Shown here piece after piece: positions 1-37,900 of a DNA stretch of 37,900 nucleotides (its first letter is position 1; each line of letters begins with the position of its first letter). A program made the position numbers and the translations under genes. The notes beneath the pieces are model-generated. The model was not told where the DNA came from. It saw nothing but the letters and a program-made list of their open reading frames with translations, and did no database searches. The DNA comes from an uncultured Flavobacteriales bacterium (lineage in GTDB: Bacteria > Bacteroidota > Bacteroidia > UBA10329). Where the stretch lies: the NCBI GenBank assembly GCA_937900875.1, contig CALCGD010000293.1:1-37900 (forward strand), written 5' to 3'.

Positions 1-11
1 TGATGAGATAC

Positions 12-19
12 TATATTTG
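12..19 (+). promoter_or_regulatory. -7 promoter element of the tRNA-Met gene
   Basis: TATATTTG is an exact match to the Bacteroidota -7 consensus TAnnTTTG and lies 16 bases upstream of the tRNA. That places transcription start roughly 10 bases before the mature 5' end. The matching -33 element would fall outside the window, so only half of the promoter can be seen. Confidence 0.55.
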
Positions 20-35
20 CAGCCGCAAAAAAAAT

Positions 36-109
36 GGCGAGGTAGCTCAGTTGGTTAGAGCGCAGGATTCATAACCCTGAGGTCGGGAGTTCAAATCTCC
101 CTCTCGCTA
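36..109 (+). tRNA. tRNA-Met (anticodon CAU)
   Basis: The 74-base cloverleaf folds well. The acceptor strand 36-42 pairs with 102-108 with G-U pairs at both ends. The D arm holds AGCTCAGTTGGTTAGAGC, the anticodon loop reads TTCATAA (CAU), and the T arm is GGGAG-TTCAAAT-CTCCC. A109 is the discriminator and CCA is not encoded. The 1-72 position is a G-U pair, not the unpaired C-A of an initiator, so this is more likely an elongator tRNA. A CAU anticodon could also belong to the tRNA-Ile that is modified to lysidine, but the body resembles Met. The anticodon stem has an A-C mismatch at 31-39. Confidence 0.93.
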
Positions 110-110
110 C

Positions 111-140
111 AAAAAGCTCTGTTTTTACAGGGCTTTTTTT
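111..140 (+). terminator. Intrinsic terminator after tRNA-Met
   Basis: GCTCTG (116-121) pairs with CAGGGC (128-133) across a 6-base loop, flanked by A5 upstream and T7 downstream (134-140). It starts two bases after the discriminator base of the tRNA. Confidence 0.8.
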
Positions 141-217
141 ATGAGCTCAAACGAAAACATCAAGTTATTATGTTTTAAGAAAGTTTAGCTTCGCGGTAGA
201 TAACTAAGTAACCTAAG

Positions 218-1156
218 ATGAAGAAAACTCTACTTTCCTTTTTGTTTCCATTTGCTGTAGCAACGGCTTTTGGGCAATGTGTACCAAGCACCAATTTTGT
301 TGGAACTGGACTACAACTTTCACCCTTGCAATTAGAACCCATTTTTGCGTGTAACGATTGCGATGATTACGAAGTAATTATTTCGGTTCAATCCTTTGCG
401 GACACCGTTCTTTCTGTCGAATTAGCTCCTGGAAATCCTCCATTAGATGTAACCGTTTTTGCAGATAGATTTAGACTTGATTCAATGGGTGGTTTGCCTG
501 CTGGTTTGACATACACAACTGATGCAGCATTTGATACAACTTATGATGCAGTCTTGAATCCGTTTGGATACTGGATAAACCCTGGAGACACAACGAATGG
601 TTTCGAAAACACATCTGGTTGTATTAGCATAAACGGAACTGCAGCCGATTGGACTGCTGCTGCCGGTGGAGGACCGAATAGTGATGGTCTTTACCCATTA
701 ACTGTGTTCATTGATGCTCGCGCGGCAAATTTTGCCCCAGCGGCTATTGGCGGAATCACCGGGTTTAATGTGTGGTTGACTGAAATGGGTTTCTTGTTAG
801 ATGCCTTCGGAGATCCAAACTTCACACCTAATGGAATTAAACTAGAAGGATTGGTTCTAGATGTAAGGTCAAGTGGTTTAGGTTTAAATGACGAGGAATT
901 TTCTTTTGGTTCCGTCTCAAATTATCCAAATCCATTCACGGGCAATACGACTGTAACTTATTCAGTTAAGGATGCCTCAGATTTAACTTTAGAAGTTTTT
1001 AACGTACTTGGAGAAAGAATTTACAGCAAATCTCTGAATGCAAATGTTGGTGTAAATACCATCGAATTTTCTTCGGAAGGTCTTTCTTCTGGAATCTATT
1101 TCTACAGCATTGCCGATGGCGTGAATGCAATCACAAAGAAAATGAGCGTTAAGTAA
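218..1156 (+). CDS. Secreted protein with T9SS type A sorting domain
   Basis: The 312-residue protein opens with a Sec signal peptide of about 19 residues ending in AFGQ. Its C-terminal 78 residues (about 235-312) form a type A T9SS sorting domain. It begins NYPNPF, continues with TVTYSV, LEVFNVLGERIY and GIYFYSI, and ends in KKMSVK. In this family the domain directs transport across the outer membrane and is removed or anchored at the surface. The middle (about 20-230) is rich in Gly, Asp, Thr and Phe, looks beta-stranded and has a few Cys; I recognise no domain in it. The gene stands alone between the tRNA terminator and a shared terminator at 1177-1207. No good -7 element is visible; TATGTTTT at 169-176 is a one-mismatch candidate. 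Its function beyond export is unknown. Confidence 0.9.
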   Translation: MKKTLLSFLFPFAVATAFGQCVPSTNFVGTGLQLSPLQLEPIFACNDCDDYEVIISVQSFADTVLSVELAPGNPPLDVTVFADRFRLDSMGGLPAGLTYTTDAAFDTTYDAVLNPFGYWINPGDTTNGFENTSGCISINGTAADWTAAAGGGPNSDGLYPLTVFIDARAANFAPAAIGGITGFNVWLTEMGFLLDAFGDPNFTPNGIKLEGLVLDVRSSGLGLNDEEFSFGSVSNYPNPFTGNTTVTYSVKDASDLTLEVFNVLGERIYSKSLNANVGVNTIEFSSEGLSSGIYFYSIADGVNAITKKMSVK

Positions 1157-1176
1157 CACACGGTCTTATTTTACTG

Positions 1177-1207
1177 AAGCCCTATTCGATTTTTTCGGAT
1201 AGGGCTT
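1177..1207. terminator. Bidirectional terminator between convergent genes
   Basis: A 13-base stem (AAGCCCTATTCGA at 1177-1189, TCGGATAGGGCTT at 1195-1207, one G-T pair) closes a T-rich loop. T-rich sequence follows on the plus strand and T runs are present on the minus strand. It serves the T9SS gene and contains the stop codon of the convergent EamA gene. Confidence 0.8.
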
Positions 1208-2045
1208 TTCTTTTGTCCCAAGATTTTAGTCCGACATTCAGCAATACTCCAGACAGTATTAGGAGTATTCCCACCAAGCTAATCCAATCGTAGGTCTCGT
1301 CAAATAAGAAATAGCCGTAGGCAAGTGCATATAAGGAGCCCAAATACTTTAGGCTTGCTACAATATTCGCTTTCTCAAGTTGCAACGCCGTAGTCATGAA
1401 AACCTGACCGATTTGAGTAAAAATGCCGAGGAGCAAGATGATTGCCCATTCCCAGCCTACGGGAGAAACCCAATTGAAATAGCTAAGAACCAACATGATG
1501 GGTGTAGCCACCATCGGAAAATACAGCACCACAACTAGGGGATGGTCTGTGTCTTTAACCATCCTAATACAATTATACGCGGCCCCTGCGAAAAATGCCG
1601 ATAAGATTCCGAGGATAAGATAGAACAAGGATACTCGGTCATCAAATCCTTTTAGCAAACCAATTCCGAGAAAAGCGACTAGGAAGAAAAGCCATTGAAC
1701 CTTTCTCATTTTTTCGCCCAATATGAAAATTGCAATAATGGCCGTGAAAATAGGAGAGAGGTATTGGATGGTTACGGCACTAGCTAGTGGTATGTTTTGT
1801 ACGGTAATAAAGAATAGACTTAATGCTGTAACGCCAAATATGCCTCTGAGTAACAAGTATTTACGGTTGTTGCCAAGCGGGTTAATTCCTTTAGGAAGGA
1901 TATAACCTAAACTAAGAACAAGTGATATAACGCTTCTAAATAGGATTAATTCGTGCGTAGGCAGATGGCTGAGGTACTTAACACAAAGCTGCATTAATGA
2001 AAATGCAGCTGTGCTTATCAGCATAAATCCTATTCCTCTTGACAT
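1182..2045 (-). CDS. EamA/DMT family transporter
   Basis: The 287-residue protein is almost entirely hydrophobic and consistent with ten transmembrane helices in two EamA repeats. This is the architecture of drug/metabolite transporters such as RhaT- or YdcZ-type exporters. Family-like stretches are LILFRSVISLVLSL near the first helices, ITVQNIPLASAVTIQYLSPI before helix 4, and ATALQLEKANIVASLKYLGS in the second repeat. I chose the ATG at 2045, giving MSRGIGFML; the reading frame extends three codons upstream only through a TTG. The substrate cannot be told from sequence. The gene is divergent from the WD40 gene, with about 175 bases between the starts. Confidence 0.85.
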   Translation of the reverse strand: MSRGIGFMLISTAAFSLMQLCVKYLSHLPTHELILFRSVISLVLSLGYILPKGINPLGNNRKYLLLRGIFGVTALSLFFITVQNIPLASAVTIQYLSPIFTAIIAIFILGEKMRKVQWLFFLVAFLGIGLLKGFDDRVSLFYLILGILSAFFAGAAYNCIRMVKDTDHPLVVVLYFPMVATPIMLVLSYFNWVSPVGWEWAIILLLGIFTQIGQVFMTTALQLEKANIVASLKYLGSLYALAYGYFLFDETYDWISLVGILLILSGVLLNVGLKSWDKRKALSEKIE

Positions 2046-2221
2046 CAGAAACAAAAGTGATAATAATGCTTAGACCATAGCTTGTATTTATGATGCAAAG
2101 CTGAAGGGTAACTTCGCTTACAACAACTGCAACAGGAATTGTATTAGAAAAGACAATGAACGAGGGATATTTGTAGCCGAATAGAAAAAAATGCCTAACT
2201 ATGATAGGGCAGAATGGAAAA

Positions 2222-3781
2222 ATGCTGAGAATAGTCTCTTGTTTAATATTGGTTTGTTGGTTTGGGAAGTGCAGTGCGCAAAATCTCAAGCTTGAGCTAA
2301 TACGCACTTTTCATGGGCATAATCATGGCGTTAGGCATGTCGTATTTTCTCCAGATGGAAGCCATTTTGCAAGTGGCGGTACTAGAGGAGAGGTTTTTAT
2401 TTGGGACATCGAAGGATCAGCAGCTCTTAAGAAGTTGGAAGGTCATTATGGTTCTGTTACGGACGTTACTTACTCGGAGAACGGTAATTATGTTGTTACG
2501 GCAGGAGATGATGGGCAGATAAAAGTTTGGGATTCAGAAACTGGATTTTGCCACAAAAGAATTGTTAGTCCTACAAATGCTGAAAGCCCGATAAATAAGG
2601 TGCGATTTGCCCTAATGTCTTCCCAAACAGGATTTATTTATTTCGGTGGGAGTAATAAATATTTATGTGCGGTCAGTTTATCGGGCGATAAAGACCCTGA
2701 GGTAATTTATTCAGACCCAACAGAAGAAATACGATGCGCGATTTTAAATCCAAATGGCAAGGAACTAATATTTGCAGCAGGCAAGTATTTGATGGCGATT
2801 AATCTTGCCAGTGGTGAGGTTGTTCGAGAGTACAATACTGGAACCTGTTTAATTAATTCATTGGAGTTTTCAGATGATGGCAAACGACTTCTCACATGGT
2901 GTGATAATTCTCGTGTCGACATGCGAGATCCAAAAAGTTTTTATTTGCTCACCAGCTTTAGATCAGGTACAGGCGGCAACAAATTCAGCAATCTTGCATT
3001 TACAGAAGATCAGAAATATGTGATTACCGGTGATCACGCTTCAAGATTTAATGTTTGGGATTTAACTGATAAGCAACGGGTTTTAGATCAAGGCGCAGAG
3101 CAAGGAACAATTATGTCATTCGACCTTGAGAGCGGACCGAATTATCTTCTTTCTGGCAGTTTGGATAAGAGCATAAAGCTTTGGCAAATTGTGAAAGACG
3201 AGCCAGAAGAAACAAAGAAGAAGAATAAAAAAGGGGATGTTCTACCACAAACGGTAGAACCAGAGGTTGAAATTGTGCAGTATCAAGAAGCAATTGAAGA
3301 CGTACAGCAAAGAGTAGAATCTGTACCTGCAAAAACGAAGGTTGTGGTGAAACCTAAGGAAACGATTAACACTTACGAGCCAGTAGAACCTGCTGAGTTG
3401 GTTGTGTGTGAATTGCCAGATAAAATGAACAACAGGAGAATAACTCCAATTCGTCAGGAACATCGGTTAATCCTTAAATCACATCAGCTTACGTTTGAAA
3501 TATGGGATGCGCAGATTATTGACGGAGACATCGTTTCAATCTTTATTGACGATCAGTGTATCGTAAAAGAACATAGCATTACTGCAGCCAAGAAAAAGAT
3601 CAGCTTTGATGCTTCTAAGTACAAAAAGGTCTATTTGTACCTTCATGCTCATAACGTTGGAACCATTCCTCCGAATACCGTTACGATGACGGTTTCCGAT
3701 GGGATTCAATCTATCGAGCTGCAACTTAGATCCGACCTCACAGGTTCTGCTGCAATGGAACTCACTTTTGACGATGAGTAA
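2222..3781 (+). CDS. Secreted WD40-repeat protein with Bacteroidota-type C-terminal domain
   Basis: With the ATG at 2222 the protein has 519 residues and starts with a signal peptide ending near CSAQ. An ATG seven codons upstream (2201) is also possible. Residues about 25-325 form a WD40 propeller. Clear blades read FSPDGSHFASGG...VFIWD, YSENGNYVVTAGDDGQIKVWD and LLSGSLDKSIKLWQ; the middle blades are more diverged. A Lys/Glu/Val/Pro-rich linker follows (about 325-400). The last 115 residues form a separate beta-rich domain with WDAQIIDGDIVSIFIDD, YLYLHAHNVGTIPPNTV and LRSDLTGSAAMELTF. I recall this type of domain at the ends of many secreted Bacteroidota proteins, but I cannot name it. It ends 4 bases from the stop of the convergent OmpA gene. 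Role unknown; probably a periplasmic or surface scaffold. Confidence 0.8.
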   Translation: MLRIVSCLILVCWFGKCSAQNLKLELIRTFHGHNHGVRHVVFSPDGSHFASGGTRGEVFIWDIEGSAALKKLEGHYGSVTDVTYSENGNYVVTAGDDGQIKVWDSETGFCHKRIVSPTNAESPINKVRFALMSSQTGFIYFGGSNKYLCAVSLSGDKDPEVIYSDPTEEIRCAILNPNGKELIFAAGKYLMAINLASGEVVREYNTGTCLINSLEFSDDGKRLLTWCDNSRVDMRDPKSFYLLTSFRSGTGGNKFSNLAFTEDQKYVITGDHASRFNVWDLTDKQRVLDQGAEQGTIMSFDLESGPNYLLSGSLDKSIKLWQIVKDEPEETKKKNKKGDVLPQTVEPEVEIVQYQEAIEDVQQRVESVPAKTKVVVKPKETINTYEPVEPAELVVCELPDKMNNRRITPIRQEHRLILKSHQLTFEIWDAQIIDGDIVSIFIDDQCIVKEHSITAAKKKISFDASKYKKVYLYLHAHNVGTIPPNTVTMTVSDGIQSIELQLRSDLTGSAAMELTFDDE

Positions 3782-3785
3782 CTCT

Positions 3786-4637
3786 TCATTTTTTGAGAAT
3801 TTTGATTTCAACTCTTCTGTTTCTGTTCCTATCCATTTCGGTTAACTCCGGTTGAATTAGTGGTCTAGAACCAGCAAATCCGCGATAAGATATTCTGGTT
3901 TCTTCAATTCCTGCAAGAACCAGCTGTTGAAAAATGTATTCAGCTCTATTAAATGAAAGACTGTACGTTTTGGTGTTAACATCCAAGGCATCAACAGAAT
4001 CGAGTTTACAGCAAATATGACCCTGAATTTCTATTTCAAGCGTTGGATTATCAGACATAATTTGAACCAAACGCTCAAGTTCAGGTAAGGCTTGCGGTAC
4101 GAGATAATGCCTGCCTGGAAAGAAATTAAGATTCTTCAAAACCACCGTTTGACCAACCTCAGCTTCTACCAATAAGTCGGTTTCTTGAATAGGCTCTTTT
4201 TTAACTTCCTCAATTGGTTTTTGAATTGTTTCTTTTCTAGGTGATAATATCACCAAAACTTCCACTTTTCTATCCACGGAAACCCCTTTAGATTCGGGAT
4301 CGGTTTGATCCGCAAACTTTTCACCTTCTGATGAAGCTAAACTCATCAAATACTTCAAGTCGGTTTTGGTTTCGATGAATGCCATGACGGCATTAGCCCG
4401 CTTTTCAGATAAAATCTGGTTGTACTCGATGCTTCCTCGAAAATCAGTATGGCCTACAACCTCAAGCTTTAAAGCTATTTCTTCAATTGCCTTTACAAAA
4501 TCTAATAGCTTTTTTGCCTCAGTATTTATGATAATTGACTGATCATTTTCGAAGTAGACCGTGTGTTTAGCAGCTTGTTGCGCAACAGCACTGGAGGATA
4601 AGATGGCAGTAAGAAAAAGGGAGAGAAGTTGCTTCAT
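3786..4637 (-). CDS. Tandem OmpA-like domain protein (periplasmic)
   Basis: The 283-residue protein starts at the ATG at 4637 with a clean signal peptide (residues 1-20, ending SSAVAQ). The frame runs upstream to 4823, but that part overlaps the sugar transferase gene. It has two OmpA C-terminal (peptidoglycan-binding) domains and no beta-barrel. The first, about 25-131, has VYFEND, GHTDFRG (62-68) and SEKRANAVMAFI. The second, about 160-281, has GHICC (196-200), SFNRAEYIFQQL and NRNRRVEI. The Asp that follows GHT in classical domains is missing from the second copy; GHICC appears to be a Bacteroidota variant. A charged linker (about 132-155) joins the two. It lies 29 bases downstream of the sugar transferase and is probably its operon partner. 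Confidence 0.87.
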   Translation of the reverse strand: MKQLLSLFLTAILSSSAVAQQAAKHTVYFENDQSIIINTEAKKLLDFVKAIEEIALKLEVVGHTDFRGSIEYNQILSEKRANAVMAFIETKTDLKYLMSLASSEGEKFADQTDPESKGVSVDRKVEVLVILSPRKETIQKPIEEVKKEPIQETDLLVEAEVGQTVVLKNLNFFPGRHYLVPQALPELERLVQIMSDNPTLEIEIQGHICCKLDSVDALDVNTKTYSLSFNRAEYIFQQLVLAGIEETRISYRGFAGSRPLIQPELTEMDRNRNRRVEIKILKK

Positions 4638-4666
4638 GCTTGAATACAACGACCGAATATGGTGAA

Positions 4667-6082
4667 TTATTTTCCTCTGCCTAGAAGTACGGTTTGAACA
4701 GTGTAAATGAGGATTTTTAGATCGACTAACAAATTCATATTCTCTATGTAGAGAAGGTCGAATTTCATTCTTCGGATCATCTGTTCCACGTTTTCTGCAT
4801 ACCCGTATTTTACCATTCCCCAAGAGGTAATTCCTGGCTTTACCTTTAAAAGGTGACGATAATGCGGTGCGTGCACAACAATTTGATCTATGAAAAATTG
4901 GCGTTCTGGTCTTGGACCAACCAAACTCATATCGCCAATGAGCACATTGTAGAACTGAGGAATTTCGTCCAATCGAACCTTTCGCATAAACCTCCCGATT
5001 GGAGTAATTCGAGGATCATGATCACTCGAAAGAGCTGGGCCTTTAGCTTCGGCATCTACAATCATCGACCTGAATTTGAATATGAAAAATGGCTTGCTAC
5101 CTTTTCCTATTCGTTCTTGAGCGTAAAATACTGGTCCAGGACTGCTCAGCTTAACACAGATAGCCGTAATGAAGTAAAGCGGACTTAGAATAATGAGCGC
5201 CCACAAGGAGATTACAATATCACCAACACGTTTAGTTACGTGTTGCCAAGGCGCCAGAATATCTTGCGTTACCTGTATTAACGGGGTTCCGTAAATCGAA
5301 TCCATTCTAACAGACCCTGATAAAATATCGTACATATCTGGGATTACCTTTACAATTACATCTCTTTCCTCCAATCTATTAAGGATGTTTTGAAGGTTTT
5401 CGTGTTCGCTAGATTCTAAAGCAATAATTACCTCTTCAATAGAATATTCGTCTATAATAGTTCCGAGGTTTTCAATGGTGCCAAGGTTTGGAAGATGGTC
5501 TTTTAAAGGGTACTGAGCGCGTTCTTTTACTCTTATAAAACCTTTAAAAATATTGCCAGAAGCCTGTCGTTGGTTTTCCAGCTCTTCATAGAGTTCAAGT
5601 GCTTTAGCGTCACTTCCAATCATGAGTGTTGGAAAGCCAATTTTACGCTTGTGAATCTTATTTGCAGTGATAGAGGAAAGAATGAAACGCAATGAGAATG
5701 TCAGTCCAAAATGCAGGCTAAATAAAACGGCAAACGACTGGTAATAGGTGGTGTGATTCAGCACTTCATCATCCAGTATCAAAGCAAAAAACAATGCTAT
5801 AACACCAATTAATGTGCTTACAAATGTTTGAAAGAACTCTCGTAATCTCGATTTCCGATAAACCTTACGGTAGGTGCCCAAAAGCGTGTAGAATAGCAAC
5901 CAAAATATTGGAATAAGAACGAGACCTTGAATAAAGCGCTCGTCCATATTCACCAGTACCTTAAAGCCGAATTTCTCGCTTTCTACAAAGGTTTTTCGGT
6001 AAAAGAAGAAAATGCTCCATGCGCCAGAAGCGGCAATCACATCAAAAACAACATACTTGAGCGTCTGCAGTTTTCTATTCAT
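4667..6082 (-). CDS. Polyprenyl-phosphate sugar-1-phosphate transferase (WbaP/WcaJ type)
   Basis: The 471-residue protein is an exopolysaccharide initiating enzyme. It transfers a sugar-1-phosphate from a nucleotide sugar to undecaprenyl phosphate at the inner membrane. The N-terminal ~140 residues contain about four transmembrane helices. Residues about 145-260 form a Rossmann-like CoA_binding_3 region (TLMIGSDAKALELYEEL). Residues 280-471 are the bacterial sugar transferase catalytic domain, with a membrane-inserting helix at about 285-312 and then SSPGPVFYAQERIG, FKFRSM, LDEIPQFYNVLIGDMSLVGP and RPE (371-393). D372-E373 correspond to the catalytic Asp-Glu dyad of this superfamily. The ATG overlaps the TGA of the upstream lipoprotein gene by one base, suggesting translational coupling. 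The sugar is not predictable. Confidence 0.93.
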   Translation of the reverse strand: MNRKLQTLKYVVFDVIAASGAWSIFFFYRKTFVESEKFGFKVLVNMDERFIQGLVLIPIFWLLFYTLLGTYRKVYRKSRLREFFQTFVSTLIGVIALFFALILDDEVLNHTTYYQSFAVLFSLHFGLTFSLRFILSSITANKIHKRKIGFPTLMIGSDAKALELYEELENQRQASGNIFKGFIRVKERAQYPLKDHLPNLGTIENLGTIIDEYSIEEVIIALESSEHENLQNILNRLEERDVIVKVIPDMYDILSGSVRMDSIYGTPLIQVTQDILAPWQHVTKRVGDIVISLWALIILSPLYFITAICVKLSSPGPVFYAQERIGKGSKPFFIFKFRSMIVDAEAKGPALSSDHDPRITPIGRFMRKVRLDEIPQFYNVLIGDMSLVGPRPERQFFIDQIVVHAPHYRHLLKVKPGITSWGMVKYGYAENVEQMIRRMKFDLLYIENMNLLVDLKILIYTVQTVLLGRGK

Positions 6083-6948
6083 CAGTGCAGCATTCTTATG
6101 TTGTCTATATAAAAATAGGCCTCACCAACATGATCTTCGTCTCTAACAAAACCGAAGAATGGTTGGTGATTGATGAAATCAGAATTGGAAGAAATTACAT
6201 CGGTGAGGTTCACGTAAATTCTATTCCAATCTTCTGAAGCGCTAAGAACGATAATAGGAACCTGAAAAGTGCCACCTTGGTCCCTGCTGAATAACCCAAC
6301 TACACAAGAATGATTGCTTCGGTAGGTAAATTCTAAGAGCACTGGAGTTCCGCTTCCAGGAAGCTCATAGGTTACACCAGATTTACATTCGAATATAATT
6401 TCATCTTCTGCCAAGGCCAGTTTAAGAGTTTTACCATCGAACGCTTCAATACCATCAATTCGTTCAATATCCGCGTCACTAACATCAGAAGTAATCAGAG
6501 AAAGTCCAACATTGTCAAAATCCTCAAGCCAATCAAAAGTTACCCAGTTTTGGTAATTAAGGGTAGGGTTAATGTTAACCACGCTGTCCGGAAATAAAGA
6601 AATAGTCCCTAAATAATCTTCGGTAAACAAGTAAGGAATGCGAGTGCCAACTTGGCCGTTAAGTTTAATCCCACCCCTAATTCTGATATTGGCTTCTCCG
6701 TCAACCAAAATGGGTATTACCGCTGGCAATTCAAAAATCCCTAAGAGTTTTTCGTTTTCGTAAACCCATGCATCCACTATATTATGGTCCGGGTTCCCCT
6801 CTCCATTACCTGTAGCCATAGAAATGGAATCTATGCGGAGAAAAGATGGAATTTGCTCGTCTGGATTTATAAGGTCGCAAGAGCTGTAAGAACTAGCTAG
6901 TAGTACTGAAAAAACAAAAAATATGGCGGATTTTAGTCGACTTCTCAT
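6082..6948 (-). CDS. Lipoprotein of unknown function in the surface-glycan operon
   Basis: The 288-residue protein has a lipoprotein signal peptide ending LASSYSSC, so Cys24 would be the lipidated residue. The rest looks beta-rich, with a possible galactose-binding/jelly-roll layout. It contains two stretches that read like strands of concanavalin-like modules (about 125-285), with no catalytic motif that I recognise. The stop overlaps the start of the sugar transferase gene by one base, and the oxidoreductase gene lies 39 bases upstream. Similar small lipoproteins often sit near glycan-assembly genes in Bacteroidota, but a functional link is inferred only from context. Confidence 0.75.
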   Translation of the reverse strand: MRSRLKSAIFFVFSVLLASSYSSCDLINPDEQIPSFLRIDSISMATGNGEGNPDHNIVDAWVYENEKLLGIFELPAVIPILVDGEANIRIRGGIKLNGQVGTRIPYLFTEDYLGTISLFPDSVVNINPTLNYQNWVTFDWLEDFDNVGLSLITSDVSDADIERIDGIEAFDGKTLKLALAEDEIIFECKSGVTYELPGSGTPVLLEFTYRSNHSCVVGLFSRDQGGTFQVPIIVLSASEDWNRIYVNLTDVISSNSDFINHQPFFGFVRDEDHVGEAYFYIDNIRMLH

Positions 6949-6987
6949 TCCGTAATTCCAACGAGAACGGGCACGAAATTAAACTTA

Positions 6988-7986
6988 TTATATGTTACTA
7001 GTAATAAGGTCTGAACTAAGATGCAGTTTGCTTACAATTTGATGAGCAATCTGCAAAGCATTGTAGCCATCCTGGATTGTAACCGCTGGCTGCGTATCTT
7101 CTTGAATGCAAATTCTAAACGCACGCAATTCTTCTTGAATCGCGTTAGATTCTTCAATTTTTGGGAATTCAAAATTGATTCTTCGCTTACTACTATCTGG
7201 TAGCTCAATAAAAAGGTCGTTTGAACTGGTTTCTGTGCTTGCAGCATCTAAACGAACAACCTCGGTTTTCTTCTTCAAAAAGTCTATTGCGATATAAGCA
7301 TCCCTTTGAAAAATCCTGGTTTTGCGCATGTTTTTAAGTGAGATGCGGCTTGCAGTTACATTCGCTACACAACCGTTTGCAAATTCGATTCTTGCGTTGG
7401 CAATGTCTGGGGTGCTGCTTACTACAGCTACACCGCTAGCGCTTATTCTTTTTACGGTTGATTTTACTAAGCTTAAAATGATGTCTAAATCATGAATCAT
7501 TAAATCCATTACAACTGGAACATCTGTACCACGCGGATTAAATTGAGCCAATCGATGACTTTCAATAAACATCGGATTTTCTATAAACGGTCTGCCAGCT
7601 ATATAAGCAGGGTTAAATCGTTCTACATGACCAATTTGAACTTTCACCTGAGCTTCTTCTGCCAATTTCATAAGGCTTTCTGCTTCTTCAGGCGTGTTGG
7701 TCACCGGTTTTTCAATAAAAACGTGCTTCGATTTTCTTAGGGCTGCCGAAGCACATTCGTAATGTGATAGGGTAGGAGTTACAACATCCACCACATCTAC
7801 CGCATCAATTAGGTCATCAATTGTATCAAAGGCAGTAATTCCAAACTCTTTAGCTGCGTAATCCGATTGTTTTTTGTCGGGGTCGAAAAAACCAACTAAA
7901 TCGTATCCGATTGTTTGCGCGAGCAGCTTCAAATGTATCTTGCCCAAATGGCCAGCACCGAGCACACCAATCTTCAAATTCGTCAT
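6988..7986 (-). CDS. Gfo/Idh/MocA family NAD(P)-dependent oxidoreductase
   Basis: The 332-residue protein has the N-terminal Rossmann fold with the dinucleotide motif GVLGAGHLG (7-15). The family signature EKPV (92-95) supplies the conserved Lys of the nicotinamide/substrate site. The D-x-x-x-H-D stretch (162-167) is typical of the C-terminal alpha/beta domain. Family members oxidise or reduce sugars and nucleotide sugars, for example in making unusual surface sugars. The ATG at 7986 gives the usual short N-terminus. It is the first gene of a probable four-gene minus-strand operon ending with the sugar transferase and OmpA genes, so a role in supplying a modified nucleotide sugar is plausible but unproven. 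Confidence 0.92.
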   Translation of the reverse strand: MTNLKIGVLGAGHLGKIHLKLLAQTIGYDLVGFFDPDKKQSDYAAKEFGITAFDTIDDLIDAVDVVDVVTPTLSHYECASAALRKSKHVFIEKPVTNTPEEAESLMKLAEEAQVKVQIGHVERFNPAYIAGRPFIENPMFIESHRLAQFNPRGTDVPVVMDLMIHDLDIILSLVKSTVKRISASGVAVVSSTPDIANARIEFANGCVANVTASRISLKNMRKTRIFQRDAYIAIDFLKKKTEVVRLDAASTETSSNDLFIELPDSSKRRINFEFPKIEESNAIQEELRAFRICIQEDTQPAVTIQDGYNALQIAHQIVSKLHLSSDLITSNI

Positions 7987-8096
7987 TGATTTTATCCCTT
8001 GAAATTTGATTTAAACACTTTGCAAATTATTACATTTAGAAACCGCTATTCGAGGAGATAGTTAGGGTTTTCAACATTCAAAACTTAACATCATAA

Positions 8097-8744
8097 TTGA
8101 TTAAAGATTCGCACAAACATCAGGGAAACAGGAGGAAGCTAGTGAGCTTGCTACGTGAGAAAGGGATTGAAAATGAGAATGTGCTGAGAGCCATTGGGAA
8201 TGTGCCAAGGCATTTGTTCTTGAACAGCGCATTTGAACAGTTTTCGTACGAAGATCGACCATTTGCCATTGGCGCTGGACAAACCATTTCTCAGCCATTT
8301 ACGGTTGCTACACAAAGTGAGTTGCTGCAAATAGAAAAGGGGATGAAGGTGCTTGAAATAGGCACCGGTTCTGGTTATCAAGCAGCTGTATTGCACGAAA
8401 TGGGTGCAAAAGTGTTCAGTATAGAACGCATCAAAGAGCTGTTTGACAGAACAGGAAAGCTCTTGCCAAAACTCGGATACAAGATAAAAACGTTCTATGG
8501 AGATGGTAATTTGGGTGTTCCGGTTTGGGCGCCATACGATCGGATAATCATTACGGCTGGTGCTCCCATTGTTCCAGAAGGCTTGCTTGACCAACTTAAA
8601 CCAAATGGAATAATGGTAATTCCTGTTTCTAATGGAGATGAGGAAGTGATGAAAACCATTACCAAGTTGGCAGATGGTTCTTTAGAAGTAAAGGAGCACG
8701 GAACTTTTCGTTTTGTACCGCTATTAGATGATAAAAGCCAGTAA
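8097..8744 (+). CDS. pcm: Protein-L-isoaspartate O-methyltransferase
   Basis: The 215-residue enzyme repairs isoaspartyl residues in aged proteins using S-adenosylmethionine. The SAM-binding loop is LEIGTGSGYQ (86-95). The family substrate-site motif GQTISQP (61-67) and VPRHLF (36-41) are intact, and the length is typical. The start is a TTG: an in-frame TAA lies immediately before it, no ATG is available, and the N-terminus MIKDSHKHQGNRRKLV aligns with the usual family start. Its stop codon abuts the stop of the convergent smpB gene with no intergenic bases. Confidence 0.94.
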   Translation: MIKDSHKHQGNRRKLVSLLREKGIENENVLRAIGNVPRHLFLNSAFEQFSYEDRPFAIGAGQTISQPFTVATQSELLQIEKGMKVLEIGTGSGYQAAVLHEMGAKVFSIERIKELFDRTGKLLPKLGYKIKTFYGDGNLGVPVWAPYDRIIITAGAPIVPEGLLDQLKPNGIMVIPVSNGDEEVMKTITKLADGSLEVKEHGTFRFVPLLDDKSQ

Positions 8745-9188
8745 TTATTGATTTAACGCTCTATCAACATCTCGTTGAATATCGCGGTCTTTAATTCCAT
8801 CCCGCTTATCATAGATTTTCTTCCCTTTAGCTAGAGCGATATTAAGCTTAGCATGACCTTTGTCTGATATAAATAAACATGTAGGGATGATGGTGAGGCC
8901 TTTATCCTTTAGTTTATTCCGGAGTTTTTTAAGCTCCTGCTTGTTAAGCAGAAGCTTTCGCTCACGCTTTGGTTCATGATTATTATAAGTGCCTTGTTCG
9001 TAATGGGCTATATGCATATTGAGTATGAAAAGCTCGTTATTGACAAACGTACAATAGCCTTCTGCAATGCTTACATCCTTATTTCGTATGCTTTTTATTT
9101 CGGTACCAAAAAGTTGAAGACCAGCTGTGAATTCCTCAAGAAAAGCGAACTCATATTTGGCGTTACGATTTGTTGCAATAACCTCCAT
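8745..9188 (-). CDS. smpB: SsrA-binding protein SmpB
   Basis: The 147-residue protein binds tmRNA and delivers it to stalled ribosomes for trans-translation. The sequence follows the family throughout: N-terminal NRNAKYEF, then LQLFGTEIKSIRN, SIAEGYC, the basic RERKLLLNKQELKKL, and a C-terminal tail rich in Lys/Arg/Asp (KGKKIYDKRDGIKDRDIQRD), which becomes helical in the decoding centre. The ATG overlaps the TAA of the upstream RelA/SpoT gene by one base (TAATG), so it should be translated by coupling within a two-gene operon. Confidence 0.97.
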   Translation of the reverse strand: MEVIATNRNAKYEFAFLEEFTAGLQLFGTEIKSIRNKDVSIAEGYCTFVNNELFILNMHIAHYEQGTYNNHEPKRERKLLLNKQELKKLRNKLKDKGLTIIPTCLFISDKGHAKLNIALAKGKKIYDKRDGIKDRDIQRDVDRALNQ

Positions 9189-11476
9189 TAGTTGTCTATC
9201 TCGTCTTCGCGTACAATCTTCTTAATGCCATTCACATTTTTGAGGTTTTTGATAAGGTTATTCAAATGATGAATTCCCTCAACTAGCACCTTTATATGCC
9301 CTTCAAACACACCATCCTGACTTTCAAACGCAATACTTTTCATGTTTACATTCAGGTCTTTTGAGATTACGGTTGTTATCGAATTCACAAGACCAACATC
9401 ATCAATTCCAGTAATTAAAATACCGGTTACAAAAGCGGTGTAATCATCTTTACTTGCCCAAGAAGCAGGTACAACACGGTAGGCGTAGTTGCTCCGAATA
9501 TGAATTGCATTGGGACAGCTAGTTCGGTGAATTTTAATGCCTTCATTTATGGTTACAAAGCCAAAAACATCGTCACCCGGAATAGGAGAACAACACTTTG
9601 CCATAACGTAATCCATTTTCTGGCTAGCATCTCCAATTACCAATGTATCTCCCTTGTCTTTTGGACGCGGTCGCGCTTCTGGGGCTTTTTCTACTTCCGT
9701 AGTACTGGTTCCGGAAATACGGTTTCTAAGAACGTTATACCACTTAGATGCGTTTTTCGTGCTTTCTATGTAGTCTTTGATGTCTTTAAAGTCGAGAGAC
9801 TTTTTAGCTATGCTTATAAATAAATCTTGTGAGGTTTTTAGCCTGAAATGCTTGTACATATTATCAGTCAGCTCACGCGTAAGCGTAAGTTTGATCGATT
9901 TCAGTTTACGTTCAAGAATTTCCTTGCCATCGGCAGCGATTCTTCTATTCTCATCTTTAAGACTCTGCTTAATTTTTGACTTGGCTTTAGCCGTAACCAC
10001 AAAACCCAGCCAATCTTCTTTTGGTCGCTGTTTGTTGCTGGTTAGTACCTCTACTTGATCCCCACTTTTAAGATTGTGGCTAAGCGGATACAACTTGCCG
10101 TTTACCTTAGCGCCAATACAACGCATGCCCACTTCTGTGTGAATATCGAAGGCAAAATCTAACGATGTAGCGTCTGATGGCAGCGTTCTTACTTCACCTG
10201 AGGGTGTGAAAACAAATATTTCCTCAGCAAAAAGATTGAGTTTGAAATCATCGATAAAGTCGATGGCATTGGGGTCTGGACTTTCGAGCAATTCACGAAT
10301 TTGATTCAGCCAGCTTTCAAAACCACTCTCAGCAGGTGCTTTTTGGTCGGCATCTTTGTTGGCGTCCTTGCCTGTGTCTTTATATTTCCAGTGTGCGGCA
10401 AGTCCTTTTTCTGCCACATCGTCCATTCTAACAGTTCTAATCTGAACTTCAACCCACTTTCCACTATCACTCATTACTGTGGTATGCAACGATTCGTAGC
10501 CATTGGATTTTGGCTTGCTTACCCAATCCCTAAATCTTCCTGGGTTAGGAACATAATGGTCTGTAATAATGGAGTAGGCTTTCCAAGTTTCCGATTTTTC
10601 ATTCTCCATTTTGCAATTGAGAATAATTCGAATTGCAAAAATGTCGTAAACCTCTTCAAACGGAACGCTTTGCGTCTTCATTTTCTGAGCTATGGAATAG
10701 ACAGATTTCGTTCGTCCTTTTATCTCATAATCAATTCCAGCATTGTTCAATGAATTGATAATTGGGAAACTGAATTTGTTGATGAATCTCGTCCTCTGAC
10801 GCTGCGTATCCTTCAACTTGGCAACAATCTCCTCGTATAATTCGGGTTCAATGTATTTAAATGAGAGATCTTCTAATTCAGTTTTTATGGCATACAAACC
10901 TAATCTGTGCGCAAGCGGGGCATAGATATACATGGTTTCTGATGCAATCTTGAGCTGCTTGTCTCTACGCATAGAGTCGAGCGTTCTCATGTTATGCAAT
11001 CGGTCGGCAAGTTTTATAAGAATTACTCGAATATCGCTGCTCATGGTCAGCAACATTTTCCTGAAATTCTCTGCTTGTAAACTCTTGTCTTCCTGAATGT
11101 CTAGAACGCTCGAAAGCTTTGTTAAGCCATCAATAATCTGCGCCACCTTATCGCCAAACATTCTGCGCATGTCCTCAACAGTGAGGTCTGTGTCTTCTAC
11201 AGTATCGTGCAAAAGAGCACAAACAATAGACTTTGCGCCTAAACCAATTTCTGAAGTAACAATTTCAGCAACCGCAATTGGGTGGTATATATAAGGCTCG
11301 CCCGATTTTCTGCGCATATCCTTGTGGGCGTCTAAGGCCACATCAAACGCTTTACGAATGAGCTTAAGGTCTCCCTTAGCTTCATTTCGTTTGGTAGAAC
11401 GTAAAAGCTTTTTATACGCTTTAAGGATATCCTGCTTCTCCTTCTCTGGATCTATCTCTGGCATCTTGTCGGACAT
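9188..11476 (-). CDS. Bifunctional (p)ppGpp synthetase/hydrolase (RelA/SpoT family)
   Basis: The 762-residue protein is a long RSH that makes and degrades (p)ppGpp, the stringent-response signal. The hydrolase HD domain is intact: H65, HDTVED starting at H90, and the ADRLHNMRT stretch with D158. The synthetase domain (about 240-380) has YEIKGRTKSVYSIAQKM, DIFAIRII and KPKSNGYESLHTTV, followed by a TGS domain (about 410-475) and a C-terminal ACT domain (about 685-760). Both catalytic centres look complete, so it is bifunctional like Rel or SpoT. A full TTG-N20-TAACTTTG promoter sits so close to the ATG that the message may be leaderless or may start at Met5. It is co-transcribed with smpB. Confidence 0.96.
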   Translation of the reverse strand: MSDKMPEIDPEKEKQDILKAYKKLLRSTKRNEAKGDLKLIRKAFDVALDAHKDMRRKSGEPYIYHPIAVAEIVTSEIGLGAKSIVCALLHDTVEDTDLTVEDMRRMFGDKVAQIIDGLTKLSSVLDIQEDKSLQAENFRKMLLTMSSDIRVILIKLADRLHNMRTLDSMRRDKQLKIASETMYIYAPLAHRLGLYAIKTELEDLSFKYIEPELYEEIVAKLKDTQRQRTRFINKFSFPIINSLNNAGIDYEIKGRTKSVYSIAQKMKTQSVPFEEVYDIFAIRIILNCKMENEKSETWKAYSIITDHYVPNPGRFRDWVSKPKSNGYESLHTTVMSDSGKWVEVQIRTVRMDDVAEKGLAAHWKYKDTGKDANKDADQKAPAESGFESWLNQIRELLESPDPNAIDFIDDFKLNLFAEEIFVFTPSGEVRTLPSDATSLDFAFDIHTEVGMRCIGAKVNGKLYPLSHNLKSGDQVEVLTSNKQRPKEDWLGFVVTAKAKSKIKQSLKDENRRIAADGKEILERKLKSIKLTLTRELTDNMYKHFRLKTSQDLFISIAKKSLDFKDIKDYIESTKNASKWYNVLRNRISGTSTTEVEKAPEARPRPKDKGDTLVIGDASQKMDYVMAKCCSPIPGDDVFGFVTINEGIKIHRTSCPNAIHIRSNYAYRVVPASWASKDDYTAFVTGILITGIDDVGLVNSITTVISKDLNVNMKSIAFESQDGVFEGHIKVLVEGIHHLNNLIKNLKNVNGIKKIVREDEIDN

Positions 11477-11480
11477 GCTT

Positions 11481-11511
11481 CAAAGTTACTCAGCGGCATT
11501 GGTGTTACCAA
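11481..11511 (-). promoter_or_regulatory. Candidate promoter of the RelA/SpoT-smpB operon
   Basis: On the minus strand TTG (11509-11511) is followed after 20 bases by TAACTTTG (11481-11488), which fits the Bacteroidota consensus TTG-N17-23-TAnnTTTG. The -7 element ends only four bases before the annotated ATG at 11476, so transcription would begin at or just inside the start codon. Confidence 0.5.
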
Positions 11512-11529
11512 CAATTCCAACTAGCTTAT

Positions 11530-11555
11530 TTTGGTCAAATATTACATTTACCAAA
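11530..11555. promoter_or_regulatory. Inverted repeat in a divergent intergenic region
   Basis: TTTGGTCAAAT (11530-11540) faces ATTTACCAAA (11546-11555). The arms are complementary except for one extra C in the left arm, with a 5-base centre. It lies between the divergent RelA/SpoT and MFS genes, 17 bases upstream of the MFS ATG. It could be an operator; overlap with promoter elements is also possible. Confidence 0.35.
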
Positions 11556-11571
11556 TACTAGATTATTGAAC

Positions 11572-12870
11572 ATGAATAAGCAGACTAAACCAGCATTATC
11601 ATTTTGGCAAATTTGGAACATGGCATTTGGTTTCCTTGGTATCCAATTCGGATGGGGATTACAAATGGGAAACATGAGCGCCATCTATGAGTTTTTAGGT
11701 GCTTCTCCTCACGAAATTCCCTTGTTGTGGTTAGCCGCTCCAATGACAGGTTTGGTAGTTCAACCCATTATTGGTTACATGAGCGATAAAACATGGCATC
11801 CAACTTTTGGAAGACGAAAACCGTACTTTTTAATTGGAGCAATTCTAGCTTCAATTACTCTTGTAATCATGCCTTTTTCGTCTGCCATTTGGATGGCAGC
11901 AGGTATGCTTTGGATTCTCGATGCTTCCATCAACATTAGTATGGAACCTACTCGCGCTTTCATAGCAGATATCCTTCCAAAAGAACAATTGGCCAAAGGC
12001 TATACCATGCAGAGCTTCTTTATTGGTTTTGGTGCAGTTTTGGCCGCATTAATGCCATGGTTTCTTTTGAATGTGGTTGGTATGGACAAGACCAGTGCCG
12101 ATGGTTCAATTCCAGGGTACGTTAAACTCAGTTTTTTGGTTGGTGGTATCGCCTTCTTAGGCGCAATGCTATATACCATATTCACTACGAAAGAATATCC
12201 GCCCGAATATTATGAAGATGGTGATGAGGAAGAAGAAATGGGTTACATAAAAGGACTCACCACTGCCTTTAAGACAATGCCTAATTCATTCAAACAATTG
12301 GCGCCAGTTCAGTTCTTTACTTGGCTAGGTTTATTCTTAATGTGGTTCTATTTAACGGTAACCATTTGCGAACATGTATTTGGCGCAACCGACCCAAATA
12401 GTGAGTTGTATGCTGATGGACTCGCATGGGCAAATATTTGCTTTGGATATTATTCAGTTGTCACCTTCATTTTTGCTTTGGTAATGCCAAGCATTGCGCG
12501 CAAAGTTGGTAACGTAAAGTTGCACTTCATGTGTTTACTTGCAGGAGGATTAGGCCTAGTAAGCATTGGATTTGTACATAACCAATATCTGTTGCTGGTT
12601 TCAATGACAGGAGTTGGTATTGCTTGGGCAAGTATTGTTTCTATTCCGTACGCACTTATAGCAAATGACATTCCTGCCAAGCGAATGGGAATCTTTATGG
12701 GGCTGTTTAATTTCTTCATTGTAATTCCGGAAATTATTGCCGCTTTAGGTTTTGGCTGGGTAATGGAAAATTTGCTTGATAACAACAAACTTTCGGCAGT
12801 TATGCTAGGAGGTGCATTCTTAATTCTTGCAGCAGGATTAACACTAAAAGTGAAGCTAAAAGACAGTTGA
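11572..12870 (+). CDS. MFS transporter, SLC45-like (sugar/cation symporter type)
   Basis: The 432-residue protein has about twelve transmembrane helices. It resembles the glycoside-pentoside-hexuronide/SLC45 group: FGFLGIQFGWGLQMGNMSAI at helix 1, PIIGYMSDKTWHPTFGRRKP at the loop 2-3 motif, and an acidic central loop (EYYEDGDEEEEMGY, about 217-230). Members of this group carry maltose, sucrose or other glycosides with protons. I chose the ATG at 11572, since the frame extends two codons upstream only to a TTG. It stands alone, with a divergent promoter region shared with the RelA/SpoT gene; the substrate is not certain. Confidence 0.88.
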   Translation: MNKQTKPALSFWQIWNMAFGFLGIQFGWGLQMGNMSAIYEFLGASPHEIPLLWLAAPMTGLVVQPIIGYMSDKTWHPTFGRRKPYFLIGAILASITLVIMPFSSAIWMAAGMLWILDASINISMEPTRAFIADILPKEQLAKGYTMQSFFIGFGAVLAALMPWFLLNVVGMDKTSADGSIPGYVKLSFLVGGIAFLGAMLYTIFTTKEYPPEYYEDGDEEEEMGYIKGLTTAFKTMPNSFKQLAPVQFFTWLGLFLMWFYLTVTICEHVFGATDPNSELYADGLAWANICFGYYSVVTFIFALVMPSIARKVGNVKLHFMCLLAGGLGLVSIGFVHNQYLLLVSMTGVGIAWASIVSIPYALIANDIPAKRMGIFMGLFNFFIVIPEIIAALGFGWVMENLLDNNKLSAVMLGGAFLILAAGLTLKVKLKDS

Positions 12871-12927
12871 GTTGACCCAACAATTGTTAATTCCCATTTG
12901 CTTATTCAATAAATGATTTCAATTAAA

Positions 12928-12944
12928 GGTTCTAAGAGAGAACC
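12928..12944 (+). promoter_or_regulatory. Short inverted repeat upstream of the SH3b gene
   Basis: GGTTCT (12928-12933) and AGAACC (12939-12944) form a perfect 6-base inverted repeat with a 5-base centre, 14 bases before the ATG of the next gene. No T run follows, so it is not a clear terminator. It may be an operator or an mRNA leader hairpin, or chance. Confidence 0.25.
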
Positions 12945-12958
12945 AAAAACTGAAAGTC

Positions 12959-13654
12959 ATGAAAAAGCTAATTGTAGTACTCATTTCAGTCGTTAGTCTA
13001 AGCGCTACGGCACAAGACAATCCTAAGTATTTAAATGTGATGGCTGTAAACGGCCTAAACATGCGTTCTCAACCAGATGCTAAATCGAGGGTGGTAACAA
13101 AAGTTGCTTATGGCAATAAGGTTGAGATTATGGAGAAGTCCAAGGTTCAACTGCAACTTGGCTGGGTATCAGACCACTGGTACAAGGTGGCTTACCGAGG
13201 GAGAGAAGGATTCATTTTTGGAGGATATCTGAGTGGATATGCAGCTCCTAAACTTCAAAAAACACAGAAGCTTTCAGACCTATTGCCGCTGTATTGCACC
13301 AAAACGTATACGATGGCTGGGAATCCTGTGCTAACTACAGAAGTTATTGGACACGATACGCTCAAGCTACAATTGGTGAAATTCAAGAATGGGGCTGAGT
13401 TGGAGTTGGAAAACTCGCGAGATAGGAGTCAAGCCACACTTATAATACCTGGCTCGGTACAAGATGCATATGTGTTTTTAGAAGCACTTTTGAAATCCAA
13501 CGAGTCTGAAGAACTGCTTGATGAACTGCGCTTTATACGGGGTAAAGACGGATTGCTAAGCCGTGTGAACAATGCAAACGAAACCATCAGCATCAAATCG
13601 TTTGATGATGGACTAACGGTAATTAAACTCACCGATTTTTTCACGACTAACTGA
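12959..13654 (+). CDS. Secreted bacterial SH3-domain protein
   Basis: The 231-residue protein starts with a signal peptide (MKKLIVVLISVVSLSATAQ). Residues about 24-95 form a bacterial SH3b domain: LNMRSQPDAKSRVVTKV, then GNKVEIME, a WYKV core, and GREGFIFGGYLSGY at the end. Such domains usually bind peptidoglycan or peptides in the envelope. The remaining ~135 residues are not recognised and contain no catalytic motif. It follows the MFS gene by 88 bases on the same strand but has its own upstream region, so co-transcription is uncertain. Confidence 0.8.
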   Translation: MKKLIVVLISVVSLSATAQDNPKYLNVMAVNGLNMRSQPDAKSRVVTKVAYGNKVEIMEKSKVQLQLGWVSDHWYKVAYRGREGFIFGGYLSGYAAPKLQKTQKLSDLLPLYCTKTYTMAGNPVLTTEVIGHDTLKLQLVKFKNGAELELENSRDRSQATLIIPGSVQDAYVFLEALLKSNESEELLDELRFIRGKDGLLSRVNNANETISIKSFDDGLTVIKLTDFFTTN

Positions 13655-13772
13655 TGTTATCGTGGTTACATCAAATTTTCTTTAGCCCTTTTTGGTCATT
13701 TCTTTAGATGATGGTTGTTATTCTGTCGATGAGTTATTATTATTGATAGCTCAACCTTAAACCTATAGACCT

Positions 13773-14558
13773 ATGAAAAAGATTTGGAACTTGTTATTTG
13801 CTGGAATACTTATCGGATTTATATCAGGATGTAACTGCGATTGCGACAAAAAGGATGGTGAGGAAACCGCGGTTGCTGCTACTGAAACTGCCTCAATGAA
13901 ATCTGTCGAGGCTAAAGCTGTAGAAATGATTGAGGTTTCTACGATAGATAAGATTACGGAGTTCCCTATTTCATGGGATCAAAGAGGCCAGAAAGGTTAC
14001 TACCACATATGTGTGAGGACCGACACTGATAAGGGTAAAACCTTGTTGAAGTTGAAAGGAGCAAAAGGGTATACCGAGAGCGAATTGGAAATTGGAGCTG
14101 ATGGTGTAGGGTTATCTTGCTATGTAAGAGCTAATGGCGATACTGTGCTCGTAGTCGACCCACGTTGCGTTGGTTGTCCATCATCAACTGAAGATGGATT
14201 TGCGATTAAAGTTTCTGATATAGGGGCCATTGGAGCTCACAATTTCGAGATTGTACCACACTACAAGTACGCTGGCAGTGGGACGGACAATCTATGTATT
14301 ATTGGCATGGACGATGCACGTGATGGTAATTATACAGGAGCTAGTCCTTCAAATGGGTTTTATGCCGAATTCAGGGACATCACACTTGCCCGTAGAACAG
14401 TTATTAAGTTATCTTATGACTTAACGTTTCCAGTAGGCACAAATGGCTCGATGTACTTGACCGCTAGATACCTTAGCTCAGCTAAGTATAATGACAAAGA
14501 TCAACCTGCTGGCACCACAGCACGTTCAAAACCGGTTATTGATTGGACTTGTAATTAG
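13773..14558 (+). CDS. Cysteine-rich lipoprotein of unknown function
   Basis: The 261-residue protein has a lipoprotein signal peptide ending GFISGC, with Cys20 as the lipidated residue. More cysteines follow at once (CNCDCDKK). A low-complexity Ala/Glu/Thr linker (about 30-55) leads to a beta-rich region with further cysteines (HICV, LSCYV, RCVGC, NLCI) and a Cys two residues from the end. I recognise no domain. Eight bases separate it from the deiminase-like gene downstream, so the two are almost certainly co-transcribed. It may be a partner or substrate-presenting protein, but that is inference. No clear promoter element is seen in the 118 bases upstream. Confidence 0.75.
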   Translation: MKKIWNLLFAGILIGFISGCNCDCDKKDGEETAVAATETASMKSVEAKAVEMIEVSTIDKITEFPISWDQRGQKGYYHICVRTDTDKGKTLLKLKGAKGYTESELEIGADGVGLSCYVRANGDTVLVVDPRCVGCPSSTEDGFAIKVSDIGAIGAHNFEIVPHYKYAGSGTDNLCIIGMDDARDGNYTGASPSNGFYAEFRDITLARRTVIKLSYDLTFPVGTNGSMYLTARYLSSAKYNDKDQPAGTTARSKPVIDWTCN

Positions 14559-14566
14559 CTGAATTT

Positions 14567-16351
14567 ATGATTGATGGTGTTGCAAGAAAGTCCTTAATAG
14601 TTTGCCAATTTCTAGGGTTGGCATTAAGTGCTAGCTGTCAGTCGATTCAATCTGGCAATACTCTTATTGATTCTCACAATGGCAGAATCAGCAAGGTGCT
14701 TATTTCTTTGGTGGGTGCAGAAAGTACAGTCCTACCTACAACTGAAAATATCAGTAAAGACCGTGTCGCTTCCTTCTTTCTGAATCGTTTAAAATGTGAT
14801 GCATGTTTAGTCTGGGTTCAGCTCAGTAAGGGCTCAGTATTGGTATGGCCGAAAGTTGACAGTCTAGTTGAATTCAGTTTTGCAAGTGATAATGACATTC
14901 GAGAGGAACTGAATGCTATTAAACTAAGATTTGATTCGGCCAGAGCTTCTATTATTGCGAACTCAATTGTATTTGAGCTCCCTTTGTCGGAAGATGCATT
15001 CTTAAAAAGTTTCCTTGATAATCAATGGGAAAAGAAGTTGACAAATCAAGTTGCGAAAGACAACTCTGTGGAGGCTCTTTTGGATTCGGGTAGATTTGAA
15101 ATCGAGCGATATGTTTATTGCTATTTTGATGATGGTGAATTCAGAGTAGTAGCGGCACCGACTAGTGAATTATTTGGCTCAGCTGATGATAATCTTCAAA
15201 GTTTGATACAACTTGACGCTCAGTGGAGAGTTGCATACCAGCAGTATGTTTCCACTTTGCAATTTGAAAATAGTGATTCAACCTTCAATTGGTTAAAGTG
15301 CGTCTCATCCAGGGCTATCGACCCAACAATGGCTTACAGTTACTGTAATGGGCTGAATCTGAAAGAATGTGAGAACCTACTTCGACAATCAATGTATTTC
15401 TGGATTCAGGATAAATTCAACACAGTTGAGGAAATCCCATCTACTGGAATTTCAAAGGTTCAATCTAACTATATGCCAAAATCTGGAGCAGGAATTTCTA
15501 TGAGTCACGTGCTTTCTCAGTTTGTTGGCAATCATTGTAGTGGTCTTGATACATATGCAGGGAATACTGTCGTTCAAGGCGGAAATATTCTCTATTCAAA
15601 AGACTTTGCGCTAATTGGAAGAGATGCTTTGAGTATTTATATGAATAATAATAACTCCTATGCTTATGAACAGATTGGTCTCGATTCAACCACGAATGTT
15701 AAGGATTCAATAGAGGAGAGATTGAAACTGGAACTTAATCTGGGTGCGAGAGATATTGTCTGGGTGGGTACGAATGATTCAAGAGACACTTATGATTTTA
15801 GTCATCCTAAATTGAATATACCATTGTTCCATATTGATATGTTTTTGACTTTAGGTCCGATTAAAATAATTGATGGTAAAAAGCACATCACCTATTTGCT
15901 TGGAATTCCGGAATTAGCAAATTCTGGAGACCGTATCAAGCCAGGGATGGATAGTACAATTAACGTTTTGGTTGATTGGATTAAAGAGTGTCGCGATTCG
16001 TTGAATGTTCAGTTGCAAAAAATTGACCATGTGCCAGAAATCATCGAAATCCCTTTGCCAATTGTATTAGCTGAATATAACCCTATTTCGTATGGTCCTG
16101 ATTTTGGATGGGAGCACAAAGTGTTTTACTACTATGGTTTCAACAATGGATTGATGGAATGTGTAAACGATTCATGTTGGTATCTTATGCCGGAAATTCA
16201 AACTCGAGAAATTCCACCTAAGCATTCCGTTTGGGGGAAGCGTGTCAAGGCTAAACTGGATTCAGCTGGCATTGGTGTGATTCCCATTTTCAACAGTATC
16301 GAAAGTAATTGGGCCATTCACTGCAGGGTTAAAGTGCTTAATCGCCAATAA
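14567..16351 (+). CDS. Secreted guanidine-modifying enzyme (arginine/agmatine deiminase fold)
   Basis: The 594-residue protein carries the residues of the guanidine-modifying superfamily, which includes peptidyl-arginine and agmatine deiminases. They are FWIQDKF with D282 (guanidinium-binding Asp), VQGGN (336-340), FHIDMF with H422 and D424 (general base and second Asp), YGPDFGW (509-515), FNNGLMECV (525-533), and NWAIHC with C586 as the nucleophile. Spacing and order match the family, in which this set hydrolyses a guanidine to a ureido group plus ammonia. The N-terminus resembles a signal peptide ending ALSASC, so Cys24 may be lipidated. Residues about 40-260 form an extra domain I do not recognise; ordinary agmatine deiminases have about 350 residues. 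It overlaps the convergent downstream gene by 14 bases. The substrate is unknown; a protein-arginine substrate is plausible because it appears to be exported. Confidence 0.72.
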   Translation: MIDGVARKSLIVCQFLGLALSASCQSIQSGNTLIDSHNGRISKVLISLVGAESTVLPTTENISKDRVASFFLNRLKCDACLVWVQLSKGSVLVWPKVDSLVEFSFASDNDIREELNAIKLRFDSARASIIANSIVFELPLSEDAFLKSFLDNQWEKKLTNQVAKDNSVEALLDSGRFEIERYVYCYFDDGEFRVVAAPTSELFGSADDNLQSLIQLDAQWRVAYQQYVSTLQFENSDSTFNWLKCVSSRAIDPTMAYSYCNGLNLKECENLLRQSMYFWIQDKFNTVEEIPSTGISKVQSNYMPKSGAGISMSHVLSQFVGNHCSGLDTYAGNTVVQGGNILYSKDFALIGRDALSIYMNNNNSYAYEQIGLDSTTNVKDSIEERLKLELNLGARDIVWVGTNDSRDTYDFSHPKLNIPLFHIDMFLTLGPIKIIDGKKHITYLLGIPELANSGDRIKPGMDSTINVLVDWIKECRDSLNVQLQKIDHVPEIIEIPLPIVLAEYNPISYGPDFGWEHKVFYYYGFNNGLMECVNDSCWYLMPEIQTREIPPKHSVWGKRVKAKLDSAGIGVIPIFNSIESNWAIHCRVKVLNRQ

Positions 16352-17738
16352 TCTCGCTCATTTTGCGGTTTTGCAAATGACTTTTTGCCCACAAGCTCAA
16401 TTCTTCGGTTCCTATTGTCCTCCTTTTTTTCGAATCATTCATGATGCTGTCTAGTTCCTCACTAAAGGCCACAAGCTTAGTTCTGAATTCTGTTTGATCT
16501 GAACTCAATGGCATGCCTTTCAGGTAGTTTAAGACTAACCGTTCAAATTCGTGCAAGCGATTTTTCTTTTGAAGAAACCGATAGGCAGATCTAGTAAAAG
16601 ATTCAACGAGATCTACATGACCAAGTTCAAAATGAATAATCGGTAGCAGTAAAATGCCGACAAATCGTTGGTCTTGCTTTATTTCACTTGAATCGGTCAT
16701 CATTGGTTCAATCCAATTCAAGGCATCTTTGAATCTATGCATTACAAAATACATCACCATAATATTGAATCGAAATGCGATTTTCCTTGCCTGGTTGACC
16801 TTCGCTTCATACTTAACAAGACCTTGCTCTATAATTGGGACTAGAGCCACAGCCTTTTCAAATTCTCCATGGTTAATGTAGAAGAGGTGTTCCTGGAAAT
16901 AGACGTTCTGAAATACTTCTCCTTCCTCATTAAATGAACTAGTAGGAAGGGATTTCATTTCTTCCAATGCCTTGGTAAACCAGTCTTCTTCTTTAGCCGA
17001 AAGAGCACGAGCCATTAGGTTTGCCAAGCATACTTTGTAATTCAGGGCGTCCTCAGTTTTTAGATGCTCCGCACGCTGGTAGATTTCATATTCATTTTTC
17101 GTATGCTGAAAACTCGCTTTCCAATTCCGTTGTAAATGGAAATAGTTGCTATTAGCTCGTTCAAAAAGACACTGAAGTCTATAAGAGTCGCCAATACGAG
17201 TTCGATAACGCTCCACTTCCATGTATAACATTTCCACCCTGTTATTAACGGTAGAATCCTGCATATCTGCCCCAGATCTTAAAACACTAAACAGCTCCCT
17301 GTTTTTCGCTTGCAATTCCAACTCACTTTCCTGCGTGATGAAAAGTTGCTTCTGCTCGTTAATTAGCTGAACAACTGGTTTAGTTAGGTGCTTCTTTTCA
17401 AACTCAATCACAAAACCTGTTTGCCTCAACAGAATCTCCTTTAATAAATGGAATCGTTCAGCATTGGTAGCTAACTCCTTGGCTTTAAGCAAAGCTTTTT
17501 CACGTAGGTCATTTAGACCTTTTTCTTGGTAAAAGATTTCATCCTGCAGCAGTTCGTTAATCTTATTGTCCACGGTTCTACCTGAATGAAACAAGCGCAT
17601 CTGCTTCATTATTTGTTCGCGCAACTGTTTCTTTTCTGCAGATAGGTATTTAACGAATGGCTTTTTGGCGTGCTTCTCTTTTAGTTTCTGTTCATCATAT
17701 TCATCTCCTTGAGCATCCATAGCCTCAAATAGCTGCAT
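16338..17738 (-). CDS. Helical (TPR-like) Bacteroidota protein, N-terminus displaced by frameshift
   Basis: The 466-residue open frame is rich in Leu, Glu, Lys and amphipathic helices and has no signal peptide, so it looks like a cytoplasmic TPR-type repeat protein. The start of this frame (MQLFEAMDAQ, followed by EYDEQKLKEKH and FVKYLSAEKKQLREQIMKQMR) matches the interior of a Bacteroidota family. In that family a further ~35 residues precede it, with a TPSEKRYF motif. Exactly such a sequence lies upstream in another frame (17749-17838). The ATG at 17738 is therefore probably not the ancestral start. Function is unknown. The stop overlaps the end of the deiminase-like gene by 14 bases. Confidence 0.7.
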   Translation of the reverse strand: MQLFEAMDAQGDEYDEQKLKEKHAKKPFVKYLSAEKKQLREQIMKQMRLFHSGRTVDNKINELLQDEIFYQEKGLNDLREKALLKAKELATNAERFHLLKEILLRQTGFVIEFEKKHLTKPVVQLINEQKQLFITQESELELQAKNRELFSVLRSGADMQDSTVNNRVEMLYMEVERYRTRIGDSYRLQCLFERANSNYFHLQRNWKASFQHTKNEYEIYQRAEHLKTEDALNYKVCLANLMARALSAKEEDWFTKALEEMKSLPTSSFNEEGEVFQNVYFQEHLFYINHGEFEKAVALVPIIEQGLVKYEAKVNQARKIAFRFNIMVMYFVMHRFKDALNWIEPMMTDSSEIKQDQRFVGILLLPIIHFELGHVDLVESFTRSAYRFLQKKNRLHEFERLVLNYLKGMPLSSDQTEFRTKLVAFSEELDSIMNDSKKRRTIGTEELSLWAKSHLQNRKMSEIIGD

Positions 17739-17748
17739 ATAGTTGCTT

Positions 17749-17838
17749 TTAGCATCTCCACCTTTTGAAGCTGAAGTACCTTTTTTCGGAAGGCGTTAGG
17801 GTCTTAATAAGCTGAAAAAGTTCGTCTTGATTGGACAT
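17749..17838 (-). pseudogene. Out-of-frame N-terminal segment of the gene at 16338-17738
   Basis: From the ATG at 17838 this frame reads MSNQDELFQLIKTLTPSEKR, then YF and seven more codons to a TAA ending at 17749. It matches the expected family N-terminus. The downstream frame is open only after a TAA at 17796-17798, so the frames must cross between 17795 and 17749. The net change is +1 (or -2). Two small deletions near 17770-17777 would restore RYFKL, and loss of one A from the six-A run would also restore a frame. It may be a real mutation, a sequencing error or, less likely, programmed frameshifting. Confidence 0.6.
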
Positions 17839-18028
17839 ATAACAAGGAATTTGCTCTAAAATACGGCTTTCAATCCTCTTCTCAAATCCTAACGGCTAAT
17901 AGTTGTTTTTAGCTATCAATCACTTGTTAAGTATTTGATAATCAGCAGATAAACGTTATGACCATTTATGGCTATTTGGACAAAAAGCATGGTCAGACTT
18001 CCTAGAACTGACAAAAAGTTGGTTAGGG

Positions 18029-18055
18029 TTGAGGCAGACCCCCAAAGTATGTTTG
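18029..18055 (+). promoter_or_regulatory. Candidate promoter of the TPR-TPR-LuxR operon
   Basis: TATGTTTG (18048-18055) is an exact -7 element. TTG at 18029-18031 lies 16 bases upstream, slightly shorter than the usual 17-23. Predicted transcription start is near 18061, giving a leader of about 45 bases. The rest of 17839-18107 holds no gene or other feature that I can support. Confidence 0.5.
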
Positions 18056-18107
18056 ACATCGAATTCAAACAATAGGCGCCATTAACTAATCAACAAAACT
18101 CAAAATC

Positions 18108-18770
18108 ATGAAAACGTTAAACAAAAATGAAGAAGTGAGTGTGAGCATGAAAGCCGCACTTAACAGGACAGATACCACCCCTCGTCCAAAAATTGGGGAC
18201 AATGACGGAATCTCTGATAAAGCAATGAACCTGATTATCACACTCTTAATGATTCTTACCATGGGCATTAGCATTGCAACTGCCGCTCCAACCGAGGATG
18301 TGAAGTATAGAATCATTCTGCGACAGGCTATGCTAGACATGGACAGAATGGATTACGATAAGGCCATTACAAAATTGTTGGAAGTACGGGCCAACACGGA
18401 AGAAACGGCCAATGTGAATCACATGTTGGGTCTTTGCTACCTCTACGGAGAGGGTTCTGCTGAAAAAGCGGCTTTCTACCTGAACCGTGCTGCAGAACAC
18501 ATTTCTGCCGAATATGAGGAGTGGGATTTAGATGAGACGAATGCACCGGTGCAAACTGCTTATCACTTGGCAAAAGCTTACGAAGAATTGCAAGATTTTG
18601 CAAAAGCAGCCAAATTCTACGGACAATTCCTCACCTATTTGGAAAGTGATGCTCAATTGGCTTCTGCTAGAACAAAGGAGATAATTAGTCGAAACGCCAG
18701 TAAATGTGAGCAAGCAGCTTTAGAAACGGGAGAAACTACAATCCCTGTAAATGTAGTGTTGAACAAATAA
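18108..18770 (+). CDS. TPR protein with an N-terminal membrane segment
   Basis: The 220-residue protein has a polar N-terminal stretch (1-37), then a hydrophobic segment (about 39-58) and a periplasmic-looking TPR region. The repeats resemble the N-terminal TPR module of Bacteroidota PD40-OmpA (PorE-like) proteins: YDKAITKLLEV, NVNHMLGLCYL, KAAFYLNRAAEHIS, then APVQTAYHLAKAYEELQDF and AAKFYGQFLTYL. Propeller and OmpA domains are absent. It is probably anchored in the inner membrane with the TPRs outside; alternatively Met40 starts a signal peptide. It is followed after 11 bases by a second TPR gene of similar layout and then a LuxR-type gene. Confidence 0.8.
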   Translation: MKTLNKNEEVSVSMKAALNRTDTTPRPKIGDNDGISDKAMNLIITLLMILTMGISIATAAPTEDVKYRIILRQAMLDMDRMDYDKAITKLLEVRANTEETANVNHMLGLCYLYGEGSAEKAAFYLNRAAEHISAEYEEWDLDETNAPVQTAYHLAKAYEELQDFAKAAKFYGQFLTYLESDAQLASARTKEIISRNASKCEQAALETGETTIPVNVVLNK

Positions 18771-18781
18771 TCTTAGAAATC

Positions 18782-19333
18782 ATGAAAACAATCAAAACAA
18801 TAGTACCAGCAATTTTAATCGGAATCTTATTCCTAATGCAATCGGGAAGCGCAAAGGCTCAAATGAGCGAGTACAAATTCAAACAACTGTTTGACCAGGC
18901 TTTTCAGCTAACAATTTCTGAAGAGTATAACCAAGCATTTCCAATCTGGAGACGACTGGTGAAAGTTGACAAAAAGCACGGTCAGGTTCTTTATTTCTAT
19001 TCTGTTTGTCGGTTTAAGGCCTTGGGTTCTTACACATCTACAGAAGCCATGCTACGCAGCGCAGCTAATAGAACCGATTACTACAACCAAATTGGAAGAG
19101 CTGAGGACAAAACAGCACCAGTTAAGGCTTGGTTTTATCTAGGCGAGGCATATGCAGAAAGCGCACAGTACAAAGGAGCTATTGAAGCGTATCGGAACTA
19201 CATGAGCTGCATTCCAATGGCATCTCTGGATCATAAGCGAGAGGTAATCGCAAAAATCAAGGAGATGAAGGAACAGCTTCGGTTGACTAAGGAGTATGGA
19301 AACACCTCTCTAATTGCAAGCCAGAAGCCATGA
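18782..19333 (+). CDS. Secreted TPR protein
   Basis: The 183-residue protein begins with a signal peptide (1-26, ending SAKAQ) and then TPR-like helices: EEYNQAFPIWRRLVKVD, QVLYFYSVCRFKALG, and APVKAWFYLGEAYAESAQY followed by AIEAYRNYM. The order matches the preceding protein segment by segment, so the two look like diverged paralogs. It is a free-standing copy of the TPR module otherwise fused to PD40 and OmpA domains. The stop overlaps the ATG of the LuxR-type gene by four bases (ATGA), so translation is coupled. Confidence 0.8.
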   Translation: MKTIKTIVPAILIGILFLMQSGSAKAQMSEYKFKQLFDQAFQLTISEEYNQAFPIWRRLVKVDKKHGQVLYFYSVCRFKALGSYTSTEAMLRSAANRTDYYNQIGRAEDKTAPVKAWFYLGEAYAESAQYKGAIEAYRNYMSCIPMASLDHKREVIAKIKEMKEQLRLTKEYGNTSLIASQKP

Positions 19334-19668
19334 ACGACCCGAGAGCTAAGAGACCAACCACTGCCGATTTGATTGATACTAGACATCAAGAATGGATAAA
19401 ATCGCTGAAAGTGGAGAGAAAAGGAACTGAACCGATAGTTATTAATCTTCCAGCAGATAAATGGGGGAAAACGGCCAAAGGATTATCAGAAAGAGAGTTG
19501 GAAGTATTACAACTGGTATCGTTCGGATGTAGTTCTGCAAAAGTGGCAGAGAAGCTGTTTATCAGTACTCACACCGTTACTAATCACAGGAAGAACATGC
19601 TGAGCCGATCGAGATGTGGAAATCTGGCAGAACTAGTAAGAGTTGCAATTGAGGAGAACCTGCTTTAA
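19330..19668 (+). CDS. LuxR-type HTH protein without receiver domain
   Basis: The 112-residue protein carries a C-terminal LuxR/GerE helix-turn-helix (about 50-108): GLSERELEVLQLVSFGCSS, then AKVAEKLFISTHTVTNHRKN with the recognition helix near 80-92. The N-terminal 50 residues are polar and match no receiver or autoinducer domain. Full-length regulators of this class are about 200 residues, so it is a DNA-binding module alone, presumably controlled by its level or by a partner protein. It is the third gene of the TPR-TPR-LuxR operon. Its last codons form one arm of a terminator hairpin. Confidence 0.87.
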   Translation: MNDPRAKRPTTADLIDTRHQEWIKSLKVERKGTEPIVINLPADKWGKTAKGLSERELEVLQLVSFGCSSAKVAEKLFISTHTVTNHRKNMLSRSRCGNLAELVRVAIEENLL

Positions 19669-19688
19669 GGAGCAGGTTCTTCTTTTTT
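19655..19688. terminator. Bidirectional terminator containing both stop codons
   Basis: AGAACCTGCT (19655-19664) and AGCAGGTTCT (19671-19680) form a perfect 10-base stem with a 6-base loop, followed by TCTTTTTT on the plus strand. Both stop codons of the convergent LuxR and exosortase genes lie at or in the loop, so the hairpin also encodes the last residues of both proteins. The T tract favours termination of the plus-strand operon. Confidence 0.75.
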
Positions 19689-20210
19689 GTACCTGTTTAC
19701 CCACATTACAAAAAGGAAGAAAATGAAGATGAAAGCAATAATATTAAAGACATCGTGATGATCGACAAAATCTCCTTTTTTGAGCAACAAAAACGAAAGA
19801 CAAAGACCTACTACACGGGCAATATTTATGAGTTGCATTCCAATCAAACCCATAGGAATAAACCACATTCTATCTTTCCATTTTCCAGGAAATGAAATAA
19901 TCAAAGCGGAAAGGGTAAACATCATGTCAATGCCCAAACAGAAGTTCCTAACGTGTATGTTAAATTCAAGATCATATAAATCGAGGTAACGCTGATTAAC
20001 TACCTCGGCTCCGTAGCCAAGGAGGTTCAAAATCCAAGCACTAGGTTCGACCAAAAACAAAAGCACGTAATGCACAAAGTGGCCATAAAGTGTGCTGATT
20101 ACTGGTAAACTCCAAACATTTGGACTAAACCACCAGAAGTAGAATCCACAGAGGGCACCAAGCTTTACTAAAAAGCCTATGACGTCCATATTTTTTCTAA
20201 TGAAATCCAT
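19665..20210 (-). CDS. Exosortase/archaeosortase family protein
   Basis: The 181-residue multi-pass membrane protein contains the catalytic triad of exosortases in order: C91 in VRNFCLGIDM, R132 in NIARVV, and H151/H152 in DHHDVFN, each at the expected end of a hydrophobic helix. The order and fold match the family, which cleaves PEP-CTERM-like sorting signals and attaches the cargo to the envelope. No PEP-CTERM cargo or exosortase-associated gene is recognisable in the window, so it appears orphan here. It lies 25 bases downstream of hemW on the minus strand, probably as the last gene of that operon. The exact subtype is not determined. Confidence 0.78.
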   Translation of the reverse strand: MDFIRKNMDVIGFLVKLGALCGFYFWWFSPNVWSLPVISTLYGHFVHYVLLFLVEPSAWILNLLGYGAEVVNQRYLDLYDLEFNIHVRNFCLGIDMMFTLSALIISFPGKWKDRMWFIPMGLIGMQLINIARVVGLCLSFLLLKKGDFVDHHDVFNIIAFIFIFFLFVMWVNRYKKEEPAP

Positions 20211-20235
20211 TGTGGGTCAAATGTAACCTACCATC

Positions 20236-21354
20236 CTAAAAGAATAGCTCCGAAGTCAATTTATCGGTTAGGAGCACTCCGGTCTTGGTAAGGGTTATTT
20301 TATCTGAATCAAACTTAAAGTGTCCAGTTTGGTAAGCCATAGCTTGGGCCAAAACTTCATTCCATGCACCAAGTCTAATTTTCTCCAATTCGACTTTTTG
20401 TACTCCCCATATTGTTCGTAATCCAATCATTATTTGCTCATTCAAACGATCGGTGTCAGACAGAAGTTCGCTTTCGAAAAATGGTTTGTCCTGAAGAATA
20501 GCTGTACAATAGGCCGCATTACTGCGCAAATTCCATTGTCTAGATTTTCCATTAAAGGAATGGGCCGAAGGACCAATTCCTAGGTACGATTTGCCTTTCC
20601 AGTAGCTGGAATTATGCTTCGAAATAAAGCCATCTTTCGCATAGTTGCTGGTTTCGTAATGCTCAAAACCATGATTTGGTAGAAAATCCATGTTCATCAT
20701 CAAAAACTGCTGAGCCAACTTTTCGTCAGGTAATTTTTGCTCACCTTTTCTGATTCTACTTTCAAGTACAGTTTTCTTTTCTATTGTCAATCCGTAGCTG
20801 GAAATGTGCTGAATATTGAGCGAATTGGCTTTCTCAAGATTAAAGTTCCAATCGTTTTTCGTTTGATCTGGTAGACCAAAAATCAGGTCAATACTTATAT
20901 TGTTGAATCCAAGATTTTGTGCTTGTATTATTGCCGCTTCCGCCTCTGCTGAGGTATGCATTCTGTTCATCCAAATAAGCTCAGAATCAATGAAGGATTG
21001 TGTTCCCAAACTCAACCTGTTAACGCCTATCGATTTAAGCTCTTTCAGCTTTTTGATAGACAAATCTTCAGGGTTGGCTTCAAGAGTTATTTCAGCGTTC
21101 AATTCAACCGAATGAAACCGCAAAATTTGAGCAAGAATTAGATTTAAATCTTTGGTTGATAAGAGGGAAGGAGTACCGCCACCGAAGTAAATAGTGCCAA
21201 TCGATTCGCTGTCCAAATAATCTTTCTGGAGTTCAATTTCTTTCAGAATTGCCTCAACAACTTGATCCGAATTCTTCAAGTTTGTAGTGAAATGAAAATC
21301 ACAATAGTGGCAAGCCCTCCGGCAGAAAGGAATGTGAATGTAAATTCCAGCCAT
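20236..21354 (-). CDS. hemW: Radical SAM heme chaperone HemW
   Basis: The 372-residue protein begins MAGIYIHIPFCRRACHYCDF, with the CxxxCxxC cluster at C11, C15 and C18 that binds the 4Fe-4S cluster and SAM. It continues with the family motif IYFGGGTPSLL (about 54-64), ITLEANPEDL and RLSLGTQSF. Length and the absence of the N-terminal extension of HemN favour HemW, which inserts or delivers heme, rather than the coproporphyrinogen oxidase. The ATG overlaps the TAA of the upstream histidine kinase gene by one base (TAATG), so the two are coupled. A small exosortase gene follows 25 bases later. Confidence 0.92.
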   Translation of the reverse strand: MAGIYIHIPFCRRACHYCDFHFTTNLKNSDQVVEAILKEIELQKDYLDSESIGTIYFGGGTPSLLSTKDLNLILAQILRFHSVELNAEITLEANPEDLSIKKLKELKSIGVNRLSLGTQSFIDSELIWMNRMHTSAEAEAAIIQAQNLGFNNISIDLIFGLPDQTKNDWNFNLEKANSLNIQHISSYGLTIEKKTVLESRIRKGEQKLPDEKLAQQFLMMNMDFLPNHGFEHYETSNYAKDGFISKHNSSYWKGKSYLGIGPSAHSFNGKSRQWNLRSNAAYCTAILQDKPFFESELLSDTDRLNEQIMIGLRTIWGVQKVELEKIRLGAWNEVLAQAMAYQTGHFKFDSDKITLTKTGVLLTDKLTSELFF

Positions 21355-22508
21355 TAGGCTTTATTCAACGTAATTCTGAAGGTTGTCCCTTTGTCTATTT
21401 CCGACTGTTTCACCACAATTTTACCGCTGTGATATTGCTCAACAATTCGTTTTGTGAGAGATAGTCCAAGTCCCCAGCCACGCTTTTTACTTGTGTATCC
21501 GGGCTGAAAAACAGTCTCAAATTTTGAACGTGCTATTCCCTTGCCGGTATCAGATACGTCTATCGTTATGTCCGAATTTTGCTCAGTCAGTTCTACATGA
21601 ATTGCACCGGTTCCTTCCATTGCGTCAATGGCATTGCGGCATAAATTTTCTACCACCCATGCAAAAAGAGGTACGTTAATCGGTACTGTTAATTCTTCCA
21701 AATTGTTTGATTCGAAGGTAAACTGAACCTTTTTAGAGCTTCTAGTTCGCATGTAATCTATGCTTTCGTCAAGCACTGCAACTATTCTTTCCGGAACCAA
21801 ATCTGGAACCGACCCGATTTTCGAGAATCGTTCGGTGATGGTTTCTAAACGAGACACATCTTTGGCCATGTCGTCCAAAGTGGCCGAATCCACATTTTTC
21901 AATCTCAGGTACTCTATCCAGGCAATTAACGAAGAAAGAGGCGTGCCTAATTGGTGGGCAGTTTCCTTCGCCATTCCAACCCAAACTTGATCCTGCTCGG
22001 CTTTGCGAGCAAAACTGAAGGCGAAATAAGCCACCAAAATGAACACAGAAATAATACCAAGGCTTACATACGGGTAATATTTAAGTTGATAGAATAGATC
22101 GGAGTTATCATAATGAATATAGTTTTTGGTGCCGCCATATAGCTCAATTTCTATAGGTTCATTTCTGGCCAGAATTCGATTGAATTGCACTGCTTGATAC
22201 ACCGTATCGCTGCTTTTTTCGTCATCAAAATTTCGCAGAGAAATAATCTTCGAGTCGCCATCAGTTAGAATGAGCGGGATGGTGGTGTTCGATTTAACAA
22301 CCTCAAAAACAAAGCTTAAATCTGCATTCTGATCTGCGGATGTTGCCAGAAATTTCGTGCCCTTTGCCCACAATTCAACCTTATGCCTCTCCTGAATGGC
22401 CAAGCGCTGCACCAACCGATTTGTGTAGTACAAAGACCCCACGCCAATTAGTAATGCGATAGCTACAAGAAGCAGCTTCCAACGTTGCTTTTTAGAGTAA
22501 ATATTCAC
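21354..22508 (-). CDS. Sensor histidine kinase (no partner regulator nearby)
   Basis: The 384-residue protein has two transmembrane helices (about 11-29 and 147-167) flanking a sensor region of about 115 residues. The H box is KETAHQLGTPLSSLIAW, with H185 as the phosphoacceptor. The ATPase domain carries the N box (VVENLCRNAIDAM, N282), DTGKGIA at 310-316 and GWGLGL at 334-339, so all motifs are intact. There is no HAMP domain and no response regulator gene in the neighbourhood; the closest regulator, the LuxR-type gene, lies beyond hemW and the exosortase on the other strand. It is downstream of the AsmA-like gene by 38 bases. Confidence 0.92.
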   Translation of the reverse strand: MNIYSKKQRWKLLLVAIALLIGVGSLYYTNRLVQRLAIQERHKVELWAKGTKFLATSADQNADLSFVFEVVKSNTTIPLILTDGDSKIISLRNFDDEKSSDTVYQAVQFNRILARNEPIEIELYGGTKNYIHYDNSDLFYQLKYYPYVSLGIISVFILVAYFAFSFARKAEQDQVWVGMAKETAHQLGTPLSSLIAWIEYLRLKNVDSATLDDMAKDVSRLETITERFSKIGSVPDLVPERIVAVLDESIDYMRTRSSKKVQFTFESNNLEELTVPINVPLFAWVVENLCRNAIDAMEGTGAIHVELTEQNSDITIDVSDTGKGIARSKFETVFQPGYTSKKRGWGLGLSLTKRIVEQYHSGKIVVKQSEIDKGTTFRITLNKA

Positions 22509-22546
22509 CTAGCTATTGTGGTTTTGAGCAGTTGTAAATGTAGGTC

Positions 22547-25180
22547 TTAAGGGTCGAACTCAATTTCAAATCCACCTTCAGTCTCAGTTTCTTCTTCATC
22601 TGCAGAGAAAAAGCCTTTTTTCTTTTTCTTTTTTTCGGTAGGCTTTGCTTCTGATGTATTGTCAGATTCGGTAGGTTTTTTCTCGCTGGTTGAGTGCTCT
22701 TCTTCTAATCGAAATTGCACCTCATCAGATTCTTCTTTAGTCACTTTTTTGCCGCCAAATTCTTCCTGAAATAGCTGCTTAATCGTTTGTCCTTCGTTTT
22801 TGAAATCTTCCTTCAGCTTTTGTTTAACCTCTCGTTTATCGAACCCGACTTTAATATCTCCTGGTTTTCCTCTAACCCACAGAAATAGCCTTGTTTTCCC
22901 TTTTTCATCGATAATCTCATGGCCATCAAACGTTTTCTGCTTTTTGGCCTTCCTACGCAGCAAATCATTCAGCAACAGATTCACGTGATAATCCATTTCC
23001 TGGTTAAAAGTGTGCTCGCCAAACACTTGAACATTAAGAATGTTACTGGACACCGACATTTTTGGAATAATCAGTTTGCTGTTTTTTATGCTCAGCTGAT
23101 TTCGAATTGTGTCAAAAGCAACACGTTGCAGCTCATCTACACTAATAAATTTTGACATGGCCATCAGGGGTTCAAACTTGACAAGTTCTCCACCACTGAT
23201 TTCAATATCTGTTTCTACAATCAGTTTGTCCTTTAACAGTTGATAATTTTTGTCGAGATGAATTTGTGCTTGAATGTCGGCAGATGCTCGACCTTTCAAG
23301 GTATTGGCAGTAATTGTCTGTTGTCCGAAATTATCCCATTCAGAAAGAGCCCGACTCATGTCTATGCCCATTAGTTTCGAGTCTAATTCCAGCAAATATC
23401 CAGATGTGGTGGGCTCGAAAGATAAGTCTGAATGAATTTTTCCGCTTAACGCCATGAACTGCAATTCGGTAATGTCCAGTTTCTCATTTTCAAAAGAGAT
23501 GTTTCCAGATACATTTGTTGCAGTAAAGTCGTTGTAAATCATCTTGTTGATAGATGATTTTAATCTTATGCTAGTAGCTCGAACCGATTTTTCAGAATCT
23601 GATGTAGCAGCATTAAAATGCCATTCACTTGGTAATTTGGTTATGTCTAATTCATCTATTTGAATGCTCCCAGCAAGTTCGATAGGCGCATTCGGATCTG
23701 TTAGAATTTCCTTCAGTCTTGCTAATTCAACATCTCCGCTAAATGTGACATGACCAATTTTTCCTGAACAATTTTTCACGATGGTTTTGTCCATTTTCAT
23801 TTCAATCTGAGCATTAAAGTCCTCCATTTGAGGAACCCCGTCTTGAAATTTTAAATTGGCATCAACCAGATTCAATACACCAGACCAGCGCATTAGCTTT
23901 AGTTCAGCATTGGTGGTTTGAAAATCTTTTCCAAGCGGACCTTCAAAATCCAATGTCCACGAAATTGAGCCAGAGCCTTCTATTTCTTCTTGCACTTGCG
24001 CCACCATAATCAACTCTTCTAAACTCGATTTACCCGTGCAGTTTAATCGAAGCCTCGGATTGGAAAGGTCGGTAAGGGTTCCTTTTCCCTTTACTTCGCC
24101 AGTTGATGTCTTAAGTTCGAAAGAGTCGAAATTTATTTCCATGGCCTTCGACCGTTTAATGTCTTCCATAAAAAGACGTCCTTCAAAATTCAGGTCAGTT
24201 ACTTGTGTGTTCTGAAAAATGAGACTTCCTCCACGAGTACGAATGGTAGCGTCTAACCGTGGCCCTTGTGTTTTGGTGAAAGGTCCGTTCAGTGAAAATA
24301 TAACGTCTGACCTACCTTTGATACCCAGGTTGCCAATATTCTCAGGCATTTGAGGCCAAATGTAGGGTAGAAGGCCGCTTGGTTCAATGTTACCAGCATG
24401 CACTTTCATTTCCATGTTAGTTCCGCCTTCAATGCGGGTCCATTCAGCATCCAACACCATTTCGTTTCCAGCTAAAATGGCGTTGCCCATTTCTATAGTG
24501 TAGATATTATCGTTGGAGTTTATATTAAGAACACCCGCCAAGCTCAATGGCATTTCTACAACTCTATCGCTTCCAATTGTGGTTAGCCGTTCCATGTGGC
24601 CGTTTAAACTCAGACCCAATCGCTGGTTCTTATCCGTAAATCGGCCTTTAATTTTTGATTTGTTGGATAGAAACTGAATGTTAAGATCAACCATTCTGTC
24701 GTCATAATCTATATGTACGTTTTCGAGTGTAAGTATCTCAATGCTAAAATCAATTTTCTTTTTAGGTTCATCACTTTCAATGGTTTTCCATACACGAAAG
24801 TTCCATTCATCAGCGTTATTTCTGCGCAGCTTGATAAAACCGTCTGTCACTCTAATACCTTCAATAGTAAATTTGTTTTGCAGAATCTTAAAGAGATTAA
24901 ACTGTACGAATGCTTTTTCCACTCGTATCAGCGTATCAGACTTATAAGAATCTTGAATTTGAATGTCGGAAATCTCAACCGCCACTAAAGGAAAATCTTT
25001 CCAAAGAGATAGAACTACATCTTCATTAAAAGTTAAGTCAGTAACAATAGTAGCTCTAACAGCATCCAATGCGTAAGCCTCCAAATCATCTGCATATTTC
25101 CAAGTAACAAACCCAGCCAAACTGGCCACTAATACAATTAGTAGAAAGAGAATGAATACAACACGTTTTATCCAGATCAT
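22547..25180 (-). CDS. AsmA-like envelope protein
   Basis: The 877-residue protein has one N-terminal membrane helix (about 5-27) followed by a long beta-rich periplasmic region with an AsmA-type start: WKDFPLVAVEISDIQI and LFKILQNKFTIEGIRV. An AsmA_2-like C-terminal region ends near residue 800. This family forms inner-membrane-anchored bridge-like lipid transport proteins in the envelope; the specific cargo here is unknown. The last ~80 residues are low complexity (Glu/Lys/Thr, with a run of Lys), ending in a Glu-rich tail. It is the first gene of a minus-strand operon with the histidine kinase, hemW and exosortase. Confidence 0.87.
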   Translation of the reverse strand: MIWIKRVVFILFLLIVLVASLAGFVTWKYADDLEAYALDAVRATIVTDLTFNEDVVLSLWKDFPLVAVEISDIQIQDSYKSDTLIRVEKAFVQFNLFKILQNKFTIEGIRVTDGFIKLRRNNADEWNFRVWKTIESDEPKKKIDFSIEILTLENVHIDYDDRMVDLNIQFLSNKSKIKGRFTDKNQRLGLSLNGHMERLTTIGSDRVVEMPLSLAGVLNINSNDNIYTIEMGNAILAGNEMVLDAEWTRIEGGTNMEMKVHAGNIEPSGLLPYIWPQMPENIGNLGIKGRSDVIFSLNGPFTKTQGPRLDATIRTRGGSLIFQNTQVTDLNFEGRLFMEDIKRSKAMEINFDSFELKTSTGEVKGKGTLTDLSNPRLRLNCTGKSSLEELIMVAQVQEEIEGSGSISWTLDFEGPLGKDFQTTNAELKLMRWSGVLNLVDANLKFQDGVPQMEDFNAQIEMKMDKTIVKNCSGKIGHVTFSGDVELARLKEILTDPNAPIELAGSIQIDELDITKLPSEWHFNAATSDSEKSVRATSIRLKSSINKMIYNDFTATNVSGNISFENEKLDITELQFMALSGKIHSDLSFEPTTSGYLLELDSKLMGIDMSRALSEWDNFGQQTITANTLKGRASADIQAQIHLDKNYQLLKDKLIVETDIEISGGELVKFEPLMAMSKFISVDELQRVAFDTIRNQLSIKNSKLIIPKMSVSSNILNVQVFGEHTFNQEMDYHVNLLLNDLLRRKAKKQKTFDGHEIIDEKGKTRLFLWVRGKPGDIKVGFDKREVKQKLKEDFKNEGQTIKQLFQEEFGGKKVTKEESDEVQFRLEEEHSTSEKKPTESDNTSEAKPTEKKKKKKGFFSADEEETETEGGFEIEFDP

Positions 25181-25376
25181 GCTTTAATACAAATGTATTG
25201 GCCTGCCAAATGGTAACGCATCAGTACTAAAAGAAGTATTCAATTGTGGTTGTTGATAACGTTTTCGCTTTAAAAAGGGTGTTGAAATCTAATTATTAGC
25301 TTTTTATTAACAGTTTGTTTTGGGCTTTGTTGTTTTTGATAGCTTGCACCCTCTCATAAACCAAACCTATTACCTC

Positions 25377-25583
25377 ATGAAAAAATCTACATTGTTTGGC
25401 AACGTACTTGTTGCAATTTTCTGTGCAGCTTTCGTTGCATGTTCATCTCCAGCTACTGAAGAAGCTCCTGCTGAGGAAGCTACTGAAGAAGTTGTGGCTG
25501 AAGAAGTAGAAGAGGCTGTTGAAGCAGTTGAAGCTGCTGTTGATAGCTTAGCTACTGAAGTTGAAGCAGCTGTTGCAGAGTAA
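25377..25583 (+). CDS. Small acidic lipoprotein
   Basis: From the ATG at 25377 the protein has 68 residues: a lipoprotein signal peptide ending AAFVAC, then an almost pure Glu/Ala/Val/Thr/Pro tail (EEAPAEEATEEVVAEEVEEA and similar). The in-frame extension to 25320 would place non-signal residues before the signal peptide and is not preferred. The tail resembles a disordered or coiled, strongly negative segment and has no recognisable domain. A perfect terminator hairpin begins 20 bases after the stop. Such tiny lipoproteins are common in Bacteroidota, but this one cannot be assigned a function. Confidence 0.7.
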   Translation: MKKSTLFGNVLVAIFCAAFVACSSPATEEAPAEEATEEVVAEEVEEAVEAVEAAVDSLATEVEAAVAE

Positions 25584-25602
25584 ATTATCGCAATTGATAA
25601 TG

Positions 25603-25634
25603 AAAAAAGGCTGAGCATTTGCTCAGCCTTTTTT
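25603..25634. terminator. Bidirectional terminator
   Basis: AAAAAAGGCTGAGC (25603-25616) pairs perfectly with GCTCAGCCTTTTTT (25621-25634) across a 4-base loop. It separates the small lipoprotein gene from the convergent fahA gene and can end transcription from both sides. Confidence 0.88.
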
Positions 25635-25656
25635 ATTGCCGTAATAATGCAGCTGG

Positions 25657-26901
25657 TTAGATAGCTGGTAGTATTTTGCTTCGTACTTCACCGAAACCAA
25701 TACGATTTCCGTCTTTTTCGCAGAACGCTTTCATAATTACTGAATCTCCGTCCTGCAGAAATTTTCTTTCTGTTCCATCAGGCATAGAAACTGGTTTGGT
25801 TCCTTTCCAAGAGATTTCAAGCATAGACCCATAACTATCTGGTGCCGGTCCAGAAAGAGTCCCAGATCCGCACATATCACCTACCTGCATGTTACATCCA
25901 TTAACGGTATGATGTGCTAATTGCTGAGCCATGCTCCAATACATGTACTTGAAATTGCTGTTCGATACAGTTTTTGAATCACCATTGGAAGTTTCAATAA
26001 TTGCCTCCAAATTGATGTCGAAGTTGTGGTCTTTCTTCATCTCTAAGTATGGAAGAACCTTTGGGTCTTGCGTAGGACTTGCGGTTCTGAAAGGCTCCAA
26101 CGCCTCCATGGTAATAATCCATGGAGAGATGGATGACGCAAAGTTTTTTCCTAGAAATGGTCCCAATGGAACATATTCCCATTTCTGAATATCTCTGGCA
26201 CTCCAATCATTGAAAACCACCATGCCGAAGATGTGGTCTTCGGCCTTTTCAACAGAAACTGAACTCCCTAGATCATTCGATTTTCCAACGATAAACGCCA
26301 TTTCCAACTCAAAATCTAACAGGCGACATGGTCCGAAAGAAGGCACGTCTGCATCATCTGCTTTGGTCTGACCTTTTGGTCGATGTACTGGTGTGCCACT
26401 TACAACAATAGAAGATGACCTGCCGTGATAACCCACTGGTAAATGCGACCAGTTTGGGAACAGTGCATTTGCTGGATCGCGAAATAGCGTTCCAACATTT
26501 GTGGCGTGCTCTTTACTGCTATAGAAATCCGTGTAGTCACCAACCCTTACAGGCAAATGCATTTGTACTTCATCCAATTTCCATAGCGCATCAATTACCA
26601 ACTGTTCGTTACCTTGAAGTTGGCTGTTTTCTGTACTAAATAATTCCTGAATTCGTGCTCTGGTGGCATTGGTAACTAGCTTTCCTAGTGAAATAAAATC
26701 GTTTAAAACGGATTGACTGAAAGCTTCTTCTGGAAGGCTTATTCCAGAGAATAATCCAGCCTTGTGCAACACATCAAGATCAACTATTGTGTTTCCAATT
26801 CTGGTTGCCGCACGCAGGCCGTTATTCTTACTGTAAATTCCGAAAGGAATGTTTTCTAAACTAAAATCACTGTTTGAGGGAATGTCAATCCAACTGCTCA
26901 T
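25657..26901 (-). CDS. fahA: Fumarylacetoacetase
   Basis: The 414-residue enzyme catalyses the last step of tyrosine and phenylalanine catabolism, hydrolysing fumarylacetoacetate to fumarate and acetoacetate. The metal site is intact: D125 in DYTDFYSS, E198 and E200 in LDFELEMAF, and D232 in FNDWSARDIQ. The catalytic His corresponds to H132 in SSKEHATNVG. GYHGRSSSIV (158-167) and the N-terminal domain are also typical. The rest of the homogentisate pathway is not in this window. The gene is monocistronic, with a candidate -7 element (TACTTTTG at 26934-26941, minus strand) upstream. Confidence 0.96.
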   Translation of the reverse strand: MSSWIDIPSNSDFSLENIPFGIYSKNNGLRAATRIGNTIVDLDVLHKAGLFSGISLPEEAFSQSVLNDFISLGKLVTNATRARIQELFSTENSQLQGNEQLVIDALWKLDEVQMHLPVRVGDYTDFYSSKEHATNVGTLFRDPANALFPNWSHLPVGYHGRSSSIVVSGTPVHRPKGQTKADDADVPSFGPCRLLDFELEMAFIVGKSNDLGSSVSVEKAEDHIFGMVVFNDWSARDIQKWEYVPLGPFLGKNFASSISPWIITMEALEPFRTASPTQDPKVLPYLEMKKDHNFDINLEAIIETSNGDSKTVSNSNFKYMYWSMAQQLAHHTVNGCNMQVGDMCGSGTLSGPAPDSYGSMLEISWKGTKPVSMPDGTERKFLQDGDSVIMKAFCEKDGNRIGFGEVRSKILPAI

Positions 26902-26933
26902 GTTCTATTGCTTTTACCTGTTTTTAAGAATGC

Positions 26934-26941
26934 CAAAAGTA
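26934..26941 (-). promoter_or_regulatory. Candidate -7 element for fahA
   Basis: On the minus strand TACTTTTG matches TAnnTTTG exactly and would give a leader of about 25 bases before the fahA ATG. No TTG is found at the -33 spacing, so support is partial. Confidence 0.3.
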
Positions 26942-26996
26942 ACCAGTTGAACCGTTTCGGGCATACACGGAAGTCAGCTAACTTCGAACCCACTAA

Positions 26997-28655
26997 ATGA
27001 GACGTCTCAGAAATATATTTCTTGTTCTGTTCTTGGTGCTTTTTTGTGCTTGGGGAATACTTCAAGTTGTGTATTATTCCTTAGCACTCGACCCTCCGAT
27101 AGTAAACGAAATCCCACCGTACAACAGCCATCAGTATGATGGTTATACTGTTTGTGAAGCCAATTGGTACGGTCAGAATGAAAGTGGACTTTGGGAAGCT
27201 TATATGCATGGAGAGGCTTACGAGCGAGGAGTCATTTTTGGACGATTGGCAGAAGCGCAAATAGTATCTCAAGAAGCCAGTTTTATTGGACAAATTCAGA
27301 AACTTATTCCGTCCGAATCGTTCCTGAAAACCCTTAAATACGGGGTTGTTTGGTTCAATAGAGACCTACCCGAGCACGTGTCGGTAGAGATGCAGCAAGA
27401 AATTTATGGCGTCTCAAAAGCCTTCTCAGATGATTATGACTTTATTGGAGATAAATACAGTCGAATACTTAATTATCATGCAGCCCATGATATAGGTCAT
27501 GCGCTACAAGATTTGAGTATTGTAGGGTGTACATCCTTTGCGGTATGGAATCAATATTCTGAGGATTCAAGTTTGGTAGTTGGTAGGAATTTCGATTTCT
27601 ACATGGGAGATGAGTTCGCCAAAGACAAGATTATCCTATTCATGAAACCAGACAGTGGTTATGCATTTGCAAGTGTTACTTGGGCTGGGTTTATGGGAGT
27701 TGTTTCAGGAATGAACGAGCACGGATTAACGGTGACGTTGAATGCCGCAAAGAGTTCTATACCAAATGGCGCTAAAACTCCCATTTCCATTCTTGCAAGA
27801 GAGATTCTGCAATATGCTAGAACCATTGATGAGGCTTATGCGATCGCCAAATCAAGACAAACATTTGTGTCTGAATCTATATTGATTGCATCTGCAGATG
27901 ATAAGGCTGCTGCCATCATTGAGAAATCGCCAGATAGGTTAGACATCTATCGACCAAATGATAGTCGTTTAACGTGCGCCAATCATTACCAAAGTGAAAC
28001 ATTCAAGAATGATGAGGTTAATCTGCAGAATATCCATGATTCAGATTCTGAATACAGATTTGAGCGACTGAACCAGCTATTGGAAAGCAATTTCCCTATC
28101 AATCCCAGAGAATCGGTTGAGATTCTCCGTAACCAAAAGGGAATAAATGATGCCGAGTTAGGATTAGGAAACCCAAAAGCAATCAATCAACTTTTAGCAC
28201 ACCATGGAATCGTTTTCCAACCAGAGAAGAGATTGTTGTGGATTAGCACTAATCCTTTTCAAATTGGAGAGTTTGTGTGCTATGACCTCAATGAGATTTT
28301 TTCTGATGATAATCCGCTCGCTGGTAGTTTAGCTATTGATTCTCTCAACATTCCTGCCGACCCGTTCCTGAATTCACCAGGATATCAGAAATTCATTCTA
28401 TACAAAGAGTTGAAGAACCGACTGTTTGATAACATCGCATTAGGGAAAGACATTGAATGGAATGCTGGTTTAGAAACGGAATTTATAGCGAGTAATCCCG
28501 AGAGTTACATTACTTATAATATGCTTGGCGATTATTACCTTGAACAAGGTAATTTGGAAAAAGCGAAGCATTTTTACGAACTATGTTTAAGTAAGGAAGT
28601 CGCATCAGAACAAGAACGGAGTAAGATTCAACACAATCTAGCGGAATGCCATTAA
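26997..28655 (+). CDS. C45-type Ntn hydrolase/acyltransferase
   Basis: The 552-residue protein has an N-terminal membrane anchor (about 7-29) and a C45-type Ntn-hydrolase domain related to acyl-CoA:6-aminopenicillanate acyltransferase and phospholipase-B-like proteins. The nucleophile is C178 in SIVGCTSFAVW. Typical motifs follow: NFDFY (about 199-203), AGFMGVVSGMNEHGLTVTLN, and the tail region with CANHYQSE. In this family Cys becomes the N-terminal nucleophile after autocleavage. Residues about 505-545 look like a TPR (YNMLGDYYLEQGNLEKAKHF). It overlaps the PaaK-like gene by 10 bases, and the two are probably functionally linked. Confidence 0.85.
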   Translation: MRRLRNIFLVLFLVLFCAWGILQVVYYSLALDPPIVNEIPPYNSHQYDGYTVCEANWYGQNESGLWEAYMHGEAYERGVIFGRLAEAQIVSQEASFIGQIQKLIPSESFLKTLKYGVVWFNRDLPEHVSVEMQQEIYGVSKAFSDDYDFIGDKYSRILNYHAAHDIGHALQDLSIVGCTSFAVWNQYSEDSSLVVGRNFDFYMGDEFAKDKIILFMKPDSGYAFASVTWAGFMGVVSGMNEHGLTVTLNAAKSSIPNGAKTPISILAREILQYARTIDEAYAIAKSRQTFVSESILIASADDKAAAIIEKSPDRLDIYRPNDSRLTCANHYQSETFKNDEVNLQNIHDSDSEYRFERLNQLLESNFPINPRESVEILRNQKGINDAELGLGNPKAINQLLAHHGIVFQPEKRLLWISTNPFQIGEFVCYDLNEIFSDDNPLAGSLAIDSLNIPADPFLNSPGYQKFILYKELKNRLFDNIALGKDIEWNAGLETEFIASNPESYITYNMLGDYYLEQGNLEKAKHFYELCLSKEVASEQERSKIQHNLAECH

Positions 28656-29926
28656 AACAGATTGAAACAAGCGCTTTGGCGCGAGATAATTATTGGCTTA
28701 AAGCCTTGAATGAGCACATCGCATATTTGCGTAAAAACAGCTGGTATTACAAAGACCAGTTGGTTTGGGCCGGACCAGAAGCCATTGGTTTAGAAGAACT
28801 GGCAGACATTCAGAATTTCCCGTTCACAGAGAAAGATGACATCGCTAGTAGAAATGAAGATTTCCTTTGTGTACCAATGGAGGATGTAAGAGATATTGTG
28901 ACTACTTCTGGTACTTTAGGAGGTTCCGTGGCCTGCTACCTCACCCAACAAGATTTGAATCGTTTGGGAGTGAATGAAGCGGGCTCTTACGTTCTTGCGG
29001 GTTGTTCCAAGGCAGATACATTTCAGCTTCTAACTACAATAGACAAACGTTTTATGGCAGGGCTGGCTTACTTTTTAGGTGCTAACGAATTGGGTGCTCG
29101 CATAATTCGTTCTGGGCCAGGTGCTCTTCAATTGCAATGGGAGAGTATTCAACGATTTGAGCCAACGGTTTTGGTGGCAGTGCCAAGTTTCATCCCACGT
29201 TTGATTAGGTACGCACTCGAGAATGGCATAGACCCGAACAAGACCAGCGTGAAAAAAATCATATGCATCGGTGAAGCTATTCGAGACGAAAATCTCAACC
29301 CAAATTTCTTGGCAAACCGCATTGCTGCCGAATGGAAGGTGCAGTTGTTCTCTACGTACGCTAGTACGGAAATGGCAACTGCCTTTACAGAATGTGAAGC
29401 TGGAAATGGTGCTCACATTCAGCCAGAATTGATGTTTGCGGAAGTGCTCAATGATGACGGAAACCAAGTGAAAAACGGAGAGAGTGGGGAAGTGGTAGTA
29501 ACTCCGCTTGGAGTGGAAGGTATGCCTGTGCTTCGTTTTAGAACGGGGGATATTTGTCACTACTATGATGAGCCTTGCCGGTGCGGAAGAAATACACCGC
29601 GCTTAGGACCTATAGTTGGTCGAAAGCAACAGATGGTTAAACTAAAAGGAACTTCGCTTTACCCAAACGCCATTATTGACGAATTGAATGCAATGCAAGA
29701 GGTGAGTAATTTCGTTATTGAGTTGCACTCTGACGAAAACGGTCTTGATGAAGTGATTGTTAAAGCCATGCTGAGAGGGGAGAATGCTGTTGCTTCAGTA
29801 TTAGAAAAGCTCAGCGGCAAACTGCGTGTAAAACCACGTTTGATTCTCACCGGAAACGATGAAATAAATCGACTCAAGTTCAATGAAAACGAACGTAAAC
29901 CAAAGATTCTAATTGACCATAGATAA
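28646..29926 (+). CDS. PaaK-like AMP-dependent acyl-activating enzyme
   Basis: The 426-residue protein belongs to the phenylacetate-CoA ligase family. The P-loop-like motif is VTTSGTLGGS (85-94), the adenylate-binding motif is STYASTE (236-242), and RTGD (299-302) and CRCGRN (311-316) complete the ATP and lid regions. The C-terminal domain carries VGRKQQMVKLKGTSLYP, the usual PaaK-type hinge and lysine region. Members activate aryl or acyl acids to acyl-AMP and then to CoA thioesters. The substrate is unknown. Its start overlaps the end of the C45 gene, which may use the acyl product. Confidence 0.87.
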   Translation: MPLKQIETSALARDNYWLKALNEHIAYLRKNSWYYKDQLVWAGPEAIGLEELADIQNFPFTEKDDIASRNEDFLCVPMEDVRDIVTTSGTLGGSVACYLTQQDLNRLGVNEAGSYVLAGCSKADTFQLLTTIDKRFMAGLAYFLGANELGARIIRSGPGALQLQWESIQRFEPTVLVAVPSFIPRLIRYALENGIDPNKTSVKKIICIGEAIRDENLNPNFLANRIAAEWKVQLFSTYASTEMATAFTECEAGNGAHIQPELMFAEVLNDDGNQVKNGESGEVVVTPLGVEGMPVLRFRTGDICHYYDEPCRCGRNTPRLGPIVGRKQQMVKLKGTSLYPNAIIDELNAMQEVSNFVIELHSDENGLDEVIVKAMLRGENAVASVLEKLSGKLRVKPRLILTGNDEINRLKFNENERKPKILIDHR

Positions 29927-29979
29927 TCTGAATTGGTCTAAATTGTACTTTCAAAGTTCCTTAACGAATAAACCTTCCT

Positions 29980-30570
29980 ATGAAATTCCTGAAATACCTT
30001 CTTATTACCATTGTTGTTTTAGTGCTTGCTTTTTTTAGTCTTGGTTTAATTTACCCAGTAGTGGACTATGGTTCTGAGATTGTGGTGAGTAAATCAATTG
30101 AAGAAGCATGGGCTGTTTCAGAAGACCAGTCAAAGTACCATCTGTGGTTAGAAGGTTTTCAAAGTATGGAACTAATAGAAGGCGAATTCGGTGAATTTGG
30201 AAGTAAGTATAAGGTTATAGTGAATCCAGGTGAAGGACAACCGGATTTTGAAATGATTGAGACTCTTATTTCGAGAGAAGATTACGATCATATTAACATG
30301 CATTTTGACAGTGACATGATGGATTTTGAACAACTAATCACCTTTTCGGAAACAGAAGAAGGAGTTTCTATCAAGACCGAGTCTAAAGTGATAGGGAAAG
30401 GAATGATGATGCAATCTATGTTTGCGATGATGGAAAAAATGGGTGGCGCGTTTACAATGCAGGAGACCAAAAACCAAAATGCACTTAAAAAAGTGATTGA
30501 AGAGAATACCACCGATTACTACCCAGTTGTGGCAGAAGAACCCATTTCAGAAGTTGAAGTTGCTGAATAG
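29980..30570 (+). CDS. Membrane-anchored SRPBCC-family protein
   Basis: The 196-residue protein starts with a single hydrophobic segment (about 5-27) followed by a START/SRPBCC (Bet v1-like) domain: VVSKSIEEAWAVSEDQSKY, LWLEGFQSMELIEGEFGEFG, then VTFSE-like strands and a long C-terminal helix region. Such domains bind hydrophobic ligands in a deep pocket; the ligand here is unknown. The last ~20 residues are acidic. It follows the PaaK-like gene by 53 bases on the same strand and may be part of the same unit, though a weak intergenic region separates them. Confidence 0.8.
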   Translation: MKFLKYLLITIVVLVLAFFSLGLIYPVVDYGSEIVVSKSIEEAWAVSEDQSKYHLWLEGFQSMELIEGEFGEFGSKYKVIVNPGEGQPDFEMIETLISREDYDHINMHFDSDMMDFEQLITFSETEEGVSIKTESKVIGKGMMMQSMFAMMEKMGGAFTMQETKNQNALKKVIEENTTDYYPVVAEEPISEVEVAE

Positions 30571-30625
30571 AGACAATTCAACGTTTGCTATTGTATAGCA
30601 AGTTTTCTTGTCATTCCATTTTATG

Positions 30626-31201
30626 CTAGCTCGTCTTCTTTACGTATTGGGTAAGAATTACGATTTGCTGGCCGCCAACACGCCCTTCAATTTGTTCTGC
30701 ATTATCCCAAACTAAGGAGATATTACGAACCGCTTCGCCTCTTTTAGCCACAATACTTGAACCTTTTACATTAAGGTCTTTTATTACCACAACGGAATCA
30801 CCCTGATTTAGAACCACACCGTTGCTGTCCTTGTGAATAATGGCCTCGTCATTTTCTACTGCCATTCCTGCTTTGGCCCAAGCGGCAGTGTCTTCTTCCA
30901 TGTACATCATGTCCAACAAATCTTGTGGCCATCCTTCAGCTTTAATCTTGTTTAGCATTCTAAAAGCAACAACCTGAACAGCGGGAACGGTGCTCCACAT
31001 GCTATCGTTTAAACAGCGCCAATGATTTGCTTCAATTTTAGAGTCATCATTCAATTGCTCGTTGCAAGTTTCGCAGGCGCTTATAGAGCCATCTAAGCTT
31101 CCTTCTTTCGGACTAACACCAAAAGGCATTATGCCATTGTCAGAAGTGCACAGCTCGCACTTAGAATCACTCCTTTTGTTCAAATCACTTTCTAAGCTCA
31201 T
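30626..31201 (-). CDS. PhnA (YjdM)-domain protein
   Basis: The 191-residue protein has an N-terminal zinc-ribbon-like region with two Cys pairs (CELC and CETC) and a C-terminal PhnA domain (about 125-191) reading LNQGDSVVVIKDLNVKGSS, then KRGEAVRNI and QQIVILTQYVKK. The ATG at 31201 gives the usual start; the frame extends upstream to a TTG that overlaps the preceding gene. PhnA/YjdM proteins are named from the phosphonate operon but their role is not settled, and no other phosphonate gene is present. It lies 31 bases downstream of the TfoX-N gene, probably in one operon. Confidence 0.87.
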   Translation of the reverse strand: MSLESDLNKRSDSKCELCTSDNGIMPFGVSPKEGSLDGSISACETCNEQLNDDSKIEANHWRCLNDSMWSTVPAVQVVAFRMLNKIKAEGWPQDLLDMMYMEEDTAAWAKAGMAVENDEAIIHKDSNGVVLNQGDSVVVIKDLNVKGSSIVAKRGEAVRNISLVWDNAEQIEGRVGGQQIVILTQYVKKTS

Positions 31202-31232
31202 GTTGTCTTGTTTAGTGGTGGCGAATGTAACG

Positions 31233-31574
31233 TTATCCAATTATTTTATTGAATTCAAGTGCCTTTTCAATCCAGAAATCAAGGTCTGTTTCCGAATCAA
31301 ATCCATCTGGGTCGATAAACAAGAACCCGCGCATTACACTGCCTGTAAAATCCATTTGTCGGCTCCCATTTTGGAATATTAGTTGGTCGTGAGATGCTTT
31401 TCCAACCCGAACCATCAATCTATCGAGCCCTGTTTTCTTATCAATATCAACACCAACACACATTTTCTCGTTCACCATAAAAATGAGCCCACCCATCATT
31501 TTCTTTTCATCTGTAATGTTTGATTTGATAAGTCGTTGCCTTACGCGTTGTACCAAGTGTTCACTAAATGCCAT
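31233..31574 (-). CDS. TfoX N-terminal-domain protein
   Basis: The 113-residue protein matches the TfoX/Sxy N-terminal domain throughout: KKMMGGLIFMVNEKMCVGV (about 24-42), LMVRVGK, RGFLFIDPDGFDSETDLDFW and the C-terminal helix. In gamma-proteobacteria the full TfoX regulates competence, but stand-alone N-terminal domains in Bacteroidota have no settled role. The ATG at 31574 is divergent from rpoN with about 110 bases between. It is followed by the PhnA-domain gene. Confidence 0.88.
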   Translation of the reverse strand: MAFSEHLVQRVRQRLIKSNITDEKKMMGGLIFMVNEKMCVGVDIDKKTGLDRLMVRVGKASHDQLIFQNGSRQMDFTGSVMRGFLFIDPDGFDSETDLDFWIEKALEFNKIIG

Positions 31575-31683
31575 GTCTAATTTGTTTTTCGGAACTTGAA
31601 TCTAACGAACATTTATCATGGTAATTCTTTTTGGCACTCATTTTGGAATACCGACATTAGACCAATCGTAAAACACCACTCCC

Positions 31684-33147
31684 ATGGCACTAAGACAACG
31701 ATTACAACAGAAACAACTGCAGCGACTTTCGCCTCAGCAAATTCAGCTTATGAAATTGCTGCAGATTCCTACAATTGCCCTAGAGCAGAGGATAAAAGAA
31801 GAACTTGAAGGAAACCCTGCTTTAGAGGAGGGAGATGAAATAGATGACCTGGATGATGAGTTTGCTGATCTGAAGAATGAGGAAGAGGAATATGATGATT
31901 CTGATTCGGATGATGAGTTCGGAATTGAGGATTATTTGGATGATGACGACATTCCAGAATATGCTTTGTATGCAAACAACACAAGTGCAGATGATGAAGA
32001 TAAGGAGGTTCCGCTAAGTGGTGGTATGAGTTTTCGCGATTTGCTAAGTGAGCAGTTGGGTATGAGGGTTTTAAGCGAGCTGCAGCGCACCATTGCAGAA
32101 ACTATCATCGGAAATTTGGATGATGATGGCTACTTGCGCAGGGAGATTTATGCTATTGTTGATGACCTTGCTTTTACACAGAATATCCACACCAATGAAG
32201 ATGAGGTGGAAGACTTGTTGGAAGTAATTCAAGGATTTGAGCCATCGGGTGTTGGGGCGCGCAATCTGCAAGAATGCTTGCTACTTCAGCTAAACAAAAA
32301 GGAAGAGACCGAGAATGTTGCTTTAGCAAAAACGCTCATCGAAAAAATGATGGACGAGTTTTCTAAGAAGCATTATAGCAAAATTTGTCAGCGGTTGCAT
32401 ATTGAAGAAGACCAGCTGAAAAAGGTGTTGGATGAAGTGTTGAAGCTAAATCCACGACCAGGAAACTCTCTATCAGATAGTACTAAGGTGGTTCAAAATA
32501 TTGTGGCCGATTTCATGATTACCAATGATGACGGCAAACTAGAACTCACGCTAAACGGCAGAAACGCGCCTCAATTAAAGGTGAGCAATCAGTACAAACA
32601 AATGCTTCGTGCCTATTCAGAAGCCAAAGGAAAAGCCAATAAGGAGCAGAAAGATGCTGTACAATTTGTAAAGCAGAAATTGGATGGCGCTAAGTGGTTT
32701 ATAGATGCCATTCAGCAGCGACAAATGACGCTTTACGGAACCATGGATGCCATTATGGAATACCAGAAAGAGTATTTCTTAACTGGGGATGAAACCAAGC
32801 TAAAACCAATGATATTGAAAGATATTTCAGACATCGTTAACTTGGACATTTCAACAATTTCTCGTGTTGCAAACAGTAAGTATGTACAAACTCAGTTCGG
32901 AACGTTTCTGCTAAAGTCATTTTTCTCAGAGTCGTTAACTACAGAAAGTGGAGAAGAAGTGAGCTCACGCGAAGTGAAGAAAATTCTGAGTGATGCTATT
33001 GATGGAGAAGATAAATCACATCCACTAGCTGATGAGAAATTGGCAGGTCTACTCAAAGAGAAAGGCTACATCATTGCCCGAAGAACTGTGGCCAAATACC
33101 GCGAGCAATTAGGAATTCCTGTGGCAAGATTGCGGAAAGAGTTGTAA
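31684..33147 (+). CDS. rpoN: RNA polymerase sigma-54 factor
   Basis: The 487-residue factor has the three expected regions. Region I (1-48) is Gln/Leu-rich with LRQRLQQKQLQRLSPQQIQL and carries activator-contact residues. An acidic linker follows (about 50-95, rich in Asp/Glu). The core-binding and DNA-binding domains occupy about 115-487, ending with the RpoN box ARRTVAKYRE (465-474), which recognises the -24 element. Motifs look intact and the length is typical. No sigma-54 activator gene is in the window. It is followed by a CvfB-like gene after 65 bases. Confidence 0.97.
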   Translation: MALRQRLQQKQLQRLSPQQIQLMKLLQIPTIALEQRIKEELEGNPALEEGDEIDDLDDEFADLKNEEEEYDDSDSDDEFGIEDYLDDDDIPEYALYANNTSADDEDKEVPLSGGMSFRDLLSEQLGMRVLSELQRTIAETIIGNLDDDGYLRREIYAIVDDLAFTQNIHTNEDEVEDLLEVIQGFEPSGVGARNLQECLLLQLNKKEETENVALAKTLIEKMMDEFSKKHYSKICQRLHIEEDQLKKVLDEVLKLNPRPGNSLSDSTKVVQNIVADFMITNDDGKLELTLNGRNAPQLKVSNQYKQMLRAYSEAKGKANKEQKDAVQFVKQKLDGAKWFIDAIQQRQMTLYGTMDAIMEYQKEYFLTGDETKLKPMILKDISDIVNLDISTISRVANSKYVQTQFGTFLLKSFFSESLTTESGEEVSSREVKKILSDAIDGEDKSHPLADEKLAGLLKEKGYIIARRTVAKYREQLGIPVARLRKEL

Positions 33148-33212
33148 GTATTCTGAGTTGACAAAGTTTATTAAGTTCTTTGCCGACAAATCAACGCTTT
33201 AAACCTTTCGTC

Positions 33213-34103
33213 TTGTTCAAAATAGGAGAATACAACAATCTGGTTATTCATCGCTTTACCAGCGTAGGCGCCTACTTAGGCGAAGCCGATGCAGCTTATG
33301 AGGATGTAATCCTGCTTCCTAACAAGTACCTGAAACCAGGCATGCAGGAAGGGAATGAAATTCAAGTTTTCGTCTATCTCGATACCGAAGAACGGCCAGT
33401 TGCTACCACACAAACACCACTTATTCAACTAGGTAAGTTTGCTTGGCTCAAAGTTCATTCCGTTAATCGTATTGGTGCATTTTTAGATTGGGGATTAGAG
33501 AAACATCTTTTTGTTCCGTATGCTGAAATGGTGGAGCAAATGGAAATTGGCGAGAAGTATCTCGTAGGTGTTTTTCTTGACGGAAAATCGGAGCGATTGG
33601 TGGCAACACCTCGAATTACCAAGTTGCTAGACCAGACTAATATTGAACTTAGAGTGGGTGAGGAAGTAGAATTGACTGTTTACAACGAAACGGAACTTGG
33701 TTTTCAAGTAATGATTAATCAGCTGCATGGCGGATTGGTCTATCATAATGAGGTTTTTAGACCTATTGATGTTGGAGATGTGACCAAAGGCTACATCAAA
33801 CAAATTCGAGAAGACGGTAAGATTGATGTGAGTCTAGAACCGTTAGGTGTCGCTAGCATCGAACCAAATTCACGAAAGGTGCTTGATGCGCTCAACAGAA
33901 ACAGAGGAGTGCTAAAACTTTCAGACAAAAGTTCGCCAGAAGATATTGAGCGTGAGTTACACATGAGTAAAAAGCTCTTTAAGAAGGCAATTGGAGGGCT
34001 TTATAGAAAGAAGCTTATCCTTATAGAAAGGGACGAGATTCTGTCTGTTGTTCAGAATTTTGAGCCCGAAGGACCCAAGCACTTAAGAGACAAAAAAGAA
34101 TGA
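33213..34103 (+). CDS. CvfB-like S1 RNA-binding protein
   Basis: From the TTG at 33213 the protein has 296 residues and starts MFKIGEYNNLVIHRFTSVGA, which fits the usual CvfB start. The frame also has a TTG at 33180, but there is no ATG. Three S1-type OB domains are seen: about 3-60 (VGAYLGE), 65-125 (VHSVNRIGAFLDWGLEKHLF) and 135-205 (NETELGFQVMIN then VGDVTKGYIKQI). They are followed by a winged-helix-like C-terminus (about 215-285). CvfB was described as an RNA-binding regulator in Staphylococcus; the Bacteroidota role is unknown. The stop overlaps the hydrolase ATG by four bases. Confidence 0.88.
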   Translation: MFKIGEYNNLVIHRFTSVGAYLGEADAAYEDVILLPNKYLKPGMQEGNEIQVFVYLDTEERPVATTQTPLIQLGKFAWLKVHSVNRIGAFLDWGLEKHLFVPYAEMVEQMEIGEKYLVGVFLDGKSERLVATPRITKLLDQTNIELRVGEEVELTVYNETELGFQVMINQLHGGLVYHNEVFRPIDVGDVTKGYIKQIREDGKIDVSLEPLGVASIEPNSRKVLDALNRNRGVLKLSDKSSPEDIERELHMSKKLFKKAIGGLYRKKLILIERDEILSVVQNFEPEGPKHLRDKKE

Positions 34104-35029
34104 AAAAAGCAATCGGTTACATATTACTTGGCCTTGTAGGTCTCATTCTCGGATTCATTGCTTCTTCTTGGCACACCGATATTCCAGCAGAAGAAATCAT
34201 TGAGAAATACGCCTATGATAATTCTGAGTTTTTGGAGTTAGATGGAATGAGTGTGCATTATCGCATTAATGGAGATACAGGTAAAACGGTGGTGTTATTG
34301 CACGGAACAGCGGCTTCGCTTCATACGTGGGAAGATTGGACAACCGAATTATCTAAGTACTACCGAGTTGTGAGTTTTGACATGCCTGGTTTCGGCATCA
34401 CAGGCCCAGAGCCAAACGGAATTTACACGAGAGAGCGGTATTTAAAGTTTATTGATGATATGTTGGTAATACTCAACATTGATTCTTGCTACATGGCTGG
34501 AAATTCTTTTGGGGGCTACATGACTTGGAGCTATGCAGCAAAGCATCCAGATAAGGTAATGAAGATTGCCATTCTCAATTCAAGCGGTTATCCAAGAGGC
34601 GATCAGCCCACCCCAATTAGCTTCAAACTTCAAAAAATGGAATGGCTGAAACCTATTATTACGAAGGTGACGCCCATTTCTTTAGTTCGAAAGTCAGTGA
34701 ACGTGGTTTACTACGAAGATGATAAAGTGAAGGAAGATAAGGTTGTGCGGTATCATGAGTTGTTGTTGCGCGAAGGAAACCGTGCTGGTTTGATGGGAAA
34801 AACGCTTCAAATTAAATATGATTTTACAGACGAGATAAAGATGGTTCAATGCCCAACTTTAATTATGTGGGGAGATGATGATCAATTGGTGAATGTGGAG
34901 GCAGCTCCAAGGTTTCATGCAGATATCCCGAACTCGGAACTAATTATTTACGAGAACATGGGACACGTTCCTATGGAAGAAATTCCAGAGAAGTCTGTGG
35001 CTGACTTTATCGCTTTTCTACAGAAGTAA
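34100..35029 (+). CDS. Alpha/beta hydrolase
   Basis: The 309-residue protein has an N-terminal membrane helix or uncleaved signal (about 5-22) and an alpha/beta hydrolase fold. The oxyanion-hole motif is LLHGTAAS (66-73). The nucleophile is S136 in AGNSFGGY, the acid is D261 in MWGDDDQLV, and the base is H289 in ENMGHVPMEE, so the catalytic triad is complete. It belongs to the broad family of esterases, lactonases and C-C hydrolases; substrate unknown. The start overlaps the CvfB stop (ATGA), and its 3' end overlaps the convergent DUF2079 gene by 23 bases. Confidence 0.9.
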   Translation: MKKAIGYILLGLVGLILGFIASSWHTDIPAEEIIEKYAYDNSEFLELDGMSVHYRINGDTGKTVVLLHGTAASLHTWEDWTTELSKYYRVVSFDMPGFGITGPEPNGIYTRERYLKFIDDMLVILNIDSCYMAGNSFGGYMTWSYAAKHPDKVMKIAILNSSGYPRGDQPTPISFKLQKMEWLKPIITKVTPISLVRKSVNVVYYEDDKVKEDKVVRYHELLLREGNRAGLMGKTLQIKYDFTDEIKMVQCPTLIMWGDDDQLVNVEAAPRFHADIPNSELIIYENMGHVPMEEIPEKSVADFIAFLQK

Positions 35030-36470
35030 CTACCCTCTTAATGATGAGAAAATTGTTCTCATCATAAATAATCTGGTTGAGAGAATCAGTTCTTAGTTCC
35101 AACATCTTATTCGGAAAGTCGAGACTATCGACAGGATATAGGTCTCTGCCATGCGTCAGAATCGCCAAATATTCGGCATCCTTTACAACAGGGTAGAGGT
35201 AGATTTTATCTCGGCTAGCCACATGAGGAACTATCACGTTACTTGCAGATACCACAGCGTCAGCTGGAATTAACTGCAGCGCTTCATAAATCGTCTGAGA
35301 GTTTAACCCAGAATGATAATGTTCAGCCTTATAAAAACTAGTATTTGACCTGGTTGGGTGCCAGTTGAAAACTGTTGCACCAACAACGGTTCCTATTAAC
35401 AAAGGCATTTTCCATTTCGGAAATGAAAAGTTCTGTAAAAACTCTACAAAAGCAAGAGATATAATAGGCACAAATTCAATGGAGTATTGAGAATAAACAC
35501 CCCAATGTGAAGGACTTGAAGACAAGAGTTTTTGAGCGTAAATCGGTGCCAACATTATGAGGTAGTGTGGACGATAAATCAGGGCTATTCCTCCCGAAAC
35601 CAGTACCATAAAATGCAATTGCGACTTCAGTTTAAAAGTCAGCACGTCTTCTTGCAAACTCTCAAATAGTAGATAGAAAACATGACGCGGCTTTGTAAGC
35701 ATCGTTTTAATCACTCCACCCGGCCCATCGCCTAAATGGCTATAATTCCCAAGATGATCAGAAACTCCTGCTGTGTTCAAGGCAGGCATGATCAATGTTT
35801 GTACAACCATGAAATAGACTACGGCTGTGGCTAATAAAGAACCAGTTAGCATCCAGTTCGATTCCTTCGGCTTTAAAAAGAAATTTCTCACGGCTAGCCC
35901 CGCGATAATCGCAGCCATCCAAACTGCCATGTTCTCCTTGCAGATGAGAACCAAAACAAACATTAAAAGCGCTTTTTTGGTGTCTCCTCGGTCGAAGAAG
36001 AGGATGAACCAAGGGACAAACATGGCGGCCATTACATTGGCATGCCAATCGTAAGCCAAGGCAGAATAAATGCCCCACATACTGAAGAAGAGCACAAGAA
36101 TCAGCTCTGGCTGAAAACCATCTAATCGCTCCTTCGCGAAGCTATAAACACCCCAGCCACCAAAAAGAATGGCAGCAATTTGAAGCACAAGAAGTGTGTA
36201 CGAACCGAATAAGAAATAGAAGGGCGAAAGTAAAGCAACGATAGGCGAGAAATGGTTGCCAAGATGATTGAAAGTTTCACCTTCTAAACCCATTGTAAAC
36301 GTGTGCCATTGTAAATGCGAATAGCTATAGATACCGTGAGTGTAAATACCTAGGTCAAGACCAAACGTTCGGAAATGGTAATGGTTTACTAATGATATAA
36401 GCCCGAAAATCACCCCATATGCGGCTGTAATAAGCCATGCAGTTTTATGGGTGTTTAGGTGGTGCAGCAT
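35007..36470 (-). CDS. DUF2079 integral membrane protein
   Basis: The 487-residue protein has about ten transmembrane helices and the DUF2079 signature FGLDLGIYTHGIYSYSHLQ at the first extracytoplasmic loop. A GT-C-like arrangement is suggested: an Asp in the first loop, and family residues in LAYDWHANVMA and CKENMAVW. The C-terminal ~100 residues form a soluble domain. The family is predicted to be membrane glycosyltransferase-like, but no activity is established. I chose the ATG at 36470; the frame extends to a TTG at 36482. The 3' end overlaps the hydrolase gene on the opposite strand, and it follows fadH by 23 bases, probably co-transcribed. Confidence 0.85.
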   Translation of the reverse strand: MLHHLNTHKTAWLITAAYGVIFGLISLVNHYHFRTFGLDLGIYTHGIYSYSHLQWHTFTMGLEGETFNHLGNHFSPIVALLSPFYFLFGSYTLLVLQIAAILFGGWGVYSFAKERLDGFQPELILVLFFSMWGIYSALAYDWHANVMAAMFVPWFILFFDRGDTKKALLMFVLVLICKENMAVWMAAIIAGLAVRNFFLKPKESNWMLTGSLLATAVVYFMVVQTLIMPALNTAGVSDHLGNYSHLGDGPGGVIKTMLTKPRHVFYLLFESLQEDVLTFKLKSQLHFMVLVSGGIALIYRPHYLIMLAPIYAQKLLSSSPSHWGVYSQYSIEFVPIISLAFVEFLQNFSFPKWKMPLLIGTVVGATVFNWHPTRSNTSFYKAEHYHSGLNSQTIYEALQLIPADAVVSASNVIVPHVASRDKIYLYPVVKDAEYLAILTHGRDLYPVDSLDFPNKMLELRTDSLNQIIYDENNFLIIKRVVTSVEKR

Positions 36471-36493
36471 TTGGCCGACCAAGTTAGGATTTC

Positions 36494-37900
36494 TTAAAGC
36501 GTAGCAGCCAATCGGCTTCCTTGGTCAATTGCCCGTTTCGCATCCAGCTCAGATGCCAAATCGGCACCACCAATTAGGTGCACGTTTACACCTTTCGCTT
36601 TTAGAGGCTCGTACATCTTATTGTTGCTTAGTTGTCCTGCACAAATGACAACGTTGTCTACTTCAAGCAATTCGGGTTTTCCGTTTATCGTCACGTGCAA
36701 GCCTTTGTCGTCAATCTTGTCATACTGAACGTTATTGATCATCTGAACATTCTTGTTCTTTAACGTCAAACGATGAATCCAGCCTGTGGTTTTTCCTAGG
36801 CCAGCGCCAACCTTGGTTTCCTTACGCTGTAGCAAGAAAACCTCTCTTGGAGATGGTTCTGGCTTTGGCTGAATGCCTTCAATACCCGCTCGAACTTCAT
36901 TTTCTGGATCAATTCCCCATTCCGCCAAGAATGCAGCTAGATTTAGTGAGGTTGATTCTCCGCTATGCGTCAAATATTCGGCAACGTCAAATCCAATTCC
37001 GCCTGCACCGATAATCGCCACTCGCTTTCCAACTTCTTTCTTATCGCGAAGCACATCCAAATAACTCAACACCATTGGATGTTCGATTCCTTCAATTTTA
37101 GGCAAACGAGGCGTGATGCCTGTACCAAGAAGCACTTCGTCAAAACCAGCTAGTGTTGCTTCGTCTGCTCGCGTGTTTAACTTTAAATCGACACCGTGCT
37201 TTTTAATCATGGTGCCGAAATAGCGAATGGTCTCATAAAATTCTTCTTTTCCAGGGATTTGCTTGGCGATATTAAACTGACCACCAATTTCTTTATCAGC
37301 TTCAAAAAGTGTGACTGAATGTCCACGTTCTGCAGCAACAGTGGCGGCAGCCAATCCTGCTGGACCAGCTCCCACAACAGCAATTTTCTTCTTGGATGAA
37401 GTAGGAGTGTAGTTCAATTCGGTTTCGTGACAAGCACGAGGGTTGACCAAACAACTCACAATTTTGCGCTGAAACACATGGTCTAAGCACGCTTGATTAC
37501 ACCCAATGCATGTGTTGATCTCGTCCTCGCGACCTTCTTCTGCCTTCTTCACTAGGTGTGAATCCGCTAAGAATGGGCGCGCCATGGAAACCATATCGGC
37601 ATCGCCACGAGAGATGATGTCTTCCGCCACCGCTGGGTCGTTGATTCTATTTGTGGTAATCAATGGAATAGAAACTTCGCCTTTCATTTTGCGCGTAACC
37701 CACGTAAAGGCCGCTCTCGGTACCATGGTGCCAATAGTTGGAATACGCGCTTCGTGCCAACCAATTCCTGTGTTGATAATGGTGGCGCCTGCTTTTTCAA
37801 CTTCTTTTGCCAATTGAACAACTTCAGGCCATGTGCTGCCGCCTTCTACCAAATCGAGCATGGAAAGACGGAAAATAATGATGAAGTTTTCGCCAACTGC
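36494..37900 (-). CDS. fadH: 2,4-dienoyl-CoA reductase FadH (5' end beyond window)
   Basis: The gene runs off the right edge on the minus strand; about 468 of roughly 670 residues are visible, starting within the Old Yellow Enzyme barrel (GENFIIIFRLSMLDLVEGGS). Next come GATIINTGIGWHEARIPT, RGDADMVSMARPFLAD and the 4Fe-4S cysteines in CIGCNQACLDH plus the later IVSCLVNPR. The FAD/NADPH domains follow (VVGAGPAGLAAA and IIGAGGIGFDVAEYL). FadH reduces 2,4-dienoyl-CoA with NADPH so that unsaturated fatty acids can enter beta-oxidation. The visible part aligns with E. coli FadH over its whole length from memory; fine detail needs an alignment. It probably precedes the DUF2079 gene in one operon. 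Confidence 0.93.
   Translation of the reverse strand, partial: AVGENFIIIFRLSMLDLVEGGSTWPEVVQLAKEVEKAGATIINTGIGWHEARIPTIGTMVPRAAFTWVTRKMKGEVSIPLITTNRINDPAVAEDIISRGDADMVSMARPFLADSHLVKKAEEGREDEINTCIGCNQACLDHVFQRKIVSCLVNPRACHETELNYTPTSSKKKIAVVGAGPAGLAAATVAAERGHSVTLFEADKEIGGQFNIAKQIPGKEEFYETIRYFGTMIKKHGVDLKLNTRADEATLAGFDEVLLGTGITPRLPKIEGIEHPMVLSYLDVLRDKKEVGKRVAIIGAGGIGFDVAEYLTHSGESTSLNLAAFLAEWGIDPENEVRAGIEGIQPKPEPSPREVFLLQRKETKVGAGLGKTTGWIHRLTLKNKNVQMINNVQYDKIDDKGLHVTINGKPELLEVDNVVICAGQLSNNKMYEPLKAKGVNVHLIGGADLASELDAKRAIDQGSRLAATL

Follow-up and report, generated by a model that had tools for sequence, protein, structure and literature searches.

What does the window, a 37,900-nucleotide stretch of DNA from an uncultured Flavobacteriales bacterium, encode in P0001, a protein that carries the catalytic motifs of guanidine-modifying enzymes yet finds no credible match among the families of Pfam, NCBIfam, PADLOC or PHROGs, and what might that protein act on? 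Our answer, to which we give a little less than an even chance, is a Cys-dependent deiminase that has diverged strongly within the peptidyl-arginine deiminase (PAD)/agmatine deiminase superfamily and works with a small protein encoded immediately upstream. The features of the locus are collected in Table 1.

Table 1. Position, strand and basis of the features discussed (coordinates are those of the window; residues are those of the protein named).
Feature	Coordinates	Strand	Basis or remark
Partner, predicted lipoprotein of 261 aa, 8 bp upstream of the enzyme gene	13773..14558	+	Conserved neighbour; lipobox ISGC at residues 17-20
IIGMDDAR, hydrophobic-GxxDxR loop of the partner, residues 176-183	14298..14321	+	Conserved motif
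P0001, GME-superfamily (deiminase-like) enzyme, 594 aa	14567..16351	+	ORF, motifs, conserved tetrad, Foldseek
Signal-peptide-like N-terminus of P0001, residues 1-24	14567..14638	+	Hydrophobic peak at residue 10; predicted helix 2-23
First GME-fold strand, residues 36-48 around GRISKVLISL	14672..14710	+	Aligns with the start of compact homologues (376-390 aa)
First-blade insertion, about residues 50-265	14714..15361	+	Absent from compact homologues; low model confidence
W279-x-Q281-D282; D282 the predicted guanidine-binding Asp	15401..15412	+	Motif and homologue alignment
GGN, residues 338-340	15578..15586	+	Motif and homologue alignment
H422-x-D424	15830..15838	+	Motif and homologue alignment
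C586, predicted nucleophile	16322..16324	+	Kept in 76/76 homologues
BT2802-like helical-repeat protein, convergent, overlapping the enzyme gene by 14 bp	16338..17738	-	NF058569, 1.4e-15
TPR protein 1 of the module	18108..18770	+	
TPR protein 2 of the module, signal-peptide-like start	18782..19333	+	
LuxR/GerE-type DNA-binding protein, end of the module	19330..19668	+	PF00196, 2.3e-15

P0001 contains the ordered set Asp ... GGN ... His-x-Asp ... Cys of the guanidine-modifying (GME) superfamily, its Asp, His-x-Asp and Cys lying in FWIQDKF (278-284), FHIDMF (421-426) and NWAIHC (581-586). The chain runs for only eight residues beyond the cysteine and finishes with R593-Q594. Across 76 aligned homologous cores, D282 is Asp in 74 (the remaining two are gaps), H422 and D424 are kept in 75 (one gap) and C586 in every one; W279, N340, N527 and R593 show next to no variation either. 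Conservation this near to total argues that the motif set is not a product of chance. The first-pass annotation, made from the sequence by itself, had named D282, GGN at 338-340, H422, D424 and C586 as an active site; the positions are correct, and its Asp/His/Asp/Cys residues are those kept in 74-76 of the 76 cores.

It had also proposed a fold comparison as a check, an unrelated fold counting against the idea. The AlphaFold2 model of P0001 (35 rows) has an overall pLDDT of 60.7, with many core strands at 80-96. Searched against the PDB with Foldseek, it matched best to the agmatine deiminase 6b10 (6.5e-10, TM by target 0.52), followed by 2ewo (9e-8), the PAD chains of 9xrl (4.5e-7) and DDAH (3.5e-4). 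The model of one better predicted homologue (L105) matched AgDI at 1.7e-15 and PAD3 at 5.2e-10. With these AgDI, PAD and DDAH matches, the predicted fold of P0001 is the five-bladed alpha/beta propeller of the GME superfamily, so the idea withstands this check; by homology and by this match, the catalytic residues would be expected to meet in a single pocket.

Sequence comparison reaches the superfamily in steps. By BLAST, P0001 leads to L003 at 1.2e-8 and L003 to L048, a Vibrio maritimus plasmid protein, at 8e-14; L048 scores 39.5 bits in the Pfam PAD_porph family (PF04371), whose cut-off is 25. Superfamily membership, as the annotation had claimed it, is borne out by this chain together with the conserved tetrad and the Foldseek matches. 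In P0001 itself no match to PF04371 (PAD_porph/agmatine deiminase family) or to PF03068 (animal-type PAD) and no PAD_N or PAD_M domain was detected. PDB sequence searches gave no direct match for P0001 or its larger profiles, and a four-sequence profile gave only chance matches to PDB sequences. PF03068 was matched at E ≤ 0.01 by eight of thirty-two homologues, one of them above the cut-off. In the relatives inspected these matches were confined to about forty residues of the Cys region, so we set them aside as proof of kinship with animal-type PADs.

Genome searches, in which the genomes compared were drafts, found homologues of P0001 in the same genus (G007, G004 and later G002) and in other Bacteroidia. 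Iterated profiles added compact forms of 376-443 aa without a signal peptide, and scanning 84,980 species genomes with a pattern brought in seventy-one further loci from several phyla. Deep support in the enzyme family tree is weak. A first scan of genome contigs with P0001 and a tblastn search of phages returned no matches; one apparent relative (L005) was a spurious match, and matches of about 306 aa in family f21 resembled other amidinohydrolase-type proteins and were set aside. A broader profile also matched frames of about 580-620 aa in most genomes of the window's genus. Homologues without a partner occur across many phyla, which indicates that the GME fold itself is independent of the partner.

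The annotation had further described about 220 extra residues in front of the catalytic region as an unfamiliar N-terminal domain, and the protein as exported. The extra residues exist, but most of them are an insertion between the strand at 39-46 and W279. That strand (GRISKVLI, with a conserved G39) is the first of the enzyme and precedes the insertion, which rules out a separate N-terminal domain. The inserted segment, unplaced in the AlphaFold2 model, interrupts the catalytic fold and is variable; compact relatives do without it. Export fared better in part: it is plausible in the window's genus, whereas compact relatives elsewhere have no signal peptide. Judging signal peptides by hydrophobicity only, we found a hydrophobic enzyme N-terminus in the window, G004 and G002; no signal peptide was seen in the G007 enzyme, although its partner is lipoprotein-like. 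The pairs of G093, G116, G231 and G176 have neither a lipoprotein-like partner nor a hydrophobic enzyme N-terminus, and the pair appears to be cytoplasmic in several lineages. The same genome also encodes, as a separate gene, a conventional exported PAD_porph protein (G000:C230, at L199:1058-2785), which matches PF04371 at 1.4e-38 (133 bits) and carries a T9SS tail (Por_Secre_tail, PF18962, 1e-7).

The upstream protein has a single reliably conserved feature, a hydrophobic-GxxDxR motif, the rest being hypervariable; in the first set of partners the D was present in 11/11 and the R and the G in 10/11. Sixteen cassettes carry a partner before, after or fused to the enzyme. It lies upstream in Bacteroidia, where all of the cassettes found except L011/L016 have an equivalent gene, and downstream in Saprospiraceae, with the motifs AIGSEDIR (L090), IIGGSDIR (L113) and WIGADDIR (L121). 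At another Saprospiraceae locus (L105:5596-7449) there is a natural fusion of the enzyme to a C-terminal domain, predicted at a pLDDT of about 30-50, that reads VVASDFR, the motif minus its glycine. The partner's own profile matched only in genomes that have the enzyme. Among small ORFs of the loci, the strict motif was found in 12/70 enzyme neighbours and in 7/404 others, a count that is not independent, as most of the twelve loci had defined the motif; the motif recurs in five further loci that had not been used to define it (L090, L113, L121, L105 and G008).

At the syntenic locus of G008, the first profile searches matched neither protein, but the partner carries FIGIDDVRGA, and the enzyme, later matched by the broader profile at 2.3e-13, keeps WVQD, GAN, HMD and the terminal C...R. 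The G008 enzyme frame (L154:6100-7782) has an in-frame stop between its N-terminal and catalytic parts. Partners start like lipoproteins at all five genus loci (window, G004, G002, G007 and G008), and the catalytic residues are retained at all five despite enzymes that are only about 22 per cent identical. The two stay paired even where compartment or gene order has changed, where the genes have fused, and in spite of very rapid divergence.

Conversion of arginine to citrulline is the reaction of enzymes to which P0001 is related. The reading that we favour, tentatively and at just under an even chance, is that P0001 is a peptidyl-arginine deiminase and that the loop arginine of its dedicated partner is the substrate. 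The loop arginine would enter the enzyme's pocket, where D282 and D424 would hold its guanidinium; C586 would attack it, with H422 as acid/base, leaving citrulline and making the partner a dedicated substrate. In the window's genus the target would be a lipoprotein anchored in the membrane, and the reaction would be extracytoplasmic. We prefer a substrate to an adaptor mainly because the partner conserves the very residue on which PADs act, an arginine. Conservation of DxR is equally compatible with an inhibitor or a binding loop. Also counting against the substrate reading are a partner in G176 that lacks the arginine, the G007 enzyme without a signal peptide, and the partner-less homologues of many phyla. 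More generally, the dedicated GxxDxR partner suggests, and strengthens the case for, modification of a protein or peptide.

Within the genus, the genes run SH3, partner, enzyme, BT2802-like, TPR1, TPR2, LuxR and exosortase-like. Mean pairwise identity is 22 per cent for the enzyme and 23 per cent for the partner, against 54 per cent for the BT2802-like protein, 56 and 41 per cent for TPR1 and TPR2, and 58 per cent for LuxR; the other flanking genes stand at 60 (exosortase-like), 56 (SH3), 67 (MFS), 65 (HemW-like), 81 (histidine kinase) and 66 per cent (AsmA-like). In G001 the SH3 gene directly adjoins the exosortase-like gene, the six-gene module between them being absent as a unit, and the transporter that precedes SH3 is absent as well. 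A BT2802-like gene lies near the pair in 16/16 partner-bearing cassettes, and its orthologue (at least 41 per cent identity) is found in the same five genomes as the pair. The family is generic, with about eighty copies in G013 (e.g. L135-L148), many of them beside large proteins with signal-peptide-like starts; this looks like one regulator per surface protein. Multiple copies beside unrelated genes weaken the case for the neighbour as a specific component of the system. It is probably a local regulator, and the flanking BT2802-like, TPR and LuxR genes together probably regulate the pair.

Such extreme divergence between ordinarily conserved flanks suggests recognition or conflict under strong selection. 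It also feeds the main rival reading, which we hold to be rather unlikely: that the partner inhibits the enzyme in the manner of an antitoxin or immunity protein, its DxR loop occupying the guanidine pocket as a pseudo-substrate to silence a harmful deiminase, the whole being a fast-changing conflict module. Both proteins diverge very fast compared with their neighbours, as this reading would expect, and it also draws on the absence of the module as a unit from G001. The settings of some relatives point the same way. On an Aureispira plasmid (L121; NZ_CP133672.1, 49352-62341) the pair lies between type III-B CRISPR (Cmr) and TIR-domain genes, a subtilase lies between regulator and enzyme at L090, and trypsin-like proteins, identified by sequence reading only, stand beside L113 (where Pfam gave no match) and L049. 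Against an inhibitor, PADLOC gave no match for the enzyme, the partner or the helical-repeat neighbour, no delivery domain was seen, and the pair's apparently cytoplasmic location in several lineages fits poorly. In G176, one partner (L014:2476-2991, L014/L019) reads GDPTN and no longer has the motif arginine; the enzyme next to it has an intact motif set and would thus be left uninhibited. Two further pairs in the G176 genome both keep the arginine. We also rejected a known defence system or phage family as the identity of the pair: besides the PADLOC result, the sole hit was a weak match (2.5e-3) of the partner's first sixty residues to a PHROG of unknown function.

Other neighbourhoods in the family are varied. 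One of the genes in the TIR-domain run at L121 is ThsB-like, and a nucleoside 2-deoxyribosyltransferase-like gene is also present. The enzyme relative on a Paenibacillus polymyxa plasmid (L049, 7749-10896) is followed by a protein read as trypsin-like plus DNA/RNA non-specific endonuclease, and that on a Rhizobium daejeonense plasmid (L122) comes after YcaO, TfuA and a small ORF in a RiPP-like cluster. In G037 (L016:4309-6781) a partner-less homologue adjoins a second GME-type gene, presumably a CtlX-like amidinohydrolase. The settings of L121, L090, L113, L049 and L122 suggest roles in peptide or protein modification or in conflict in parts of the family; they are not evidence for the window's gene.

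In a second alternative, which we consider decidedly unlikely, the enzyme would citrullinate other proteins, surface or foreign, and the DxR protein would be an unmodified adaptor, anchor or activator. A predicted lipoprotein partner beside a putatively exported enzyme in the window's genus would suit this arrangement, a hypervariable pair could track variable targets, and the PPAD of Porphyromonas acts on other proteins (PMC4487231). By itself, however, it leaves the conserved arginine, the substrate residue of the class, unexplained. A last alternative, which we regard as very unlikely, has the enzyme hydrolysing a small guanidine (arginine, agmatine or a derivative of arginine) in the periplasm, with a ligand-binding lipoprotein as neighbour: the nearest solved folds are agmatine deiminases and one homologue is annotated as 'agmatine deiminase family', but P0001 has W-x-Q-D where the PAD_porph protein of the same genome has W-x-R-D, an identity of 22 per cent between species is unexpected for a metabolic enzyme with neighbours at 41-81 per cent, and the GxxDxR loop is left without a role.

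Protein citrullination is well studied in animals; in bacteria, to our knowledge, few cases have a defined target (PPAD and the citrulassins). Because the partner is encoded alongside the enzyme and conserves a single arginine, a specific pair of bacterial enzyme and target could here be tested directly and cheaply. Taken more broadly, the locus may represent an undescribed class of dedicated deiminase-target pairs in Bacteroidota, in which a hypervariable enzyme citrullinates, or is locked by, one arginine of its equally hypervariable partner, with module-wise gain and loss and defence-like settings in some lineages; bacterial protein citrullination would then serve as a self-contained switch or conflict system. 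This we rate some way below an even chance.

P0001 shares with the PF04371 family the fold and the order D/GGN/HxD/C, with L048 as the bridge, and differs in having WIQD where G000:C230 has WFRD, a first-blade insertion (roughly 160 residues) and a GxxDxR partner. Like G000:C230 and the PPAD of Porphyromonas gingivalis, it would be an exported bacterial member of the deiminase superfamily; unlike G000:C230, which has a T9SS tail, P0001 has no Pfam match to a T9SS C-terminal sorting domain. Animal PADs (PF03068, PAD2-4) resemble P0001 in a first motif of the W-x-Q-D type, as in PAD4, and are among its structural matches, but there is no full-length sequence match, and PAD_N and PAD_M domains were not detected. 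The convergent neighbour falls near the BT2802 family (NF058569) but below its curated cut-off. A parallel in logic is the citrulassin PAD, a bacterial lasso-peptide arginine deiminase whose target is a single conserved arginine, within GNDR, in a ribosomal product dedicated to it (PMC12971885). That PAD is encoded away from its short-peptide substrate, and its likeness to the P0001 pair is one of analogy only.

Follow-up and report, generated by a model that had tools for sequence, protein, structure and literature searches.

The window, a stretch of 37,900 nucleotides from an uncultured Flavobacteriales bacterium (contig CALCGD010000293.1 of assembly GCA_937900875.1), carries two open reading frames on the plus strand that overlap by 10 bases (28646..28655). 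The upstream frame (26997..28655) encodes a membrane-anchored C45-family Ntn hydrolase/acyltransferase of 552 aa, hereafter C45, assigned by profile matches, a structure model and gene order. The downstream frame (28646..29926) encodes a FlxY-type aryl-CoA (4-coumarate-CoA) ligase of 426 aa, assigned by NCBIfam profile NF053551 and by alignment. The original prediction had placed both frames and their overlap correctly and had likened them to the penicillin acylation module, in which a ligase feeds its aryl-CoA to the acyltransferase. A fumarylacetoacetase gene (tyrosine degradation; TIGR01266, 609 bits) runs divergently on the minus strand (25657..26901). On the other side of the pair lies the gene for an SRPBCC-like membrane-anchored protein (29980..30570, plus strand), which had also been pointed out. 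That gene exists, but its SRPBCC match is sub-threshold (19.4 bits against a cut-off of 27.4) and its place beside the pair is not conserved: the protein has no close orthologue in 20 relatives, its best full-length match (27% identity) lying elsewhere in the genome of the relative concerned, and the gene occurs in none of the C45 loci of named relatives (the best 80 of at least 589). On these grounds we rejected it as a pathway member and regard it as a bystander. No other flx gene was detected among the window proteins scanned with Pfam and NCBIfam profiles. A promoter scan of positions 26800-30700 gave 9 hits against a shuffled mean of 9.3, and a terminator scan of the same interval gave 5 against 2.6, all five within the two coding regions; neither set of hits was used.

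C45 was matched well above threshold by Pfam AAT (87.4 bits, cut-off 23.2) and by NCBIfam C45_proenzyme NF040521 (236.5 bits, curated cut-off 85). We modeled it from an alignment of 46 C45 sequences, 38 of them from the best 80 loci of at least 589 (four of the 80 were skipped when starts were picked), and the resulting model (mean pLDDT 92.0) replaced one built on 10 sequences (pLDDT 69.7). Its best structural match was the Penicillium acyl-CoA:isopenicillin N acyltransferase, both by Foldseek (E 4.2e-15) and by VIA-align (Z 37.0, rmsd 2.8, 338 aligned residues, 19% identity), which bears out the structural kinship with the penicillin acyltransferase that had been supposed. Among the matches listed in this model-based comparison, the folds that come next are those of acid ceramidase (Z 30.8) and NAAA (Z 29.4). 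The structural matches span residues 53-453 (27153..28355), which we take as the Ntn-hydrolase catalytic region. Within it, Cys178, Arg197, Asp200 and Asn329 are invariant in 46/46 C45 sequences. The predicted nucleophile Cys178 (codon 27528..27530) follows Gly177, and a glycine precedes this cysteine in 44/46 sequences; self-cleavage is predicted at Gly177-Cys178. As we read a profile alignment, it pairs Cys178 and Asp200 with fungal Cys103 and Asp121 and sets invariant Arg197 opposite fungal Gln118. Beyond the catalytic region, model helices and profile matches to TPR chains mark a helical, TPR-like C-terminal segment (residues 490-551, 28464..28649), although its TPR_8 score (23.5 bits) lies under the cut-off of 25.7.

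Residues 7-25 of C45 (27015..27071) form an N-terminal transmembrane anchor, preceded by basic residues, with a mean hydropathy of 2.77, the next highest downstream stretch reaching 1.12. Such an anchor recurred in 79/80 loci (best 80 of at least 589) when permissive starts were allowed and in 68/77 proteins when only ATG starts were used, and no comparable later hydrophobic stretch was found in the C45 loci (maximum 1.35). Lysine and arginine were more numerous before than after the anchor in 59/79 of these best loci, a bias toward an inside N terminus. On hydropathy, the Ntn domain therefore probably faces the periplasm, and with it the active site. The penicillin acyltransferase, by comparison, is soluble and works inside the cell, where it can reach acyl-CoA, a trait that the predicted anchor and charge bias do not fit. 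CoA thioesters are not expected in the periplasm, and this predicted separation is our main reason for rejecting a hand-off from the ligase to C45.

The ligase is an adenylate-forming enzyme (Pfam AMP-binding, 46.9 bits) whose nearest solved structures are phenylacetate-CoA ligases (4r1l, E 2.4e-40). It scored 551.4 bits against the equivalog cut-off of 520 of NF053551 ('flexirubin biosynthesis putative acyl-CoA ligase FlxY'), roughly 200 bits under the best members of that family (747-751 bits). Homology shows it to be a FlxY relative, which would turn 4-coumarate into 4-coumaroyl-CoA. The ligase assignment of the original prediction thus held in that the family contains a demonstrated aryl-CoA ligase: in the 2014 study by Schoner et al. 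(PMC3992019), FlxY of C. pinensis formed 4-coumaroyl-CoA with a kcat/KM of 52977 per M per s and preferred 4-coumarate 121-fold over cinnamate. The same text proposes 4-coumaroyl-CoA as the start of the flexirubin polyene chain.

Flexirubin is an orange outer-membrane pigment, and flexirubins serve as a chemotaxonomic marker of Bacteroidota. Further genes of the pathway were found elsewhere in this genome (G000). Contig C152 ends in FlxA (799.9 bits, cut-off 700), which homology shows to be a tyrosine ammonia-lyase relative expected to give 4-coumarate. Its neighbours there are genes for an MMPL-acyltransferase-methyltransferase protein, for two FAD oxidoreductases resembling carotenoid desaturases and for a halogenase-like protein. 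On contig C279 a profile match (2676-3566) adjoins a KAS III DarB-like gene; we take it to be DarA from this adjacency and from general background on the family. A profile search for a BtrH-like gene was negative in this assembly of 355 contigs. FlxA and DarA lie on contigs other than that of the pair in this fragmented assembly. Taken together, a FlxY ligase in the window with FlxA and DarA/DarB elsewhere in the genome indicates that C45 and the ligase are very probably a displaced piece of the known flexirubin/aryl-polyene pathway. The 'unknown amide or ester product' proposed earlier is then very probably a flexirubin or aryl polyene.

Within the genus (nine genomes, G000-G008), C45 was found in 9/9 genomes and the ligase in 8/9, the exception being G003, which is 76% complete. 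The two genes were adjacent in 6 of the 8 genomes holding both, and the 10-base overlap recurred in five of these six (G000, G001, G002, G004 and G008), which is more linkage than chance would give. A 113-base gap separates the genes in G005. The pair is split in G006 (5.9 kb apart, opposite strands) and in G007 (different contigs). A divergent fumarylacetoacetase lies beside C45 in G000, G002, G004, G005, G007 and G008; it is thus a conserved neighbour in the genus, for which we claim no pathway membership.

For the class we compared a single set of 296 Bacteroidota genomes, each at least 90% complete, calling C45 at a profile E of up to 1e-30 and FlxY-like ligases above 260 bits. C45 was present in 47 genomes, FlxY in 49, FlxA in 48 and DarA in 46. 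All 47 C45 genomes, from 25 genera, also hold FlxY, while FlxY occurs without C45 in G111 and G158. The FlxY set excludes five genomes whose ligase matches reached just 207-232 bits (G038, G104, G133, G276 and G293); including them brings the set to 54 and C45 to 47/54. These genomes are related rather than independent, so Fisher values for the co-occurrence come out too small. Had the two genes occurred independently in most relatives, the linkage first suggested would have fallen; with FlxY in 47/47 C45 genomes, that comparison fails to refute it. The distance from C45 to a FlxY directly downstream of it is at most 700 bases in 31/47 genomes and at most 2.2 kb in 34/47; the two genes lie farther apart on one contig in 4/47 and on separate contigs in 9/47. 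Extending the C45 search phylum-wide returned 24/296, same-class genomes only, and added no discrimination. In G158, which has neither FlxA nor DarA matches, an alpha/beta hydrolase with a BD-FAE match holds the C45 position between the FAD oxidoreductase and FlxY.

Whole gene blocks surround C45 in G100, G075, G202, G221 and in L121 (Chitinophaga niastensis). The last reads in order polysaccharide deacetylase, LolA, an unassigned ORF, dehydratase, a glycosyltransferase-like ORF, an MMPL-type ORF, FAD oxidoreductase, C45, phosphopantetheinyl transferase and FlxY. L121 belongs to the named-relative loci (the best 80 of at least 589, from Dyadobacter, Chitinophaga, Mucilaginibacter, Crocinitomix and others). 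Among these best 80, FlxY fell within the stretch examined at 61 and directly downstream of C45 at 60; the stretch examined held no FlxY at the other 19. An FAD oxidoreductase lay directly upstream of C45 in 34/80, one or both of these arrangements applied in 74/80, and an MMPL gene was present at 40/80. Thirteen of these best 80 loci show C45 directly behind the export module's FAD oxidoreductase, and the stretch examined contains no FlxY there. The C45 subfamily sits inside flexirubin/aryl-polyene clusters, usually just upstream of FlxY. The pair is real and well conserved, and as part of a known pigment cluster it is unexceptional. Since a 2018 paper already lists a C45-type gene and FlxY in such clusters, the grouping itself is not new.

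We then asked which side of the pathway C45 accompanies. C45 was present without DarA in three genomes of the 296 (G075, G202 and G221), whose loci retain the block of MMPL, FAD oxidoreductase, C45 and FlxY, and DarA without C45 in two (G030 and G111); discordant genomes are few, just these five. G111 has FlxY, FlxA and DarA and lacks the C45, MMPL and FAD-oxidoreductase genes, which argues that C45 is not needed by every gene set for a polyene and a dialkylresorcinol (DAR). G030 has MMPL and FAD oxidoreductase with neither FlxY nor C45. The BtrH_N/DUF4872 protein of the dar operon, counted above 370 bits, was detected in 45 genomes, which are precisely the DarA genomes with G000 taken out, and so follows DarA in 45/46 Bacteroidota genomes; six genomes with matches of 62-149 bits (G046, G051, G174, G188, G278 and G281) were left out. 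Overall, C45 tracks the polyene genes and not the DAR genes, while the BtrH-like protein tracks DarA. The BtrH family presumably has an acyl-transfer role. For Azoarcus arcuflavin, a polyene-DAR ester is predicted by the authors, whose gene table, in the part covered, contains a 'BtrH-like peptidase' (darE) and no C45 (PMC3949708).

These distributions bear on each reading of C45. In the C. pinensis flxA-flxY naming (PMC3992019), U is an exporter, V a reductase, W a 'ligase-like enzyme' and Y the ligase, and for FlxW Schoner et al. offered the speculation that it links the polyene to the DAR. From gene order we infer that C45 is the FlxW counterpart, since in L121 it occupies the W position two genes before FlxY. 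An enzyme that esterifies the polyene acid with the DAR would thus have a published proposal and a matching gene position behind it, though the equation of FlxW with C45 is itself drawn from gene order. Against it, C45 is kept without DarA and DarA without C45, and the BtrH-like protein is the one that accompanies DarA and appears in the Azoarcus table, which makes it the better candidate for the DAR ester; we consider this role unlikely for C45. The penicillin-like module, in which C45 would transfer the aryl group of the ligase product directly to an amine or alcohol, draws on the overlap of the two genes and on the Penicillium acyltransferase as the closest solved structure. Yet for 4-coumaroyl-CoA the role of polyene starter has already been put forward (PMC3992019), the catalytic domain is predicted to lie outside the cytoplasm, C45 comes after the FAD oxidoreductase at 13 of the best 80 loci where FlxY is missing from the stretch examined, and invariant Arg197 stands where the fungal enzyme has Gln118. 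We rate this module as very improbable and have given up the hand-off as main reading on the grounds of topology, FlxY role and C45 loci with no FlxY nearby; the FlxY product is better explained as polyene starter than as donor for C45.

A coincidental neighbourhood of two functionally unrelated genes could point to the split pairs in G006 and G007, but co-occurrence in 47/47 genomes of 25 genera, together with adjacency, makes it hardly conceivable. We find it rather improbable, though less so than the penicillin-like module, that C45 is an editing or detoxifying hydrolase clearing stalled or mislocated acyl intermediates in the periplasm. The lipid amidases as next-nearest folds would suit such an activity, as would the alpha/beta hydrolase at the C45 position in G158, but retention with FlxY in 47/49 genomes is more than expected of an accessory enzyme. 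The E. coli (PMC8253772) and Azoarcus (PMC3949708) polyene gene tables, in the parts covered, contain none, an observation that is neutral on such a role.

We consider it likely that the window holds a displaced flexirubin/aryl-polyene pair in which C45 is a periplasmic enzyme of an acyl step, not the acceptor of the FlxY product and probably not the DAR-ester enzyme. Against this reading stand the separation of the pair from the other flx genes in this genome, the 19 of the best 80 loci with no FlxY in the stretch examined, the gene content of G111 and the negative search for a BtrH-like gene in G000. Going by homology and the 2014 assays, FlxA would convert tyrosine to 4-coumarate and FlxY would activate this to 4-coumaroyl-CoA; in the published model this thioester is the starter for a type II PKS, which assembles the aryl polyene on ACP. 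As the neighbouring genes suggest, the polyene lipid may then be exported via the MMPL-acyltransferase-methyltransferase protein and a LolA-like carrier. C45, whose N-terminal helix would hold it in the inner membrane and leave the Ntn domain in the periplasm, would probably cut itself before Cys178, form an acyl-enzyme on that residue and, once the polyene lipid has been exported, move or release an acyl group on it, a role suggested by topology, family and neighbours. Our best guess for C45 is thus the transfer or release of an acyl group on this lipid, in the periplasm and late in the pathway; the hydrolase at its position in one genome, G158, fits a step of the acyl-ester type. More tentatively, and with doubts outweighing confidence, the anchored Ntn enzyme may move an aryl-polyenoyl or a fatty acyl group on a lipid carrier that has been exported, while the BtrH-like protein makes the DAR ester. 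If so, the published FlxW proposal would be overturned, and Bacteroidota would possess a step that is absent from the proteobacterial aryl-polyene gene tables, as far as these were covered. The literature searched contained no test of C45 function and no tested enzyme for the late flexirubin steps that unite the polyene with its lipid or DAR partner. Telling the two candidates apart, with C45 on the polyene side and the BtrH-like protein on the DAR side, is a useful addition that makes the late step testable.

Several known systems share parts of this arrangement. The Penicillium chrysogenum acyl-CoA:isopenicillin N acyltransferase (2x1c, 2x1d) has the fold of C45 and the aligned Cys and Asp, but C45 differs from it in the membrane anchor, the C-terminal TPR-like helices, Arg197 in place of fungal Gln118 and a location where no CoA pool is expected. 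Acid ceramidase and NAAA, the lysosomal lipid amidases, act outside the cytosol; they resemble C45 in fold while being distant in sequence (14-16% for precursor chains), and a profile alignment of NAAA with C45 has the Cys and a GRN-D motif in common. The E. coli APE cluster contains, like the Bacteroidota loci, a LolA-like chaperone, an RND-family exporter, glycosyl-/acyltransferases and type II PKS-like genes, and the part of its gene table covered (PMC8253772 Table 1) shows no C45. Closest are the flexirubin clusters of C. pinensis and Flavobacterium johnsoniae, which, as here, include FlxY, FlxA and a C45-type gene. In contrast to those clusters, the pair described here lies beside a fumarylacetoacetase gene, with FlxA on contig C152 and DarA on C279.

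The gene for the membrane-anchored Ntn hydrolase C45 is divergent from that of a fumarylacetoacetase, an enzyme of tyrosine catabolism (window 25657-26901), and this neighbour is kept in six genomes of the genus. Because the tyrosine ammonia-lyase FlxA also uses tyrosine, control may be shared. Elsewhere in the window, a small ORF encoding an HTH/LuxR-like regulator and an adjoining membrane protein, which by eye looks exosortase-like, occupy positions 19330-20210; both are found again beside the locus of C45 and the aryl-CoA ligase FlxY in genus relatives.

On contig C152 of the window's genome (G000), FlxA is adjoined by a single 1290-aa protein with MMPL transporter, acyltransferase and methyltransferase domains (L045:14364-18236), homologues of which, of ~1160-1300 aa, are encoded in relatives. 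A Trp-halogenase-like FAD enzyme near FlxA (L045:11575-12819) suggests that the pigment would be halogenated.

In genome G158, which gave no matches to FlxA or to the dialkylresorcinol (DAR) protein DarA, the C45 position of the FlxY cluster is filled by an alpha/beta hydrolase with a BD-FAE match (L152:10506-11417). On the DAR side, a BtrH_N/DUF4872 protein of the dar operon (L079:19219-20250, L146:8531-9544 and L154:5398-6396), whose distribution equals that of DarA in 45 of 46 genomes, is a candidate for polyene-DAR joining.
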